Below, one piece after another: positions 1 through 64,000 of a stretch of DNA of 64,000 nt. The DNA comes from Alphaproteobacteria bacterium LSUCC0684 (lineage in GTDB: Bacteria; Pseudomonadota; Alphaproteobacteria; Puniceispirillales; UBA1172). The translations under genes and the position numbers were made by a program. The stretch spans positions 558,001-622,000 of the forward strand of contig CP166130.1 in the NCBI GenBank assembly GCA_041228335.1, given 5' to 3'. Below the pieces are notes generated by a model. It searched no databases. It saw nothing but the letters and a program-made list of their open reading frames with translations, and was not told the origin of the DNA. Numbering within the stretch: the first letter of the stretch is position 1; each line of letters starts with the position of its first letter.

Positions 1-615
1 CCTTGCGAGGATCGCCGCTTCTGTTTCCAGCGAAGGATAATCAACCCAGTGATAGAAACAGCGGCGCTTGAGCGCATCATGTATTTCCCTCGTCCGGTTG
101 GACGTGATGATGACAATCGGCGGCGTTGCGGCCCTGATGGTGCCCCGTTCCGGGATGGTGATCTGCCAATCGGAGAGAAGTTCAAGCAGAAAGGCCTCAA
201 AGGCTTCATCGGCCCGGTCAATCTCATCGATCAGCAGAACCGGCGCACCGCGGTCATGCTGGCGCAGGGCCCTGAGGAGCGGGCGTTCGATCAGGAATTC
301 ATCGGTGAAAAGATCAGCTTCGGCCGTATCGCCGCGCTGGATCGAGATAAGCTGGCGGCCGTAATTCCACTCATAGGCGGCCTGGTGAATATCAAGCCCT
401 TCATAGCATTGAAGACGGATCAGGTCGCGGCCAAGCACGGTGGCCAGCGTCTTGGCAATCTCGGTCTTGCCGACACCGGCTTCGCCTTCAAGAAAGAGCG
501 GCCGTGATCGCGCCAGCGCCAGAAAAAGAGCGACGGCAGGACCTTCGGAAAGAATATATCCGGCCTTTTCAAGAGACGTGATGAGGTCCTGGGGTGAGCG
601 GGGAATGTCCGGCAT
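1..615 (-). CDS. coxD: MoxR-family AAA+ ATPase, CoxD-like (partial, C-terminus outside window)
   Basis: The reverse strand is open for 205 codons from an ATG at 615 to the window edge. The translation shows Walker A GEAGVGKT near residue 43, Walker B LLIDEIDRAD near residue 130 and a sensor-like VIITSNRTREI. This is the MoxR/CoxD pattern. In Cox systems CoxD is a membrane-associated AAA+ ATPase needed to build the Cu/Mo centre of CO dehydrogenase. The gene diverges from coxSLM across a 125-bp intergenic region that must hold both promoters. A coxE-like VWA partner would be expected just outside the left edge, but this cannot be seen. The alternative is a MoxR chaperone serving another hydroxylase. 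The family call is firm and the Cox assignment rests on context. Confidence 0.85.
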   Translation of the reverse strand, partial: MPDIPRSPQDLITSLEKAGYILSEGPAVALFLALARSRPLFLEGEAGVGKTEIAKTLATVLGRDLIRLQCYEGLDIHQAAYEWNYGRQLISIQRGDTAEADLFTDEFLIERPLLRALRQHDRGAPVLLIDEIDRADEAFEAFLLELLSDWQITIPERGTIRAATPPIVIITSNRTREIHDALKRRCFYHWVDYPSLETEAAILAR

Positions 616-740
616 ATTTCTATCCAATGATCTCAATCTTGAACAAAATCTAATACCTCAAAGGAGCCATTTTTATCTTTACAAACCCCTGAGGCTCTTA
701 CAATCTTTTTATAACAATTATAGAGATAAGGGAGAAGCAA

Positions 741-1208
741 ATGCCCCAGATTAACCTCAAGGTTAATGGCAAGGAAGAACAGCGCACGGTGCCGGATAAC
801 ACCCTGCTTGTCGACTTCCTGAGGGAGACATTGGGCCTGACCGGCACGCATGTGGGCTGTGATACAAGCCAGTGCGGTGCCTGCGTTGTGCATGTGGATG
901 GTGTTTCGGTCAAATCCTGCACCATGCTTGCCGCCCAGGCCGATGGTTGCGACGTCACCACCATCGAAGGCATCGGGACCAGCGATAATCTGCACCCGAT
1001 GCAGGAAGCGTTTCATGAGCATCATGGTCTGCAATGCGGCTTCTGTACGCCGGGCATGGTGATGAGCGCGATCGAATTTGTCTCCAAGAACAAAAACCCG
1101 AGCGAGGCGGAAATCCGCGATGCCCTGGAGGGCAATATATGTCGCTGTACCGGCTATCACAATATCGTGAAAGCCGTTCAGTCCGCCGCGCAGAAAATGG
1201 GAGGTTGA
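741..1208 (+). CDS. coxS: CoxS-like [2Fe-2S] small subunit of a xanthine-oxidase-family hydroxylase
   Basis: This 155-aa protein has both [2Fe-2S] clusters of the family: the plant-ferredoxin type ([15 protein letters not shown] near residue 41) and the four-helix type (CGFCTPGM near residue 101, CRCTGYHN near 137). It passes electrons from the Mo cofactor in CoxL to FAD in CoxM. Its length is typical. A GGGAG Shine-Dalgarno sequence lies just before the ATG. It is the first gene of an S-L-M operon, two bases before coxL. The S-L-M order is the one seen with form II (putative) CO dehydrogenases, whereas form I operons are usually ordered M-S-L. Confidence 0.93.
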
Positions 1209-1210
1209 AC

Positions 1211-3595
1211 ATGCCAGAAGGTATTTCAAACGAAGGAATTGGTGCTTCTGTCCGCCGCAAGGAAGACAAGAAGTTTCTGACAGGAAAAGGCCGCTACACG
1301 GACGATATCAGCCGTCCGGGCCAGTTGCATGCGTATTTCATCCGCTCGGATGTTGCCCATGCCAATATCAACTCCATCGATACAAGCGCGGCGGCGAAAG
1401 CCGACGGCGTGGTCGCCATCTATACCGGTGACGATGTGGCCGCGGATGGTATCGGCGGGCCGATCTGCGGCTGGGTTGTGCCCAACCGCGACGGTACCTC
1501 CACCCATGAGCCGCCGCACCCGATCCTGGCCCAGGGCAAGGTGCGCTATGTTGGTGATCATGTGGTGGCGATTGTTGCGGAAACGCTGGAACAGGCCAAG
1601 TCGGCGGCGGAACTTGTCAAGATCAGCTATGAGGAACTGGCGCCGGTGGTGGATCTCGCCGCCGCATCTTCGGGGGCGCAGATTCACGACGGCATGGCCG
1701 AAAACAGGTATTTCGACTGGGAGCTGGGTGATGAGGCCGGAACGGAGGCGGCGCTCAACGCCGCGGCCCGGGTGATCAAGCTTACGGTCCGCAACAACCG
1801 GCTTATTCCCAACGCCATGGAACCACGTGCGGCGGTGGCTGAATATGATGATATTTCAGAAACCTACACGCTCTATACCACGTCACAGAACCCGCATCTG
1901 ACGCGGCTGGTGATCGGGGCGTTCATGCTCAATATTCCGGAGTCCAAACTGCATGTCGTGGCGCCGGATGTGGGGGGTGGTTTCGGCTCGAAGATCTATG
2001 TCTACCCTGAAGAAGCGGTGTGCACCTGGGTCTGCAAAAAGCTCGGCCGTCCGGTGAAATGGACCGCGGACCGGACACAATCCTTCCTTTCGGATGCCCA
2101 TGGACGTGACCATATCAACAATGTTCAGCTGGCGCTCGATGAGAATAACCGGATCACCGGGCTGAGGGTGGATACGCTCGCCAATCTCGGCGGCTATCTT
2201 TCCGCCTTTGCGGTGGTGACGCCAACCTATCTGCATGGCACGCTGCTTTCGGGGTGCTATGATATTCCGGTCATCTACACCAACGTCAAGGGGATGGCGA
2301 CGACCACAGCGCCGGTCGATGCCTATCGCGGGGCCGGCCGTCCGGAAGCCACCTATCTTCTGGAACGGACCATGGATGCGGCGGCCCATGAAATCGGCAT
2401 GGATCCGGCGGAATTCCGGCGGCTCAACTTCATTCCGAAGGACGCGTTCCCATATCAGACAGCGGTCGCGCTGCAATATGATACAGGGGATTACGAAGCA
2501 CCGCTTGATCGCGCGCTTGAAATGATCGATTACAAGAATTTCGAGGCCCGCCGGGTGGAAGCGGCCAAGCGCGGGAAATATCGCGGGATCGGTCTTTCAA
2601 GCTATATCGAAGCCTGCGGCATTGCGCCTTCGGCGGTGGTCGGTGCGCTGGGTGGCCGTGTCGGCCTTTATGAATCCGCGGTTGTCCGGGTTGATCCGAC
2701 GGGGACGGTCAATGTCTTCACCGGCACCCACAGCCACGGCCAGGGGCATGTCACCACCTTTGCCCAGATCGTCGCCGACAAACTGGGTATCCCGATCGGG
2801 AATGTGGAAATCATCCACGGAGATACGGACCGGATACCGTTTGGCATGGGCTCTTATGGCTCGCGCTCGCTGGCGGTGGGCGGTGCTGCCATCAGCAAGG
2901 CGGTCGACAAGGTGATCGAAAAAGGCAAGATCATCGCCGCTCATCTCCTCGAGGCTTCGGAAGCCGACATGGAATTCAGGGACGGGAAATTCACCGTTGC
3001 CGGAACCGATAATGAGAAAAGCTTTGGTGAAATCGCTCTTGCCGCCTATGTGCCGCATAACTACCCCATGGACCGGCTGGAACCGGGGCTGGAGGAGACG
3101 GCGTTCTATGACCCGCTCAACTTCACCTATCCGGCAGGCACCCATGTCGCCGAAGTGGAAATTGATCCGGCCACCGGCGTCGTCGAAGTCGTGGACTGGG
3201 CCTGCTGCGATGATTTCGGCAACCTTGTCAACCCGATGATTGTCGAAGGCCAGGTCCATGGCGGCATCGCCCAGGGGATCGGGCAGGCATTGCTTGAAAA
3301 TGCTCATTACGATGAGCACGGGCAATTGCTGACCGCGTCCTACATGGATTACTGCATGCCGCGGGCGGATAACCTGCCTTCCTTCAAGGTGGATTACACC
3401 GTGACGCCCTGCACCCATAACGATCTCGGGGTGAAGGGATGCGGGGAGGCGGGGGCCATTGCCTCACCACCGGCACTGATCAATGCGGTCATCAATGCGC
3501 TGTCTCCTCTCGGGGTGACGGACATGTCCATGCCGGCAACACCGGAAAAGGTCTGGCGTGCGATCAACGACGCGCAAGCCAGCGCCGCCGAATAA
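1211..3595 (+). CDS. coxL: Form II CoxL-like molybdopterin hydroxylase large subunit
   Basis: This 794-aa molybdopterin-binding subunit starts at the ATG two bases after coxS; longer upstream extensions would lie inside coxS. Family landmarks include GGGFGSKIYVYPEE around residue 256, the active-site loop AYRGAGRPEATYLLE around residue 375 and the catalytic glutamate in VKGCGEAGAIASPP near the C-terminus. AYRGAGR matches the form II signature (AYXGAGR). Form I, proven CO-oxidising enzymes carry AYXCSFR with the cysteine that binds copper, and that cysteine is absent here. The protein is therefore a CoxL-family Mo hydroxylase, but CO as its substrate is not established. The adjacent proline-racemase-like gene raises the possibility of an organic substrate. 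Confidence 0.92.
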   Translation: MPEGISNEGIGASVRRKEDKKFLTGKGRYTDDISRPGQLHAYFIRSDVAHANINSIDTSAAAKADGVVAIYTGDDVAADGIGGPICGWVVPNRDGTSTHEPPHPILAQGKVRYVGDHVVAIVAETLEQAKSAAELVKISYEELAPVVDLAAASSGAQIHDGMAENRYFDWELGDEAGTEAALNAAARVIKLTVRNNRLIPNAMEPRAAVAEYDDISETYTLYTTSQNPHLTRLVIGAFMLNIPESKLHVVAPDVGGGFGSKIYVYPEEAVCTWVCKKLGRPVKWTADRTQSFLSDAHGRDHINNVQLALDENNRITGLRVDTLANLGGYLSAFAVVTPTYLHGTLLSGCYDIPVIYTNVKGMATTTAPVDAYRGAGRPEATYLLERTMDAAAHEIGMDPAEFRRLNFIPKDAFPYQTAVALQYDTGDYEAPLDRALEMIDYKNFEARRVEAAKRGKYRGIGLSSYIEACGIAPSAVVGALGGRVGLYESAVVRVDPTGTVNVFTGTHSHGQGHVTTFAQIVADKLGIPIGNVEIIHGDTDRIPFGMGSYGSRSLAVGGAAISKAVDKVIEKGKIIAAHLLEASEADMEFRDGKFTVAGTDNEKSFGEIALAAYVPHNYPMDRLEPGLEETAFYDPLNFTYPAGTHVAEVEIDPATGVVEVVDWACCDDFGNLVNPMIVEGQVHGGIAQGIGQALLENAHYDEHGQLLTASYMDYCMPRADNLPSFKVDYTVTPCTHNDLGVKGCGEAGAIASPPALINAVINALSPLGVTDMSMPATPEKVWRAINDAQASAAE

Positions 3596-3606
3596 GGGAG
3601 AAGACC

Positions 3607-4398
3607 ATGTATGCAACAACCTATAAGAAAGCATCGAGTGTCGCAGAGGCGGTCAAGGCCGTCGCCGGGGCGGATGAAGGCAAGGTGCTGGCCGGCGGGA
3701 TGACGCTGCTGCCAACGCTCAAGCAGAGACTGGCATCCAGTGACTGTCTGGTGGATCTGTCCGGATGCGGGCTTGACGGAATTACCGATACCGGGGATTC
3801 CATCCGCATCGGTGCCATGACCCGCCATGTCGAGGTCGAAACGTCCAGTGTCGTTGCCAAGGCAATTCCGGCGCTCGCCAGTCTTGCCGGCGGGATCGGT
3901 GACCGTCAGGTCAGAAACAGGGGCACCATCGGTGGGTCGGTTGCCAATAATGATCCGGCGGCCTGCTATCCTTCGGCGGTGCTGGCGCTCGGCGGAACGG
4001 TTCACACTTCATCACGTGATATTGCGGCCGAAGACTTCTTTGTCGACATGTTTGAAACCGCCCTTGATGAGGATGGAATCATCGAGGCGATCAGCCTGCC
4101 GAAGCCAGAAGCGGCCGCCTATGTCAAATTCCCCAACCCGGCATCACGTTATGCCATGGTCGGTGTCTTCGTTGCCCGATTTGCCGATGGCGTCAGGGTA
4201 GCGGTGACCGGCGCCGGACAGAACGGGGTGTTCCGCCATGCCGGGCTGGAGGAGGCGCTCAACGCCAATTTCAGCGCGGATGCGGTGGACGGGGTAAGCG
4301 TTTCCGCTGACGAGCTGATGAGTGATATTCACGCATCGGCGGATTACCGCGCCCATCTCATCGGTGAGATGACCCGCCGCGCGGTTTCGGCCTGCTGA
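3607..4398 (+). CDS. coxM: CoxM-like FAD-binding subunit
   Basis: This 263-aa FAD subunit starts at the ATG 11 bases after coxL, preceded by GGGAGAAG. The longer open frame upstream is antisense-free overlap with coxL and is not used. The FAD pyrophosphate motif AGGMTLLPTLKQ lies near residue 27 and TIGGSVANNDPAACYP near residue 106, both typical of the family. It takes electrons from the Fe-S subunit and hands them to the respiratory chain. It is the last gene of the S-L-M trio, followed by a hairpin at 4421-4449. Confidence 0.92.
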   Translation: MYATTYKKASSVAEAVKAVAGADEGKVLAGGMTLLPTLKQRLASSDCLVDLSGCGLDGITDTGDSIRIGAMTRHVEVETSSVVAKAIPALASLAGGIGDRQVRNRGTIGGSVANNDPAACYPSAVLALGGTVHTSSRDIAAEDFFVDMFETALDEDGIIEAISLPKPEAAAYVKFPNPASRYAMVGVFVARFADGVRVAVTGAGQNGVFRHAGLEEALNANFSADAVDGVSVSADELMSDIHASADYRAHLIGEMTRRAVSAC

Positions 4399-4420
4399 AC
4401 AAGGGCTGAAGAAAATCATG

Positions 4421-4449
4421 AAGAAAGCCAGTCACGGGCTGGCTTTCTT
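4421..4449 (+). terminator. Stem-loop between coxM and coxG
   Basis: A perfect 11-bp inverted repeat (AAGAAAGCCAG / CTGGCTTTCTT) has a 7-base loop and is followed by TGTTTG. The T-rich 3' arm resembles an intrinsic terminator or attenuator. It could lower coxG expression relative to coxSLM, or protect the 3' end of the coxSLM message. No long uninterrupted T-run follows, so termination may be partial. Confidence 0.6.
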
Positions 4450-4473
4450 TGTTTGAATTGATGGAGTCCAGTC

Positions 4474-4926
4474 ATGGAAATGAACGAAAGCCACGATTTG
4501 CCGGTGCCGATCGATGATGTATGGGCGGCGCTCAATAATGTGGAAATTCTGAAAGCCGCCATTCCCGGATGCCAGGAATTGACCCGGGAAAGCGAGACCG
4601 AACTTGCCGCCATCGTCAAGCTCAAGATCGGTCCTGTTTCGGCCACGTTCAAGGGCAATGTCGAGTTGAGCGAGATGAACCCGCCCCATAGTTATGTCAT
4701 TTCCGGCAGCGGCAATGGCGGTGTTGCCGGCGGCGCCACGGGATCAGCCGCGGTCCGGCTTCTGTCCATTGATGACGGGAAAGGCACCCGGCTTTCCTAT
4801 GATGTCAGCGCCAGCGTCAATGGCAAGATTGCCCAGCTTGGCTCACGCCTCATCGACAGCACGGCGAAGAAACTTGCTACAAGGTTTTTTGACAATTTCA
4901 TCGCTGAACTGACGCCCGAGTCCTAG
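4474..4926 (+). CDS. coxG: CoxG family protein (SRPBCC fold)
   Basis: This 150-aa protein begins with a region typical of CoxG: an aromatic/START-like fold with [16 protein letters not shown] near residue 10, AAIPGCQEL near 29 and a glycine-rich strand [15 protein letters not shown] near 76. CoxG proteins are membrane-recruited accessory factors. One proposed role is anchoring the hydroxylase to the membrane, and another is carrying quinone electron acceptors. There is no transmembrane segment at the C-terminus, so this is the short soluble form. It is the fourth cox gene on this strand, 75 bases after coxM across a stem-loop. Confidence 0.85.
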
Positions 4927-4931
4927 GCAAG

Positions 4932-5960
4932 ATGCGCAGCTCCCAGGTCATTGAGGTAATCTCCTGCCATGCCGAAGGCGAGGTCGGGGACGTGATCATC
5001 GGCGGTGTGGCGCCGCCACCCGGGGAAACGCTCTGGGATCAGGCCCGATTTCTTTTGGAAGATGGCCGATTGCGCGGTTTCATGCTCCATGAGCCGAGGG
5101 GAGGCGTGTTCCGTCATGTAAATCTGCTGGTGCCGCCAAAGCATCCCGATGCCGATGCAGGCTTCATCATCATGGAACCTGAGCACAATCCGCCGATGTC
5201 GGGATCAAATTCCATCTGTGTTGCCACCGTTCTCTTGGATACGGGTATCGTGCCCATGACCGAACCTGTTACCGAACTGATGCTGGAGGCTCCCGGCGGG
5301 CTCGTGCATGTCCGCGCCGCTTGCAATGCGGGCAAGGCCGAAAGCATCACGGTGGAGAATCTGCCGAGTTTTGTTCAGGATCTTGACCGGGAACTTGAGG
5401 TGGAGGGGCTTGGCACCATCACGGTGGACACGGCTTTTGGCGGCGACAGTTTTGTCATTGTCGATGCCGCTGAACTCGGTGTTGATCTGGTGCCGGATGA
5501 GGCAAGGGCGCTCGCCCGGCTCGGGATGAAGATCACCCGGGCGGCCACGGAGCAGATCGGGTTTCATCATCCGCGCTATCCGGAATGGCGGCATTTCTCC
5601 TTCTGCCTTTTTGCCGGCCCTATCCGGCGTGAGGGCAAATCGCTCCATGCGCGTTCCGCCGTTGCCATTGAACCCGGCAAGATCGACCGCTCACCGACGG
5701 GGACCGCTGTCTCTGCCCGGATGGCTGTTCTGGCGGCACGAGGTGAGATGAACGAGGAAGACCAGTTTGAGGCAATTTCCATCATCGGTTCAAGATTTAC
5801 GGGCAGGATCGCGGCAAGGGCGGAGATTGACGGGAAGCCCGCCATCATCCCGTCGATAACCGGGCGTGCCTGGATCACCGGAAGCCATCGGTATTTTCTT
5901 GATCCGGCCGATCCCTGGCCTGAAGGATACCGGCTTTCCGACACCTGGGGCGCAAGATGA
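4932..5960 (+). CDS. Proline racemase superfamily protein with Ser/Thr in place of the catalytic cysteines
   Basis: This 342-aa member of the proline racemase / hydroxyproline epimerase / trans-3-hydroxyproline dehydratase superfamily starts five bases after coxG and is probably co-transcribed. The N-terminal [15 protein letters not shown] and [12 protein letters not shown] motifs fit the fold. The first catalytic position (MCGH in racemases) reads PPMSGSN, giving Ser90. The second (DRSPCGTG) reads [13 protein letters not shown], giving Thr256. Characterised members use Cys/Cys, Ser/Cys or Cys/Thr pairs, the last in trans-3-hydroxyproline dehydratases. A Ser/Thr pair cannot racemise by the two-thiol mechanism. 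Dehydratase-like chemistry is possible. The substrate is unknown. Confidence 0.85.
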
Positions 5961-6064
5961 TGCGGCCATTGCCTGCGCGTTCATAAAAGAGATCAGTTGA
6001 CATGTATCCGGGCATGCCGGAATGATGAGAAAACGGCTTTCTATTCAAGAGCATTGGAGTGCGC

Positions 6065-7030
6065 ATGTCGGCCGTCTCGCTCAGATCTAATCTCTTTGGT
6101 GCCGCCGCCGCGACAGGGGCGATGGCGTTTTTTTCCGTCACCGATGTCACGATCAAGTTGCTGAGCGGTGATTATCCACTCCATGAGATTGTGCTTTTCC
6201 GCTCTCTTGTGGGGCTGCTGACCATTTTGATCTTTTTTCTGCCTTTTGTCGGCGGGTTCAGTGTTTTTCGCACGCGCCGGCTTGGGATGCATCTTTTCCG
6301 CGGCCTCTGCGTGGTTCTGGCCAATCTGTTCTTTTTTGTCGGGCTTGCTGTTTTGCCGCTGGCCGAGGCGGTGGCCATATTTTTCGTCAGCCCGCTGCTC
6401 ATTACGGTGCTCTCAATCATCTTCCTCGGGGAACGTGTCGGGCCAAGACGCTGGATTGCGATCTTTGCCGGATTGATCGGGGTGATGATTATTGTGCGGC
6501 CAGGGACCGAAAGCTTCCAGATCGCCTCAATCCTGCCCATGCTGGCGGCATTATGCTACGCGATGCTGCATATTCTGACACGCCATATCGGCGCCACCGA
6601 ATCGGCGGTGACGATGACGCTTTATATCCAGATCACCTTTGTTCTGGTATCGCTTCTGATGGGGCTTTTTCTTGGGGGCGGGCAGCTCGACAATGACCTT
6701 CATCCGTCGTTGTCGTTTCTCCTCCGGGAATGGCATATGCCGCAGGTCTGGGAATACTGGCTTTTCATTGCCATTGGCATGACGAACGCGGTGGGCGGGT
6801 TTCTGATCTCCTTTGCCTATCGTCATGGTGAGGCAACCTTTGTTGCGCCGTTTGAATATGTTGCCATGCCGATTTCCATCCTCTGGGGGGTCATGGTATT
6901 TGGTGAAATGCCGGATCTGATCGGGTTTGCCGGTATTGCCCTTATCATGGCTTCCGGGCTTTTCATGGTCTATCGTGATATCCAGACAAGCCAGGAAAAC
7001 ATAGCCAAAAGGCCGAAATTCCGGCGCTAA
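6065..7030 (+). CDS. DMT superfamily (EamA) membrane transporter
   Basis: This protein of about 321 aa has ten hydrophobic helices arranged as two EamA repeats (roughly residues 10-145 and 155-300). The conserved EamA edges are visible: FRSLVGLLTI, FLGERVGPRRWIAIFAGLIGV and GEMPDLIGFAGIALIMASG. It is an inner-membrane drug/metabolite transporter of unknown substrate. I chose the ATG at 6065; a GTG two codons upstream is possible. It sits alone, 104 bases after the racemase-like gene, and overlaps the 3' end of ccmI by four bases in convergent orientation. Confidence 0.88.
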   Translation: MSAVSLRSNLFGAAAATGAMAFFSVTDVTIKLLSGDYPLHEIVLFRSLVGLLTILIFFLPFVGGFSVFRTRRLGMHLFRGLCVVLANLFFFVGLAVLPLAEAVAIFFVSPLLITVLSIIFLGERVGPRRWIAIFAGLIGVMIIVRPGTESFQIASILPMLAALCYAMLHILTRHIGATESAVTMTLYIQITFVLVSLLMGLFLGGGQLDNDLHPSLSFLLREWHMPQVWEYWLFIAIGMTNAVGGFLISFAYRHGEATFVAPFEYVAMPISILWGVMVFGEMPDLIGFAGIALIMASGLFMVYRDIQTSQENIAKRPKFRR

Positions 7031-8196
7031 TTTCTGGACAGTTCAGCTTCCAGCAAGGCATGAAGCGGATTGTCCTTGCCAAGTTTTGCCTGCAGTCTTC
7101 CCCAGAATTCCCTCAAGGCCTCGCGATTGCCGAGACTTCGGGCGTGAAGACCGCTGAAGAAGAGAATCTCCGGATCTTCAGGGGAGATTTCGCGGGCCCG
7201 CACCAGCATCCGGTCAAGAATGGCGGGCATGACTTCGGGCAGGTCATCGGGGGGGAGCAGGATTTCGGTGAAGCGGATAAGAAGGGCCGCCTCGTCTTTC
7301 GTTCCTTCCATCAGGTCAAGAAAACGGCTGAGCGCGCGATCACGCCGCTCGCCATCGCCAATTACGGTGAGGGAGCGGATCAACATGATCCAGCCTTCCG
7401 CATCCGCGGTGGTCTGATCGGTGAAAAGACGATCTTCGAGACCGCCGATCATGCCTGCAATCTGCTCCGGTCCCGGGCCGGGTTCGGGAAGGTAGTCTTC
7501 TGCATCAACCCCGATCCGGGCTGCCGCCTCAGTGATGCCCGCAACGACGGCGGGGTATATCTCCGTGCCCTGGAGATCGGCGGCAAGCAACGAGAAGAGC
7601 GAAAGCGCGGCCGCATCATCACCTGACTGGCTCAGATAAAGGGCCTTGAGGTAGCGGCCCCGCCAGTCATCGGGGGCTTCGGCGAGCCCTTCATCAATCC
7701 AGTCGAGTGCCCGGCTGGTGACTATTCCATCCGCCTGCCGGGTAAGCGCTTCGCCGATCATGCTCTTGATCCGGGGATTTCCTGTCAGGTCCAGAATGGA
7801 GGTGAGGGTTTTGATTTCGGTATCGGAATCCCCTGCCGCGGCGGCGGCATCCGCAAGCTGGAAGAGCGTTTCGATATCATCCGGATTGGTGCGGGCCGCC
7901 TGTCTTGCATCGTTCAGTGCCTGCTGTCGTTGCCGGATAACGGTATCGTTTTCCTGCTCGATCGCGGCGATTTCATCGAGGCGGGCGCTGAGCGGCAGAT
8001 CCCCCATGCCAAGACGGCCATTCAAAAGGTAGAGGCCGACGCTGGCAATCATGGCGAGCAATAACACCGCGCCGCCAAGCCGATGCTGGACGCGCCGCTC
8101 GCCGCGGAAAAGATCACGCCCGAGCAATGCCGTGCTGACCAGCAACAACAGCGCCATGGCAACAAGGCTGGTGAGGAGCGCGGTATCTGCCATCAT
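7027..8196 (-). CDS. ccmI: Cytochrome c-type biogenesis protein CcmI
   Basis: This 389-aa protein has two N-terminal membrane helices (residues about 8-25 and 42-60) and a periplasmic TPR domain (NPDDIETLFQLADAAAAAGD; ALDWIDEGLAEAPDDW). That is the CcmI layout. CcmI binds apocytochrome c and presents it to CcmF/CcmH for haem attachment. It is the last gene of the ccm operon and its ATG overlaps the end of ccmH by four bases. Its 3' end overlaps the convergent transporter gene. Confidence 0.9.
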   Translation of the reverse strand: MMADTALLTSLVAMALLLLVSTALLGRDLFRGERRVQHRLGGAVLLLAMIASVGLYLLNGRLGMGDLPLSARLDEIAAIEQENDTVIRQRQQALNDARQAARTNPDDIETLFQLADAAAAAGDSDTEIKTLTSILDLTGNPRIKSMIGEALTRQADGIVTSRALDWIDEGLAEAPDDWRGRYLKALYLSQSGDDAAALSLFSLLAADLQGTEIYPAVVAGITEAAARIGVDAEDYLPEPGPGPEQIAGMIGGLEDRLFTDQTTADAEGWIMLIRSLTVIGDGERRDRALSRFLDLMEGTKDEAALLIRFTEILLPPDDLPEVMPAILDRMLVRAREISPEDPEILFFSGLHARSLGNREALREFWGRLQAKLGKDNPLHALLEAELSRN

Positions 8197-8630
8197 GGTG
8201 CCTCGTTTTCATGTTCAGAGGATGATCCATCCCGTCCCCGCCGTGCCAGTGCAACGCCCAGAACACCGATACCCAGGAGAGCAAATGGGGCAACCCACAA
8301 GGCGAGGGTGGCGGGGCCCAAAGGCGGGCTCAGCAGAACATAATCGCCGTAGCGTTCACGAAGGAAGAGTTTGATATCATCGTCGGTCTGGCCGGATTTT
8401 ATCTCCTGCCGGATCAACCGCCGCAAATCCTGGGCAAAGGCCGAATCGCTGTCATCGATGGACTGGTTCTGGCAGACAAGGCACCGAAGCTGGGCCGAAA
8501 GACTGCGGGCACGTTCTTCCAGCCCGGGATCGGCAAGGCGTTCTTCGGGCAGAAGTGCTGCTGCGGGTGAAGCCAGAAGAGGAGAGGCCAGAAGCATGAT
8601 GGCAAAAAGGAAAGGGCGGAATGGTGTCAT
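8193..8630 (-). CDS. ccmH: Cytochrome c biogenesis thiol-oxidoreductase CcmH (CcmL)
   Basis: This 145-aa protein has a signal peptide, the strictly conserved LRCLVCQNQSIDDSDS block with its CXXC redox pair, and RRLIRQEI, followed by a C-terminal membrane helix (LALWVAPFALLGIGVLGVAL). CcmH reduces the CXXCH haem-binding cysteines of apocytochromes in the periplasm together with CcmG, and is part of the haem lyase complex with CcmF. It is translationally coupled to ccmG and ccmI by four-base overlaps. Confidence 0.93.
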   Translation of the reverse strand: MTPFRPFLFAIMLLASPLLASPAAALLPEERLADPGLEERARSLSAQLRCLVCQNQSIDDSDSAFAQDLRRLIRQEIKSGQTDDDIKLFLRERYGDYVLLSPPLGPATLALWVAPFALLGIGVLGVALARRGRDGSSSEHENEAP

Positions 8631-9169
8631 CCGGATGTTGCCTTTCTGATCGCATCGCCAACCGCCCCGGATAGATCATTGGCGAAGACTGGCCCCTGCT
8701 GATGATGCAGGATCGTTCCATCCCGGCCAATGATAAAGGTTTCGGGAAGACCGTGGACACCAAGCTTGATGCTGGTACTGCCATCCTCATCAATGCCGAT
8801 CAAGGTGTAGGGATTGCCGAACTGGTCAAGAAATGCCGCTGCATCGGCCGCATCATCACGGTAGTTGATGCCCAGAACCGGGATGTCTTCGGCCATGGCC
8901 TCGATCGATGCCGCCTCAAGCCTGCATGGACCGCACCAGGACGCGAAAACATTGACCGCGAACGCTTTTCCCTGCCAGTCGGCAAGATTGACCGTGCCGC
9001 TCCGGCCCATGGCGGGAAGCGAGATCATGGGCACGGGTTTGCCGGTCATGGAAAAGCCGATGGATTTCGTGTTGCGTGAGCCATCCAGCGACGCGTTCAG
9101 CATCACATAGGCGAGAACGCCGATCACGGCGAAAAGCGCAAGAGGCAGGAGCAGGAGAAGTTTTTTCAT
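8627..9169 (-). CDS. ccmG: Thiol:disulfide interchange protein CcmG/DsbE
   Basis: This 180-aa membrane-anchored thioredoxin has an N-terminal helix (LLLLLPLALFAVIGVLAY) followed by a TlpA/DsbE fold. The active site is FASWCGPCRLEA and the later cis-proline region is GVHGLPETFIIGRDG. It receives electrons across the membrane and reduces CcmH or apocytochrome c. It lies within the ccm operon between ccmF and ccmH with four-base overlaps on both sides. Confidence 0.93.
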   Translation of the reverse strand: MKKLLLLLPLALFAVIGVLAYVMLNASLDGSRNTKSIGFSMTGKPVPMISLPAMGRSGTVNLADWQGKAFAVNVFASWCGPCRLEAASIEAMAEDIPVLGINYRDDAADAAAFLDQFGNPYTLIGIDEDGSTSIKLGVHGLPETFIIGRDGTILHHQQGPVFANDLSGAVGDAIRKATSG

Positions 9170-11121
9170 GGCTGCTCCTTATCGTCGGGATATGTCGATC
9201 TGCCCATGGCGATGATCCCGCCCAGCGCCATCAACCCGGCACCGAACCAGATCCAGGACACAAGAGGCTTGTCGTAAAGCCTGAGGGTGTAGCCGCGTTC
9301 GGCATCGCCATCGCCGAGGACAGCATAGGCATCGCCGTCGATGCGGGGACGGATCGCGGCTTCGGTGGTGGTGGTGCCGGCAACAGGATAGAAGCGGATT
9401 TCGCTGATCATCGTGTCGATGACGTCGCCCTTCTTGTCGATGAGGCTGAGCCTGGCGGCGGTGGAGGTATAGTTCGGCCCGGCCAGAGGTTTCACGTCTT
9501 CGAGCCGGAATGTCTTTGAGCCGGCCTTGAGCGTATCGCCGGGAAAGATGCGTTCGATCGTCTCGCTCTGGAAGAAACTGGCCCCGGCGGCGCCGAGAAT
9601 AAAGACCGCCACCCCCAGATGGGCGATATTCATCCCCCAGCGGGACAGGGGCATTCCGGCCAGACGGCGCAGGGCATCGGCAGGTTTCGCCCGGGTCATC
9701 CCGGTGGTGACGGCGATATCCATCATCACGCCTGCAATGAGCCAGAGCGCAAGGCCGATTGTTGCAAGGGCGGTGACGTTGCGAGGGGCAAGAGCAAGGG
9801 TGCAGACGCCGATACCGGCAAGAACAAACGCCAAAAGAGGGATGAGCCGTTTTATCAGAAGCCGGCTTTCGGCCCGCTGCCAGGCCAGGAGTGGCCCGGC
9901 CGCCATCACCACCACCATGAGCCCCATCAATGGCGCAAAGGTGGCGTTATAGAAGGGCGGGCCCACGGAAATGCGTGCCCCGTTCCAGGCTTCAAGCCCG
10001 AGGGGATAGAGCGTGCCGATCAGCACCGTGGCGGTGGCAACAACAAGCAGGAGGTTATTGGCGACAAGCGCGGTCTCACGGCTCAGCAAGGCGGATCTGT
10101 CGCGGGAGGCCAGCCGGTCCCCGCGCAGCGCGAAGAGGAGAAGCGGGCCGCCAATGCTCACCATCAGCATCGTCAGAATGACCATGCCGCGCGCGGGATC
10201 CGTCGCAAAAGCATGGACAGATGTCAGAAGCCCGGAGCGAACAATGAACGTCCCGAGCAGACTGAGCGCAAAACCGATGATGGCGAGAAGAACCGTCCAG
10301 GTCTTGAACGTATTTCTTTTCTCAACCACGATCACCGAATGGATCAGCGCTGTCGCGATGAGCCAGGGCAGGAGCGAGGCGTTTTCCACCGGATCCCAGA
10401 ACCACCAGCCGCCCCAGCCGAGTTCGTAATAGGCCCACCACGAACCAAGCGCGATCCCGAGGGTGAGGGCGGACCAGGCGGCAAGAATGAACGGTCTTGC
10501 CTGACATGCCCAATCCCTGTCGGCCTTGCCTTCGATCAGCGCCGCCACGGCAAAGCTGAAGGCAACCGAAAGCCCGACATAGCCGAGATAGAGCATGGGC
10601 GGATGAAAGGCCAGCCCCGGGTCCTGCAGTAGCGGATTAAGCCCGTTGCCATCAAGAGGGGCTGGATCCAGCCGCAGAAACGGATTGGAGGTCAGCAACA
10701 TGAAGAGCAGAAAGGCAAAAGCGATCATGCCCTGAACCGACAGCACGCGTGCCTGCCGTCGAGGCTCAATCCTGCCCGAGACAGCCACCATGGTGGAAAA
10801 CAGCGCAAGGATCAGCACCCAGAGAAGAAGGGAGCCTTCGTGGTTTCCCCAGACGCCCGCAATCTTGTAAAGGACAGGTTTGAGCGAATGAGAGTGGCTG
10901 GCCACGAGTTTGACCGAAAAGTCAGAGCGCAGAAAAGCCGTGGTCAGGAGACCAAAGGCAATCAGTATCTGGCCGAGAAGCACGATTGCGGCGGATCGTC
11001 CCGCCCGCAACAGGCGGATATCCCCGAGATGCGCGCCAAGCATCGGGATGATGGCCATCATGAGTGCCGTGCCGATACTCAAGGCAAGGGTGAAATGCCC
11101 GATTTCGGCAAGGCCGTTCAA
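9166..11121 (-). CDS. ccmF: Haem lyase subunit CcmF
   Basis: This 651-aa polytopic inner-membrane protein is the usual CcmF length. It carries the tryptophan-rich haem-handling motif GWGGWWFWDPVENASLLPWL near residue 230. Conserved neighbours include EGSLLLWVLIL and PPMLYLGYVGLS, the periplasmic histidine region, and a large C-terminal periplasmic domain before the last helix. CcmF with CcmH and CcmI ligates haem from holo-CcmE to apocytochrome c. It is coupled to ccmE and ccmG by four-base overlaps. Confidence 0.96.
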   Translation of the reverse strand: MNGLAEIGHFTLALSIGTALMMAIIPMLGAHLGDIRLLRAGRSAAIVLLGQILIAFGLLTTAFLRSDFSVKLVASHSHSLKPVLYKIAGVWGNHEGSLLLWVLILALFSTMVAVSGRIEPRRQARVLSVQGMIAFAFLLFMLLTSNPFLRLDPAPLDGNGLNPLLQDPGLAFHPPMLYLGYVGLSVAFSFAVAALIEGKADRDWACQARPFILAAWSALTLGIALGSWWAYYELGWGGWWFWDPVENASLLPWLIATALIHSVIVVEKRNTFKTWTVLLAIIGFALSLLGTFIVRSGLLTSVHAFATDPARGMVILTMLMVSIGGPLLLFALRGDRLASRDRSALLSRETALVANNLLLVVATATVLIGTLYPLGLEAWNGARISVGPPFYNATFAPLMGLMVVVMAAGPLLAWQRAESRLLIKRLIPLLAFVLAGIGVCTLALAPRNVTALATIGLALWLIAGVMMDIAVTTGMTRAKPADALRRLAGMPLSRWGMNIAHLGVAVFILGAAGASFFQSETIERIFPGDTLKAGSKTFRLEDVKPLAGPNYTSTAARLSLIDKKGDVIDTMISEIRFYPVAGTTTTEAAIRPRIDGDAYAVLGDGDAERGYTLRLYDKPLVSWIWFGAGLMALGGIIAMGRSTYPDDKEQP

Positions 11122-11564
11122 TTCCCGGTCTCCCCGCCTTGCCAGACCCCCTGTTCTTTCAGGGTTTCGGCCACTTCCTTCGGCATATAGGTTTCATCAT
11201 GTTTGGCAAGGACGGTATCGGCGGTGAAATTCTTCCCGTTGAAGGTGCCTTCGGCGATGATGCCCTGGCCTTCGCGAAAGAGATCTGGCAGAACGCCGCG
11301 ATAGGCGATGGTGACATCGGTGGTGCCATCGCTGACATCAAATCGGGCATCGATCCCGTCAATGGCAACCGATCCTTCCACCACCAGACCACCAACCCTG
11401 ATCCGGCGATCATCAAGAGGCTTGCCCATGAGATCCGTCGGCCCGTAGAAATAGACAACCGTATCTTCGAGCGCCACCAGCACCAGTGATGCCGCCAGCG
11501 CAAGAACGGCCCCGGCCGCCGCCAACCCGATGCCGCGCCGCATCTTGGGGGAGAGGTCAGCCAT
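11118..11564 (-). CDS. ccmE: Haem chaperone CcmE
   Basis: This protein of about 148 aa starts at the ATG at 11564; an in-frame ATG six codons earlier lies in ccmD. It has an N-terminal signal-anchor helix, then an OB-fold. FYGPTDL, RVGGLVVEGSV and YRGVLPDLFREGQGIIAEG are typical of CcmE. The covalent haem-binding histidine and the following tyrosine are present in VLAKHDETYMP. CcmE takes haem from the CcmABCD complex and carries it to CcmF. It overlaps ccmD by eight bases and ccmF by four. Confidence 0.95.
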   Translation of the reverse strand: MADLSPKMRRGIGLAAAGAVLALAASLVLVALEDTVVYFYGPTDLMGKPLDDRRIRVGGLVVEGSVAIDGIDARFDVSDGTTDVTIAYRGVLPDLFREGQGIIAEGTFNGKNFTADTVLAKHDETYMPKEVAETLKEQGVWQGGETGN

Positions 11565-11739
11565 GTTCTTTCGTCCCTTCATCTGTTTCCCCGGTGGCGG
11601 TCAATCCGGCCAGCCTGGCACTTGACTGCCGGTGCCGGTGGATACTGGCAAGCGTAATGCCGCCAAGAATGAGGACGCCAACACTCCAGGCAGGCCAGAT
11701 ATAGGCGGCATAGCCTCCCATGGAAAGGAATTCTTCCAT
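11557..11739 (-). CDS. ccmD: Haem exporter protein CcmD
   Basis: This 60-aa protein has one membrane helix (YIWPAWSVGVLILGGITLAS) and a charged cytoplasmic tail (HRHRQSSARL), the usual CcmD pattern. CcmD stabilises CcmABC with CcmE and helps release holo-CcmE. It sits exactly between ccmC and ccmE and shares one base with the end of ccmC. The sequence family is poorly conserved, so the call leans on size, topology and position. Confidence 0.85.
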   Translation of the reverse strand: MEEFLSMGGYAAYIWPAWSVGVLILGGITLASIHRHRQSSARLAGLTATGETDEGTKEHG

Positions 11740-12464
11740 CAGGACTGGCCCCCGATCCGTTGCGCGAGCACGTCTATGCGGCGTTCGGTCAGGAGTGTCC
11801 GCATCCGGAGAATGGATATGGCAATGAACCAGCTCAGCATGGCCAGCGCCATCAGAAAAAGCGGCGTCAGCATGCTCGGGTCAACCAACGGGCCGCCACG
11901 ACGGATGATGCTCGCCCCTTGATGAAGCGTGTTCCACCAGTCAACGGAAAACTTGATGATCGGCAGGTTGATCACGCCGACCAGCAGCAGGAGAGATGCG
12001 GCCTTGCTGCCGCGCTCGCTGCGGTCAAACCCGTCGACAAGGGCGATATAGCCGACATAGAGAAAGAACAGGATCAGCATGGAGGTCAGCCGTGCATCCC
12101 AGACCCACCAGGTTCCCCACATGGGCCGACCCCAGAAGGACCCGGTTATCAAGGTGATCAGCGCAAAGCCCGCACCGGGAAGGGCCATGGCTCTGGCCCC
12201 GATATCCGCCAGCGGATGTTTCCATACAAGAAAGAAAAATGCCGCCACCGCCATCATGAGGTATCCGGCCAGCGCCATCCAGGCGGCGGGGACGTGGATA
12301 TACATGATCCGGACTGTCTCCCCCTGCTGATAATCTGCCGGGGAGTTGAGGAAGGCCGCATACAGCCCTGCGCAGGCCGACAGCCCGAAGATCACCCAGG
12401 CGACGGGCAGAATGACACGGGTCAGTTTCAGAAACCGGGTCGGGTTTGCGAGGTAATCAAACAT
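11739..12464 (-). CDS. ccmC: Haem exporter / haem handling protein CcmC
   Basis: This 241-aa protein has six membrane helices. The WWD-type haem motif WGTWWVWDARLTSMLILF lies near residue 116, and periplasmic loops carry histidines (YIHVPAAWMAL; WWNTLHQGASI). CcmC presents haem to CcmE. It is the first gene visible in this ccm operon. The ATP-binding and permease genes ccmA and ccmB, often just upstream, are not next to it. They would have to be elsewhere in the genome. Confidence 0.95.
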   Translation of the reverse strand: MFDYLANPTRFLKLTRVILPVAWVIFGLSACAGLYAAFLNSPADYQQGETVRIMYIHVPAAWMALAGYLMMAVAAFFFLVWKHPLADIGARAMALPGAGFALITLITGSFWGRPMWGTWWVWDARLTSMLILFFLYVGYIALVDGFDRSERGSKAASLLLLVGVINLPIIKFSVDWWNTLHQGASIIRRGGPLVDPSMLTPLFLMALAMLSWFIAISILRMRTLLTERRIDVLAQRIGGQS

Positions 12465-12565
12465 AATCCTGTTCTACCAGCATCATGGCGATTTCGATAT
12501 GCGTATTTTTATCGCGGGGGGGCGGATGCTTGCCTGAAGAGTGCCTTGAGGCGTTAACGCAAAGC

Positions 12566-13639
12566 TCAGACCCGGGCCGCCGCTTCAACCATCACCTTCA
12601 ATTTGGCTTCAGCAAGCCCGGCGGGCAGAAGGCCGAGACCGCAATCAGGCGCTGCCACCAGCCGGTCACGGTCGATATGCTCGAGGGCGGCTTTGAGGCG
12701 CTGCTCAATTTCATCCACCGTTTCAAGCCGGCTTCGCGCCACGGCAACGGTGCCGAAAATGATGGTCTTTTTCGAGAAAAGATCAAGGAGGCCAAGATCA
12801 TTGCAACAATGCGCATCCTCGATGGAGAGCTGATCAAATCCCGCCTCATCGACGGCAGCGGAAAGCCGGGCATAGCTCTGGGGATCAGCTTTCTTGTAAT
12901 CTTCATCATCAAGGTGATCAGGGTAGCCGCAACACATGTGAACAATTCGCGTCACATGGCCCGGGACGTTGTGAAAGCATCGTTCCAGCCCGTCGAGGCC
13001 GAAATCAAGCGCGTCATCCACCTGGCGGGCAAAAAGAGGCTCATCGACCTGAATATATGTGCATCCGGCCTCCACCAGCCCGAGAATTTCCCGGTTGACG
13101 GTCTCTGCGAGATCACGGTTCAGCCGCGGCCGGTCATTGTAGTGGCAATCGGCGTTGGTATCCATGATCGTCAGCGGCCCCGGGAGGGTGAATTTAAGCG
13201 GCACCGGGCTTGCTTTCTGCGCGGCCTTGAAATCATGGGGGGCATAGAGCGGCCCCTTGTGCGCAACCTCGCCACGGATGGCAGGCAGATCGGTTTCATA
13301 TGCCCCATCCCGAAGGACACGATGCTCAAGATGGTGGAAATCAAAGCCCTCGATATGACGGCAATGGTAATGGATGTAGTTTTCACGCCGGACCTCACCA
13401 TCGGTGGGAATGGTCACCCCGGCATTGACCTGAATGTCGATCACTTCCTTTGCGGCGCGCACGAAAAGAGCCTCATCCTCAGGGGTGAGGTTTTCCAACG
13501 CCCTGGTGTAATCCAGCGTTGTCTTGGGGGCGTTCATTCCGCCTTCGGTGCGGGCCGCGTCAAACCAGTCGCGCACCGGCAGGTAATCAGGTTTCGGAAA
13601 AGATCCGATGGTGGTGGTGGGTATCGGTTTGCCGGCCAT
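12566..13639 (-). CDS. MetE C-terminal-domain-like methyltransferase (cobalamin-independent methionine synthase family)
   Basis: This protein of about 357 aa resembles only the catalytic C-terminal half of MetE. It opens with TTTIGSFPKPDYL, as core-MetE proteins do. The full zinc site is visible: HMCCGY (His and Cys ligands), a glutamate in LSIEDAHC and the last cysteine in APDCGLGLLP. Such stand-alone proteins transfer methyl groups to thiols, in some cases homocysteine, from donors that may differ from methyl-tetrahydrofolate. I chose the ATG at 13639 because a clear GGGAGGAT ribosome-binding site precedes it. The upstream in-frame extension to 13744 is not supported. It is a single gene between ccmC and an arsC-like gene. 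Confidence 0.85.
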   Translation of the reverse strand: MAGKPIPTTTIGSFPKPDYLPVRDWFDAARTEGGMNAPKTTLDYTRALENLTPEDEALFVRAAKEVIDIQVNAGVTIPTDGEVRRENYIHYHCRHIEGFDFHHLEHRVLRDGAYETDLPAIRGEVAHKGPLYAPHDFKAAQKASPVPLKFTLPGPLTIMDTNADCHYNDRPRLNRDLAETVNREILGLVEAGCTYIQVDEPLFARQVDDALDFGLDGLERCFHNVPGHVTRIVHMCCGYPDHLDDEDYKKADPQSYARLSAAVDEAGFDQLSIEDAHCCNDLGLLDLFSKKTIIFGTVAVARSRLETVDEIEQRLKAALEHIDRDRLVAAPDCGLGLLPAGLAEAKLKVMVEAAARV

Positions 13640-13748
13640 GATTATCCTCCCTGGTGCCATCAAGACTATGCGTGTCAGTATAGCAGAAAGCACGCCTTGA
13701 GGCACATGGATTTGCCGAATTGCGGTGCAGGCCGAAGGGAACAAGCCA

Positions 13749-14099
13749 TCAGAGAAGGGTGAGCACGTTTTCGGGCGGGCGGCCTATGACCGCCTTGTCC
13801 CCTTTGCAGATGATGGGACGTTCGATGACTTTCGGGTGCCGGATCATCAGTGAAATGAGGCGGTCTTCGGAAATCGCGCCAAGCGGGGCGATATGGTCTT
13901 TGTATTCTGTCTCCCCCTTGCGGAGGAGATCTTCTGCCCGCATTGCCAATTTTCGCAGCACCTCGCGGAAATCATCCGCTGATGGCGGTGTTTCCATATA
14001 GAGGATGATGCGCGGCTCAACCCCGTTTTCCTGGAGAAGAGCCAGCGCCTTGCGTGATTTGCTGCATCGAGGATTATGGTAGATCGTGAGGTGATCCAT
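13749..14099 (-). CDS. ArsC-family (glutaredoxin-linked) reductase
   Basis: This 116-aa protein has the thioredoxin-like ArsC fold. It has YHNPRCSKSRKALALLQ with the catalytic cysteine at about residue 12, then the oxyanion-binding arginine region RHPKVIERPI and KAVIGRPPENV near the C-terminus. These are the hallmarks of the glutaredoxin-dependent arsenate reductase family, which also includes YfgD and Spx-like proteins. No arsenical regulator or efflux gene is nearby, so arsenate may not be the real substrate. It appears to be monocistronic. Confidence 0.85.
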   Translation of the reverse strand: MDHLTIYHNPRCSKSRKALALLQENGVEPRIILYMETPPSADDFREVLRKLAMRAEDLLRKGETEYKDHIAPLGAISEDRLISLMIRHPKVIERPIICKGDKAVIGRPPENVLTLL

Positions 14100-14197
14100 C
14101 CTTCTTTCCGCTCATCATCGGTGTATCATCTGGCAAGGCTGAGGTGTATTTTAATGGGCATAATTTCTTTTACCGTATCAGCCAGGTTGCTGGATTT

Positions 14198-14512
14198 TCA
14201 GCTCCGTGAATACCCGCCTTCGAGACGATATGTCTGGCTTCTCGGGCCACCAACCCTGGAGAGAAGATTGATTTTTTCCAGAGACTTAATTGACTTGTAG
14301 AACTGCGACTTCGAGATGACATCGCTGGTATTGGAAGCCTCTTCAAAAAGATCTTCGTAAGATGCCTTGAATACCTGCTCCCCTTCCTGGGACAATTTCC
14401 AGAGCATCAGCAAAACTTCCCGGTCCGAATTTGTCAGGCTGGAAAGGCCGATATCTTCAGCGGCATGATTTGCCATTTTCAGAAGGCCCAGAAACAAACT
14501 AAGATTGCTCAT
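14198..14512 (-). CDS. Small winged-helix (MarR-like) protein
   Basis: This 104-aa protein is mostly helical with a plausible winged-helix core: SDREVLLMLWKLSQEG, then ISKSQFYKSIKSLEKINLLSRVG as the recognition helix and wing start. It has no sensor domain. The gene overlaps the 3' end of the upstream membrane-protein gene by 14 bases, so the two are probably translated together. A regulator or adaptor acting with that membrane protein is a reasonable guess. The family was not identified with certainty. Confidence 0.6.
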   Translation of the reverse strand: MSNLSLFLGLLKMANHAAEDIGLSSLTNSDREVLLMLWKLSQEGEQVFKASYEDLFEEASNTSDVISKSQFYKSIKSLEKINLLSRVGGPRSQTYRLEGGYSRS

Positions 14513-15077
14513 ATTTTTTCCTTAAAAGTAGAAAGTTCATTATTGGTCTGAATACAAACAGGAATAACACAAAAATTACAACAGATCCAATCATATCCCC
14601 AATTATCATCATGAAAAGAAAATATACCTCTTCAAAACCGTAAAGCAATTGATGGCTGAGCGCATTGATAAACGACGACATGAGCGAAATTGACAAATAC
14701 AGCCACAAAACATTTATGTTGATCACTTCATCGTCAATCGGGGCCTTCCACAACGGGCGTTTGAGGGAGGCGTTGATCATAAGAATCGGGATGATAACCG
14801 CCATGGTCCCGATCAAAGACCCTTTTACGATAGTTAATGATAATCCTGCCGTGAGCAGGCCGAAAAGCAATTGGGCCAGAAAAATGTAGATAAACGCCGC
14901 AGGTCCGAGGATCAGTGCATAGAGAATTTTCATCCCGTGGGGGATGAAAACGTAACTGACCTTTGATACATACACATCTGTCCGCAACGCCAGTTCGGCA
15001 GGGTATATTGCATAAATCTGTAACAAATATGAGGCAAAAATGAACAGAAAATAGATAAAAAACGTTTCTTTTTTCAT
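14499..15077 (-). CDS. Polytopic inner-membrane protein of unknown function
   Basis: This protein of about 192 aa has five or six hydrophobic segments (FFIYFLFIFASYLLQIYAIY; GMKILYALILGPAAFIYIFL; GSLIGTMAVIIPILMI; LWLYLSISLMSSFINAL; FLFMMIIGDMIGSVVIFVLF). The start is the ATG at 15077; a TTG four codons upstream also keeps the frame. VFIPHGMKILYALILGP and the MIIGDMIGS segment recall sensory membrane domains such as MASE1, but the output domain is missing. It is followed by an overlapping small winged-helix gene, suggesting a two-protein sensor and regulator unit. The function is not known. Confidence 0.6.
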   Translation of the reverse strand: MKKETFFIYFLFIFASYLLQIYAIYPAELALRTDVYVSKVSYVFIPHGMKILYALILGPAAFIYIFLAQLLFGLLTAGLSLTIVKGSLIGTMAVIIPILMINASLKRPLWKAPIDDEVININVLWLYLSISLMSSFINALSHQLLYGFEEVYFLFMMIIGDMIGSVVIFVLFLFVFRPIMNFLLLRKKYEQS

Positions 15078-15186
15078 GAATAAAAACAATCTCTTAAGCG
15101 GCGAAATTTCAGCCTAGCCAATTTATGCCGGATTTGCAATTTTTAGATTGAGCCTTAAGGTTGTTTGCAAAGGTGGTGAGATACGC

Positions 15187-15597
15187 ATGGTACATTTTCT
15201 CCGGTCCTCATTGATCGTCATCAAATCCAGCCCTCGATTGGCCGGGGCACTGTCCTGGGTTCTGGCCCTGATTATCATCGTCTTGTCGCTGACGCCATTG
15301 CAGCAACTGCCTGAAGTTCCCGGGGGTGATAAAACCCATCATCTCATCGCCTATGCTGCCCTGGCTTTTCCGAATGCGCTGGCAAGGCCGGGGAAGATAT
15401 TCTTCTTTGGGCTGATTTATGCGGGTCTGGGCGGCGGTATCGAGTTGATCCAGCCTTATGCAAACCGATATGGCTCATGGCTGGATTTTGCCGCCAATCT
15501 GGGTGGTGTCAGCATCGGGACTGTCTGCGGCCTGTATCTGGCCAGATATCTGGCCAGATATCCGGACGGCCATACGCCCGAACAACACCATTCTTAA
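15187..15597 (+). CDS. VanZ-like membrane protein
   Basis: This protein of about 136 aa starts at the ATG at 15187, with AGGTGGTGAG just upstream. It has four hydrophobic helices. The pattern of the VanZ-like family is visible: LSLTPLQQLPE, then GDKTHHLIAYAALAF, then GLGGGIELIQPYANRYGSWLDFAANLGG with the conserved E and D. Family members are small inner-membrane proteins of uncertain role; some affect glycopeptide resistance. The gene is isolated and diverges from the membrane-protein/winged-helix pair. Confidence 0.8.
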   Translation: MVHFLRSSLIVIKSSPRLAGALSWVLALIIIVLSLTPLQQLPEVPGGDKTHHLIAYAALAFPNALARPGKIFFFGLIYAGLGGGIELIQPYANRYGSWLDFAANLGGVSIGTVCGLYLARYLARYPDGHTPEQHHS

Positions 15598-15667
15598 TCA
15601 TAAGGACTTGATCACAAGAGATTAAGGTGCCGGGTAGAGATGAGGCGGCGTTGCTTCAAGTCACCGG

Positions 15668-16498
15668 TCAGGTGGCGGCCATGTAACTCCAGACCAGTCG
15701 GACGCCGAGGATGAAAAGCGCGGCATGGGCAAGGTGATAGAAAAGGCGGTCATTGATGCGCTGATTGAGCCATTTGCCCAGCAACACCCCCACCGGGATA
15801 ACCGGGATCAGAAGAGTGGAAAGAATGATCGTTGCAGGCGTGAACAGCCCGAGATCAAAGAAAAAGGGAAGTTTGGCAATATTGATTGTCAAGAAATACC
15901 AGGCGCTTGTGCCCACCACCAGATAGCGATGAAGCCGCATGGGAAGAAGAAAAACCTGCATCGGGATGCCGCCAGTGAGCGAGATAAAGGAAGAGAAGCC
16001 TGAAAGACTGCACCAGATGCCGGCACGGGAGACAAGACGGCTTCGGACCACGCGCTTTTCCCTGAACGGATGCGCGGTCACAAGAGGGTATTTCCACCTC
16101 ACCCAGTATCTGGTGCCGGTGATCAGCGCAACCAGCCCGATCAGCATTTTCAGCATGGCATCATCGATGAAACTGATGAGCAGATAGCCCAGCATCTGAC
16201 CGATTATGGCGAACAGAACCATCCAGAAAAGCAGTCGCCAGTAGCAGTAGCCACGCCAGATCCAGATCGTCCAGATATCGGTCAAGAGATAGAGAGGCAA
16301 GAGAAGGGCAAGCGTTTCCCGGGGTGGCAGGACCGTCAGCATCAGCGGCGCCGAAAGCGACGCCACCGCGCCACCAAAACCGGATTTGGCTATCGCCATG
16401 AGCAGTACCGAGGCGATCGCGACCCCCCAGAAGATCAGCGCGGGAACTTCAACGAAATCAGGTGGGGAAAGATATGATGCGAGAAATTCGGCAAACAT
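15668..16498 (-). CDS. TauE/SafE-family anion exporter
   Basis: This 276-aa protein has about eight membrane helices in two related halves. Family signatures include AKSGFGGAVASLSAPLMLTVLPPRE near residue 38 and the second-half repeat SGFSSFISLTGGIPMQVFLLPM near residue 165. TauE/SafE proteins export sulfite, sulfoacetate or other anions. The neighbouring molybdoenzyme gene is divergent; a joint role in sulfur metabolism is possible but unproved. A 14-bp tandem repeat lies directly in front of its start codon. Confidence 0.88.
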   Translation of the reverse strand: MFAEFLASYLSPPDFVEVPALIFWGVAIASVLLMAIAKSGFGGAVASLSAPLMLTVLPPRETLALLLPLYLLTDIWTIWIWRGYCYWRLLFWMVLFAIIGQMLGYLLISFIDDAMLKMLIGLVALITGTRYWVRWKYPLVTAHPFREKRVVRSRLVSRAGIWCSLSGFSSFISLTGGIPMQVFLLPMRLHRYLVVGTSAWYFLTINIAKLPFFFDLGLFTPATIILSTLLIPVIPVGVLLGKWLNQRINDRLFYHLAHAALFILGVRLVWSYMAAT

Positions 16499-16503
16499 GG
16501 CCC

Positions 16504-16574
16504 GGAAACATTAAACTGGAAACATTCAACTGGAAACATTCAACTGGAAACGTGCGAACTGGGAACACGTAGAT
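16504..16574. repeat. 14-bp tandem repeat in the 5' leader of the TauE-like gene
   Basis: Three clean consecutive 14-bp units read GGAAACATTAAACT, GGAAACATTCAACT and GGAAACATTCAACT. They are followed by degenerate units of 15 and about 14 bases (GGAAACGTGCGAACT, GGGAACACGTAGAT). The array begins six bases upstream of the TauE-like ATG and runs into the divergent promoter region. It may be an operator array, an mRNA-leader element or simple slippage. The units are too short, and the array too tight, for a CRISPR. Confidence 0.75.
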
Positions 16575-16760
16575 GGGTGTTCGCCGAAAATACTTATACC
16601 CTATCTTTGGGGATGCGGCGAAAGAAGTATAGTAAAAAATACCAGGGATGTTGGCGGAGACGGAACAGATCACGCCACCGGCCCGCACACCTTGCTTGAC
16701 CTTGTGCAAAATTGCGGGCGTAATGAGAATGCCTACAGCGCAATTTTACCAGATGTCATC

Positions 16761-19085
16761 ATGAGCGACACAAAGACATTTCTCACAAGTGCCCATTGGG
16801 GAAGCTACCGGGCGGTAACGGCGTCCGGCCAGCTGAAAAGCATGGTACCGTTCGATCAGGATGGAGACCCGTCCCCGATCGGCCAGGGGATTGTCGATGT
16901 CATTGAGGGCGCGTCACGCATTACCAAACCCATGGTCCGCCGCAGCTGGCTTGACGGCAAAAGAGGCGAGAACACCGACCGGCGCGGCCATGATGCTTTT
17001 GTTGCGCTCGATTGGGGTGAGGCGATCGCCCTTGCCGGGGATGAGCTGAGCCGGGTTATCAGCCAGTATGGAAATTCGGCCATCTATGCCGGCTCCTACG
17101 GCTGGGCAAGCGCCGGCAGATTTCATCACGCCCAAGGGCAGATCCACCGGTTTCTCAATGCGATCGGGGGGTATACGCGTTCGGTCAACACCTACAGTTT
17201 TGCCGCCGCGGAAGTCATTTTTCCTCATGTCCTCGGGGATTTTCGTTCCTATCTCTATCAGCAGACAAGCTGGGCGTCGATCATCGAGCATTGTGATCTC
17301 TTTGTCGCTTTTGGCGGCATCCCGCTCAAGAACGCGCAGATCGGGCAGGGGGGAATAGGAGAGCACCGGCAGAAACAGTGGATGCTGAAGGCGCATGAAA
17401 ACGGGGTCGAATTCGTGAATGTTTCCCCGATGAAAAGCGATCTTCTTGAAGATGTGTCTGCGGACTGGATGCCTGTTCGGCCCAACAGCGATGTGGCGAT
17501 GATGCTCGCGCTCTGCTATGTGCTGATCGAAGAAGATCTTCATGACCGGAGATTTCTTGATCGCTATACCACCGGATTCGAAAAGGTTGAAGCCTATCTC
17601 ATGGGGGAGGCTGACGGGGTGAGAAAAGCACCTCAATGGGCGGCAGAGATCTGTGATATTCCGGCCGAAACCATCCGCCATCTTGCCCGGCGGATGGCCG
17701 CTGGCCGGACCATGATCTCCATGAGCTGGTCTCTGAGCCGCCAGGCTTTTGGTGAACAGCCGCTCTGGGCCGGGGTTACACTTGCCGCCTTGCTGGGCCA
17801 GATCGGCCTGCCTGGTGGCGGGTTCGGTTTTGGTTATGCGGCCGTGCAGACAGTGGGAAATGGTATCGGCAATTACAGCATGACGGCTTTTCCGCAAGGC
17901 CGTAATGAGGTGGCTGGTTTCATTCCGGTGGCGCGTATCGCGGATATGCTGCTGAACCCCGGTGGCGCGTTTCAATATAACGGCCAGGATCTCACCTATC
18001 CTGATATTCGCCTGGTCTACTGGGCAGGCGGCAACCCTTTCCATCATCATCAGGATCTGAACAGACTGAGGAAAGCCTGGCAGAAGCCGGACACGATCAT
18101 CGTCCATGAATGGTGCTGGAATGCGCTGGCCAAGCATGCGGATATCGTGCTGCCCTGCACCACTACCCTTGAGCGGCAGGATATCGCCATGTCGCCGCGG
18201 GATAACTATGTCATTTCCATGGAAAAGGCGATCGAGCCGGTGGGCGACGCCGCGGATGATTATGAAATCCTCGTGCGGTTAAGCCGCCACCTTAATATTG
18301 AAGACCGTTTCACCGAAGGCCGGTCCAGCGACGAATGGCAGCGGCATCTCTATGAGACAAGCCGGGAGCAGATGCGCGACGATGGATATGACCTTCCGGG
18401 ATATGACGAATTCCGGAAAAGAGGCTGGTTCCAGATCGAGGCAAGGGACAACAGCACCATCCTTTTTGAAGAATTCCGCAAGGATCCGGTGAAAACCCCG
18501 CTCAATACGCCGAGCGGCCGGATCGAACTCTACTCCGCCACGATCGAAGGTTTCGGCTACGCGGATTGCCCGCCCCATGCAAGCTGGCTTGAGCCGGAAG
18601 AATGGATCGGCAGCAAAGCCAGGGCGTTTCCCCTTCATCTGATCTGCAATCAGCCGAAAACGAAACTTCATTCCCAGCTTGACCATGGCAGCATCAGCCG
18701 CAACGCGAAGATCAAGGGGCATGAGATAATGGTCATCCATCCCCATGACGCAGGGGCTCGCGGCATTGGTGATGGCGATATTGTCCGGGTCCATAATCAC
18801 CGGGGTGCCTGCCTCTGCGGCGCGGTGCTTTCCGATAGTATAAAACCGGGAGTGATCCTTATTCCCACCGGCGCATGGTTTGACCCGGCCAATGATGAAG
18901 GCGGCGAGCTCAGCTGCAAGCATGGCAACCCGAATGTGCTGACACCAGACAGGGGCACGTCCCGCCTGGGGCAGGGCCCGGCGGCGCATTCCTGTCTTGT
19001 CGAGGTTGAGTGCTGGAGCGGGGGTGATGTTGCCGTCACGGCCTTTGAGCCGCCCGAAATCATCACCTCAAAAGGATCATCATAA
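16761..19085 (+). CDS. Molybdopterin oxidoreductase of the DMSO reductase family, biotin/TMAO sulfoxide reductase type
   Basis: This protein of about 774 aa starts at MSDTKTFLTSAHWG. The protein lacks the N-terminal four-cysteine Fe-S motif and any Tat signal, as in cytoplasmic BisC. The serine that ligates molybdenum is in GSYGWASAGRFHHAQ near residue 113. LVYWAGGNPFHHHQDLNRL, IVHEWCWNALAKHADIVLPC and the C-terminal MGD-binding domain (HLICNQPKTKLHSQL; NPNVLTPD) match the TorA/BisC/DmsA class III group. It probably reduces methionine sulfoxide, biotin sulfoxide or an N-oxide. No dedicated cytochrome or chaperone gene is adjacent. The exact substrate cannot be told from sequence. Confidence 0.88.
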   Translation: MSDTKTFLTSAHWGSYRAVTASGQLKSMVPFDQDGDPSPIGQGIVDVIEGASRITKPMVRRSWLDGKRGENTDRRGHDAFVALDWGEAIALAGDELSRVISQYGNSAIYAGSYGWASAGRFHHAQGQIHRFLNAIGGYTRSVNTYSFAAAEVIFPHVLGDFRSYLYQQTSWASIIEHCDLFVAFGGIPLKNAQIGQGGIGEHRQKQWMLKAHENGVEFVNVSPMKSDLLEDVSADWMPVRPNSDVAMMLALCYVLIEEDLHDRRFLDRYTTGFEKVEAYLMGEADGVRKAPQWAAEICDIPAETIRHLARRMAAGRTMISMSWSLSRQAFGEQPLWAGVTLAALLGQIGLPGGGFGFGYAAVQTVGNGIGNYSMTAFPQGRNEVAGFIPVARIADMLLNPGGAFQYNGQDLTYPDIRLVYWAGGNPFHHHQDLNRLRKAWQKPDTIIVHEWCWNALAKHADIVLPCTTTLERQDIAMSPRDNYVISMEKAIEPVGDAADDYEILVRLSRHLNIEDRFTEGRSSDEWQRHLYETSREQMRDDGYDLPGYDEFRKRGWFQIEARDNSTILFEEFRKDPVKTPLNTPSGRIELYSATIEGFGYADCPPHASWLEPEEWIGSKARAFPLHLICNQPKTKLHSQLDHGSISRNAKIKGHEIMVIHPHDAGARGIGDGDIVRVHNHRGACLCGAVLSDSIKPGVILIPTGAWFDPANDEGGELSCKHGNPNVLTPDRGTSRLGQGPAAHSCLVEVECWSGGDVAVTAFEPPEIITSKGSS

Positions 19086-19239
19086 CCTTGAACGGCATGC
19101 GCGTGTCTCCGGCGGGGGTGCCGGGGCAGATGATGCGGGTGTGATCTGCAAGCCTCCACCTGAACGCGGCGCTGGCCCCGGGGTAAACGAACAGAAGGCA
19201 GCTGTTGAGACGGAATACAGGGCACCGTCACCGCCCGAA

Positions 19240-19500
19240 TTATCGGGAAAGAGATAACTCTTCACACACAAATTGGACATTGAACAGATTAAGTGAACTT
19301 ATCTTGAGGCGGTAAAACGCATTCTGATGCGACCAGTAGGAAATATCTTCATACGATGAGGATGTATTCCCAATCTTTGTGCCGTGATTGATTGCGGTTT
19401 CACATTTTGAGAAATCAACTTGAGACACGGAAGCGGTATCAGCAAAGGTCGCTTGCACGGGCATAAATATCAAAAATAGTATTAAAAATAACCTGGGCAT
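19240..19500 (-). CDS. Small secreted protein, unknown function
   Basis: The open frame from the ATG at 19500 gives about 86 aa with a convincing signal peptide (FLILFLIFMPVQATFADTA, cleavage after ADT or nearby). A short mature part with two cysteines (FSKCETAI and FVCEEL) could form a disulfide. There are no recognisable family motifs and the ribosome-binding site is weak. The gene lies in a more AT-rich patch between two GC-rich genes. Its coding status is plausible because of the signal peptide. Confidence 0.5.
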   Translation of the reverse strand: MPRLFLILFLIFMPVQATFADTASVSQVDFSKCETAINHGTKIGNTSSSYEDISYWSHQNAFYRLKISSLNLFNVQFVCEELSLSR

Positions 19501-19619
19501 AACCAACCATAAACAACAAAACGTTATTTATGATAGTAGAAAAATATTTTTAAGTACATAAAAAGATATTTAATTAAAATTTGCCTGTTTTGTTGACGGC
19601 CCGGGATATTTCGGGGAGG

Positions 19620-20066
19620 TCAGGACAGCACCCCGTCGATGACGTAGCGCAGAATGCGAATGATCTCATCAGGTGTTTCAACAACCGCGAGCGCGGCCGA
19701 GTCAACCTCCTTGAGCGCATGTTGATGCTCTGCCCCATGCATCACGATCAGTGATTTTCCGAGAGCAGACGCATATCCTGCATCAAACGCGGCGTTCCAT
19801 TGCTTGTATTTCTCCCCGAATCGAACCACCACCAGATCCGCATCCGATATTGCCTTGCGCGTCCTGATGGCGTTGATTTTGGCGCCTTTGTGATCATGCC
19901 AGAATTTATTCGGCTCATCGCCAAGGATGGCAACGCCGCAATCATCGCTGGCGGCATGATCGGTGACAGGGGAGGTGAAACGAACATCCATGCCAGCACA
20001 GCCCGCGATGATCTGCTCGCGCCAATCGGTATGTATTTCGCCGGAAAGATAGATTTGAAGTGACAT
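19620..20066 (-). CDS. ytoQ: YtoQ-family protein
   Basis: This 148-aa protein matches the conserved YtoQ pattern: IYLSGEIHTDWREQI at the N-terminus, FTSPVTDHAASDDCG, NKFWHDHKGAKINAIRTR and DADLVVVRFGEKYKQWNAAFDAGYA. The fold resembles nucleoside 2-deoxyribosyltransferases, with a Rossmann-like core and an acidic catalytic region (SDADLVVVRFG). The biochemical role of YtoQ is not established. It is a single gene, about 120 bases from the neighbouring secreted-protein gene. Confidence 0.85.
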   Translation of the reverse strand: MSLQIYLSGEIHTDWREQIIAGCAGMDVRFTSPVTDHAASDDCGVAILGDEPNKFWHDHKGAKINAIRTRKAISDADLVVVRFGEKYKQWNAAFDAGYASALGKSLIVMHGAEHQHALKEVDSAALAVVETPDEIIRILRYVIDGVLS

Positions 20067-20172
20067 GGTTTACCTGTTGTTTTTTCTGGTTGCCCTGCAA
20101 AGAGCCGCAAAGGGTTAATCCGGCAATGATGATCATCATCCCGGGAGGTGAGGCGAGATGGCCCCCGGAATT

Positions 20173-20454
20173 CTAGGAACTCTCATCCGGTTTGGGTAGC
20201 GCGATGCAGAAATAGCGCACAAGATCGCTCGTGGTCAGATTGCTGAAACTGCCGTCATTTGAGTTGACGTTCATGATATAGGCGTCGCGATGGCATTTGC
20301 GTCCACTGTCATAGGTCACATCGGTCACCAGTTCAAAAGACTGATTGGTGATGCTGTCAAAATGCTTGACCACCATCTTCCATTCCCTTTCAAGCGAAAG
20401 GGCTGGCTGGCTGAAGGTCACGGCAGCCAGGCTTATCCAGAAAAGATTTTTCAT
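20173..20454 (-). CDS. Small secreted protein, unknown function
   Basis: The start at 20454 is preceded by a good ACGGAGGCACTGTA ribosome-binding site. The product is about 93 aa with a signal peptide (MKNLFWISLAAVTFSQPALS) and a mature periplasmic part. That part has two cysteines (SGRKCHRD and VRYFCIALP) likely to be disulfide-linked. It is not recognised as a known family. It is monocistronic and divergent from the GNAT/ATP-grasp gene. Confidence 0.6.
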   Translation of the reverse strand: MKNLFWISLAAVTFSQPALSLEREWKMVVKHFDSITNQSFELVTDVTYDSGRKCHRDAYIMNVNSNDGSFSNLTTSDLVRYFCIALPKPDESS

Positions 20455-20665
20455 TACAGTGCCTCCGTAAGAATATCGACTGTTCATATGTCTTTAAAAA
20501 GACATTCTATCATATCGAGATGGTTTTTTTAAGCATGCGCAGCTTTTCCCCGGTTTCCGGGCTTTTTCCGCCGCCTTGAGCCGGGCTGATGGAAGATAAG
20601 GTATTCTTTCTTGAACGTTGCTCCAATCACGCGTATGGGAGTTTTAAACCTGTTGAGTTTTCTTT

Positions 20666-22669
20666 ATGCCCAAATTCAGTTTTAGGCAGGCAAAGCCTGA
20701 TGATTTGAACGCACTCTGTGTGATTGAAGCTGCGAGTTTCTCGTCTGACCTTTTGTCAAAACAGTCAATCAGGCGGGCAATCAGGGCTAAAAGCCAGTGG
20801 CTCCGGGTGGCGGTATCGGCCGAAGACGTGCCGATAGGCTATGTGCTGATGCATTGCCGCAACAAGGCGGCTTCTGCCCGCGTTTATTCGATTGCTGTCC
20901 TTGATGCGTGGCAAGGCCAGGGTATCGCCTCATCCTTGTTGCGGGCGGCGATTTCCAGAACCCGGGAGCTCGGCCGCAAGCGCCTGACGCTTGAAGCAAG
21001 GCAGCAGAACGCAAGGCTTTTCAATCTCTATCTCAGGCACGGCTTTGCGCCAAGGTGCAGCCTTCCCGGGTATTATGAAGATGGTAGCGATGCGGTGCAG
21101 ATGTCACTTGAGATACCGTCTCAACGCGGGGCTCTGCCGGAGGAGCGCGTGATCCGCGAGGCAACGCGATATCTGGTGGTGGTGCCGCGGCGTCAGGATT
21201 TGAAACTGCTGAAAGAACCGCTTGATAAAAGACGATCGTTTGCGCTGCTCACCGCGCAGCAATATCTGTCGCAGTCAACCGGCCAGGACAACATGCTCAC
21301 GGTTATCAATCTCTGCCCGGGTGATGAATATCTCTCTTCCGGTTACTATGTCTCCCTGATCGCCGAGGCGAGGGACAGCAAACCGCTCCCCTCGATAGAC
21401 ACGTTGTCAAGTCTTGGAACAAAACGACTCTATGAGGATTATCTGGCGGAACTGAACCGGCTTCTTCCCGATGCCGAGGTGCTGGCTGAGCATTCGGGCC
21501 AGCATGGTGGCAAGCCGGTATCGCTGGAATTCTATTTCGGCAAAACCGATAAAGCCTGGGCCCGACGCCTTGCCAAGCGATGTTATCAGCTCTTCCCCGT
21601 GCCAATCCTGGAAGTGATGATTTCCCGTGAAGATACCGGGTGGAAAATCGATTATGTATGGCCGCTTTCGATCTCGGCCATCGACGATGCGGATCTCTTT
21701 CGTTTTATCGCCGCACTCAATGATTCCATCGGGTTTTCCGCGCCCACCCGGACAAGTGAGACAAGATCACATTTTGATCTCGCCATTCTTGTTGATCCGG
21801 ATGAAGCCCTGCCGCCGTCTAATGCTCCGGCACTCGAAAAACTCATCAAAGCCGCACGCCGCCATGACATGCATGCCGAACTCATCACCAGATCAGATCT
21901 CAAGAGGCTTGACGCCTTTGATGCGTTATTTATCCGCGCTACCACATCGAAAGACAATTTCACCTATCAGTTTGCCCGCAAGGCATCGCGCGCAGGCATG
22001 CCGGTCATTGATGATCCCCGGTCAATCCTTCGGTGCTCAAACAAGGTATATCTGTCCGAAGCTCTTGTGCGGGCCGGCTTTTCAACGCCATCGACAAAAC
22101 TGATCACCCGATCAACCCTGAAGGCCGTAGCCGAGGAGATCGAATTTCCCCAGGTGCTCAAGATACCTGACGGGTCTTTTTCTCGTGGCGTGGTGCGGGT
22201 GAAGGATCGTGAGGAATTTCTCGACAAGGCAAATCAGATGCTCAAAGACAGTTTTGTCATCATTGCCCAGGAATATCTGCCGACAGAATTTGACTGGCGC
22301 ATCGGTGTGATCAATGGTGAGCCGCTTTTTGCCTGCAAATATTACATGGCCCGCGGCCATTGGCAGATATACAACCACATGGGAGGAAACAGGGTTGTTT
22401 CCGGCGGGTTCGAGACTGTTGCGATCGAACAAGTGCCGCCGTTTATCCTCGATGCTGCTGTCGGTACCAGCCTCGTCATCGGCAACGGTCTTTACGGTAT
22501 TGACCTCAAGGAGATCGATCGGCGCGCCATTGTTATCGAAGTCAACGACAACCCGAATATCGATGCCGGTATCGAAGACAAGATCTATGGCCGCGCTGTC
22601 TATGACCAAATCATGCAGATATTTCACGCGCGCATTCTCACCTCAAAGGGCTTTCCCCTGTCAGAATAG
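20666..22669 (+). CDS. GNAT acetyltransferase fused to a RimK-type ATP-grasp ligase
   Basis: This 667-aa protein has three parts. Residues 1-155 form a GNAT N-acetyltransferase (VLDAWQGQGIASSLLRAAI acetyl-CoA loop). Residues about 165-370 match the RimK-like ATP-grasp N-terminal (RLAN) region (TRYLVVVPRRQDLKLL; INLCPGDEYLSSGYYVSLI). Residues about 385-667 are an ATP-grasp ligase (VLKIPDGSFSRGVVRVKD; QEYLPTEFDWRIGVINGEP; VIEVNDNPNIDAGIED with its metal ligands). ATP-grasp RimK proteins join amino acids to a carboxylate, for example on ribosomal protein S6 or small peptides. The fusion suggests one enzyme both ligates and N-acetylates a product. The substrate is unknown. It is followed at once by a restriction-gene remnant. 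Confidence 0.87.
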   Translation: MPKFSFRQAKPDDLNALCVIEAASFSSDLLSKQSIRRAIRAKSQWLRVAVSAEDVPIGYVLMHCRNKAASARVYSIAVLDAWQGQGIASSLLRAAISRTRELGRKRLTLEARQQNARLFNLYLRHGFAPRCSLPGYYEDGSDAVQMSLEIPSQRGALPEERVIREATRYLVVVPRRQDLKLLKEPLDKRRSFALLTAQQYLSQSTGQDNMLTVINLCPGDEYLSSGYYVSLIAEARDSKPLPSIDTLSSLGTKRLYEDYLAELNRLLPDAEVLAEHSGQHGGKPVSLEFYFGKTDKAWARRLAKRCYQLFPVPILEVMISREDTGWKIDYVWPLSISAIDDADLFRFIAALNDSIGFSAPTRTSETRSHFDLAILVDPDEALPPSNAPALEKLIKAARRHDMHAELITRSDLKRLDAFDALFIRATTSKDNFTYQFARKASRAGMPVIDDPRSILRCSNKVYLSEALVRAGFSTPSTKLITRSTLKAVAEEIEFPQVLKIPDGSFSRGVVRVKDREEFLDKANQMLKDSFVIIAQEYLPTEFDWRIGVINGEPLFACKYYMARGHWQIYNHMGGNRVVSGGFETVAIEQVPPFILDAAVGTSLVIGNGLYGIDLKEIDRRAIVIEVNDNPNIDAGIEDKIYGRAVYDQIMQIFHARILTSKGFPLSE

Positions 22670-23054
22670 ATGGCAGCAGCATTTTCAATGCAATATAGCG
22701 TCTCAAAAATCAATTTGGAGCGTTTTTTCTATTACACACCTCTTGCACAGTTTTTGGTTGGCTTCCAGTCACTGGGATCTGAACCACGCGAATGCCGCGA
22801 TGATTTTATCGTCAAAGTAGGTGATGGCGTGCCCAATGATCCGCTGAACTTGGTTATTGAAGTTAAGAGGTATCGGAACGAAGCAACGCTGGCAAAGGCG
22901 AACGCCATGAAGGCCTTTTGGGTGCCGGGGGTGAATAGTCAAAAAACTTTGGCCATTAGGCTTTGTTGAATTTCAGCTTAATGGAATTGAGGACAAGCCT
23001 CAGGCAAGCTGTGGACAGGCTGATGACCACATACGCCCAACAAATTGGGAATAG
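22670..23054 (+). pseudogene. Remnant of a type III restriction Res subunit C-terminus (frameshifted)
   Basis: The reading frame contains DDFIVKVGDGVPND, NLVIEVKRYRNEAT and FWVPGVN. These are the conserved C-terminal nuclease block of type III Res subunits (usually PDFIV..., VVEIKGYR, YWVPGVN). The PD-(D/E)XK residues (D, and E-x-K in EVK) are retained. The expected next motif, GRWAFAEF, appears only after a frame change around 22943 as WPLGFVEFQ, and that frame stops at 23054. The helicase part is missing. Just after, MVTTPKSVETIT at 23097 resembles the start of the small protein often encoded beside type III systems, but it too is broken. The region is therefore a decayed restriction-modification locus. 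Confidence 0.72.
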
Positions 23055-23179
23055 AGCAACCGCAGAATGAAGCCAGAGGCATAGAGGACGAGGAAATATG
23101 GTAACGACACCAAAATCCGTTGAAACCATCACCTAATAGGTCAAGGCCAGGAATCCGGGCAGACCGCTCGAAGGCTCTG

Positions 23180-24211
23180 TTACGAAGGTGAAACAGACAG
23201 TGTCTTTTCTGCCGGCCAACTCAACCACAAGCGCTCGCCCTCGGTGATGTCTGTGGGAATATCCTGATCGCGTGCGACAACCTTGATGCTGTTTCCATTG
23301 CACTGAAAAATGCAGGTTGCAATCGCACCCGCAAAGACCCGACGTTCCAATGTGGCTGAAAGTTTTGAGATTGCATCCGCTTTAGGTTCTGTCTTTGAGA
23401 TTGTAATATTCTCGGGTCTCACGGCAAGAATGGTGCCCGAGGGCGACTTCTTTGGGATTTTTATGTCCACGCCCGCCCCGGAAATATTAGAAAGAATGTT
23501 CGCATCACCCAGAAATGCGGCAGTAAACATGTCTGAGGGATGATTGTATACCTCGCGCGGGTCTCCTTCCTGGATCAGCACTCCATCGCGAAGAATGCCA
23601 ATGCGGTCAGACAGGGTCAGTGCTTCTTCTTGATCATGCGTGACAAAAATGGTGGTAATGCCGATCTCGCGCTGAATGCGCTTTAATTCAAACTGCATCT
23701 CAACCCGCAGGGACTTATCCAGTGCTGAAAGCGGCTCGTCCAATAACAGAACACGCGGGTTTGTCACAATGGCCCGTGCCAGCGCCACGCGTTGCTGTTG
23801 TCCTCCCGAGAGTTGATGCGGCTTGCGCTCGGCAAATTGGCCAAGCTGCACAAGATCAAGCGCGTCTGCGATGCGACGTCGTTCTTCGGCCACCCCCACC
23901 TTTCGCACGCGCAAGCCGAAGCCGATGTTATCTGCCACACTCATATTTGGAAAAAGTGCATAATTCTGGAACATCATGCCGATACCGCGCTTTTCAACCG
24001 GCATATTCTCAACCGATTCATCGCCAATATAGATGGACCCGCTATCGACGAAGATGAAGCCGGCAATTGCCCGCAGCAATGTAGTCTTGCCGCTACCGGA
24101 CGGGCCAAGCAGGGCAAAGAAGCCGCCATCAGGAAAATTCACCGTGACATCATCAAGGGCTTTGCTTGGCCCGAAGGCCTTGGTGATATTCTTCACGGAA
24201 ACATCGGCCAT
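23180..24211 (-). CDS. ABC transporter ATP-binding protein, PotA/spermidine-putrescine type
   Basis: This 343-aa protein has Walker A GPSGSGKTTLLRAIAGF near residue 36, signature LSGGQQQRVALARAI near 132, Walker B VLLLDEPLSALD near 155 and H-loop FVTHDQEEAL. A C-terminal TOBE regulatory domain follows (LAVRPENITI). It energises the permeases encoded just upstream and shares one base (TAATG) with the end of the inner permease gene. The substrate class, polyamine or another small cation or organic compound, follows the MOI-type family. The cassette context of PfkB and ADP-ribosylglycohydrolase suggests a ribosylated compound. Confidence 0.9.
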   Translation of the reverse strand: MADVSVKNITKAFGPSKALDDVTVNFPDGGFFALLGPSGSGKTTLLRAIAGFIFVDSGSIYIGDESVENMPVEKRGIGMMFQNYALFPNMSVADNIGFGLRVRKVGVAEERRRIADALDLVQLGQFAERKPHQLSGGQQQRVALARAIVTNPRVLLLDEPLSALDKSLRVEMQFELKRIQREIGITTIFVTHDQEEALTLSDRIGILRDGVLIQEGDPREVYNHPSDMFTAAFLGDANILSNISGAGVDIKIPKKSPSGTILAVRPENITISKTEPKADAISKLSATLERRVFAGAIATCIFQCNGNSIKVVARDQDIPTDITEGERLWLSWPAEKTLSVSPS

Positions 24212-24996
24212 TATCTGTTGCCTCCAAAATTGGAAAATCGAGCGGCGATCAGCATTACCGCCATTGAGATGATGATGATGATCGTTGAGATTGCGTTGAT
24301 TTCGGGCGTAAATCCTTTACGGATGGATGTATAGATCAGGACGGGCAGGGTGCTGTCTCCCGGAGCGGACAGGAAGTAGGACACAACGAACTGGTCAAAA
24401 CTGACAGCAAAGGCAAAGAGGGCACCAGCAATTACACCTGACGAAATCCAGGGCAAAGTCACCCGGCGCGATATGGTCCAGGAATCCGCACCCATTGACC
24501 GTGCCGCTTCTTCGAGAGTGACATCAAAGGTTGCAAGACGTGCGGAGACCACCACGATCACATAGGGCAAAGCCAACGCCACGTGACCGATGATCACCGA
24601 TAGTGTGCCGCGCCCAAGACCAACCCCAAAGAAGAAGATCAACATTGCGGTGCCAGTGATCAGCCAAGGTATGGCGATAGGTGGAAATAGCATCGCTTGC
24701 AGAAATTTTTTTCCACGAAATTCATATCTAAACATGGCGATAGATGCCGCTGTGCCGAGAATCGTGGCGATCACCGTAGTGATCACTGCAATAAAAACTG
24801 ACCGGGTGGCGGCGTCAATAATCGCCTGATTGCCGGCCAGTTTTTCATACCATTTCAGGGAAAAATCAAAAGGCAGCTGGTAATATGGCGAATTGTTGAA
24901 CGACATGAAGGCCATTACCACGATCGGGGCATATAAAAAGAATAGGATGAGAGCAAGCCACAGCCGACCCAAACGTGCCAGAAATACACTGCTCAT
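24211..24996 (-). CDS. ABC transporter permease, PotC type
   Basis: This protein of about 261 aa starts at the ATG at 24996, which overlaps the preceding permease stop as ATGA. The longer open frame upstream of it is the shadow of the other permease gene. Six membrane helices are visible, with the cytoplasmic EAA loop as EEAARSMGADSWTISRRVTLP. It forms the membrane channel with the PotB-type partner. Confidence 0.9.
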   Translation of the reverse strand: MSSVFLARLGRLWLALILFFLYAPIVVMAFMSFNNSPYYQLPFDFSLKWYEKLAGNQAIIDAATRSVFIAVITTVIATILGTAASIAMFRYEFRGKKFLQAMLFPPIAIPWLITGTAMLIFFFGVGLGRGTLSVIIGHVALALPYVIVVVSARLATFDVTLEEAARSMGADSWTISRRVTLPWISSGVIAGALFAFAVSFDQFVVSYFLSAPGDSTLPVLIYTSIRKGFTPEINAISTIIIIISMAVMLIAARFSNFGGNR

Positions 24997-25853
24997 CCCT
25001 GGGCCTTTCTCAAAATTGGGCTGGCCACAGCCAGAAACAGCAAAACCACAGCCAACAGGATGAAAGAGAGTGCCGCACCAAGGGGCCAGTTGAAAACCGC
25101 CACGAATTGATCCTCGATCACTGTGCCATAATAGGTGCCGACCCTGCCGCCCAGAATTCGCGGCTCCATGAACGATCCGACAACCGGAACAAAGATTAGC
25201 ACGGCACCAGCCAGCAGACCCGGCAGTGAAAGCGGCAGAATAATACGCCAAAGGATCGTTAGCTTGCCGGCGCCCATGGCCCGGGCTGCATCGATCACAT
25301 TGTCGTCAATGGCCTGAAGCGCGAGATATGAGGTCAGGATCACGTAAGGCAGGTAAGAATGCACGAGCCCAATGATGACAGCCGGGGTCGAGAACATCAG
25401 GTTCACGTCAATTTCAAAGGGCAGGATGGTATTCAACCCCAGTTCCAGCACCCCATTGCCTCGAAGCACGATTGCCCAGGAAAATATGCGGACCAGCGAA
25501 TTGGACCAGAAGGGCAGGATAACCAGAAGGAAAAGCGCTTCGCGGGAACGGCCTCTGATGGTCTTGGCCAGCACATAGGAACAGGGGAAGCCAACACATA
25601 TCGCAATAATTGTTACCATCAACCCAAGGCGAATTGATTTCCATAACAGCGATGCGTATGTCGACGTCTGGAAGAATGCCTGATAGTTCCTTGCCGTGAA
25701 GTGCCATTGTGCATCGCCAAAGGGTGCATCTGATAAAAAACTGAAAAACAGCATGGCCGACAGTGGCAAAAATACTGCCACTGTCAGCCACAGATAGGCA
25801 GGCGAAAGCAGTCCAAGAATATGAAACCGCTGTTGATTGGCAAGAATTGTCAA
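24993..25853 (-). CDS. ABC transporter permease, PotB type
   Basis: This 286-aa protein has six membrane helices and an EAA loop reading DAARAMGAGKLTILWRIILP. The only start that gives a full first helix (GLLSPAYLWLTVAVFLPLSA) is a TTG at 25853 with GCAGGAA just before it, so a non-ATG start is likely. It lies 30 bases after the binding-protein gene and is coupled by ATGA to the second permease. Confidence 0.88.
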   Translation of the reverse strand: MTILANQQRFHILGLLSPAYLWLTVAVFLPLSAMLFFSFLSDAPFGDAQWHFTARNYQAFFQTSTYASLLWKSIRLGLMVTIIAICVGFPCSYVLAKTIRGRSREALFLLVILPFWSNSLVRIFSWAIVLRGNGVLELGLNTILPFEIDVNLMFSTPAVIIGLVHSYLPYVILTSYLALQAIDDNVIDAARAMGAGKLTILWRIILPLSLPGLLAGAVLIFVPVVGSFMEPRILGGRVGTYYGTVIEDQFVAVFNWPLGAALSFILLAVVLLFLAVASPILRKAQG

Positions 25854-25883
25854 TTCCTGCTGCCTCCGCTTGCGTTCACAGAT

Positions 25884-26924
25884 TTACTGGGCCGCTTTCA
25901 GACGTTGCCACAATTCAAGGTATTTTTGGCGATTGTCGTCTGAAACCGGGCGCTGGAACTGTACGCGTGCTACAACCTTTGGGTCACCCAAAACGCGGTT
26001 GTTGAACGCGTCATCTGGAAGCGCCGCCGCAGCCTTGGCGTTGGCTGATGCTGGTGCACCCTCTGCCGCCCATTTGACATAGAATTCTGGTTCAATCATC
26101 CAATTGATGAACATATGGGCTGCGTCCTTTTTGGTGGAGGCGGAGGGAATCGATAGGCCGTCGAGCCAACCGATCGCTCCTTCCTGAGGTACCACGAAGG
26201 ATATCGGAAGTCCGGATGAGATTGATCTGCTCGCCGAACCCGACCAGAAAGTTGCGACCGCAAGATCACCTGCAGCCATAAACTGGTTCCAGTCGTTTTC
26301 CGATCCCCAATAGGTTCTGATTTGCGGCATCAGCGCCGAGAGTTTTGCCTCAATCACATCAAGGTCTTTGATGTTGTTAATATCCTGACCGGTGGCAATG
26401 GCGGCAAATTGCACGGCTTCTAGTGCATCGTCACGGATTGACACCTTGCCTTTGTAACTCTTGTCCCAGAACACCTCAATAGAGGTTGGGGCTTGATCAA
26501 AGACATTGGTATTGACCGCAAAAGAAGTGAGTCCCCACGTCCAAGGCACGCCATGCAGCGATCCACCAGCATTGAGATCTTCATTGCCGGAGAGGTTTTC
26601 AGGGACATCCGCCAGATTGGCGATTTTGGAGGTGTCAATCGGGCCGATCAACCCCTCATCCTGTGCCTGTGGGGTGAATGCGGCGTTGATCAATACCACA
26701 TCATAGGCCCCTTTGTTGGTGCGTAGCTTGGTCAACATCTCTTGTTCAGAGTTGAAATATTCATGTACGACGGTATGGCCGGTACTCTGGGTAAAGGCGT
26801 CAACAGCCCATTCAAGGTCGGTCCCATATCCTTGCCAGTTCAAAACCCTGATCTCATCGGCGCTTGCCGTCAGCGATGCGGTTATTGAAGCAAGCAGCGT
26901 TGCAAATAAAAGGCTGGTTTTCAT
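25884..26924 (-). CDS. Periplasmic substrate-binding protein, PotD/PotF type
   Basis: This protein of about 346 aa starts at the ATG at 26924 after a strong AAGGAGGATAG. It has a signal peptide (LLFATLLASITASLTASA) and then the PotD-like lobe start EIRVLNWQGYGTDLEWAVDAF. YDVVLINAAF, GVPWTWGLTSFAVNT and SGLPISFVVPQEGAIGWLDG are typical of the family. It captures the ligand in the periplasm for the PotBC-type permeases. Binding-site residues cannot be assigned well enough to name the ligand. Confidence 0.9.
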   Translation of the reverse strand: MKTSLLFATLLASITASLTASADEIRVLNWQGYGTDLEWAVDAFTQSTGHTVVHEYFNSEQEMLTKLRTNKGAYDVVLINAAFTPQAQDEGLIGPIDTSKIANLADVPENLSGNEDLNAGGSLHGVPWTWGLTSFAVNTNVFDQAPTSIEVFWDKSYKGKVSIRDDALEAVQFAAIATGQDINNIKDLDVIEAKLSALMPQIRTYWGSENDWNQFMAAGDLAVATFWSGSASRSISSGLPISFVVPQEGAIGWLDGLSIPSASTKKDAAHMFINWMIEPEFYVKWAAEGAPASANAKAAAALPDDAFNNRVLGDPKVVARVQFQRPVSDDNRQKYLELWQRLKAAQ

Positions 26925-26934
26925 TCTATCCTCC

Positions 26935-27915
26935 TTATTGACTTTGGGTTGGTAGTAGTTCTTCTTCTGCTCTACTTGTTGAGTTTTGCTGTTGTTGCCT
27001 GCCAAGTGCCGTGATTACCTCATTTTCAAAAGGTGCAGTGGCAGGCCCCGGTCTTGTTGTGGACAGTGCCGCGGCAACATTTGCGTAATGCGCCGCAGCG
27101 ACCGGGGTATCGCCCCGGGCAAGCCTTGCGATGAAACAACCAAGATGCGTGTCACCAGCGCCATTTGTATCGACTGGCGTCACAGGAAAAGCAGGAACAG
27201 ATATACAAATCTCATGGGTTGCAACGATGCAGCCATGTTTTCCATCGCGAACGATTGCCCCTCCATTTTCCGGGGCGTTTCGCGCCAGCTCTTTTGCCGA
27301 TTGCATCCTGTCCGAAAGCCCGGTCATTACGGCGGCCTCATGCGAATTGGCACTGATCCAAGTTGCACGGGCGCGGGCCGCGGCAAGCGCGTTTGCTGGC
27401 AGTTCGGCCACAACAGGCGAAGGGTCAAAAATCAATCCGGGAAATGGTGCCTCGCGCTGTAGCCAATCAAATATTGCCGGACAAGAGCCACGATAATGCA
27501 AAGCGTAGCCGGAGAGCAGCATCCAGTCAAAATTTGATGCTGTGACCTGTTTGAGATCATCAATCGTTGCATGTCCTTCCGCACCATCACTAGCCAAAAA
27601 TGTTCGCTCGCCCTGACGGTCGACCATCACCGTGCAGCAGCCTTGATCGCGTGCCATGTCCTGACTACGCAGGACCGGTATAGCCTCGGCGTCTAATGCG
27701 TTGCGAACGATTGAGGCAAATGGGCCCGTGCCAAGTGCGCCACCATAATACACGTCCATCCCGGCGCGTTTGGAGGCAATCATGGCGTTGAAGCCTCCAC
27801 CTGGTTTTATAGCAAAGTCTCTAACAATTGCCTCTTCTCCAGCCTTTGGTACCGCGTCTACGCTGTAAACAAGGTCAACTACAACGCCCGATATCTGCAA
27901 CAAGCCTGCTGTCAT
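26935..27915 (-). CDS. PfkB-family (ribokinase-like) sugar or nucleoside kinase
   Basis: This protein of about 326 aa starts at the ATG at 27915, which overlaps the upstream stop as ATGA. PfkB signatures are clear: KPGGGFNAMIASKRAGMDV near residue 35, and TPVDTNGAGDTHLGCFIARL near residue 250 with the catalytic aspartate in GAGD. It phosphorylates a sugar or nucleoside hydroxyl with ATP. The neighbouring ADP-ribosylglycohydrolase could supply ribose or a ribosyl product for it. The binding-protein gene follows 10 bases later in the same operon. Confidence 0.9.
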   Translation of the reverse strand: MTAGLLQISGVVVDLVYSVDAVPKAGEEAIVRDFAIKPGGGFNAMIASKRAGMDVYYGGALGTGPFASIVRNALDAEAIPVLRSQDMARDQGCCTVMVDRQGERTFLASDGAEGHATIDDLKQVTASNFDWMLLSGYALHYRGSCPAIFDWLQREAPFPGLIFDPSPVVAELPANALAAARARATWISANSHEAAVMTGLSDRMQSAKELARNAPENGGAIVRDGKHGCIVATHEICISVPAFPVTPVDTNGAGDTHLGCFIARLARGDTPVAAAHYANVAAALSTTRPGPATAPFENEVITALGRQQQQNSTSRAEEELLPTQSQ

Positions 27916-28946
27916 AGGCAAGACTCCTGTAAGTCAGCGGTTGTCGCCATGTTGTCACGTAGCTGTATGAGATCCCTGGCAATGGCTTTGAGCGGAAGGG
28001 AATTGACACTCAATATTGTCGGCAAAGCATGCTGTGGAAAGGCGGAAATCCCAGAACAGGCACCTGCCATTGCCCCGGCGATGGAACCAATTGTATCAGT
28101 GTCACCGCCAACATTCGCTGCCATGAGCGTCACTTTCCATGGGTCGCCACCCGCCAGGCTGACAAGACCGAAAGCGGTAGCGACAGACTCATATGTTTCA
28201 ACGGATGTGCCGATTTGATTGGCAAAATCATTAGCGGAGACCTTTCGCTCTGCTGCCGCAAGAGCCGCCTCAATTCTTGAAGTCATATTACCTTCGCCGA
28301 CCTGATGGCCGCGTTTCTGGCCTTCCTGCGCAGCCATCAGGGCGACACGCGTTGCCGCCTTATAGCTCGCCCCGTCAAGGCCGCAGCTGATTATCGCGGC
28401 CACAGCTGCGGCACCGGCTATGGCCTCGCCAGTATTGTGCGTCATCCGGCAAGCCAGTTCCACCTTATCAACAAAATGTGCAAGTGGTTCTATGGGTGTT
28501 GCAAGACCAATCGGCGCTATGCGCATGGCGGCCCCATTTGTGGTCCCGGCCTTTCCCATTTCCGTGATCGGCTTGCCTTCAAGCATTGCGTCAAGTGCGG
28601 CCTTTGTGGAAGGGCCGAGCAGATCGCGCAACCCACGGGCCCTTATATCCGCCTCCCATGCCAGAAGGTCCTGGGCCAATTGCCATTCATCAATCTGACC
28701 ATTCCCGTCAATCAGGCGTCTGGCCAACAGCAGTGTTTGTTCGGTGTCGTCGGTAATCTGGCCCGCCGCCAGCCCGTGAGCAACCGGGTGATCGGCGAAA
28801 GGGGCTACAAATCCGGTAATCTGGCCGTAATGCTGGCGGATTTCGTCAGGTTTCAGGGTTTGAGACGGCATTCCGAGAGCGTCGCCAATGGCTAGTCCGG
28901 CAAGAGTACCGTAAGCATGGTCAAATTTTGACGCATTGGTTGCCAT
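27912..28946 (-). CDS. ADP-ribosylglycohydrolase family protein
   Basis: This 344-aa protein has the all-helical ARH/DraG fold. The binuclear-metal motifs are present: GLAIGDALGMPSQTL, ITDDTEQTLLLARRLI near residue 62 and NVGGDTDTIGSIAGAMAGA near residue 290. GAAMRIAPIGLA lies in the middle. Family members cleave N- or O-ribosyl bonds, in ADP-ribosylated proteins, ADP-ribose or other ribosides. Here the gene heads a catabolic-looking operon with a sugar kinase and an importer, so a small-molecule riboside hydrolase is more likely than a protein de-ADP-ribosylase. Confidence 0.9.
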   Translation of the reverse strand: MATNASKFDHAYGTLAGLAIGDALGMPSQTLKPDEIRQHYGQITGFVAPFADHPVAHGLAAGQITDDTEQTLLLARRLIDGNGQIDEWQLAQDLLAWEADIRARGLRDLLGPSTKAALDAMLEGKPITEMGKAGTTNGAAMRIAPIGLATPIEPLAHFVDKVELACRMTHNTGEAIAGAAAVAAIISCGLDGASYKAATRVALMAAQEGQKRGHQVGEGNMTSRIEAALAAAERKVSANDFANQIGTSVETYESVATAFGLVSLAGGDPWKVTLMAANVGGDTDTIGSIAGAMAGACSGISAFPQHALPTILSVNSLPLKAIARDLIQLRDNMATTADLQESCL

Positions 28947-28955
28947 GTCGCCTCG

Positions 28956-29693
28956 CTAAAACTTCATATGCAATCCAAAATACTCAGGATCAAGAATGCT
29001 CTGTACATACTCGATCACCGAACCATCGGCAGCTCGGGTCAACCGTCGCAGCATAAGCATTGGCTCGCTGTTACTGCGATCCAATGTGATGGCATCCTTC
29101 TCTCCAAGTGACGACAGCACGCTTGCCCATTCATCGCCACTCGCCACGACCAGACCTTTTGCGCGCAATGTGTCGGTCAGCGAGCCATTTTTCAGCCCAT
29201 TGGTCAGAATGTCAGCAAAGCCACGTCGCCACACAATTCTGCTTCTTTCCAGAGAGACGGCAAGGCCGGTTGCCATTTGGAACCGCAACCTGTCGACAAA
29301 CAGGCAGTCTGTTTGTGCTTCGGGCGGGGCGTCATGCAAATCCATTTTGGCGCGTTTGATGCTAAGCACCCGGGTGGAGAGCATGTCCGGACTTTCCGAC
29401 AAGGCCAGACTCCATCCGCGTCGATCATCAATCGTTTGACCTCCATATGTAACAAACGACCCAATCCCACTTTTGGTTGTTATAAGCCCCTTGGCATTGA
29501 GAATTTCAAGACTTTTGCGCACCGTGTTCCGGCTGACAGCAAACCGCTTAACTAGCGCATGCTCGCTCTCAAGCGGTGCCCCTTTGCCAAGTGAGCCAGA
29601 GCGAATCTCAATTTCAAGAGCATCTGCAATTTTTACTGATTTTGGAGCGCCGATCAGATGCTCACCTGTGCTATCATGTTCTAGCTTGTTCAT
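28956..29693 (-). CDS. GntR-family regulator with UTRA-type effector domain
   Basis: This protein of about 245 aa has an N-terminal winged helix (KIADALEIEIRSGSLGKGAPLE; LVKRFAVSRNTVRKSLEIL; GIGSFV). A C-terminal ligand domain of the HutC/UTRA type follows (LSTRVLSIKRAKMD, then YVQSILDPEYFGLHMKF at the end). The ATG at 29693 was chosen; a longer in-frame extension to 29765 reaches into IS debris. It is the first gene of the cassette and lies 9 bases before the ADP-ribosylglycohydrolase gene. It is probably the local repressor released by the imported compound or its product. Confidence 0.88.
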   Translation of the reverse strand: MNKLEHDSTGEHLIGAPKSVKIADALEIEIRSGSLGKGAPLESEHALVKRFAVSRNTVRKSLEILNAKGLITTKSGIGSFVTYGGQTIDDRRGWSLALSESPDMLSTRVLSIKRAKMDLHDAPPEAQTDCLFVDRLRFQMATGLAVSLERSRIVWRRGFADILTNGLKNGSLTDTLRAKGLVVASGDEWASVLSSLGEKDAITLDRSNSEPMLMLRRLTRAADGSVIEYVQSILDPEYFGLHMKF

Positions 29694-29729
29694 ACCTGTA
29701 TCATAGGCAGACGTTTGGTAGGATGTCAA

Positions 29730-29861
29730 TATGGCGGCATGGGCGTTGAGCAACTGAAGGAACAAAAGCGCCTTAAGAGAGAGAACGAACAGCTGAGAAG
29801 AGCTGTATCTGATCTGACACGGGATAAGCTGATTTTGAACAAGGCAGCACTACAGCACTAA
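29730..29861 (+). mobile_element. Remnant of an IS3-family OrfA transposase
   Basis: One frame reads YGGMGVEQLKEQKRLKREN, then EQLRRAVSDLTRDKLIL and a TAA stop. This is the typical C-terminal leucine-zipper end of IS3-family OrfA. The helix-turn-helix half is missing upstream, where the DNA runs into the GntR gene start. The OrfB catalytic gene does not follow. It marks an old insertion and later deletion at the edge between the transporter cassette and the nicotinate island. Confidence 0.65.
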
Positions 29862-29954
29862 AAGACCACATAGTGCATTGGTCTATCGCCCGTGTCGGGA
29901 AGGCGCGCCGGTGAAGCGGGTGACTGTTCTTTCATGCTCCATACAAATGGCAGA

Positions 29955-30479
29955 TTATTGAGCTATCACCATTACGGTACTGGTGATCTTTGATCCACCA
30001 AGGCTGAGCCCACTATGGTCATTGGCGTATAGAGATACGGAGACTTCATTGCTGCCGGCTGGCAGGCTGCCGATATGGTACCAGTCGCCATAGATGCGGC
30101 CAAGTTTGATCCCATTCACATAGACATGTGCATGGCCATGCCCCTCAACATTTTCGTATCCGGCGGCGGCGGCATCGAAGGTAAAGTTGGTTGTCTGGAT
30201 ATTCAGGTTCCAGCCGCCTACCGGATCGGGAAAGATGCTGGTAGTGAGCGTTGGCTGAGCAGCCCAGTCATCAATGGCGATGAGTTTTTCTCCATGGGAC
30301 ATAGCCATGCTGCTGCCCGACATTGGCATACTGTCCTGGGCTGGCCAAAGCTCAAGCCAGGTCCAGAAGACTGCGGCCCCGATGAGCGCGCCGCTAATGA
30401 ATGTCACAAAAAGACTGCCGCCGGTTGAGCGCGGTGAAGCCACATCGCTATCCTTGCTGCCTGTATCTTTTCGCATCAT
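29955..30479 (-). CDS. Membrane-anchored periplasmic protein, unknown function
   Basis: The start at 30479 has a strong AGAGGAGAAAGCC ribosome-binding site; an ATG at 30503 overlapping the pncA stop is the alternative. The product is about 174 aa: a short basic leader, one membrane helix (LFVTFISGALIGAAVFWTWL), a Met/His-containing stretch (DSMPMSGSSMAMSHGEK) and a periplasmic beta-domain with GHGHAHVYVNGIKLGRIYGD and YANDHSGLSLGG. The methionines and histidines might bind a metal. No family was recognised. It appears to be the last gene of the nicotinate operon. Confidence 0.7.
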   Translation of the reverse strand: MMRKDTGSKDSDVASPRSTGGSLFVTFISGALIGAAVFWTWLELWPAQDSMPMSGSSMAMSHGEKLIAIDDWAAQPTLTTSIFPDPVGGWNLNIQTTNFTFDAAAAGYENVEGHGHAHVYVNGIKLGRIYGDWYHIGSLPAGSNEVSVSLYANDHSGLSLGGSKITSTVMVIAQ

Positions 30480-30502
30480 GGCTTTCTCCTCTCTGAATTT
30501 CA

Positions 30503-31099
30503 TTATTCAGCAAGGCTGACCCCGGCATCGCGCATCTCTGCCAGTGCGGTGTTGAGCGAGCCATCAAGATCGATGGCGCGGCAGGCTGACAGGATAACGC
30601 TAACATCATATCCCTGGCGCGCGCCATCAAGGGCTGACCAGGCGACACAGTAATCCGTGGCAAGACCAACGAGCGTAAGGTCCGTGCAACCGCGTCCCTT
30701 CAGAAAGCCGTCAAGGCCGGTTGCAGTGGTTTTGTCATTTTCAAGAAAGGCGGAATAGGAGTCTACCAACGGGTTCATGCCTTTGCGGATGATGGCATTG
30801 GCGCGGTCGGTGTTCAGCGCCGGATGAAAGGCGGCGCCGGCACTGGCCTGGATGCAATGGTCCGGCCACAGCACCTGCGGGCCATAGGGCATGTTGGTGA
30901 CGGTGAACGGATCGGCGCCGTCATGCGAGGAGGCAAAGCTGGAATGCCCGGCAGGGTGCCAGTCCTGGGTCAGTACCACGAGGTCGAACCCATCCATCAT
31001 GGCGTTGATTTGTGGCATGATATCATCGCCGCCGGCAACCGCCAGGGCGCCACCTGGGCAGAAATCATTCTGCGGGTCGATCACGATCAGGGCTTTCAT
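30503..31099 (-). CDS. pncA: Nicotinamidase
   Basis: This 198-aa isochorismatase-like hydrolase converts nicotinamide to nicotinate and ammonia. The catalytic triad is visible as Asp8 in IVIDPQNDFCPGG, the lysine in IRKGMNPLVDSYSAF and the cysteine in GLATDYCVAWSAL. The metal site is in TQDWHPAGHSSF. Length and motifs match PncA rather than maleamate amidohydrolase. It sits 73 bases downstream of the 'amino acid synthesis' gene, in the run that also encodes nicotinate hydroxylase and 6-hydroxynicotinate reductase. It may feed nicotinamide into catabolism as well as NAD salvage. Confidence 0.93.
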   Translation of the reverse strand: MKALIVIDPQNDFCPGGALAVAGGDDIMPQINAMMDGFDLVVLTQDWHPAGHSSFASSHDGADPFTVTNMPYGPQVLWPDHCIQASAGAAFHPALNTDRANAIIRKGMNPLVDSYSAFLENDKTTATGLDGFLKGRGCTDLTLVGLATDYCVAWSALDGARQGYDVSVILSACRAIDLDGSLNTALAEMRDAGVSLAE

Positions 31100-31172
31100 G
31101 GCTCACCTCCCGTTCCGTTTTCCTGTTCATTCTCAATGCTACTTTGGTCTTTCCAGAGATGCAATATGACGA

Positions 31173-31754
31173 CTAGCGAAGCCCGTCCTCTCCTTTGACC
31201 TGCGCGGCTGTAAGCCCACCCATTCGGTCATGGATTCTGGGGCCGCGAGACATCGCCAGTGCGAACATGATCTCGCCGGTGCGCGGGGCATCGGGAATAC
31301 GCACCTCCATCGCATCAAAATGACTCCGCACATAGGCGGCGTTGATATGGCCAAGGGGGATGTCGATCGGGGTTCCGGGGCCGCCAACCTTCATCGCCGA
31401 GGGAACGATGGCCTTGGCCTTGCCAAGCCGCTCACGCATCGAATAGCCGCCCGGCACATGCCAGAGCGCGGTATGTTCCAGCTCGCCGCCTTCGCCGGCA
31501 AGGGCCGCCTTGCCGTAGCCGTCTATGCCCTCGACCCCGCCAAGCGCTTCGATCAGCTCATCGGTCATCTGTAACCCCAGCGGCTTCAGGTCATCCATCG
31601 CTGATTGCAGGTTTTCCTGCCAGATGCCGGCAAAGGGGTTGGCAACGATGGCAACGATGGCCGCGCGGCGCCGCGGTTCAGCCGGGGGCGGGCCGTTCTC
31701 ATGATGAATAGTCTCGGAAAAGAGCATCATCTTGCGAAGCCGAAAATAGGGCAT
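31173..31754 (-). CDS. Amino acid synthesis family protein (DUF1185-like)
   Basis: This 193-aa protein begins MPYFRLRKMMLFSETIHHEN, as members of this family do. It contains RRAAIVAIVANPFAG, GYGKAALAGEGGELEHTALW, GGPGTPIDIPLGHINAAYV and MEVRIPDAPRTGEIMFALAM. The family name is historical and no reaction is firmly assigned. Its start lies 56 bases inside the UPF0280 gene, so the two are tightly coupled. The repeated pairing with UPF0280, hydroxylase and 6-hydroxynicotinate reductase genes points to a step in heterocycle breakdown. Confidence 0.85.
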   Translation of the reverse strand: MPYFRLRKMMLFSETIHHENGPPPAEPRRRAAIVAIVANPFAGIWQENLQSAMDDLKPLGLQMTDELIEALGGVEGIDGYGKAALAGEGGELEHTALWHVPGGYSMRERLGKAKAIVPSAMKVGGPGTPIDIPLGHINAAYVRSHFDAMEVRIPDAPRTGEIMFALAMSRGPRIHDRMGGLTAAQVKGEDGLR

Positions 31755-32691
31755 TGGTCAATTCCTCCCGTTCATGGATCTGTCGTTGAAAATTACGGCC
31801 GGTCAGTGATGCCGTCGGATCATCCAGCCCGACCACGGTGATTTCACCCTGAAGCTCAAGCACCGCGCCGGCAAGCCTGCCGCCCTGCATCATTCGCCTC
31901 GCCAGCTTGCGCCCAGCTTCAAGGGCGCTCGCAATCTGCTCAACTTCCAGCGGCGGTACCTCAACAGTGACAAGACGTGCGCCAAGGTCGCTGTCGGGGT
32001 GGATATCATGTGCCGGGCGGCGGCGGATACCGTTTGTATCAGGGCAATCAACGGCACCGGCGATCAGCGTTGCCGCAACATCAGCAGTGGCAGCGCAATC
32101 CGCCAGCACCGTAACGCTGTCAGCTATCCCGGGTGACAGGCTTCGACCGCCAAAACCGGATGTGGCCATGCCGCGCCAAGCTGTTGGTCCGCGAAGGGTG
32201 ATGCCGCAACCATTTGGATGGTCAATGGCAGGGCTGGAAATGGCGGCATGGGTTATCGCGCCTTCGCCTGTCCAGAAAGCAATATCACCGCCGTTATTGA
32301 CACTGATCTTGCTGCTAGATCTGGCGGCCTCACTTTCCAGCATCGCGGCAAGAACATGATCTGCAATTGCACCGGCTACAGCCGCCATTGGGGTCACGAA
32401 AAGCTCCCCGGCAATATCGCATGCGGCGTGCATGCGGCGCGCGACTGTGCCGGCCGGGGGATGCGCTGCATTCCAGGGCGCGCGAAGAAGCGCCAGCTCT
32501 TCTGCCAGCTCGGCGAGGACATCCCCCATCGCAGTGACCGCCACCTCAAACAGGGCAAGCCGGTCCGGCCCGTCAGCATCGATCACAAGATCAGTTGGCC
32601 CATGTTGAATATGAAGCCGTTGACTGGCGCCAAAAAGGCTGGCCTGGAGGCCGGTCAATGCTGCCGTGCTCACGTCATATTTCCTTATCAT
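31699..32691 (-). CDS. UPF0280 family protein (ApbE-related fold)
   Basis: This 330-aa protein matches UPF0280: the N-terminal YDVSTAALTGLQASLFG segment, the ApbE-like KISVNNGGDIAFW near residue 149, GMATSGFGGRSLSPGIADSV near 185 and DTNGIRRRPAHDI. ApbE proteins transfer FMN to a threonine, and some relatives bind flavin or act as hydrolases. The role of UPF0280 is not established. It overlaps the upstream reductase gene by 17 bases and the downstream gene by 56 bases. A catalytic or cofactor-loading role for the reductase is a guess. Confidence 0.85.
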   Translation of the reverse strand: MIRKYDVSTAALTGLQASLFGASQRLHIQHGPTDLVIDADGPDRLALFEVAVTAMGDVLAELAEELALLRAPWNAAHPPAGTVARRMHAACDIAGELFVTPMAAVAGAIADHVLAAMLESEAARSSSKISVNNGGDIAFWTGEGAITHAAISSPAIDHPNGCGITLRGPTAWRGMATSGFGGRSLSPGIADSVTVLADCAATADVAATLIAGAVDCPDTNGIRRRPAHDIHPDSDLGARLVTVEVPPLEVEQIASALEAGRKLARRMMQGGRLAGAVLELQGEITVVGLDDPTASLTGRNFQRQIHEREELTNALFSASQDDALFRDYSS

Positions 32692-34147
32692 CGCGGGTCA
32701 GAAATGTGTTCGGGCCTGGCCCCACCACGCGGCTGTTCACGCCATATTCGCTTCCATCCTCAATGGCTTTGGTGATACTGCGCACCGCATCGTCATAGCC
32801 ACCAAGGTCATGATAGTCCTCGCGCCGGACGGTGAATTCCAGCGGCGCAACAATCGCCGGAGTCGGCACATAGCCAAACGCATTGTCCGGCAGGTTCAGC
32901 ACATCGACCATGATTGTGATGCCGCCTCCCGGCCAGACATAGGCCGGGACTCCGCCACAGGATACAGCGGTGTGTTTCTTCTGGACTGAACGGGTCAGCT
33001 TTACCGGGTTCCGGGTCGCGCCAGCACGAAGTGATCCACCGGCACCGCCCATGAACAGCACCGTACATAATGCCGGCTCACAATTTTCTGTAATCAGATC
33101 TACCGTGGCCTGAAGAGTCTCAGGCAGTGGGGCCGGTTGCGGGACCAGATCATCATCAAGACAATAATAGCCAAATTGCTCACCAGTGGTGGAGACCATG
33201 AGCAGCGTCAGGCCCGGCCGCGCGCCCTTGGCTGCGTTCCAGTCACCAAGGATAGTCAGTGGATCCTCGATATCGGTGCCGCCCCATCCAAGCCCGGGTT
33301 CAGCCACCTGGAAATAGCGCCCGGGTGTTGATCTGCGGCCCTTGATCCTGATGCCTGTTTCCTGCCAGTCAATCACCTTGCCGGCCTGATGTTCGGAAAC
33401 GACGCCGGTGATGTGGTCATCGACAACGACAACCTCATCGACCAGCCCCTGCCATTGTGAGGCAAACATACCGATGGTGGCCGATCCGCACCCGACCCGC
33501 ATCCGTTCCTCGCGCACCCCATCAACGATTGGCGGCTGGCCAGCCTGAACGATGACGGTGGCGCCACCATCGATGCTCAGCTCGACCGCCTCCTTGTTGC
33601 ACAGCCGCATCAGCGCATCGCAGGTCTCGCGGCCTTCGCCTTTAGAGCCGCCGGTCAGATGATCAACACCGCCAAGCGATAGCATCTGCGATCCATATTC
33701 AGAGGTGATGACAAGGCCAACAGCCTCACCGCTCGAGCGAACCACCGCGCCTTCCTTGCCAAGATGCCGGTCGGTATCGATCTTCACTTTCACCCCGCAA
33801 TAGGAGAAGATCGCCTCGGTGACGACCGTGACGAAATCAACGCCCTCGATCTCACGGCTGACGATGAAGGGAGCTGGCTTATAGTCAGGATAGGTGGTGC
33901 CAGCACCGATAGCCGTAACGAAGACCTCATCCTCCTGACCAAGACCACCATCCCAGTTTGCACCCAGAAAAGGCTTTACGCTGTCACCGGCCGCCAAGCG
34001 CCGGTCGAGAATAGTCAAGGGATCCAGCCTCACGATCTGGCCGCCGTGGTTGGCGTAGCGATCACAGGCACCACTGTTGCCCTCGGCGATGTAGCACATC
34101 ACCGGACAGGCATCGCATCTGATCTTCCCGTCTTGGCGCTGGTTCAT
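32675..34147 (-). CDS. 6-hydroxynicotinate reductase-like iron-sulfur protein
   Basis: This 490-aa protein has an N-terminal cysteine cluster (RCDACPVMCYIAEG then GACDRYANHGG) suited to an Fe-S centre. A long conserved body includes GAGTTYPDYKPAPFIVSREI, GVDHLTGGSKGEGRETC and AVSCGGVPAYVWPGGGIT. This is the pattern of proteins annotated as 6-hydroxynicotinate reductase, which reduces 6-hydroxynicotinate to 1,4,5,6-tetrahydro-6-oxonicotinate with electrons from ferredoxin. Its ATG overlaps the hydroxylase stop. The ferredoxin-NADP reductase at 48746-49573 could provide the electrons. The family call is good and the substrate is inferred from context. Confidence 0.8.
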   Translation of the reverse strand: MNQRQDGKIRCDACPVMCYIAEGNSGACDRYANHGGQIVRLDPLTILDRRLAAGDSVKPFLGANWDGGLGQEDEVFVTAIGAGTTYPDYKPAPFIVSREIEGVDFVTVVTEAIFSYCGVKVKIDTDRHLGKEGAVVRSSGEAVGLVITSEYGSQMLSLGGVDHLTGGSKGEGRETCDALMRLCNKEAVELSIDGGATVIVQAGQPPIVDGVREERMRVGCGSATIGMFASQWQGLVDEVVVVDDHITGVVSEHQAGKVIDWQETGIRIKGRRSTPGRYFQVAEPGLGWGGTDIEDPLTILGDWNAAKGARPGLTLLMVSTTGEQFGYYCLDDDLVPQPAPLPETLQATVDLITENCEPALCTVLFMGGAGGSLRAGATRNPVKLTRSVQKKHTAVSCGGVPAYVWPGGGITIMVDVLNLPDNAFGYVPTPAIVAPLEFTVRREDYHDLGGYDDAVRSITKAIEDGSEYGVNSRVVGPGPNTFLTRDDKEI

Positions 34148-36921
34148 CCGTTGCCTCCGGCTTGCGCCTTTTTGATCGCGGCCAGCACCCGGTGTGGCAG
34201 CGCTGGCAGTTGCTCGATTTCAGCGCCGCTGGCATCGCGAATAGCGTTCAGAATGGCCGGTGCCGTTGGGATGAGCACATGCTCGCCAAGTCCCTTCGCC
34301 CCCATTGGGCCAACCGGATCGTGTTTTTCGATAAAGATGGTATCAACTGGCGGGATGTCGCCGGCTGACGGGATCAGGTAGTCATGCAGATTCTCGCTGC
34401 GTCCGGGAATATATTCCTCCATCAGCGCCATTCCCAGACCCTGGGCTATTCCGCCCTCGATCTGGCCGGTGGCCAGAAGCGGGTTGATCACCCGCCCGAG
34501 ATCATGCGCCGCGGTGATCCGGATAACCTTGACCATGCCAAGCCGCAGATCAACCTCGACCTCGGCCATTTGCGCGCCATAGCCATAAACAGCGTAAGGC
34601 TTGCCCTGGCCATTCTCGTCAAGTGGTACGGTCGGCGGATCAAAGCTTTCCTCTGCGCGAAGCACATAGCCGAATTCATCTTCAGTCATGCCGGCGAGGT
34701 CGATACGGCGGGCGCCGCTGGCATCGCTGATGCTGATCGCCGCGCCATCGAGACGGATCGTGGCATCATCGCTCTTATTGCTCAGCCGCAGGATATCGGC
34801 GCGAAGCCGGCGTCCGGAGAGTTCAGCCGCCTTGCCGGTGATGAAAGTCTGGCGTGAGGCCGATGTCTTGCCACAGTCCGGGGTCAGCGCCGTGTCCGGG
34901 CCAACCAGTTCGAAATCCGACAGCGGCATGCCGAGCGCATCGGCGCAGATCTGCGTGATCACCGTATTTGATCCCTGACCGATGTCGGTTGCACCCTGAT
35001 GTATCCTCAGCCGCCCGTCAGCGGTGATGCCAAGCCGCACAGTTGAGGGATTCGGCAATGCGGTATTGCCGCATCCATACCAGCAGGACGCAATCCCGAT
35101 GCCACGCTTTTTCGCATCATTGGCGGCGTTGAACGCAGCGATGCGTGGACCTGCCTCGGCCCAGGCCGGTGCCAGCGCATCAAGGCATTCAGCGATCCCA
35201 ACCCCTTCAAGCTCCTGGCCGCAAACGGTACGGTCACCATCAAGAAGGGCGTTGCGGCGGCGGATTTCCAGCCGGTCAATCCCGAGCTTTATCGCCAGCC
35301 GATCCATCAATATTTCCTGCAGGATCGTTGCCTGTGGCACGCCGAACCCGCGAAAGGCTCCGGAGATGGGGCCGTTGGTATGGATGGCATGTGCCTCAGC
35401 CAGGTAATGCGGGACGCGGTAGGGGCCAGAGGCATGGATCGGCACACGTGTTGCCACCGTCGGACCCCAGCTGGCATAGGCGCCGGTGTTGAATTCACCT
35501 TCAAAGGTCATGCCCACAAGCCTGCCGTCTCTGTCAGCGGCAAGGCGTCCGCGCATCTGCGCCGGGTGACGTTTGGTGGTAGCGATCATCGATTCATGGC
35601 GGCTGAAGATCATGCGGCACGGCTTGCCTGTTTTCAGCACGGCCAGCCCCAGAAGCGGTTGCAGCGATACATCCAGCTTGGTGCCAAAGCCCCCGCCAGC
35701 GGCCGCCGGAATGATCCGAACCTTTTCCAATGGCAGGCCGAGAACTTTTGCCGTGTCTTCCCGGTCCATCACCGGGGCCTGGGTGCAGGCTGATACAACC
35801 AGCACGTCACCTTCCATCCAGGCGCATCCGGCTTCGGGTTCTATCGGGGCGTGTTCAACATAGGCGGTTTCCACGGCGGCGCTGACGGTGACGGCGGCGC
35901 CGGCCAGTCCATCGGCGCCATCGCCACTCTTCACCCGCCCGGTAATCAGGATATTGCCGTCACGGCCGGGATGAAGCTGCATCGCGCCGCTGGCGCGGGC
36001 CTCGGCAACATCAAGTGCCGCCTTACGCTCCTGCCAGCTGACCGGAAATCCGGACAAGTCGGCATTGGCAAGCCATTCGGCGTCACCAACAACAAGCGCA
36101 ACCGCCTCGCCCCTGAACCGCGCCGTTTCCTCGGCCAGCGCCGGTTGGTCGGCAAAGGGCGGGATGACGCCATAGGCATTTATGCCGGCGATGTCTGCTG
36201 CGGTGATCACCGCATCGATCAGCTGATGGCGCGCGGCCCATTCGGCCAGATCGCCAAAAGTGAAGTCGGCAAGATAATAGGGACTGCGGATGGCACGAAC
36301 GAGCCGAGCCCCCTCGGGCCAGCTGTCGGCTCCAAACTTCTCAATAGCCGCAACCTTGGCATGCCCATCGAGGCGTTCGACCGCCGCGCCAATGGCTGAA
36401 CCGGCGGCTGGAAAAACGGCCTCAGACCCGGCCTTGACAGGCCTGCCGGCATCCATCACCGCATCGATGATCTTTGCATAGCCGGTACAGCGGCACAGCA
36501 CACCGCCAAGAGCGTCCTCAACGCTTTGCCGATCGGGGGTCGGATCACGCCGCAGCAGAGCGGTGGCCGCCATCATCATGCCGGGAGTGCAGATGCCGCA
36601 TTGCGCGGCTCCATGGCGCAGAAAAGAGCCCTGAAGCGCCGACAGCATGTCGTCCTCGCCGGTAAGGGATTCGGCGGTTTCAACCTCGCGCCCTTCGATC
36701 TGTCCGGCCGGGACCAGGCAGGCACATACCGGGTTGCCATCCAATAAAACGGTGCAGGCCCCGCAATCGCCGGCGTTACAGCCAACCTTTGTCGCGCGAA
36801 GTGCCAGCTTCTCGCGCAGCACCTCGCTAAGCCGCATTGATGGCGCACAACTGACCTCGCAAGGCGTGCCATTGACCGTGAAGCTGATCTGCTGATTTTG
36901 GTCGCGAAGCCCGTCCATCAT
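34144..36921 (-). CDS. Fused [2Fe-2S]/molybdopterin hydroxylase, probable nicotinate dehydrogenase
   Basis: This protein of about 925 aa joins two subunits. The N-terminal 160 residues carry both [2Fe-2S] clusters (CNAGDCGACTVLLDGNPVC; CGICTPGM; CRCTGYAK). The rest is a xanthine-dehydrogenase-type Mo domain with GGGFGTKLDVSLQPL, AFRGFGVPQATILQEILMD and the catalytic glutamate in AKGLGEHVLIPTAPA. The arginine in AFRGFG is typical of purine or heterocycle hydroxylases, unlike the form II CoxL at 1211-3595. The start at 36921 overlaps the FAD-subunit stop (ATGA) after AGAGAGG. Beside the 6-hydroxynicotinate reductase, the likely reaction is nicotinate to 6-hydroxynicotinate. A related heterocycle substrate is possible. 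Confidence 0.85.
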   Translation of the reverse strand: MMDGLRDQNQQISFTVNGTPCEVSCAPSMRLSEVLREKLALRATKVGCNAGDCGACTVLLDGNPVCACLVPAGQIEGREVETAESLTGEDDMLSALQGSFLRHGAAQCGICTPGMMMAATALLRRDPTPDRQSVEDALGGVLCRCTGYAKIIDAVMDAGRPVKAGSEAVFPAAGSAIGAAVERLDGHAKVAAIEKFGADSWPEGARLVRAIRSPYYLADFTFGDLAEWAARHQLIDAVITAADIAGINAYGVIPPFADQPALAEETARFRGEAVALVVGDAEWLANADLSGFPVSWQERKAALDVAEARASGAMQLHPGRDGNILITGRVKSGDGADGLAGAAVTVSAAVETAYVEHAPIEPEAGCAWMEGDVLVVSACTQAPVMDREDTAKVLGLPLEKVRIIPAAAGGGFGTKLDVSLQPLLGLAVLKTGKPCRMIFSRHESMIATTKRHPAQMRGRLAADRDGRLVGMTFEGEFNTGAYASWGPTVATRVPIHASGPYRVPHYLAEAHAIHTNGPISGAFRGFGVPQATILQEILMDRLAIKLGIDRLEIRRRNALLDGDRTVCGQELEGVGIAECLDALAPAWAEAGPRIAAFNAANDAKKRGIGIASCWYGCGNTALPNPSTVRLGITADGRLRIHQGATDIGQGSNTVITQICADALGMPLSDFELVGPDTALTPDCGKTSASRQTFITGKAAELSGRRLRADILRLSNKSDDATIRLDGAAISISDASGARRIDLAGMTEDEFGYVLRAEESFDPPTVPLDENGQGKPYAVYGYGAQMAEVEVDLRLGMVKVIRITAAHDLGRVINPLLATGQIEGGIAQGLGMALMEEYIPGRSENLHDYLIPSAGDIPPVDTIFIEKHDPVGPMGAKGLGEHVLIPTAPAILNAIRDASGAEIEQLPALPHRVLAAIKKAQAGGNG

Positions 36922-37763
36922 TTTGCCTCTCTGCACAATCTGTTGACCACCCTGGTGACAAGCTCGGCCGCCGCCTCGCGCCGATACTGGCCAGTGCCGC
37001 GTATATCATCAATCGGTGATAGCGCCGCCATGATCATCTGGCGGCTGTTCGCAAGGACATCCGCCGCCGCACCAGTTTCCAGCCCGCGCAACGCGGCCTC
37101 AAGGTCGGTAAGCCGGACCGCAACCGGCGCACATGACCCAACAGAAATGGCGATCTGTTCGATCCGGCCATCGCTGATGGAAAGTCGTGCCGCGGTCATG
37201 GCGATCGAGATCACCAGATAGCGCCGCGCACCAATTTTCTCAAAACCGGCACGGCCGGTCTCAGCCCTGGTCGGCACGTAAATGGCAGTAACAAGTTCAT
37301 CGGCATCGCGGGCTGTCCTCCTCGGACCGGTCAGAAATTCGGCAAGCGGCAAGCGGCGATTTCCACGGCACGACACAAGCTCAACCTCGGCGTCCATTGT
37401 CATCAGGCATGGCACGCTGTCTGCCGCCGGCGAGGCGGTGCACAGATTGCCGCCGATGGTCCCGCTTGACTGTATCTGGACGCCGCCGATCTCAGCAGAG
37501 GCTGCTTTCAGCCCATCATAAGCGGCGGGCAGATCTGCCTGCCTGATCTGGGTCCAGTTGGTCGCCGCCCCGAAGCGCCGCCAGCCATTCGCAACGGTAA
37601 TGCCGCGCAGCTCATCAATCGCGGTGATGTCGAGAAGTGACCCGGCGAGCGTGGGGGTGTGGTGTAACGGATAGATATCGGTGCATCCAGCCATCACGAG
37701 CGGGCGTTCGGCGGCAAGCAATTCAAGCGCATCTTCAAGTCGGTCAGGACGCAGATATGGCAT
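36918..37763 (-). CDS. FAD-binding subunit of the molybdenum hydroxylase
   Basis: This protein of about 281 aa starts at MPYLRPDRLEDALELL; a TTG eight codons upstream is also open. FAD motifs are MAGCTDIYPLHH near residue 25 and SSGTIGGNLCTASPAADSVP near 99, as in CoxM/XdhB proteins. It accepts electrons from the Fe-S clusters of the fused subunit encoded next. It is the promoter-proximal gene of the operon and diverges from the MarR gene, with a putative operator at 37796-37811 between them. Confidence 0.9.
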   Translation of the reverse strand: MPYLRPDRLEDALELLAAERPLVMAGCTDIYPLHHTPTLAGSLLDITAIDELRGITVANGWRRFGAATNWTQIRQADLPAAYDGLKAASAEIGGVQIQSSGTIGGNLCTASPAADSVPCLMTMDAEVELVSCRGNRRLPLAEFLTGPRRTARDADELVTAIYVPTRAETGRAGFEKIGARRYLVISIAMTAARLSISDGRIEQIAISVGSCAPVAVRLTDLEAALRGLETGAAADVLANSRQMIMAALSPIDDIRGTGQYRREAAAELVTRVVNRLCREAK

Positions 37764-37795
37764 GGGTCGGCCTAATTGTTCTCGCAAAATATTTT

Positions 37796-37811
37796 GTTTG
37801 TGTACAAATAG
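37796..37811. promoter_or_regulatory. Putative MarR operator (site A), divergent hydroxylase/marR promoter
   Basis: The sequence GTTTGTGTACAAATAG contains the perfect dyad TTTGT-GT-ACAAA. It sits in the 142-bp region between the FAD-subunit gene and marR. Four related sites occur before other units of the island (43199, 44715, 48653 and 48687), with consensus about RTTYGTRTRCMAAYRA. It is most likely the binding site of the adjacent MarR protein. No binding data are available. Confidence 0.6.
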
Positions 37812-37905
37812 ACTGTGCTATGCGGCTCTGTTAGTGTCAACTATCAATGACCGTACAAGGAGCGTCAAAAGACGACCAGGTCGCCATAGGCTGGAGGCAT
37901 ATTTT

Positions 37906-38325
37906 ATGGAAAAATCGGAACATTACGTCCTTGAACGTCAGGTCGGTTTCATCATGCGCCGGGCGGTGCAGCGTCACATAGCCATTTTCGCGGCGCTGAT
38001 CCCCGACATGACCCCGACACAATTCGCCGCCCTTGCCAAACTCTGTGAGCTTGGCCAGGCATCGCAGAATGAGCTGGGCCGGCTGACCTCGATGGATGTA
38101 GCCACGATCAAGGGTGTCGTTGACAGGCTTCGCGCAAGGCAGCTGGTCACCGCGGCGGCACAGGATAGCGACAAGCGGCGGCTAACGCTGTCACCGACAC
38201 GAAAGGGAAGGGCAATCTACAAGAAATACGAGCCGCAGGCCGCCAAAGTCACTCGGCAGACACTTGCCCCGCTCAATCCCGAGGAACAGGAGCGGCTGAT
38301 GCAGCTGCTGGAACGGTTGATTTAG
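37906..38325 (+). CDS. MarR-family transcriptional regulator
   Basis: This protein of about 139 aa starts at MEKSEHYVLERQVGFIMRR, with CTGGAGGC eight bases upstream. The winged helix is clear: TQFAALAKLCELGQASQNEL, then MDVATIKGVVDRLRARQLV as recognition helix and DSDKRRLTLSPTRKG as the wing. It resembles aromatic and nicotinate-type MarR repressors (for example HpaR or NicR-like). The divergent position beside the hydroxylase operon and the shared palindromes around the island suggest it controls the whole set, released by the substrate or a pathway intermediate. Confidence 0.88.
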   Translation: MEKSEHYVLERQVGFIMRRAVQRHIAIFAALIPDMTPTQFAALAKLCELGQASQNELGRLTSMDVATIKGVVDRLRARQLVTAAAQDSDKRRLTLSPTRKGRAIYKKYEPQAAKVTRQTLAPLNPEEQERLMQLLERLI

Positions 38326-38387
38326 TCCGGCCCTTTCATTGTTTTCTGCCGGGCATGTTGCCGGGTCGGCCAAAGGCGGTGCTCGCC

Positions 38388-39083
38388 TCATACCCCGACA
38401 AAACGGTGCAAAAGCTCCTGATTATCGCGAAGTTCGGCTGCCTGTAACGGCGCATGGCTTCGGCCATTCTCCAGAAAGACCACTCGATCGGCAATCGACA
38501 GCACCGCATCGACCCGCTGCTCAACAAGAAGGATGGCAACGCCGCGGTCGCGAAGCACGATGACCGCCTTGCGAATCTGCTCAATCATCGAAGGCTGCAG
38601 GCCTTCGGTTGGCTCATCGAGCAGCAGCACTTTTGGGTTGATGCACAGCGCCCGGCCGGTAGCTAGCATCTGTTGTTCTCCACCGGACAGCGTATCGGCG
38701 CGCTGGTTTAACCGCTCGCGGAGACGCGGAAACATCTCCAGCACCTCTTCGCGGAATTGGTGGCCTTTGCCGCTCACCATCAGGCCGATTTCGAGGTTCT
38801 CCGCCACCGTCAGTTCGGCGAACAATCGGCGTCCTTGCGGAATATACCCGATTCCGTGGCGCGGCACCTCGTTTGCTGGAAGACGCGAGACCTCAATGCC
38901 ATTGCAATCAACTCGCCCACTGCTGGCGCAGATAAGCCCCATAATGGTTTTCAGGCAAGTGCTTTTGCCGGCCCCGTTTCGCCCGAGAAGGCAGACGATT
39001 TCGCCAGCCTGGATGTCGAAGGACACATCATGGAGTACCTGGGCGCCCTGATAGCCTGATGAGAGTTCCTTTACCGTCAGCAT
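38388..39083 (-). CDS. livF: Branched-chain-type ABC transporter ATP-binding protein LivF
   Basis: This protein of about 231 aa has Walker A LLGRNGAGKSTCLKTIMGL near residue 34, signature LSGGEQQMLATGRAL near 133 and Walker B VLLLDEPTEGLQPSMIEQI. LivF-typical GYIPQGRRLFAELTVAENLEI is present. Its ATG overlaps the livG stop (ATGA). It is one of the two ATPases of a LIV-type importer whose substrate is probably the heterocycle degraded by the island rather than an amino acid. Confidence 0.93.
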   Translation of the reverse strand: MLTVKELSSGYQGAQVLHDVSFDIQAGEIVCLLGRNGAGKSTCLKTIMGLICASSGRVDCNGIEVSRLPANEVPRHGIGYIPQGRRLFAELTVAENLEIGLMVSGKGHQFREEVLEMFPRLRERLNQRADTLSGGEQQMLATGRALCINPKVLLLDEPTEGLQPSMIEQIRKAVIVLRDRGVAILLVEQRVDAVLSIADRVVFLENGRSHAPLQAAELRDNQELLHRFVGV

Positions 39084-39796
39084 CAACCAGTCCCCAGATA
39101 GGCCGCCTGCACAGCGGCATTGGCGCGAATTTCCGCAGGCGAACCCTCCGCAAGCACTTCGCCGTAATTGAGCACAGTGATAGCATCTGCCGTCTGCATC
39201 ACGACATTGATGTTGTGTTCGATCAACAGGATGGTCATCTCACCGGCAAGACGGCGGATCAGTGCAATAAAGTCGGCGATCTCGCTATCAGCAAGGCCTT
39301 GGGTAGGCTCATCGAGGATCAGCAAGCGTGGACTCTGGCTCAGCCCCATGGCAATCTCTAAGAGGCGCTGGTGCCCGTAGCTGAGATCCCCTGCCAGTTG
39401 ATCGGCACGATCGGAGATGCCGACTCGCTCCAGCGACTCTTCCACGCGGCGCCTTGTTTCAGCCTCATCGCCACCAGTCTGCCAGCGCACAGCCAGCGCG
39501 ACATTCTCGGTCACCGGAAGGCGACCATATATCGACGTAATCTGAAAGGTGTAAGCCATGCCGGCGCGAATCCGTCGATGCGCCGGTTCCGCCGTGATAT
39601 CTCGACCATCGAAAAACACCTGTCCCTGGCTCGCTGGGATTCGCCCCGACAGCATGCCGACAAAGGTTGTCTTGCCGGCACCGTTAGGTCCAATCAGCGC
39701 GCGGACCTGGCCTGCGGGAAGCTCAAAATCAACATTGTCGACCGCCTTCAGGCCGCCAAAGTGCCGACTAAGATTGCGGGTTGTGAGCAGACTCAT
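39083..39796 (-). CDS. livG: Branched-chain-type ABC transporter ATP-binding protein LivG
   Basis: This protein of about 237 aa starts at the ATG at 39796, overlapping the livM stop (ATGA). The longer open frame upstream is the livM shadow. Walker A is IGPNGAGKTTFVGMLSG, the signature LSYGHQRLLEIAMGLSQ and Walker B LILDEPTQGLADSEIADFI. It pairs with LivF to power the LivHM permease. Confidence 0.93.
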   Translation of the reverse strand: MSLLTTRNLSRHFGGLKAVDNVDFELPAGQVRALIGPNGAGKTTFVGMLSGRIPASQGQVFFDGRDITAEPAHRRIRAGMAYTFQITSIYGRLPVTENVALAVRWQTGGDEAETRRRVEESLERVGISDRADQLAGDLSYGHQRLLEIAMGLSQSPRLLILDEPTQGLADSEIADFIALIRRLAGEMTILLIEHNINVVMQTADAITVLNYGEVLAEGSPAEIRANAAVQAAYLGTG

Positions 39797-40737
39797 GGCA
39801 ACCATCTCAAGCCTCTCCTGCGGATCTCGCCGACAAGTCCCTGCGGCGCGAAGAGCGTCAGCGCCAACAGCACGAGACCGGCGATCAGCATATAGGCGGT
39901 TGTCAGGTTGCTTGACAGATCGATCAGGTAGAACATGAACAACGTCCCGATGAGGGGGCCGAGAACGGTGCCAGCACCGCCAAGAAGAACCCATAATAGC
40001 GGGAAGATCGAATATTGCACCGAGGCGAATGTTGCCCCGGCATAGCCGAACAGCAGGCCGTAAGCAGCGCCGGCGGCCGCCGACATCGTTCCCGACAGCA
40101 GGATCGCAGCAAGTTTGTGGCGCTGAATATCATAGCCAAGCATCCGTGTGCGTTCATCATTTTCGCGTATTGCCACAAGAACACGCCCGAACCCGGTCTG
40201 CACGACGTGAAGGGTGATCACGATGCAAACCGCCATCAGGAGCAGCGCCGCAAAATAGCGGCTTGTCGGGTCAGACAGATCTATACCGGCGATTGAGCGC
40301 AGTTCCTGCTGGATGACAAAGCCTTCATCACCACGCGTCAACTCCCCGAAATAGAGAACGGTCAGAAAGCCGGCCTGCGCGAACATCAGCGTAACAATCA
40401 TAAAGGCAACGCCGGCGGTGCGAAGCAGCAAAAGGCCGATCACCAGCGCCATCACGAAGCCGGCCAGCAGACCGGCGAGCATGGCTGGGCCAGCCATCCA
40501 GCCGAGATGCTGGATACTGAGCGAGAGCCCATACATGCCGGCGGCGAAGAACAGCGCATGGCCAAGGCTGAGCAGACCGGTATAGCCGAAAAGGATGTTG
40601 TATCCCATGGCATAGCAGGTCAGCACCATGATCCGCGCCAGGTTACCGTGGTGATAGGCTGGCAGGAAGAACTGCAACCCGAACAGCAGCGCTATGATGC
40701 TGAGGTGAAGTGTCCAGGATTTTTTCAGGTCACTCAT
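39793..40737 (-). CDS. livM: Branched-chain-type ABC transporter permease LivM
   Basis: This 314-aa protein has about ten hydrophobic helices and the LivM markers NILFGYTGLLSLGHALFF near residue 48 and VAIRENDERTRMLGYDIQRHK near 190, which couples to the ATPase. GGAGTVLGPLIGTLF lies near the C-terminus. It is coupled by ATGA overlaps on both sides within livHMGF. Confidence 0.93.
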   Translation of the reverse strand: MSDLKKSWTLHLSIIALLFGLQFFLPAYHHGNLARIMVLTCYAMGYNILFGYTGLLSLGHALFFAAGMYGLSLSIQHLGWMAGPAMLAGLLAGFVMALVIGLLLLRTAGVAFMIVTLMFAQAGFLTVLYFGELTRGDEGFVIQQELRSIAGIDLSDPTSRYFAALLLMAVCIVITLHVVQTGFGRVLVAIRENDERTRMLGYDIQRHKLAAILLSGTMSAAAGAAYGLLFGYAGATFASVQYSIFPLLWVLLGGAGTVLGPLIGTLFMFYLIDLSSNLTTAYMLIAGLVLLALTLFAPQGLVGEIRRRGLRWLP

Positions 40738-41660
40738 AATGTGCGCTTTCCAAACAGGCCCTGGGGGCGGAATACCAAAACAAAGGCAACCGCTAACGTG
40801 GCGATGATTTTCGCCAGCGTTGGCGAGAAGAAGACGGAGATCATGCCATCGCTGATGCCGATCAACAGCGCCGCAACAACCGTGCCGGGCAGACTGCCAA
40901 GACCGCCGATAATGACGACGATAAAGGACAGCAGCAGCGGATCATGCCCCATCAGGTAATGTGCCTGCTGGATCGGCACGATCAGCACCCCGCCAAGTGC
41001 GGCGAGCCCGGCGCCAAGGCCGAATACCGAGGCATAAACCCGGCCGACCGGAATGGCGAAGGCCTGCGCTGTCTCGCTGTCTAGCTGGGTCGCCCGCATC
41101 AGTAGCCCGTAGCGGGTGCGTGTCATCAGCAGCCAGATGGCGGTCAACAGAATCACCGCGGCGCCAATCACCGCCAATTTGTAGCTGGTGGTGCCAAGCC
41201 CCCATGGCCAGGAGAGTGTCAGCCCACCATCGGTCCATTCAAAAAAGGGTATCGACAGCCGGTGGTTGAACGGAGCCTCGACCGGGCGCGCTTCTGGCCC
41301 ATACGTCATCAGGGTGATCTGTTGAATGATGTAAAGAAGGCCGATGGTGGCAACGATGGTCCGCTCAGGATCATAGTTGATGCGTTTCAGCACCAGCTGG
41401 TCTGCCATCATCGCCAGCCCGGCGGTCAATGGTGGGGCCAATAGCAGGGCGGCAACGAAGCCAAGCGCCGGGTGACCGTCAACGGCCCCGGCAATCCACC
41501 AGGCCAGTACTGCCCCTACCATGAAAAATTCGCCATGCGCGACATTGACGACACGCATCACCCCGAACACCAGCGACAGGCCAACGGCCATCAGTGACAG
41601 CACCGCCGCGGTGACGAGACCCTCCAGAAGGCCGAGGATGAGATAGGGGCCGAGTTCCAT
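40734..41660 (-). CDS. livH: Branched-chain-type ABC transporter permease LivH
   Basis: This 308-aa protein has about eight membrane helices. LivH markers are GVMRVVNVAHGEFFMVGAVL near residue 33, MRATQLDSETAQAFAIPVGR near 190 and GGLGSLPGTVVAALLIGISD near 258. It is the first permease gene after the binding-protein gene, separated from it by a strong hairpin at 41745-41772. Confidence 0.93.
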   Translation of the reverse strand: MELGPYLILGLLEGLVTAAVLSLMAVGLSLVFGVMRVVNVAHGEFFMVGAVLAWWIAGAVDGHPALGFVAALLLAPPLTAGLAMMADQLVLKRINYDPERTIVATIGLLYIIQQITLMTYGPEARPVEAPFNHRLSIPFFEWTDGGLTLSWPWGLGTTSYKLAVIGAAVILLTAIWLLMTRTRYGLLMRATQLDSETAQAFAIPVGRVYASVFGLGAGLAALGGVLIVPIQQAHYLMGHDPLLLSFIVVIIGGLGSLPGTVVAALLIGISDGMISVFFSPTLAKIIATLAVAFVLVFRPQGLFGKRTL

Positions 41661-41744
41661 GTGATATGGCTAGTGCCACTCCCTCTGACGCACATTGATG
41701 AAAATGCACGAAGAAAACAAAGAATAGATCAATGCGATGAAAGA

Positions 41745-41772
41745 GGCGCGGCCCACAATAGCAGGCCGCGCC
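41745..41772 (-). terminator. GC-rich stem-loop after the binding-protein gene
   Basis: A perfect 9-bp stem (GGCGCGGCC / GGCCGCGCC) encloses a 10-base loop, six bases after the livK stop on the transcribed strand. There is no T-run. It is therefore more likely to stabilise the 3' end of an abundant binding-protein mRNA, or to attenuate read-through into livHMGF, than to terminate fully. Confidence 0.55.
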
Positions 41773-41778
41773 ATTGCC

Positions 41779-43134
41779 CTAGAAGGACTGGGTGGTGTAA
41801 TCGACCTCATCCGGATAGTAGGTATCCGCAATCGAGGTTGTATGCGCCAGCACCAGTTTGCCGTTCGTCACTCTGGTAATATACTGGTGGCCGAAGACCT
41901 GGTGTGTCTTGCCGTTAAATTCCTTGGCGCCCTGAGGGTGCGCGTGGGAATGCGGCATCGAGGTCATCGCCTCCACCGCCTCGATCAGCTTGGCGCGATC
42001 TTTCGGCCCGGCATAACCGCTGGCTTCCATGCCTGCCTTGACGATATGAAGCGTCTCCCAACAGCCAAACATGTGGGCATAGGTTGCCACATCCTTGGAA
42101 TCGGATATCGAGGCACCATTAGCATCAACGCCAACGGCGGCGCGATACGCTTTGTCATATTCGGACTGGTTGGCCTGGGCATAGCGCGGGTTGCCCTCCC
42201 AGAAATAGGTGCCTTCGAGGAACTCCAGGCCCGGACTTGCCAGATCGACCGCCTCAAGCGAGTCGATGAAGCCGAAGATTTCAGGGCGTGAATTGCCAAA
42301 GAATTCACCCATCTCCTTGACGAAGGTCAGGACCGCCGGACCCACCATGACGTGATAGATTACATCGGTGTTGCGCGGGATTTTGGGGAAGTATTTGGTA
42401 AAGGAGGACTCGGTTGGCGGGATCGCAATCTTTGCCACAACCTCTCCACCCTGAGCTTCGACCGCCGCCGAGAAATAATCACGGTGATCATGTCCGAAGG
42501 CGAAGTCCGGATAAATCATCGTGATTTTCTTACCAAGCGTATTGTTGACGAAGGGGGCCATGGCCTGAACCTGGCTTTTCACATCGGTGATGCCGGGTTG
42601 CAGGGTGTAGCGGTTGAGCATGCCGCTGGCGACATGGTGACCTTCGGAGACCACGAAATAGGGGATTTTCAGTTCCCCGGCGCGCGGGGCGGACCCTATC
42701 ACAACGTGGCTGAACAGCGTGCCAAAAGCAATGTCGCAGCCATGCTGTGTCGCCATCTTCTCAACCACTTCGGCGCCGCGCTTCGGATCGGTGCCGTCAT
42801 CTTCGGCGATAATCTCAACCGGACGACCGTTGATGCCACCTTCGTCATTGATCTTTTTAACCGCAGCCTTGGTTGTGCGGTCATACCAACGGCCATAAGC
42901 GGCACCGATACCGGTGCGGTGAACCTGGAAGCCGATCTTTATAGGCTCTGAGCTCTGCGCCTGACCGTAACGACCGAACAATGGCATGCTGCTTGCCGCT
43001 GCTGCCAAGGCTGTAGTGGCGGCCAGGGACTTGATAACCTTGCGGCGGCTTGGCCCTGCTGTCACCTTTCGGTCACCATTCAGGCCAATTGTCTGACTCT
43101 TCATGACCGATGTGTCATTGATTGATTTCTTCAT
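41779..43134 (-). CDS. Periplasmic binding protein of a LIV-type ABC transporter, Tat-exported
   Basis: This protein of about 451 aa starts at the ATG at 43134 after ATGGGAGATATCC. The N-terminus carries a twin-arginine signal (PSRRKVIKSLAATTALAAAA). The mature part begins PIKIGFQVHRTGIGAAYGRW, and KAAVKKINDEGGINGRPVEI is the classic type I periplasmic-binding fold. HHVASGMLNRYTLQPG and DFAFGHDHRDYFSAAVEAQGG follow. Relatives bind amides, urea or aromatic compounds. A putative MarR operator lies about 65 bases upstream. It is probably the high-affinity receptor for nicotinate or a related N-heterocycle. Confidence 0.9.
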   Translation of the reverse strand: MKKSINDTSVMKSQTIGLNGDRKVTAGPSRRKVIKSLAATTALAAAASSMPLFGRYGQAQSSEPIKIGFQVHRTGIGAAYGRWYDRTTKAAVKKINDEGGINGRPVEIIAEDDGTDPKRGAEVVEKMATQHGCDIAFGTLFSHVVIGSAPRAGELKIPYFVVSEGHHVASGMLNRYTLQPGITDVKSQVQAMAPFVNNTLGKKITMIYPDFAFGHDHRDYFSAAVEAQGGEVVAKIAIPPTESSFTKYFPKIPRNTDVIYHVMVGPAVLTFVKEMGEFFGNSRPEIFGFIDSLEAVDLASPGLEFLEGTYFWEGNPRYAQANQSEYDKAYRAAVGVDANGASISDSKDVATYAHMFGCWETLHIVKAGMEASGYAGPKDRAKLIEAVEAMTSMPHSHAHPQGAKEFNGKTHQVFGHQYITRVTNGKLVLAHTTSIADTYYPDEVDYTTQSF

Positions 43135-43198
43135 GGATATCTCCCATAAAACTTGTTGCCTTCCAGATGTGTTCCGGATTGTTTTTTTATTTCTAAGT

Positions 43199-43214
43199 TT
43201 GTGTGTATACAAAT
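43199..43214. promoter_or_regulatory. Putative MarR operator (site B) upstream of the binding-protein gene
   Basis: Read on the minus strand the site is ATTTGTATACACACAA, matching sites A, C, D and E around a TTYGTRTRC core. It lies 65 bases upstream of the binding-protein start codon, a suitable position for control of the liv operon. It lies outside coding sequence, between this gene and the membrane-protein gene. Confidence 0.55.
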
Positions 43215-43245
43215 GACATGTCCAGCACAAATTTTGACCGCGTTT

Positions 43246-44667
43246 TCATCCGCCTTTTGGCGCCGCGAGCAGCCACAGACCAAGCCATGTGTACAGAACC
43301 ATGAAAACCGCCAGCGGCAGCCCGGCAAGAAAGGCCCTGGTTAAATTGCCATAGACCTGCACCGAGGCGGCATGAGCCAGGATCACCGCGATTACATGGC
43401 CAAGGACAATCACCACCGCCTGGCTTAGCCAGATGACCCGCATGGTTTCACGATGATTGAAAAACCCGGTGGTAACATAATAGCCGTCAAGCCCCAGAAG
43501 ATTAGCGCCGCTGCCGAAGGGATCATTCAGCGCGGTGAGAACATATTGCCCATCGACAAGAAGCGAAGGCAGGTAATGCGCGGTATGGTAGGCGAGCGCG
43601 ATCGGCAGGATCGTCGGCGCGAATATCTCCAGGAGCCGGGCTCCGCCAAGCCCTCCGTCTACAAGACGGTCACCAATGATGATCATCAACACGAACAGCA
43701 TGATCAGCATAAGGTTGGCGCCGATGAGCCCCGTCATGACCGGAATAATCACCGCAGAACGTCCCGGAAATTCCAGGGGGTTGACACCGATCAGATCCAG
43801 CCAGACAAATGTCTCGTTAAACCCATCGAAGGACCCGGTGCCAAGCAAGACCAAAATGAAAACCGGCATGCCGGGAAGCACCGCGGTGCCGTTTGCAACC
43901 TGCCAACCCGGCCAGCCCATACGAAGCTGTCGTCCGCGCCGTGCAAGCAGTGCCAGTCGACCAAATTGTGCCATCAGTACCGACAGAAATTCGGCCTGCC
44001 GCAACCAGCGCCGAGGTCCGAAAACAGTCATGCAGACAAGGGTCACGGCTATATAGGCAGTGATCACCATTGCGAGGCGGGCCGGATCATCGGGGGCCGG
44101 ATCGGCAAGGGTGAAGCCAGAGAAGGCCAGCAGAAGGCCAACGGCTGGCCAAACCCCGAGACGGTGCGGCAACGGCAGTGGCGGGCGTGACATCAGGTCG
44201 ATCAGTGGCCGCACCGCCCACCTCCAGGGCGATATCCATCCCCATAAATCAAACAGATATCCCTGGATCATCAATGAAGCCATCCAGAAGACCAGCCAGA
44301 AGCCCAGCACAAGCGGGTTTTCGAGCGGGTCCCGGGTGCCGGTCAGGCCGGCGACAACGCCTCCGCATAGTAAAAGAAAGCACGCAAAACTGCTGATTGT
44401 CCTCGCCATTGGCGGGGCGGCCATCCGGCCTGTTCTGCGGCTTGGCAACAGTTGTGATGCGGTGCGTTGCGGCAGAAACCACAACAGCATGATGCTCAAC
44501 GCAACGATCGCTACGCCCACCGCCATATAGGGGCCGGTCGGTAATAACGCAACAATGCTCTGGCCAGTGGCATGCGCGCTGGCCGTGGTCGGCAGCATCG
44601 TCCCTGTGCCAATTAATCCGGCGCTGATCCACGCCGCAACCCAACCCCGATAACCGGTACTTTTCAT
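43246..44667 (-). CDS. Polytopic membrane protein of unknown function
   Basis: This 473-aa protein has about ten to twelve hydrophobic helices. It begins with a signal-anchor-like segment and HATGQSIVALLPTGPYMAVG. Conserved-looking motifs are YLFDLWGWISPWRWAVRPLI near residue 140, LGTGSFDGFNETFVWLDLIG near 275, AYHTAHYLPSLLVDGQYVL near 363 with two histidines, and a late GYYVTTGFFNHRETMRVIWL. Some homologues carry a database label of fenitrothion hydrolase, which I do not trust as a function here. Its start is divergent from hyuA with operator site C between them, so it is likely co-regulated. A transporter or membrane enzyme is possible. Confidence 0.7.
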   Translation of the reverse strand: MKSTGYRGWVAAWISAGLIGTGTMLPTTASAHATGQSIVALLPTGPYMAVGVAIVALSIMLLWFLPQRTASQLLPSRRTGRMAAPPMARTISSFACFLLLCGGVVAGLTGTRDPLENPLVLGFWLVFWMASLMIQGYLFDLWGWISPWRWAVRPLIDLMSRPPLPLPHRLGVWPAVGLLLAFSGFTLADPAPDDPARLAMVITAYIAVTLVCMTVFGPRRWLRQAEFLSVLMAQFGRLALLARRGRQLRMGWPGWQVANGTAVLPGMPVFILVLLGTGSFDGFNETFVWLDLIGVNPLEFPGRSAVIIPVMTGLIGANLMLIMLFVLMIIIGDRLVDGGLGGARLLEIFAPTILPIALAYHTAHYLPSLLVDGQYVLTALNDPFGSGANLLGLDGYYVTTGFFNHRETMRVIWLSQAVVIVLGHVIAVILAHAASVQVYGNLTRAFLAGLPLAVFMVLYTWLGLWLLAAPKGG

Positions 44668-44714
44668 TCTTCATTATGGAAATTCGTTTGACTTTTTGTC
44701 AAGATTTGGTGCTC

Positions 44715-44730
44715 ATTTGTATACCAACGA
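44715..44730. promoter_or_regulatory. Putative MarR operator (site C), divergent membrane protein/hyuA promoter
   Basis: ATTTGTATACCAACGA, with TC immediately before it, gives near-dyad arms TCATT and AACGA. It sits in the 113-bp region between the divergent membrane-protein gene and hyuA. It shares the TTYGTRTRC core with the other four sites of the island. Confidence 0.55.
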
Positions 44731-44780
44731 TCGGCCGCCCGGTCATTGGGGGCAGGCCGTGAGGCTTGAGAGGGATGTGA

Positions 44781-46865
44781 ATGGACAAAAGCGAGACAAG
44801 ATTTGACGGAGACCTCATTGGTGTCGATGTTGGCGGCACCTTTACCGATCTTGTCAGGCTCGATCAGGCCAGTGGAGCGGTGCGCCTGGCCAAGGTTGCC
44901 AGCACGCTGGACAATCAGGCCTTTGGGGTGATGAACGCGGTCGCCGAGGCAGACAGCGATCTGAAACGGGTAGCGCTTGTCATTCACGGCACCACGACGA
45001 CAACGAACGCCGTTCTGGAGCGCAAGCTGAGCCGCACCGGACTGATCACCACCGCCGGCTTTCGGGATGTGCTGGAACTTGGTCGCCGGACCAGGCCGCA
45101 GCCTTACGGCATGAAAGGTCATTTCGAGCCGATCATTCCACGTGACCTGCGCCTTGAAGTACCGGAACGGATGGATTATGCCGGCCGTGTTTTAACCCCA
45201 CTCAACGAGGAAGCCGTGCGCGCCGCTGGCAGGATGCTGCTGGCCAAGGGCGTTGAATCGGTGGTGATCCACTTTCTTCATGCCTATGCAAACCCGGCGC
45301 ATGAGCTTCGTGCCGCCAAGGTGCTGGCCGAGTTCTGGCCAAATGCCTATATCACCACCGGTCACGGGCTGCTTTCCGAAAGCCGCGAGTTCGAGCGCGG
45401 GGTCACCGCCGCGGTAAATGCCTCGGTCCAGCCGCTGCTTGAACGTTATGTGAAGCGCCTTGAAGATGAGCTCGCCGATGGAGGTTATCGTGGCGAACTG
45501 CTGGTGATGAATGGCAATGGCGGCACCGTATCGGCAAAACGGGTGGTTCGCGAGGCCGCCAAAACGGTTATGTCGGGCCCGGCCTCCGGGGTGATCGCCG
45601 CCGCCTATACCGGCCGGCGCGCCAATCGCCCAAACCTGATCAGCTATGACATGGGCGGCACATCAACCGATGTAGCGCTGATACGTGATTGTCAGCCATC
45701 GGTGTCGAACGAGATTGAGATTGAATATGCGATGCCGATCCATGTGCCGATGGTCGATGTTCGCACCATCGGGGCTGGCGGTGGGTCGATTGCGCGGGTC
45801 AATGAAGCCGGCCTGTTGGAGGTTGGCCCGCAGAGTGCGGGCGCTGATCCCGGGCCTATCTGTTACGGCCGCGGTGGTTCTCTGCCTACGATTTCCGACG
45901 CGAATATGGTTCTGGGGCGGCTTGATGTCGGTAAGCTGAAATCGGTACCCGGGGCGGTCGATATTGACAGGATTCGCGGCATTTTTCAGGAGCAGCTCGG
46001 CGATCCACTTGGTGTTGATGCCGAAACGGCGGCCGCCGCGGTGCTGCGCATGGCAACGACTCGCATGGCCGGGGCAACGCGCATGGTATCGGTCTCGCTT
46101 GGCCTTGATCCGCGGGATTTCAGCCTCTTCGCCTTTGGTGGAGCTGGCCCGCTCCATGCCTCGGCGCTCGCACGGGAGCTTGGCGTTCCCGAGGTGCTGG
46201 TGCCAGCCCGCCCCGGCATCACCAACGCGCTAGGCTGTATCGTTGCCGACCTGCGGCACGATTTCGGGCGCACGGTGAATACACCGCTTAATGCGATGGA
46301 GATCGACCGGCTTGCCGAGATTCTGGCAGCCCAAGCCGCTGAGGGCGAGGCGCTGATCCGACAGGAGCCGGTGCGAATCATCGAAATTGACGTTCAGCAT
46401 TCGCTGGACATGCAGTTTGCCGGTCAGACGCATCTCTTGCAGGTGCCTCTGGCGTCACCAGCGATGGCGCGCGAAGAAATTCAGGCCGCCTTTGAAGACG
46501 CCTATTTCAAGAGGTTCCGTGTACGGCTTTCCGAAATCAGGGCGCAGATCGTTAATGTAAACACCAGTGTTACGGGACGTCGCCCCGAGATCGATCTGGG
46601 TGGACTGATAGACAATGCCGGGCGTGCCGGCTCGGTGGCGGCGGCGCAGACCGGAAGCCGGCCGGTCTGGTTCGACGGGCAGGGAGCTGCTTCTGGTTGG
46701 CAGGACACACCGGTCTATGCGCGCGAGAAACTGCCGCTGGATGCGCGCCTGTCAGGCCCGGCGATCCTCGAGCAGATGGATAGCACCACCCTCATTGAGC
46801 CGCAGGATAGCGCCGTCTCCGACGATGATGGCAATATTCTTGTCACTATCGGGGGCGCGATATGA
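44781..46865 (+). CDS. hyuA: Hydantoinase/5-oxoprolinase family subunit A (HyuA-like)
   Basis: This 694-aa protein has the ATP-binding actin-like fold: GVDVGGTFTDLVRLDQ near residue 14, VIHGTTTTTNAVLERK near 73, NLISYDMGGTSTDVALIRD near 285 and TIGAGGGSIARVNE near 330. It starts after a GAGAGGG site. HyuA and HyuB together hydrolyse lactam or imide rings, using ATP in the oxoprolinase and N-methylhydantoinase branches. In this island the lactam produced by 6-hydroxynicotinate reductase is a natural candidate substrate. Its stop overlaps the hyuB ATG by four bases. Confidence 0.9.
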   Translation: MDKSETRFDGDLIGVDVGGTFTDLVRLDQASGAVRLAKVASTLDNQAFGVMNAVAEADSDLKRVALVIHGTTTTTNAVLERKLSRTGLITTAGFRDVLELGRRTRPQPYGMKGHFEPIIPRDLRLEVPERMDYAGRVLTPLNEEAVRAAGRMLLAKGVESVVIHFLHAYANPAHELRAAKVLAEFWPNAYITTGHGLLSESREFERGVTAAVNASVQPLLERYVKRLEDELADGGYRGELLVMNGNGGTVSAKRVVREAAKTVMSGPASGVIAAAYTGRRANRPNLISYDMGGTSTDVALIRDCQPSVSNEIEIEYAMPIHVPMVDVRTIGAGGGSIARVNEAGLLEVGPQSAGADPGPICYGRGGSLPTISDANMVLGRLDVGKLKSVPGAVDIDRIRGIFQEQLGDPLGVDAETAAAAVLRMATTRMAGATRMVSVSLGLDPRDFSLFAFGGAGPLHASALARELGVPEVLVPARPGITNALGCIVADLRHDFGRTVNTPLNAMEIDRLAEILAAQAAEGEALIRQEPVRIIEIDVQHSLDMQFAGQTHLLQVPLASPAMAREEIQAAFEDAYFKRFRVRLSEIRAQIVNVNTSVTGRRPEIDLGGLIDNAGRAGSVAAAQTGSRPVWFDGQGAASGWQDTPVYAREKLPLDARLSGPAILEQMDSTTLIEPQDSAVSDDDGNILVTIGGAI

Positions 46866-48631
46866 GCCTGGATCCGATCACTCTCAGCGTCATTCAGGCC
46901 GGGCTTCAGCAGGTTTGTGATGAAATGGACCTCAGTTTTTCACGGGCCGCCTTCTCGCCGGTCATCGCCGAGGCGAATGACAGGTCCGATGGTATCTATG
47001 CCGCGGATGACGGCGCGCTGATCGCACAGGGTATCGGCGGCCTGCCGGTCTTTGTCGGCACCATGCAATATTCGACTTCAGAGCTGATACGGCTGATCAG
47101 GGAGGGGCGGGCCGCGCCACCAGAGCCAGGCGATATCTATATCGTCAATGATCCCTATCTTGGCGGCACGCATCTGATGGATGTGCGTTTCGTGCGGCCG
47201 TATTACCGCAACGGCAAACTGTGGTGCTGGCTGTCAAACACCGGCCACTGGCCAGATACCGGAGGTGCGGTGCCGGGCGGCTTCTCGGCCTCGGCAACGT
47301 CGGTCGAGCAGGAAGGGTTGCGACTTCCGCCGGTCAAACTGTTCAAGAAGGGCGTGATGGACGAGGAAATATACGCCATCATCTGTTCCAATATCCGGGT
47401 CGCGGACCAGCGGATTGGTGATGTAAAGGCACAGGCGGCGGCGCTTGATACCGGCGCCGACAGACTCGATCTGTTGCTTGGACGCTATGGCGATGACACG
47501 GTGGCGGCGGCAATCACCGAGCTACGCCAGCGTGCTTCCACGCAGATGCGCCAGATGATCGCTCAACTTCCCGAGGGGAGCTGGCAATCCGTGGCCTTTG
47601 TGGACAGTGACGGCGTGGTCAATGAACCGCTGGAGATCAGGCTGAAGATCAGCAAGGTCGATGACAGGCTGGTGTTCGATTTCGGCGGCTCCAGCCCACC
47701 CTGTCGCGGACCGATGAATTCGGTGCTGGCGACGACATTGAGCTCGGTCTATCTGGCGATGCGCCATATTTTCCCGGAAGTGCCGATCAGCGCTGGTGCC
47801 TTTGAGCCGCTGGAGGTGATCCGCCCGGAAGGCACGTTCCTTGATGCACATTATCCGCGCCCGGTTTCAGGCTGTGCCGCCGAAGTAAGCCAGAGGATCG
47901 CCGAGGCGGTATTTGCCGCGATGGTACAGCCTCTGCCGGATCGGGTGACGGCAGCGCCAGCCGGAACCAGCGGCAATTTCGCGCTTGGAGGATATAATGC
48001 CGAGCGCGGCCGCGATTTCGTGATGTATCAGCTTTCTGGCGGTGGCTATGGCGGCAATGCTGATGGCGATGGGCTGAGCAATGGCTGCTCGACCATCGGC
48101 ATCTCAAAAGCACCGCCGGTGGAAATCATGGAGCAGGCCTTCCCGGTCCTCTATCATCATTACGCGCTCCATGAAGGGTCTGCGGGGGCTGGGCAACGGC
48201 GCGGCGGTTTTGGCCTGGATTATGAGCTGGAGCTTCGCAATGGCGAAGCCCGAGCCAGCTTTGTCATGGATCACGGCCGGTTCGGGCCGCAGGGTGTTCT
48301 TGGCGGCGGTGACGGCGATGTTAACAAGGTAGTGGTGCTTCGTGGCGGGGAATCCTATGTGCCGCTGCATCTATCAAAGGAACAGGATATTCCGCTGTCT
48401 CCGGGAGATCGAGTCTGGGTGCGAACGCCAGGCGGCGGCGGCTATGGCGATCCGTTCAAACGCCGTGCTGAGGCGGTGTTCGAGGATGTGCGTCTGGGCC
48501 GCTACAGCGCAGCGCAGGCGGCTGATCTGTATGGCGTGATCATCAGGGATGATGGTAACGGCGGCGTGGTCCTCGATGAAGACGCCACCCGCGCTGCCCG
48601 CGCCAATATCGCATCAGCCCTTAAGGACTGA
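46862..48631 (+). CDS. hyuB: Hydantoinase/5-oxoprolinase family subunit B (HyuB-like)
   Basis: This 589-aa protein has HyuB features: ELDPITLSVIQ-type opening (DPITLSVIQAGLQQV), IYIVNDPYLGGTHLMDVRFV near residue 95, YRNGKLWCWLSNTGHWPDTGG near 117, EVSQRIAEAVFAAM near 340 and GGGYGDPFKR at the end. It forms the second half of the catalytic complex with HyuA and is translationally coupled to it. Length and motifs are intact. Confidence 0.9.
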   Translation: MSLDPITLSVIQAGLQQVCDEMDLSFSRAAFSPVIAEANDRSDGIYAADDGALIAQGIGGLPVFVGTMQYSTSELIRLIREGRAAPPEPGDIYIVNDPYLGGTHLMDVRFVRPYYRNGKLWCWLSNTGHWPDTGGAVPGGFSASATSVEQEGLRLPPVKLFKKGVMDEEIYAIICSNIRVADQRIGDVKAQAAALDTGADRLDLLLGRYGDDTVAAAITELRQRASTQMRQMIAQLPEGSWQSVAFVDSDGVVNEPLEIRLKISKVDDRLVFDFGGSSPPCRGPMNSVLATTLSSVYLAMRHIFPEVPISAGAFEPLEVIRPEGTFLDAHYPRPVSGCAAEVSQRIAEAVFAAMVQPLPDRVTAAPAGTSGNFALGGYNAERGRDFVMYQLSGGGYGGNADGDGLSNGCSTIGISKAPPVEIMEQAFPVLYHHYALHEGSAGAGQRRGGFGLDYELELRNGEARASFVMDHGRFGPQGVLGGGDGDVNKVVVLRGGESYVPLHLSKEQDIPLSPGDRVWVRTPGGGGYGDPFKRRAEAVFEDVRLGRYSAAQAADLYGVIIRDDGNGGVVLDEDATRAARANIASALKD

Positions 48632-48652
48632 AAGCGACATTTCGCCATATTC

Positions 48653-48702
48653 ATTCGTGTACAAACAAAATGTTTGAACAAAAATCATTCGTATGCTAAT
48701 GA
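48653..48702. promoter_or_regulatory. Two putative MarR operators (sites D and E) before the ferredoxin reductase gene
   Basis: Site D (48653-48668) reads ATTCGTGTACAAACAA. Site E (48687-48702) reads ATTCGTATGCTAATGA, which together with its neighbouring T forms the dyad TCATT-n8-AATGA. The sites are 34 bases centre to centre, close to three helical turns. Both lie in the 114-bp gap between hyuB and the reductase gene and match sites A to C. Confidence 0.55.
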
Positions 48703-48745
48703 ATTTGGAGATATGACGTACCATCATTTTGTCACTTGATGTGAG

Positions 48746-49573
48746 ATGATCATGATGCCTCAGACAAATTTGCTGAATGCCCATACGGATCAGACGATGT
48801 TGGCGGCGCCAGATGGCTGCTTTGCTGAGACCGTGACCGAGATAGAGCATTACACGGACAGCCTTTTCCGCTTTCGGATCACGCGGTCAGCCAGTTTCCG
48901 GTTCAGGTCCGGAGAGTTTGTGATGATTGGATTGCCGGGTGAGGCGCCGATCTGGCGGGCCTATTCCATTGCATCGCCAAACTGGGACGACACGCTGGAA
49001 TTCTATTCGATCAAAGTGCCAGATGGGCCGCTGACCGAACGGCTTCAGCATATACAGCCCGGCGATACTATCTGGATGCGCAGGAAGGCGACAGGTACGC
49101 TCGTCACCGATGCATTACTGCCGGGAAAACGCCTTTGGATGTTCGCCACTGGCACCGGCATCGCACCTTTTGCATCGATCATCCGTGATCCCGAAAGCTA
49201 CGAGAAGTTCGACCGGCTGATCCTGGTGCAGGGGTGCCGGTTTGTTGCCGAACTCGCCTATGGCAAGGCGCTCGCGGTTGCGCTCGCTGATGACCCGCTT
49301 ATAGGCGAGATGGTGGCAGGCCGTTTTCAGCTGATCACCGCAACAACCCGTGAAGACTCGCCCATGACCGGCAGGCTGACAACGTGCCTTGAAAATGGCC
49401 GTATCGAGGCGGCGGCCGATGCGGTGCTGGACCCGGCCACTGATCGGGCGATGATCTGTGGGTCGATGGCGATGCTTGAAAGCATGAGCGAAAAGCTACA
49501 GGAGCGCGGCCTGAGCGAAGGGTCGAACGCGCGCCCGGCTGATTTCGTGATCGAAAAAGCCTTTGTTGGATGA
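48746..49573 (+). CDS. fpr: Ferredoxin-NADP+ reductase
   Basis: This protein of about 275 aa opens ATG-ATC-ATG-ATG, so the exact start is uncertain by two or three codons. The FAD site is WRAYSIASPNWDD near residue 70. The NADP-binding start is MFATGTGIAPFASIIRDPES near 130, and the C-terminal VIEKAFVG is typical of bacterial Fpr. It moves electrons between NADPH and ferredoxin. Its place in the island, behind two operator-like sites, suggests it supplies reduced ferredoxin to the 6-hydroxynicotinate reductase. Confidence 0.9.
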   Translation: MIMMPQTNLLNAHTDQTMLAAPDGCFAETVTEIEHYTDSLFRFRITRSASFRFRSGEFVMIGLPGEAPIWRAYSIASPNWDDTLEFYSIKVPDGPLTERLQHIQPGDTIWMRRKATGTLVTDALLPGKRLWMFATGTGIAPFASIIRDPESYEKFDRLILVQGCRFVAELAYGKALAVALADDPLIGEMVAGRFQLITATTREDSPMTGRLTTCLENGRIEAAADAVLDPATDRAMICGSMAMLESMSEKLQERGLSEGSNARPADFVIEKAFVG

Positions 49574-49766
49574 CCTTGGTTCATCGGACCTAGCTCATTT
49601 AACCTATCACTTTAGTTTAAGGCTAAGTGCGTTTGATCTTCCCCGACTGAATTGGTCCACTGTTTTATTTAGGAAACGGAGAACTTTAAAAGGTGGATAA
49701 AAAGGTGGGTCTAAAATTGATGAAATATATTAAAAAATTGAAATTATTATATATTTTCTAGTAAAA
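49574..49766. other. AT-rich spacer left of the integrative element
   Basis: No open frame or RNA gene is visible. The base composition drops sharply towards AT over this stretch, ending in ATATATTTTCTAG just before the first att core. It may be host intergenic DNA that used to follow tRNA-Thr, or debris of an older insertion in the same site. Confidence 0.4.
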
Positions 49767-49780
49767 TGGTGCTGGCGGAG
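49767..49780 (+). other. attL-like core, direct repeat of the tRNA-Thr 3' end
   Basis: TGGTGCTGGCGGAG is identical and in the same orientation as 56461-56474, which forms the CCA end and T-arm-side acceptor of tRNA-Thr. It would be the left attachment site created on integration. Identity stops after this 14-mer (left GATGG, right AGACT), so the crossover core is short or the left copy has drifted. Confidence 0.65.
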
Positions 49781-50171
49781 GATGGTGACACCCCTGTCAG
49801 GAACACAACCAGACTGAAAAGTCAGTAATTCCTTAGTGTTATTATCTTCTTTGGTTGTGTCAACAGGCACATTTTGTACGTCAATTTGTGCGTCAATAAG
49901 TGACAAACAGAAGACACATACACCCCTGATACCCCGATGTGTGTTTAATGGAATCTCCAGCGCCGCTGACGGGCTTTGTATACTTGTGTGTGATTGGGAT
50001 TCTGAATAACCCAAACGGCCTGTATGAATCTTATATGGCGATTGAGAGCATGTCTGAGTGGTAAGGAATCCCTTAGCCAATTTGCTGGGGATTTTAAGGG
50101 CTGGTTAGTGACACCCCCACCCAAAGAAATGGTATCAGTTTGTATATATAAATATCAGTGGAAGTTTGGTG
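49767..50171. repeat. Left arm of a 405-bp inverted repeat
   Basis: The arm matches the reverse complement of 53972-54376 over its whole 405 bases, with no difference found by eye. Its outer end is the 14-bp tRNA-derived core and its inner end is CAGTGGAAGTTTGGTG. Both arms hold the same open frame (about 105 codons shared) that reads out through the tRNA-like end. I regard that frame as incidental. Perfect identity implies recent duplication, gene conversion or a functional need. After the arm, 50172-50347 is AT-rich with no gene seen. Confidence 0.9.
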
Positions 50172-50347
50172 ACAAAATGCAAGGGGGATTCATCAAGTCT
50201 AAGTAAAGACAACTTAAAAAATACTTCTATTTTACTTTGAGATTATAAAATACGAATTTCATTTTGGTCATATTGCTAACCAAAGAATATTTTATAAAAT
50301 TATATAACATCTTGCAGAACTTAATATGTCTGGATAGTTAGTCTGAT

Positions 50348-50788
50348 TTATCCTTTTATAATGCTTAAACAAAAATCAAATTCTTCTTTCACAGTTCCAG
50401 AAAAAATAGAACCGGTTTTGAGTTGAGATTGTTCTATCTGAACATAGTATTGGTCAACATAATACAAATATGCAGTCTGAAGTTGTCTAATTGTCTCTTC
50501 TACAGTTGTCATTTTTTTCTCAGCAAGAATAACGCCTGCGTTTGAAAGAACGTTTACGGATAAATTAGCAAGTTCCTCTCTTTGATTTTGCATAGAAGAT
50601 GGCAAGTATTTAGCATACGCACCTATTAATCCCGAGCAACGTTGAAGCAATGAACTAACATGATATTCATCTTGCATATCATTACTTTGAACATATTCAA
50701 AAACTGTCCCAATTTCATTGGCTTTAGCATCATTAAATTCAAAATATATGACACCAAATAACACTACACCTATAAAGAATTTTAACAT
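50348..50788 (-). CDS. Small membrane-anchored or secreted protein of the element
   Basis: This product of about 146 aa starts at MLKFFIGVVLFGVIYFEF, a hydrophobic leader that is either a signal peptide or an anchor. A helical, polar mature part with two cysteines (LLQRCSGLIG and FDFCLSIIKG) follows. The ribosome-binding site is poor. No family was recognised. The gene diverges from the polymerase-like operon across about 310 bases. That gap holds only a doubtful 67-codon frame and the repeat cluster described at 51016. A role in surface exclusion or superinfection is conceivable but unsupported. Confidence 0.5.
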   Translation of the reverse strand: MLKFFIGVVLFGVIYFEFNDAKANEIGTVFEYVQSNDMQDEYHVSSLLQRCSGLIGAYAKYLPSSMQNQREELANLSVNVLSNAGVILAEKKMTTVEETIRQLQTAYLYYVDQYYVQIEQSQLKTGSIFSGTVKEEFDFCLSIIKG

Positions 50789-51015
50789 ATGCACAGCCCA
50801 ACTTTTGATATTAAATTTTTATACATATTAATATTACATAATAATCAGTCAATTCTAAGATGATTGCATAAACATCCAAACTACCAGCGGTATAACTATC
50901 TGAATAGCAATTATCACTTCCATTACTGTACCTCTTCAAAACTCCTACCCGTAATGAGGGAGAAGTTGATATGTCTATAAATATACGTGAAGATAGTACA
51001 TGACACAGAAGCAAA

Positions 51016-51174
51016 TGTAACCTGTTACAAACTTGTAACAGACTTGTTACAGGTTGGTTGTTTCTTTTCTCTTTGTCCTATTACAGGTGGTTACAAGCAT
51101 AATGAAAGAAGGAAAACGTTACGATTGGTATCCTGTTCTTTGTCATTCTTTCTTTGATGAACTTGTTACAAGTT
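51016..51174. promoter_or_regulatory. Cluster of TGTTACA-type repeats around the polymerase-like gene start
   Basis: Palindromes built on TGTAAC/GTTACA recur. 51016-51029 is TGTAACCTGTTACA. 51035-51051 carries TGTAAC and GTTACA with a six-base spacer. Single GTTACA units occur near 51090, and 51160-51174 is AACTTGTTACAAGTT, inside the coding region. At least six half-sites fall within 160 bases. This looks like iterons of a replication origin or an autoregulatory operator for the operon. Confidence 0.6.
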
Positions 51175-52580
51175 TGTATCAGGAAGTAGAAACTAAGAAG
51201 GGATGGAAAAATAAATCTAAACCCCGTGAACAGTCACTTAGACCACTAATAAAACATGTTCTTTCATCATTATATTCTTGCTTTTATTCTTTTCCGATAG
51301 GTTCTGGTTATGTGTCATATCCATTAAGAGCAGATGCATATGACACAAAAAGTGAATACAAGATAAATTTCAATTTAGAATATGCTTCAGCATTGCTCCA
51401 TGTGTTGAAAGATAAAAAATGGATAACAGTAATAGAAGCAAAGAACCAACAATCTTACACAAGAATAAAAGCATCTGGTGGTCTTAAAAGTATATTTGAA
51501 GAGCATGGTTTTAAATGGTCACCACAAGAACCTTTACCCTTACACAAAATAGTTCAGGTTCGAGATAGAGTTCCTAATACTGATAAGAGTTCAAAGAAGA
51601 AGTGGAAGAAGGTTGAGATGCCGCTTCCTAATGAACCTATTGTGAAAGAATATCAGGAAGAATTATTCAAATATAATTCCTTTATGTGTCAACACTGTGT
51701 GTCACTTGATGTCACAGATAACCTGCTCTTTGAAATAGGCAAAGAGATGAGGGATAAACAGAATAATAAAAAGCAACATCACAACTGGATGGCTGAAACA
51801 GAGGAAGAAAATAAGATTGGCTACTTAGATATTTCAAGTGTTCAACTGAGAAGAATATTTTCTAGAAATAGCCTGACAAAACATGGAAGATTCTATGGAG
51901 GATGGTGGCAATCCATTCCTTCTGATTATCGTTATCTCATACGAATTGATGGAAAGTTAACAGTTGAATTGGATTATTCTGGAATTTCACTTCGTATTTT
52001 GTATGGACTTGCGGAAGTGCCTTATGAAGGAAATCCAGACATCTATGATTTGAGTGATGGTTCTTCAACAGGCATGAAATGGAAATTTGAAAAAGATTCT
52101 CGTCAAAGAGAACTTGTCAAAAAATATCTTAATGCTCTTCTGAATGACGAAGATGGAACCTTTAGCCTTACCCATGGTGAACATAAAGAATTGGGCTTTA
52201 ATAGTAATCAAATCAAAGAAAGATTCTTAAAAGTTCACTCTCCAATTGCTCATTTAGTTGATGCTAAAATCGGCTTGAAAACACAATTCTATGACAGTCA
52301 AATTGCTATGGATATTATGAAACTTTTCTTATCTATAGATGAAGTGGTTCTACCAATCCATGATGGTTTTATAGTACCTGCAGGATGTGTTTATCTTTTG
52401 GAAGATGAAATGGATAATATCTTTAAAAGAAAATTTGGAGATAAAATCAAAATATCTCATGAAGGTTTGAAATCTCCTGAAGTTTCTAATTTAAACAAAA
52501 TTGAAGCACCATTATATGAAGATTCATTAATGGAAAAATATGTAGAGGAGTGGAAAATTAGATATGAATATTTCAGATAG
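51102..52580 (+). CDS. Family-A-polymerase-like protein of the mobile element
   Basis: This protein of about 492 aa starts at MKEGKRYDWYPVLCHSFF, after a GTGG-rich leader; a TTG at 51054 is the alternative. The C-terminal 250 residues show polymerase motifs: motif A VELDYSGISLRILYGLAE with Asp291, a helix with R336 and K340/K341 (RQRELVKKYLNALLN) that could be motif B, and motif C VVLPIHDGFIVPAG with His420-Asp421. These resemble PolA (DYSQIELR, HDE) and T7-type RNA polymerase (HDSF). The N-terminal half is basic and may bind the TGTTACA repeats. No 3'-5' exonuclease motif is seen. It is the first gene of a four-gene operon. Function as DNA polymerase, primase or RNA polymerase is undecided. 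Confidence 0.6.
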   Translation: MKEGKRYDWYPVLCHSFFDELVTSLYQEVETKKGWKNKSKPREQSLRPLIKHVLSSLYSCFYSFPIGSGYVSYPLRADAYDTKSEYKINFNLEYASALLHVLKDKKWITVIEAKNQQSYTRIKASGGLKSIFEEHGFKWSPQEPLPLHKIVQVRDRVPNTDKSSKKKWKKVEMPLPNEPIVKEYQEELFKYNSFMCQHCVSLDVTDNLLFEIGKEMRDKQNNKKQHHNWMAETEEENKIGYLDISSVQLRRIFSRNSLTKHGRFYGGWWQSIPSDYRYLIRIDGKLTVELDYSGISLRILYGLAEVPYEGNPDIYDLSDGSSTGMKWKFEKDSRQRELVKKYLNALLNDEDGTFSLTHGEHKELGFNSNQIKERFLKVHSPIAHLVDAKIGLKTQFYDSQIAMDIMKLFLSIDEVVLPIHDGFIVPAGCVYLLEDEMDNIFKRKFGDKIKISHEGLKSPEVSNLNKIEAPLYEDSLMEKYVEEWKIRYEYFR

Positions 52581-53280
52581 ACAACTTCAAGAAATAGAAA
52601 CTATTTATTCAGAAACAAAAATATTTTTTGGAGGGTTTAAAAACAATTTTTTGACTAAACCAAATGCTTTAAATGGAAAATTAGGTTTTTGTATTCTTTA
52701 TTCTCCTCCAATCTCTGATGCAGAAATTATGGTTATTGGTCAACAGCCATCAAGTTTTGGTTTATTTGACGAAATAATGATGGATGGAAATATTCCTAAA
52801 ATAAACTCATATACTGAGCATGAATATCCTTTTGCAAAAAAGTTAACGGATATTTTTGATAACCAAAGTGATAAACAAAGTTTATTAAAAAATTGCATAG
52901 GACTTAATATTTGGTTTTACCAAAAAAAGAATAACTTCAATTTATCCGATGTTGAGGAAAAAAAAATTAAAGATTTTTGTCAAAACAAAACAAAAGAAAT
53001 TATTAAAATTTTAAAACCAAAAACAATTTTTGTAGTTGGTATAGGTGTTTTCAATCGGCTGATTGTTGGTCGTGAAGTTAAACAAAAGATTCATACAATT
53101 AAAAGCATTAAAAAAAATAAGAAAAAACAAACTTATTTCGCTGAAGGATTATTATGGAATGAAATTCCAATTTTTGGTTGTCCTCAATTTGCAGCAGAAG
53201 GATATTATAAAAAAGGTGGTGGCTTTCACGAAGGTGTGTCGATGTGTATAGAAAAAATAAATGATATTTTAAGAAATTAG
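52564..53280 (+). CDS. Uracil-DNA-glycosylase-fold-like protein
   Basis: This 238-aa protein overlaps the end of the polymerase-like gene by 17 bases. The order of elements recalls the UDG superfamily: ISDAEIMVIGQQPSSFG (compare the GxNPG-type water-activating loop) near residue 52, an Asn-containing segment NCIGLNIWFYQ near 113, ILKPKTIFVVGIGVFNRLIV near 153, and FGCPQFAAEG near 215 in the place of the HPSP-type leucine loop. Sequence is divergent and the catalytic residues cannot be fixed. It may process DNA copied by the neighbouring polymerase-like protein. It could instead be an unrelated alpha/beta protein. Confidence 0.42.
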   Translation: MNISDRQLQEIETIYSETKIFFGGFKNNFLTKPNALNGKLGFCILYSPPISDAEIMVIGQQPSSFGLFDEIMMDGNIPKINSYTEHEYPFAKKLTDIFDNQSDKQSLLKNCIGLNIWFYQKKNNFNLSDVEEKKIKDFCQNKTKEIIKILKPKTIFVVGIGVFNRLIVGREVKQKIHTIKSIKKNKKKQTYFAEGLLWNEIPIFGCPQFAAEGYYKKGGGFHEGVSMCIEKINDILRN

Positions 53281-53291
53281 GTGCTTAATGA

Positions 53292-53723
53292 ATGACAATT
53301 TCAACTGAGTTTGAAACCATAATTGTATGTAAACCAATTTTGGAACTGCGTTTTAAAGGTGGTTGGAAAACTTGGTTAAAGAAATTTTCTATGGAAGATG
53401 ATGGAGAACTTTCTCGGATATCTGCCATGAGTGGGCATGATATTTCTTATTTAGAAAAGAAAATACAAAAATTAGGTTTACTTCCGCCTAATATTTCTGA
53501 GGATAAGTTTCATTATCGAGATTACTTTATTTATTCTTTGGAATATAAACCGCACAGATTACGTGGCTTCCAGTCATTCACTATTCCTGATTGGTTGATA
53601 TGGAATGAACCGTTAATGAATAAGATGTCACTTTTTGAAATAGTTAAACTTCCATTAGATTCATTAAAAACTCACCCTGCAAGACCAACATTTGACTTCA
53701 ACAAAAAGGCTGTAATTAGATGA
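53292..53723 (+). CDS. Hypothetical protein of the element operon
   Basis: This 143-aa protein has segments LELRFKGGWKTWLKKFSMED, HYRDYFIYSLEYKPHRLRGF and FTIPDWLIWNEPLMNKM. No known family was recognised. It is rich in aromatic and charged residues and has no membrane segment. It lies 11 bases after the UDG-like gene and overlaps the next gene by four bases, so it is part of the same operon. Confidence 0.6.
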   Translation: MTISTEFETIIVCKPILELRFKGGWKTWLKKFSMEDDGELSRISAMSGHDISYLEKKIQKLGLLPPNISEDKFHYRDYFIYSLEYKPHRLRGFQSFTIPDWLIWNEPLMNKMSLFEIVKLPLDSLKTHPARPTFDFNKKAVIR

Positions 53724-53950
53724 TTTATACATTTGACTGGAAAGATGTAATCCATGGAAAGATAGAAATTGAAGCCCAAAATGGCCATGAAGCAGAAAAG
53801 ATTTTTAATAATATGGGCTTGATTGAGAGGTTGTCTGCATCCGAAGTAGATTGTGACAATAATACTTTAGTTATTAAATTTGTAGATGCTGGCATTGGTG
53901 ACTTGCATACAAGAGAAGAATGGGAAGAAGAAGTAAGAAACTATACTTGA
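53720..53950 (+). CDS. Small acidic hypothetical protein of the element operon
   Basis: This 76-aa protein begins MIYTFDWKDVIHGKIEIEAQ and continues NGHEAEKIFNNMGL. That is a short beta-beta-alpha pattern like the small DpnD/PcfM-type domains, in which a strand ending in EA is followed by a helix with A-E. The overall fold would be a tiny alpha/beta domain. It overlaps the upstream stop by four bases (ATGA) and ends 21 bases before the right 405-bp repeat arm. Confidence 0.55.
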   Translation: MIYTFDWKDVIHGKIEIEAQNGHEAEKIFNNMGLIERLSASEVDCDNNTLVIKFVDAGIGDLHTREEWEEEVRNYT

Positions 53951-53971
53951 TGAAACACCCCTATATTTCTC

Positions 53972-54376
53972 CACCAAACTTCCACTGATATTTATATATA
54001 CAAACTGATACCATTTCTTTGGGTGGGGGTGTCACTAACCAGCCCTTAAAATCCCCAGCAAATTGGCTAAGGGATTCCTTACCACTCAGACATGCTCTCA
54101 ATCGCCATATAAGATTCATACAGGCCGTTTGGGTTATTCAGAATCCCAATCACACACAAGTATACAAAGCCCGTCAGCGGCGCTGGAGATTCCATTAAAC
54201 ACACATCGGGGTATCAGGGGTGTATGTGTCTTCTGTTTGTCACTTATTGACGCACAAATTGACGTACAAAATGTGCCTGTTGACACAACCAAAGAAGATA
54301 ATAACACTAAGGAATTACTGACTTTTCAGTCTGGTTGTGTTCCTGACAGGGGTGTCACCATCCTCCGCCAGCACCA
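53972..54376. repeat. Right arm of the 405-bp inverted repeat
   Basis: It is the reverse complement of 49767-50171. It begins CACCAAACTTCCACTG at the operon side and ends at the tRNA-like core CTCCGCCAGCACCA. The last 14 bases are shared with the 72-bp repeat that follows. There is no convincing gene in the arm; the open frame at 54063-54389 is the same repeat-borne frame as in the left arm. Confidence 0.9.
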
Positions 54377-54434
54377 CCTCACCATGTAAGTAACTGAAAA
54401 GTCTGTATTATTTATATTGACTGCTCAGGTGACG
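54363..54434. repeat. Left arm of a 72-bp inverted repeat (with the third, inverted att core)
   Basis: 72 bases match the reverse complement of 56403-56474 exactly as read. The outer 14 bases are CTCCGCCAGCACCA, the tRNA-Thr 3' end in inverted orientation, followed by CCTCACCATG and GTAACTGAAAAGTCTG. The arm overlaps the end of the nuclease-like gene. It brings the number of tRNA-derived cores in the element to three. Confidence 0.88.
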
Positions 54435-55247
54435 CACTAGTTTCTTTACATATTCGAATGTGAGAAGTTTATCCTTGGCATTTTCCATGTAATCACTTTT
54501 TTTGTCAGATGCATGTATGTCATCTTTCAAAATATCACTAATCATTTTCATCAGTGCATTCTGGATAGAGTTATCTAGAGGTGTAGATGAATAATTATTG
54601 AATTTTTCATTCAAGATTTTAATCATGTCTTCCGTGTTTGAAGCAGAAAGACTATGTTTAACCATCATAGGAATTGCCAATTTAAGGGCTTCACTGATTA
54701 TTTGATTATCTCTACCGGTTATATCCTTGCTAACGATGTTATCTTGATAAATACCTATTAAATCAGTGATTTCTCTTCCCAAATTACCTGTTTTTATTTC
54801 TTTATTATTTTGTAAATCGCTAATTATATCACCTATAAAAATAGTATTGATATGCTTCTTGATTTCCAGAAGTTCTTCTTGGTGTCTTACAACTCCATGA
54901 ACAAGGCAAAACTCCCAATTAACATCTTCAGTTTCACCATAAAGATTACTTCTCATTAATGATTTCTTGTCTGATTTAAACTTTTTTTCTATCCACTCTT
55001 CCGTTGAAATGACCAACTCATCCAGAGTTCTTTTTTTTGCGCTGTTGTTTCCAGTTATGTAAGCAACAGGATTATAAGAAACTTGGACTTCGTAATGCAC
55101 GTATTTGGGTGAAGAGTTTTTAGATTGAATACCTAATAAATCTATCTCATCAACACCTTTCTTTAGACCTCTTATTGTAAAGAAACCTTTTGAGTTCAAC
55201 CATTCTTCCACCAATGTTTCTGCTATTAATCCCAAGTGACACTCCAT
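54408..55247 (-). CDS. PD-(D/E)XK-like putative nuclease of the integrase module
   Basis: This 279-aa protein has an N-terminal pattern LIAETLVEEWLNSKGFFTIRG, then VDEIDLLGIQ, then VHYEVQVSYN. It fits the E...D...E-x-Q core of restriction-endonuclease-like folds (E-x-K variants with Q) found in repair, Holliday-junction and defence nucleases. The C-terminal 150 residues are helical and unrecognised. It starts 6 bases after the integrase stop and ends within the 72-bp repeat. A defence cargo or an element-processing nuclease are both possible. Confidence 0.5.
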   Translation of the reverse strand: MECHLGLIAETLVEEWLNSKGFFTIRGLKKGVDEIDLLGIQSKNSSPKYVHYEVQVSYNPVAYITGNNSAKKRTLDELVISTEEWIEKKFKSDKKSLMRSNLYGETEDVNWEFCLVHGVVRHQEELLEIKKHINTIFIGDIISDLQNNKEIKTGNLGREITDLIGIYQDNIVSKDITGRDNQIISEALKLAIPMMVKHSLSASNTEDMIKILNEKFNNYSSTPLDNSIQNALMKMISDILKDDIHASDKKSDYMENAKDKLLTFEYVKKLVRHLSSQYK

Positions 55248-55253
55248 TTTGTA

Positions 55254-56399
55254 TTAGTTGGAAATCATGGCTAACCATCTAAATTTTATTTCATTTGGAA
55301 ATCCAATTCCATAAGTTTGTCCAACACCTTCTGTTGTCCATCCACCAATGGCGTCAATGATGTCTGAAGGACACTCTACAGCCCTTAGCCTATCTCTTAA
55401 TCCATGACGTAATCCATGGATGACATACTCTTTACCAATAACTGTCTTTATCCATTTGTTTAATGCTGCACTGGCTGAGTTGGAGTTTGTGTTAGTTCCA
55501 TCACAGTATTTAGGAAAAGCAAACACTGTATGATGTTTAACTACTTGTTGTGCTGCCCATAAAGACACACCAACCAAGGGAACAGTTCTTTTACTGCTCT
55601 TTGTCTTTAACCTTCTCCAAGGATGTGGCTGTATGATTAGGTGAGGGATGTCTGTGTCCAATTGTATGTCATCTAAATGAAGACCAACTGCTTCTGCTAA
55701 TCTCATTCCTGTGTCTGACAGAAGAGCAACAAGCCATCTCAATTGGTCATTCTTATCAACACAAGCGTCTTGCAGGGTGACAAGGGTTGTATCCACGATT
55801 GGTAGTCGTTTGTTTTCTTCCTGCTCACCCTGATGCAAGTACACATTAGCAAAGGCATTGCTTCCTTCTATGCCCATCTCTCTCATAACAAGATTGATAA
55901 TGGAGCGAAGAGAACCAAGGATACGTTTGACACTCCCAAGGCTAAGGTCTTTTTTGAATAGTTTATCTCTAAAGGATGCCGCATCAGCAGAAGAGTAAGC
56001 AGTAATAGGTTTATTGCCCAATGCCTTTACCAGATACTTGGTGTTTCTTTTTACAGCACGAACAAAGGTTGGATTACTGTTCCTCTTTATTCGGAGATAA
56101 ATATCTGCTGCTTCAAGAATGGTAGGGCTTGAATGTTCATTCTCTTTTCTATCCTCAACAAGCAGATGCAAGGCAGGAACATCCATCTCCTTCAATCTCA
56201 ATCCTAACCAATAGTCATCAAGTCTTTGATTGATGGAACTTGCTGTTCTTAAAGCATGGTTATGAGAACGTGTCTTCAGGCTAAGGCTAACCCTGTCTGA
56301 CTTGTAATATTGCTGTAAGTCTGAAGGAACACGTCTGACAAAGTGATAGATACCTTGTCTAATACGGAGATGAGAAGAGGAGTTTTTGTACGTCAACAT
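55254..56399 (-). CDS. int: Tyrosine recombinase (integrase)
   Basis: This protein of about 381 aa starts at MLTYKNSSSHLRIRQGIYHF; a TTG seven codons upstream would place the start inside the 72-bp repeat. The N-terminal LRIRQGIYHFVRRVPSDLQ is typical of phage-type integrases of Proteobacteria, followed by a SAM-like core-binding domain. The catalytic domain shows the first arginine in SDTGMRLAEAVGLHLDDI, the HxxR box in VIHGLRHGLRDRLRA, the GGW position and the nucleophile in GQTYGIGF. It adjoins the tRNA-Thr att site and is transcribed in the same direction as the tRNA, 62 bases downstream. Confidence 0.93.
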   Translation of the reverse strand: MLTYKNSSSHLRIRQGIYHFVRRVPSDLQQYYKSDRVSLSLKTRSHNHALRTASSINQRLDDYWLGLRLKEMDVPALHLLVEDRKENEHSSPTILEAADIYLRIKRNSNPTFVRAVKRNTKYLVKALGNKPITAYSSADAASFRDKLFKKDLSLGSVKRILGSLRSIINLVMREMGIEGSNAFANVYLHQGEQEENKRLPIVDTTLVTLQDACVDKNDQLRWLVALLSDTGMRLAEAVGLHLDDIQLDTDIPHLIIQPHPWRRLKTKSSKRTVPLVGVSLWAAQQVVKHHTVFAFPKYCDGTNTNSNSASAALNKWIKTVIGKEYVIHGLRHGLRDRLRAVECPSDIIDAIGGWTTEGVGQTYGIGFPNEIKFRWLAMISN

Positions 56400-56402
56400 G
56401 TA

Positions 56403-56474
56403 CGTCACCTGAGCAGTCAATATAAATAATACAGACTTTTCAGTTACTTACATGGTGAGGTGGTGCTGGCGGAG
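56403..56474. repeat. Right arm of the 72-bp inverted repeat, overlapping the tRNA-Thr 3' end
   Basis: It is the reverse complement of 54363-54434. Its right 14 bases (56461-56474) belong to the intact tRNA-Thr gene including the encoded CCA. The remaining 58 bases lie between the tRNA and the integrase and probably hold the integrase promoter or arm-type binding sites. Confidence 0.88.
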
Positions 56475-56536
56475 AGACTCGAACTCCCAACCGCCCGATT
56501 ACAAATCGGGTGCTCTACCAATTGAGCCACGCCAGC
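56464..56536 (-). tRNA. trnT: tRNA-Thr (UGU)
   Basis: On the minus strand the acceptor stem GCTGGCG pairs with CGCCAGC. The D-arm reads GGCTCAATTGGTAGAGC, the anticodon stem-loop CCCGA-TTTGTAA-TCGGG with anticodon TGT, and the T-arm GGGAGTTCGAGTCTCTC. CCA is encoded immediately after (56461-56463). The gene is intact and serves as the integration target of the element on its 3' side. Confidence 0.95.
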
Positions 56537-56742
56537 ATGGACCCTGCGGTCAGCGGCATATTCGGTTAAAGCCGGCGCATATGCAAGTAATTTTTTGCGG
56601 ATCTCGCCCGTTGCCATTAAGATCAAGATAATGGCGGAGGCGGTGGCGGCAACCCCGTTTCAACTGATGCGGACCAGATGCATGATCCGGGGGCAATCAC
56701 CCGAAAGCAACCATCGGCAAACAGGCAAGGAGAGACAAGACC

Positions 56743-57180
56743 ATGGAGCTACATCCACGTGATCCCGACTTCGAGGAAAAAGCCCGTTCAAGTTTCGCCG
56801 CCCAGACCGTGATGAAGACGCTGGGCATGTCGATGGATCAAATCGAGCCGGGCCGGGCCGTGATCTCGCTTTTCCGGAATGAACGTCTCTTCCAGCAGCA
56901 GAAATTCATCCATGGCGGCGTGCTGGCAGCCGGCCTTGACAGTGCCTGCGGCTATTCCGCCCTGAGCCTGGCTGAAAAGGGGCTTGAGGTGATGACCGTC
57001 GAATTCAAGACAAGCTTCATCGCCCCGGCAGGTCAGGAGAAGATTATTTTCACCGGCCGCGTCATCAAGCCGGGGCGCCGGGTCATTTTTACCGAAGGCA
57101 CAGCCCATGGTCTTGATGATGACCGGATGATCCTCATTGCCACCATGACCGCCACCATGACTTATGTCGAGCTTGGGTGA
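56743..57180 (+). CDS. PaaI-like hotdog thioesterase
   Basis: This 145-aa single hotdog domain has FIHGGVLAAGLDSACGYSA near residue 50, which carries the HGG...D pattern of PaaI-type acyl-CoA thioesterases, then EVMTVEFKTSFIAPA and GRVIKPGRRVIFTEG. It hydrolyses acyl-CoA esters of unidentified type. It overlaps the convergent AbrB-like gene by 19 bases. The adjacent leucine operon makes a role in acyl-CoA housekeeping plausible. The 206-bp gap between it and the tRNA holds no gene. Confidence 0.87.
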   Translation: MELHPRDPDFEEKARSSFAAQTVMKTLGMSMDQIEPGRAVISLFRNERLFQQQKFIHGGVLAAGLDSACGYSALSLAEKGLEVMTVEFKTSFIAPAGQEKIIFTGRVIKPGRRVIFTEGTAHGLDDDRMILIATMTATMTYVELG

Positions 57181-58265
57181 TGCTGTCTTTTCAGCCATGT
57201 CGCCAGCACCGGCATGGTGAGGAAGATCAGAAATACCCGCACCATATGATGAAAGGCGATAAAGGCGATATCAAAGCCGAAGATCAGCGCCAGCAGCGTC
57301 ACTTCGTAGAGGCCGCCCGGAACAAAGGCAAGCCAGATCGAAAGAAAACCTGCATGGGTGAAATGGGCGATGCCCAGCGCTGCCAGCAGATACGCAAGAA
57401 GGATGATCCCGCTTGTGAGCAATCCATCGCGAAGGTAGACAAGAAGTGAGCTTAATTCAACCTGGGCAAGTCTGGCGCCAACCCCGCCGCCTATTGCCAG
57501 CTGGGCCAGCATGATGAATTCGTGAATACGGGGGATAAACACAAACCCGGTGATATGAAACGCCATGCTAAGCCCCATCGGGCCGAGCAGATGAGGCATG
57601 GGAAGGCGCAGGAACCGCGCAATCCCGTAGCCTGCAATGGCAAGGCTGATAAAGGCAAGTATCTGCCCGGAGGTGAGATCAAGGATCCCCGGCATGTTGA
57701 GAAGTCTTTGATTGGAGACCGCCACCGCCTCACCCCCCTCAAGTACGGCCAGGAGAAGAGGGGTGCTGAAGAAAATGACCGCAACACGGATCAGGTGGAA
57801 AAGCGCCACAACATAATCCTTGTCCACCATCTCTCTTGCCATGACGAGGGCTTCGGCCTGCCCGCCGGGAACAGAACACAGCAGGGCCATCACCGGATCA
57901 TACCCCCTGATCCTGCGCAGAAACCCATAGCCGAGGATGGAGACCAGAAGTGTGACAGCGATCATGATGCTCACGGTGGTCATCCAGTGGCTTGCCTGTT
58001 CGATCATGGCTGAGGTGAAATTCGCACCAATAAACACCCCGAGGCCAAGAACAACCGGGACATGAAACCATCTTGGCACGCCAAGCTCAGGCCTGATCGA
58101 GGGAAATATCCCGCCGATGATCCAGACCCCAAAGAGACTGCCCATGAGGAACGGCGCAGGTAGAGCCATGTAGAGGAAACCATATCCCGCCAGAAGTGCA
58201 ATCGTGAAGGTGATCACCATTCGGCGGAAATCCGAAAAAATCCCGGCAAGTTCAGAAGATTTCAT
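57162..58265 (-). CDS. AbrB-family duplicated-domain membrane protein
   Basis: This 367-aa protein has about ten helices in two related halves, matching the Gram-negative membrane 'AbrB' duplication family (not the Bacillus regulator). Markers are PAPFLMGSLFGVWIIGGIF near residue 32, CSVPGGQAEALVMAREM near 128 and LAFVPGGLYEVTLLALIFG near 318, the two repeated PGG motifs. Family members are probably transporters. It is the last gene on the strand of the leucine operon, 41 bases after the hydratase, and may be co-transcribed. Confidence 0.85.
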   Translation of the reverse strand: MKSSELAGIFSDFRRMVITFTIALLAGYGFLYMALPAPFLMGSLFGVWIIGGIFPSIRPELGVPRWFHVPVVLGLGVFIGANFTSAMIEQASHWMTTVSIMIAVTLLVSILGYGFLRRIRGYDPVMALLCSVPGGQAEALVMAREMVDKDYVVALFHLIRVAVIFFSTPLLLAVLEGGEAVAVSNQRLLNMPGILDLTSGQILAFISLAIAGYGIARFLRLPMPHLLGPMGLSMAFHITGFVFIPRIHEFIMLAQLAIGGGVGARLAQVELSSLLVYLRDGLLTSGIILLAYLLAALGIAHFTHAGFLSIWLAFVPGGLYEVTLLALIFGFDIAFIAFHHMVRVFLIFLTMPVLATWLKRQHHPSST

Positions 58266-58306
58266 GGAGATACGGGACCGCTACCCTGCAAGACGATGTT
58301 GTTAAA

Positions 58307-59095
58307 CTATTCCGGCCTTATCCAAGGTGGATCCTGGCGGGCGAAAAAGGCGCTGATGCCAGCCCTGGTCTCCGGGCTTTCCCAGCAGTCCGCAAGTACG
58401 GTGACCGCCTGGTCGATATCCTTTTCAAGATTGCCGCCTTCCTGGGCGAGGATCAGGGCCTTTGCCCGTGCCATGGCATCAGGTGAGGCTTTCAGAATCA
58501 TTTCAACCTCACGGGAAATGGCTTCATCGAGTTGATCAATGGGGAGAGATTGTGAAACAAGCCCCAGTTTCTCCGCCCTTGCGGTATCCATGACGCTGCC
58601 GGTGATAAAGACCGACCGTGCCTTGCCATGGCCTATCCGGCGCAGGACAAAGGGCCCGATGGTTGCCGGGATGAGCCCGAGGCGGGTTTCGGTCAGCGCA
58701 AAGCGCAGGCCGGTTGCCGCAATAACGATATCCGAAATTGCCATCAGCCCGAGCCCGCCGCCATAGGCATTACCCTGAACACGCGCAATCACCGGAACGG
58801 GAAGGGTGTAGAACGCGGCCAGCATGTCAGCGAGCATCCGCGCCTGATGGATCTTTTCCTCCCTGCTGGCGTTGATCTGGGCTTGCATCCAGCCAAGGTC
58901 ACCGCCGGCGCAGAAACTCGGGCCGGATGACTGAAGAAGAACGGCCCGGGTTCCCGGATTGTCGCGCGCCTGACTTGCCGCTTCTGCCAATGCGCTGATC
59001 ATCGCCTGATCCATTGCGTGATGCTTGTCGGGCCGGTTGAGGGTAATGATCAGAAGCCCGCTTTCGTGAAGATCGGTCAGGATGGGTTCAGCCAT
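58307..59095 (-). CDS. liuC: Enoyl-CoA hydratase, probable methylglutaconyl-CoA hydratase
   Basis: This 262-aa crotonase has SGPSFCAGGDLGWMQAQINA near residue 59 (oxyanion hole), GNAYGGGLGLMAISDIVIA near 106 and the active-site region LTETRLGLIPATIGPFVLRR near 134. By context it hydrates 3-methylglutaconyl-CoA to HMG-CoA, between methylcrotonyl-CoA carboxylase and HMG-CoA lyase in leucine breakdown. Its start overlaps the lyase stop by eight bases. Confidence 0.88.
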   Translation of the reverse strand: MAEPILTDLHESGLLIITLNRPDKHHAMDQAMISALAEAASQARDNPGTRAVLLQSSGPSFCAGGDLGWMQAQINASREEKIHQARMLADMLAAFYTLPVPVIARVQGNAYGGGLGLMAISDIVIAATGLRFALTETRLGLIPATIGPFVLRRIGHGKARSVFITGSVMDTARAEKLGLVSQSLPIDQLDEAISREVEMILKASPDAMARAKALILAQEGGNLEKDIDQAVTVLADCWESPETRAGISAFFARQDPPWIRPE

Positions 59096-59969
59096 TGCCG
59101 TTGTCCTTGTCTTTTACCCCGAGGGTCCGGATAAATGCTTCGATTTCAGCCAGTATGGTCAGGTCAAGTCCGGTTGACCAGCCGATATTTTCAAGATGCC
59201 GGGCCAGCGCAAGGGTTGAGACATTGCCCTTGGCCCCGGGGGCATAGGGGCATCCACCAAGCCCGCCCACGGCGCTGTCAAAGCGGCGTAATCCATATTC
59301 AAGAGAGATGTCGATATTCGCGAATGCCTGGTTGCCGGTATCGTGATAGTGGCCGGCTAGACAAGACACCCCTGTTCTGGGGATGACGCAATCCAGCATG
59401 GCGGCGATGCGGTGAGGCGTGCCTGCCCCGATAGTATCGCCAAGAGAGATTTCATAGCAACCCATATCAAGAAGGGTTTCGGCGACATCCGCCACCGTTT
59501 CGGGCAATGTATCCCCGTCATAGGGGCAGGCGATCACGCAGGAGATATAGCCGCGGACCGGGATATTGTGCTCAGCGGCGGCACGGGTCACCGGATAAAA
59601 ACGATCGAGGCTTTCGGCGATGGAACAGTTGATGTTTTTCTGGCTGAAACCTTCGGAAGCGGCCCCGAAAATAGCGACTTCATCCGCGCCTGCGGCAAGG
59701 GCATCCTCAACGCCGCGGAGATTCGGGGTCAGCACCGCATAACGGAGATTTTCCTTACGCTTTATTCCGGCCATGACGGCGGCGGCATCGGCCATCTGCG
59801 GCACCCATTTCGGGGAGACAAAACTGGTCACCTCGATCCGGGAAAAACCGGCCTCGCTGAGGCGGTCAACAAGGCGGATCTTGTCTTCGGTGCGGATGAA
59901 AAGCGGCTCGTTCTGCAGGCCATCACGGGGGCCTACCTCAACCAGTTCCACCTTTCCACCTATCGTCAT
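59088..59969 (-). CDS. liuE: Hydroxymethylglutaryl-CoA lyase
   Basis: This 293-aa TIM-barrel lyase begins VELVEVGPRDGLQNEPLFI, the family opening with catalytic Arg-Asp. CYEISLGDTIGAGTPHRI and the metal-binding LAGHYHDTGNQAFANI follow. GGLGGCPYAPGAKGN carries the active-site cysteine. It splits HMG-CoA into acetoacetate and acetyl-CoA, the last step of leucine catabolism. It is coupled by four bases to the MCC alpha gene. Confidence 0.95.
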   Translation of the reverse strand: MTIGGKVELVEVGPRDGLQNEPLFIRTEDKIRLVDRLSEAGFSRIEVTSFVSPKWVPQMADAAAVMAGIKRKENLRYAVLTPNLRGVEDALAAGADEVAIFGAASEGFSQKNINCSIAESLDRFYPVTRAAAEHNIPVRGYISCVIACPYDGDTLPETVADVAETLLDMGCYEISLGDTIGAGTPHRIAAMLDCVIPRTGVSCLAGHYHDTGNQAFANIDISLEYGLRRFDSAVGGLGGCPYAPGAKGNVSTLALARHLENIGWSTGLDLTILAEIEAFIRTLGVKDKDNGNG

Positions 59970-61912
59970 GTTGTTTCCTTGAACGTGATCAGCACCTGGC
60001 TGTCCGCGACCGTATCACCAACCGCGCCGGTGACTTCATCTATTACCCCATCCCGCGGGGCGGTCAGGATATGTTCCATCTTCATGGCCTCAAGCGCAAT
60101 GAGCGCATCGCCGCTGGATACATGGTCGCCGGGCTTGACCGAGATGTGCCGGATCACGCCTGTCATCGGCGCGGTAACCTGACCTGCGTTCGGGCCCTCT
60201 CCTTGCTGATCAAGCCTGTCAATACGGGCAAAACACCAGATTTCACCGGCGAGATTGAAACTGACATGGCCGGGGCTGATTTCCGCCTCGACCTGCTGGC
60301 CATCCATCTTCAGCATATTCGGACCGGGCTGAATATCCTGAAAGGTGACGGGCCCTTCAGGGGTTGCAACCATCATGCCGCCATCATCAAGCGGTGTCAG
60401 TCGGCAGGGCAGGGTGTTCTCCCCGTAACGAAGAGCCAGATGGCTTGCCCCGGCGCCCCAGTGCCGCCAGCCGCAACGCGCCGTCCTCGATGTGAGGCCT
60501 GATGCTAGAAGCGCGGCAATCGCAATGATCTGAGGAGAAGGGCCAGGTGAAGAAAGCAGATCATCGCTCCGGTCAATCCAGCTGGTATCGATCCGCATGG
60601 CCGAAACATCCGGATGCCGACACAGCCGGCTGAGGAAGCCGAGATTGGTCGTCAGCCCATGGACATGAGTGCGGTTGAGCGCCGCGTCAAGCCGGGCAAG
60701 GGCAGATAAGCGTGTATCTTCATGGCTGATGATCTTGGCCACCATCGGATCGTAATAGGCTGAAACGCTGTCGCCATCCTCAATCGCGCTATCTGCCCGC
60801 ACGCTGCGGTGAAAGACAATCCGCTCAACCCGCCCGGGGCTTGGCAGGAAGTTGCGGGCCGGATCCTCGGCATAAAGGCGGGCCTCAATGGCGTGCCCGT
60901 TCAGGGTGATCTCCTCCTGGCGGCGGGGCAGAGGCTCACCTGAAGCAACGCGAAGCTGCCATTCGACAAGATCAATACCGGTCACGGCCTCGGTGACCGG
61001 ATGCTCGACCTGAAGCCGGGTGTTCATTTCCATGAACCAGAAACCGTCCGGTTTCAGCCCGTCTGTTCCGTCGGCGATGAACTCAACCGTCCCGGCGCCG
61101 ATATATCCGATGGCGCTGGCCGCGGTGATGGCGGTATCGGTCATCGCTTTACGCGTTGCGGCATCAATCCCCGGGGCGGGGGTTTCCTCAAGAACTTTCT
61201 GGTGCCGGCGTTGCAGGGTGCAATCCCGCTCAAAGAGATGGACGGTCTCACCATGGCTGTCGGCAAAGATCTGGACTTCGACATGCCGGGGACTTTCGAT
61301 GGCTTTTTCAAGCAGAACCTGATCGTCACCAAAACTGGCGGCAGATTCGCGCCGGGTTGCGGCGAGGGCTGAGGCGAAATCCTCCGGCCCTGCAACATGC
61401 CGCATGCCTTTGCCGCCCCCACCGGCGCGGGCCTTGATAAAGACGGGATAGCCGATCCGTGCTGCCTCGGCCTCAAGTCGCTCAAGGCTCTGGTCATCGC
61501 CATGGTAGCCCGGAACGGTGGGAACACCTGCATCAGCCATCAGTGACTTGGCGGCATCTTTCAGCCCCATTGCCCTTATGGCCGATGCTGGCGGGCCGAC
61601 AAAGATCAGCCCTGCTGCCGTAACGGCATCGACGAAATCAGCATTTTCGGAAAGAAATCCATAGCCGGGATGAACGGCATCGGCACCGCTCTCCCTTGCC
61701 GCGTTGAGGATTGCGCTGATGGAAAGATAGCTTTCCCTTGATGGCGGCGGGCCGATCCGTATTGCCTGATCCGCAAGCCGGACATGCCGGGCCGCACGAT
61801 CCGCATCCGAATAGACCGCGACGCATTCGATCCCCATCCGCCGGGCCGTGGCGATGATCCGGCAGGCGATCTCTCCCCGATTGGCGATGAGCAGGCGCTT
61901 GATCATGATCAC
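59966..61912 (-). CDS. liuD: Methylcrotonyl-CoA carboxylase biotin-containing (alpha) subunit
   Basis: This 648-aa protein combines a biotin carboxylase domain ([20 protein letters not shown] at the start; [17 protein letters not shown] loop; [16 protein letters not shown]) with a C-terminal biotinyl domain. The biotin-accepting lysine is in [14 protein letters not shown] near residue 613. It carboxylates biotin with ATP and bicarbonate for the beta subunit. The ATG overlaps the MCC beta stop. Propionyl- or geranyl-CoA carboxylase are excluded by the gene context. Confidence 0.93.
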
Positions 61913-63513
61913 ATCCGGAAAACAGGGAAGACGGTATCCGCAACCGGTGCATTTGCCGCCGCCTGCAAGGACAAGGCCAGAACATCCCGCGTGCGGACGG
62001 GATCGATTATTCCGTCATCCCACAGCCGTGCCGAGGCATAAAGCGGGTCGGACTGGCGGTCGAACTGCTCAAGGACAGGTGACTTGATCGCGGCTTCGTC
62101 TTCATCGGACCAGCTCTCACCCCGGGCCTCGATCGCGCTTCGTTTCACCCGGGCCAGGACACCGGCGGCCTGTTCGCCGCCCATCACCGCGATCCGGGCA
62201 TTCGGCCACATCCACAGAAAGCGAGGGCCAAAGGCACGGCCGCACATGCCGTAATTCCCGGCCCCGTAAGAGCCGCCGATGATGACCGTGATCTTGGGGA
62301 CACTGGCGCAGCTGACCGCGGCGACAAGTTTGGCGCCATGCTTGGCGATACCTTCAGCCTCGTATTTCGAGCCGACCATGAAGCCGGTGATGTTCTGCAG
62401 AAAGACCAGCGGGATTTTCCGCTGGCAGCAAAGTTCGATGAAATGCGCACCCTTGGTTGAACTTTCCGAGAACAACACCCCGTTATTGGCAATGATCCCG
62501 ATCAGCCTGCCATCGATCCGGGCAAAACCGCAGACAAGGGTGGTGCCGTACACCGCCTTGAATTCATCAAAATCCGAACCATCCACAATGCGGGCGATGA
62601 CTTCGCGAATATCAAACGGTTTGCGGGAATCCGCCGGGATGATGGCCATGAGATCTTCGGGGTCAAGTTTGGGCGGCACCGGGGGGTTTTCAGGCTGGCG
62701 GCGCCCGGCCATGCCGAGATTGCGGATACACTGGCGGGCCAGCGCGAGCGCGTGGGTATCGTTTTCAGCCAGCATATCGGCAACGCCGGAAAGCCGGGCA
62801 TGGGTATCTCCGCCACCAAGCGTTTCGGCATCCACCTCCTCACCGGTGGCCTGTTTCACCAGCGGCGGGCCGGCAAGAAAGATCGTTCCCTGATTGCGGA
62901 CAATGATGGTCTGGTCGCTCATGGCCGGCACATAGGCGCCGCCGGCGGTGCAGGAGCCCATGACCACGGCGATCTGCGGGATACCCTTCGCGCTCATCCG
63001 TGCCTGATTGTAGAAGATCCGGCCGAAGTGATCGCGATCAGGGAAGACTTCATCCTGATTTGGCAGATTGGCGCCGCCGCTATCCACCAGATAGATGCAG
63101 GGCAGGCGGTTTTCTTCGGCGATTTCCTGGGCCCGGAGATGTTTTTTTACCGTCAAGGCATAATAGGTGCCGCCTTTTACCGTGGCATCGTTTGAGACAA
63201 TCATGCAATCCCGGCCTTCGACCGTGCCGATGCCGGCAATCATGCCGCCTGCGGGGATGGCTTCATCATAGACTTCATGGGCAGCAAAAAGACCGATTTC
63301 AAGGAAAGGGGAGCCGGGATCAAGAAGCGTGTCTATCCTGTCTCTCGGTAAAAGCTTGCCTCGCTTGAGATGGCGTTCGCGCGATTTTTCCGGCCCGCCA
63401 AGACAGATGACCTCGGCCAGTGCCTTGATGCGATCTACCTTCGCTTCCATGGCGGCCCGGTTCCCAGCGGCTTCCTCGCTATGTGGATCGAAGGAGGATT
63501 TCAGTTCGGTCAT
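61909..63513 (-). CDS. liuB: Methylcrotonyl-CoA carboxylase carboxyltransferase (beta) subunit
   Basis: This 534-aa protein has a two-part crotonase-like carboxyltransferase fold: [20 protein letters not shown] near residue 144, [20 protein letters not shown] near 186 and [19 protein letters not shown] near 412. [20 protein letters not shown] marks the MCC beta/PCC beta group. The nearby [16 protein letters not shown] is typical of MCC. It transfers the carboxyl group to 3-methylcrotonyl-CoA. The gene lies 12 bases after the dehydrogenase. Confidence 0.94.
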
Positions 63514-63525
63514 GGCGATATTCTG

Positions 63526-64000
63526 TCAGGCGGTTTCAGCAAAAAGTTCACGGCCGATGAGCATTCGGCGGATTTCAGACGTGCCCGCCCCGATCTCATA
63601 GAGTTTGGCATCCCTCAGCAGGCGTCCGGTAGCGTAATCGTTGATATAGCCGTTGCCGCCAAGGCACTGGATGGCCTCAAGCGCAATCTGGGTTGCCTTT
63701 TCCGCCGCATAGAGGATGCAGCCGGCTGAATCCTTTCGTGTTGTCTCGCCGCGATCACAGGCAGCCGCGACTGCATAGACATAGGCCCGGCAGGCGTTCA
63801 TGGTGGTATACATATCCGCCAGCTTCCCCTGCATCAGCTGAAACGTGCCGATGGCCTGGCCGAACTGTTCGCGTTCATGAACATAGGGCATGACGATATC
63901 CATCGCCGCCGCCATGATGCCGATTGGACCTGCGGCCAGCACAACACGTTCATAATCAAGCCCTGACATGAGAACATGGACGCCTTTGCCTTCTTCGCCT
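63526..64000 (-). CDS. liuA: Isovaleryl-CoA dehydrogenase (3' part; start outside window)
   Basis: The open frame runs from the window edge ([19 protein letters not shown]) to a stop at 63526 and encodes the C-terminal half of an acyl-CoA dehydrogenase. [40 protein letters not shown] and [17 protein letters not shown] are present. [14 protein letters not shown] holds a glutamate in the position of the catalytic base typical of isovaleryl-CoA dehydrogenase. It oxidises isovaleryl-CoA with FAD and passes electrons to ETF. It heads the visible part of the liu operon. Confidence 0.9.

Follow-up and report, generated by a model that had tools for sequence, protein, structure and literature searches.

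The window (the whole 64-kb stretch of DNA that was analysed) contains a 6.7-kb island at positions 49767-56474, with a GC content of 26-42% in surroundings of ~60% GC (Table 1). A tyrosine integrase (PF00589, 3.5e-12; DUF6538, 5.8e-18) adjoins a tRNA-Thr gene, the 3' end of which is repeated directly at the far end of the island, the arrangement by which tRNA-integrating tyrosine-integrase islands are recognised; the island is an integrative element. The original prediction, made from the sequence alone, had proposed an AT-rich island with direct 14-bp att copies, a tRNA-Thr with a tyrosine integrase beside it, genes that overlap on a single strand, and a lack of virion and conjugation genes, all of which holds, the last point according to family searches. 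An empty site was sought via left-flank synteny, which yielded homologues without a nearby tRNA-Thr. Within the integrase half, orf279 has an E-x-Q pattern, seen by eye, that suggests a PD-(D/E)XK nuclease. The gene overlapping the polymerase gene had been taken to encode a UDG fold, which is not confirmed: its product has no family or PDB match and no relative in the plasmid collection, the phage collection or 189 other genomes, and its single-sequence structure model (pLDDT 33) is unusable.

Table 1 Features of the island and its tRNA target (window coordinates).
Feature	Position	Strand	Basis or remark
attL core, direct 14-nt copy at the element's outer end	49767..49780	-	repeat comparison
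L arm, outer copy	49767..50198	+	432 nt, 98%
Pair of arm-type sites TGYRCGTCA, 12 bp apart, outer L arm	49875..49895	+	motif search
148-aa protein, signal-peptide-like start	50348..50794	-	ORF list, family searches
TV-Pol, family-A-like polymerase, 492 aa; R263, D291, D313, R336xxxK340, D421	51102..52580	+	motifs, AF2 model
Orphan protein of 238 aa; UDG-like motif seen by eye only	52564..53280	+	homologue and fold searches
143-aa protein	53292..53723	+	ORF list, family searches
76-aa protein; 3' end extends to inner L arm	53720..53950	+	ORF list, family searches
L arm, inverted copy; with R' arm and core forms internal attP'	53945..54376	-	repeat comparison
TGYRCGTCA pair in L arm of internal attP'	54248..54268	-	motif search
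Third att core, inverted; centre of complete internal attP'	54363..54376	+	repeat comparison
R arm, inverted copy (R'), 3' of orf279	54363..54434	+	repeat comparison
orf279, in integrase half (B)	54408..55247	-	ORF list, family search
Tyrosine integrase (DUF6538 + Phage_integrase), 388 aa, TTG start	55254..56420	-	family search
TGYRCGTCA pair, 12 bp apart, at R arm	56387..56407	+	motif search
R arm, by tRNA and integrase start	56403..56474	-	identity 100% over 72 nt, 96% over 80 nt when taken to 56395
attR core, the tRNA's final 14 nt (CTCCGCCAGCACCA)	56461..56474	-	repeat comparison
tRNA-Thr (anticodon TGT), integration target	56461..56536	-	ARAGORN; att core is its 3' end

The predicted polymerase is indeed family-A-like and has motifs A and C, as borne out by its motifs and by an AF2 model (pLDDT 85), for which the structural matches in the PDB are family-A DNA polymerases with a probability of 1.00. 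Across 36 polymerase sequences R263, D291, D421 and R336xxxK340 are invariant and D313 is conserved in at least 90%; on the evidence of these motifs and the confident AlphaFold model, the polymerase is confirmed as a divergent family-A enzyme. Searching PDB sequences with a profile of the polymerase yielded nothing useful, and neither did a Pfam search of the 36 polymerases. The enzyme fits TV-Pol, a family known since 2008 and described by Iyer, Abhiman and Aravind as minimal family-A-like polymerases of 400-600 aa with a conserved Arg in a beta-hairpin, two catalytic Asp, a fingers Asp and RxxxK, whose genes, lying by lambda-type integrases or resolvases, mark novel mobile elements that often adjoin R-M genes (PMC2579912). 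Its length and family-A core, its residue set and its mobile-element neighbourhood, of which an integrase, resolvase or transposase is the mark, all agree with that description. Since TV-Pol elements with integrases were thus already published, the polymerase defines no new class, and we rejected it as the defining novelty (PMC2579912). Nor does the expectation that the same gene set would recur hold, as a tyrosine integrase is present in 62/84 TV-Pol loci and the UDG-like gene in none of the others; a cluster of 22 loci among the TV-Pol neighbourhoods was read from sequence as having serine resolvases.

Pipolins combine a self-priming family-B polymerase with a tyrosine recombinase and tRNA att sites. 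The original prediction saw in the island a pipolin-like, self-replicating element that would form a new class by its new polymerase. The analogy stands in outline: the integrative element encodes a replication-type, non-PolB polymerase of its own, of confirmed family-A fold, which co-occurs with an integrase and tRNA att sites. The proposed class, however, we consider very improbable, given the published TV-Pol description, the absence of TV-Pol from many sister elements and a UDG-like gene that never recurs; moreover, the polymerases are family-A TV-Pol or Prim-Pol here and family B in pipolins, and the att geometry differs. It is just as hard to credit that the island is a fragment of a phage or phage satellite. 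TV-Pol relatives are present in large Vibrio and Aeromonas phages, but the island has no virion gene, and its integrase family does not occur in 50,697 phage records and was not found in IMG/VR, on which grounds such an origin was rejected. As to resemblance to published TV-Pol proteins, the replication protein of the virophage Zamilon is among the structural matches of the polymerase, and a profile of this TV-Pol subfamily gave no match against the whole Ma-LMM01 phage.

What is new lies in the att sites. The window holds a third, inverted att core inside the island, and two inverted-repeat pairs far beyond chance meet there: 49767-50201 with 53942-54376 (435 nt, 98%) and 54363-54442 with 56395-56474 (80 nt, 96%). 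With its order of parts (R arm, core, L arm), the internal site is a complete second attP in inverted orientation. Six of the eight TGYRCGTCA matches in the 64-kb window are paired sites within the arms; in the internal attP', one R-arm site is missing and the second is degenerate. The third att copy and both repeat pairs had been overlooked in the first reading.

This architecture recurs across an integrase clade. Inverted repeats of the R-arm type flank 52/67 family integrases (a count in which one contig appears twice, as L047 and as G030a) vs. 0/24 other integrases used as controls, and an independent second set gave 18/21. L-arm repeats with the same core are present in 17/32 elements that have at least 1.5 kb beyond the core; in the example of Ruegeria sp. 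TM1040, where the target is a tRNA-Phe, R arms of 85 bp and L arms of 1148 bp are both 100% identical, with cores in +, - and + orientation. The internal core matches the tRNA end at 14/14 positions in 38/41 cases, spanning 24 different cores; both sites thus change along with the target, a requirement if they are to recombine with each other. Within an element the arms have a median identity of 1.00, compared with 0.87-0.97 between closest relatives, a pattern that shows concerted evolution of the repeats. In the tree, the repeat trait is found throughout a clade with 100/100 support, and the outgroup lacks repeats. It could be argued that the inverted repeats are functionless by-products of recombination or replication in otherwise ordinary tRNA islands, as arm lengths vary, arms run into genes and a minority of family members have no repeats. 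This seems improbable for repeats that are near-universal in a deep clade, that are missing from the control integrases, that hold paired arm-type sites, that evolve together and whose internal cores track the tRNA target.

A link between the repeat geometry and TV-Pol was also considered and rejected, as TV-Pol elements with other integrases lack the repeats; the second TV-Pol element of the same genome, at tRNA-Met, has another integrase and a plain 41-bp direct repeat without inverted geometry. The att-site architecture is therefore tied to the integrase rather than to the polymerase, and TV-Pol is an optional cargo module. The published TV-Pol elements resemble the island in polymerase type and integrase/resolvase neighbourhood, but the main text of that report gives direct repeats at the ends of one element and describes no inverted double attP (PMC2579912), and the inverted-attP architecture, unlike those elements, is also found without TV-Pol. 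The open-access literature searched contained no matching description of elements with an inverted double attP, which apparently form a large group undescribed until now.

Integrative elements are normally pictured with a single attP, and a large alphaproteobacterial integrase clade that keeps two inverted ones needs a different life cycle. The mobile form is predicted to be a circle of two halves: half B, in which two complete attP sites of opposite orientation enclose the integrase gene (in this element also orf279), and half A, comprising cargo or a replication module (here TV-Pol and its neighbours). Of the two attP sites, integrase would use the one beside the int start to insert this circle at the 3' end of the tRNA, and the other would stay intact and inverted inside the island. 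Within the circle, the two identical attP sites could recombine and flip A relative to B, as Flp does at inverted FRT. If such a flip took place while the polymerase module was replicating the circle, one fork would be turned and double-rolling-circle amplification would become possible, ahead of reintegration or transfer.

Comparisons between sister elements support an inversion of A relative to B, as judged from their sequences. In two elements of one genome with 93% identical integrases (G734a and G734c), the 5.1-kb cargo is inverted while int faces the same way, and a Prim-Pol block has opposite orientations in L122 vs. L115/L154. The replication modules are interchangeable, being either TV-Pol or Prim-Pol with an AAA_25 helicase; TV-Pol is absent from many sister elements, and many A halves have no replicase. 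A rather unlikely but substantial alternative is natural cassette exchange with phase inversion, in which integrase or host recombination flips or swaps cargo at the inverted att sites, with the integrase half fixed in place at the tRNA and no amplification. Such exchange would account for an A half of highly variable content and orientation beside a fixed B, and for the elements G734a and G734b, of which the integrases are 54% and the A interiors 88% identical. The breakpoints of this shared interior, however, lie at both ends ~135 bp away from the core, outside a simple integrase reaction at the core, and the replication genes in many A halves point to an extrachromosomal phase. An L-repeat listed for G734b|35644 was discarded, as it joins two neighbouring convergent elements.

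The two-halved circle with an integrase-driven flip and possible amplification is the overall explanation towards which we lean, with a little more confidence than doubt. We infer the integrase as catalyst of the flip and the circle as its place; homologous recombination across the long repeats of A is another route by which this half could be inverted. The least certain step is that the flip possibly serves amplification. Equal use of both attP sites should leave half of the int genes facing the other way, and the 57/57 tRNA-adjacent cases in which int faces away from the tRNA count against the model, as do the missing and the degenerate R-arm site of the internal attP' in the window; silencing or transcription effects are a possible source of the int bias. 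In addition, with so many A halves lacking a replicase, TV-Pol cannot underlie amplification in every member.

The closest parallel is the yeast 2-micron plasmid, in which Flp flips the halves at inverted FRT sites. Like that plasmid, the predicted circle has two unique halves and two inverted repeats that each contain a target of the circle-encoded tyrosine recombinase (identified as such from att cores and arm sites), and one half occurs in both orientations (G734a vs. G734c; L122 vs. L115/L154). The elements differ in being bacterial and chromosomally integrated at tRNA genes, in having attP with arm sites and in their recombinase family. That they amount to a new class of bacterial integrative elements, counterparts of the 2-micron plasmid with two inverted attP, interchangeable TV-Pol/Prim-Pol modules and an integrase-driven inversion that amplifies the circle, is a tentative proposal that we consider somewhat doubtful as a whole. 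Shufflons, in which the tyrosine recombinase Rci flips segments at inverted sites, share that reaction, but they vary a pilin gene and are not integrative elements. Tycheposons, found in marine bacteria, are likewise bounded by tRNA genes, encode a tyrosine recombinase and carry metabolic cargo; the secondary description in PMC10872708 does not mention inverted internal attP.

The double inverted attP would readily explain how cargo in the genomes of marine SAR116 and Rhodobacterales (restriction systems, transporters and replication modules) comes to be invertible and interchangeable, and the elements may serve as a concrete bacterial system for the Futcher inversion model of copy-number amplification. 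Many contigs end inside the repeats, which seem to break assemblies, so that such islands are probably under-reported.

The integrative element predicted at the tRNA-Thr gene is borne out in its outline: GC content is 26–42% inside the island vs. ~60% around it, the tRNA-Thr(TGT) gene forms the target site, a direct 14-nt copy of its 3' end marks the outer end, and the integrase gene (domains DUF6538 and Phage_integrase) starts 40 bp from the tRNA. Family searches of the island found no virion or conjugation genes, in agreement with the original prediction, and likewise no mobilisation genes. The prediction did not include a third att copy and inverted repeats, which we found here: in a repeat search, two inverted-repeat pairs share an inverted third core. 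Read on the minus strand, the order is R arm (tRNA/integrase-side end), core, L arm (outer end), the junction expected from joining both ends on excision, and the integrated element therefore holds, in addition to attL and attR, a whole attP in inverted orientation. Pairs of TGYRCGTCA with 12 bp spacing, putative arm-type Int sites, occur in both L arms (outer and inner) and in the R arm, and 6 of the 8 matches in the 64-kb window fall in those arms; in the inner R' copy one site is missing and the other degenerate.

Coordinates of the island, its features and compared loci (window positions unless a locus is named)
Feature	Coordinates	Strand
Island	49767-56474	
attL	49767-49780	
orf148	50348-50794	
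UDG-like protein (238 aa)	52564-53280	
orf143	53292-53723	
orf76	53720-53950	
R arm, core, L arm (inverted attP)	54442-53942	minus
Inverted third core	54363-54376	
orf279	54408-55247	
attR	56461-56474	
tRNA-Thr(TGT)	56461-56536	minus
Integrase start and R arm	56236-56410	
Matching copy in G008	L208:25-199	
Second family integrase element, window genome	L122:8856-19539 (G000:C1)	
Second TV-Pol locus, window genome	L243:1-11513 (G000:C1:1791500-1803012)	
Repeats at TV-Pol genes	L056:9209-11689; L068:9357-11602; L023:1094-6213; L077:7564-11028	

This att geometry belongs to the integrase. The second family integrase of the window genome, at tRNA-Asn (L122), has the inverted double-att layout with a Prim-Pol and an AAA_25 helicase, without the polymerase (TV-Pol, see below). 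The genome's second TV-Pol (L243) lies beside an unrelated integrase at tRNA-Met, in an ordinary island that serves well as a control: its ends carry just a 41-bp direct repeat, and some of its genes resemble type I R-M genes. TV-Pol is therefore a module that can be exchanged for others. In other elements the cargo half (A) carries type I R-M (L044 and TM1040), genes for transport and metabolism, or a Z1/HATPase set taken to be a defence system (G016).

Among integrase relatives from the same order (40 genomes) and other alphaproteobacteria (profile scores >400 for family integrases, <280 for others), inverted repeats of 28–288 bp, mostly 57–121 bp, flank 52/67 family integrases (one contig counted twice), vs. 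0/24 other tyrosine integrases from the same kind of loci (25 rows, one left out as a coordinate error). Of the 15 repeat-negative family integrases, seven are at contig ends. The outer repeat end lies within the last 14–24 nt of the tRNA in nearly all tRNA-adjacent cases. Where an element continues for at least 1.5 kb past the internal att site (32 elements), the segment that follows is in 17 cases bounded by a second repeat pair (142–1203 bp) with the same core. An independent set, drawn mainly from one large family that we take to be Rhodobacteraceae (via L040, L044, L049 and L052), has the repeats at 18/21 family integrases. The Ruegeria sp. TM1040 megaplasmid (NC_008043.1; integrase WP_011537162.1) provides a clean example in a named complete record: at tRNA-Phe, with R (85 bp) and L (1148 bp) arms both 100% identical, att cores in the order +, -, +, and one BRO gene in two inverted copies with a type I R-M system between. 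In an 85-sequence integrase tree the trait runs through a 100/100-supported clade in which scattered tips lack it, and it does not occur in the outgroup. Many contigs (G791, G818, G925, G621, G130 and others) stop at most a few hundred bases from the internal att site, consistent with inverted repeats breaking the assemblies. L131, L134 and L128 (G027, G022) are B-A-B tandem arrays (B, the integrase half) with alternating att orientation, as would result from the insertion of further circles into att sites already present.

In 38/41 tRNA-adjacent cases the internal core is identical to the end of the local tRNA, a match that holds across 24 distinct cores and tRNAs of seven types. The R arms of L022 (tRNA-Leu) and L047 (tRNA-Arg) resemble each other while the cores differ, and within each element both sites share one core; a change of target is accompanied by a change of the internal site. 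Arm identity has a median of 1.00 within elements and is lower between closest relatives, a pattern of concerted evolution. Inversion is also visible: two G734 elements with 93% identical integrases, both facing away from tRNA-Ser, share 5.1 kb of cargo (90%) in opposite orientations, and the Prim-Pol/helicase block is inverted between L122 and an element in G025. Integration modules also exchange cargo: G734a and G734b have integrases 54% identical and A interiors 88% identical.

We propose that attL x attR excision would yield a circle bearing an inverted pair of attP sites, and that recombination between these would flip one half. The yeast 2-micron plasmid behaves in this way, and there a flip that occurs while the plasmid replicates leads to double-rolling-circle amplification. 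Replication modules in several elements make an amplification model attractive, short of proof. RecA could instead flip A across the long arms, though it is not obvious how this would maintain the match between the 14-nt cores and the target. The main puzzle for the integrase-driven mechanism is that the integrase half points away from the tRNA in 57/57 cases; conceivably, the reverse orientation might put int beside an intact attP and its promoter, or direct int transcripts antisense into the tRNA. In the open-access literature searched, no integrative element with inverted double attP sites is described. Tentatively, and with the odds against it, these may be an unrecognised bacterial class with two inverted attP sites, integrase-driven circle inversion for self-amplification and swappable TV-Pol/Prim-Pol modules.

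The 492-aa polymerase has no convincing Pfam or NCBIfam match and matches phrog_4756 (4e-32). Eighty relatives, found in alpha-, beta- and gammaproteobacteria and in a few further phyla, share GRFYGGWWQ (R263), E-x-DYS (D291), D313, R336xxxK340, a DS..A helix and HDSF (D421), an order paralleling GRLSS..PNLQ and motifs A, B and C of Pol I. An AlphaFold model (36 sequences, pLDDT 85) matches family-A DNA polymerases in the PDB (probability 1.00, modest TM-scores), so that motifs and model both uphold the predicted family-A likeness. Every defining residue of TV-Pol, and its neighbourhood type, is present (PMC2579912); with no direct profile match obtained to the TV-Pol-bearing phage Ma-LMM01 named there, membership is based on features, not sequence clustering. 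TV-Pol was already proposed as a prim-pol of integrase- or resolvase-bearing mobile elements (PMC2579912), and CcPol, a related A-family polymerase from SCCmec, primes DNA in complex with its partner MP (PMC10061031). In four elements with integrases outside the window's family (L056, L068, L023, L077), inverted repeats of 214–468 bp closely flank the TV-Pol gene itself or overlap it, and may mark an origin or a unit of their own.

The genes do not form a fixed set: across TV-Pol loci the integrase is the sole recurring island partner. Family searches assigned no family to the UDG-like protein, orf143, orf76, orf148 or orf279. The UDG reading is tentative and comes from a motif spotted by eye; a D...E-x-Q pattern, also seen by eye, is suggestive of a PD-(D/E)XK nuclease in orf279, whose 3' end extends into the inverted R arm. 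Finally, the integrase start and R arm are 97% identical over 175 bp to a copy in another genus (G008) that adjoins tRNA-Phe instead of tRNA-Thr, which suggests recent transfer with an altered target.
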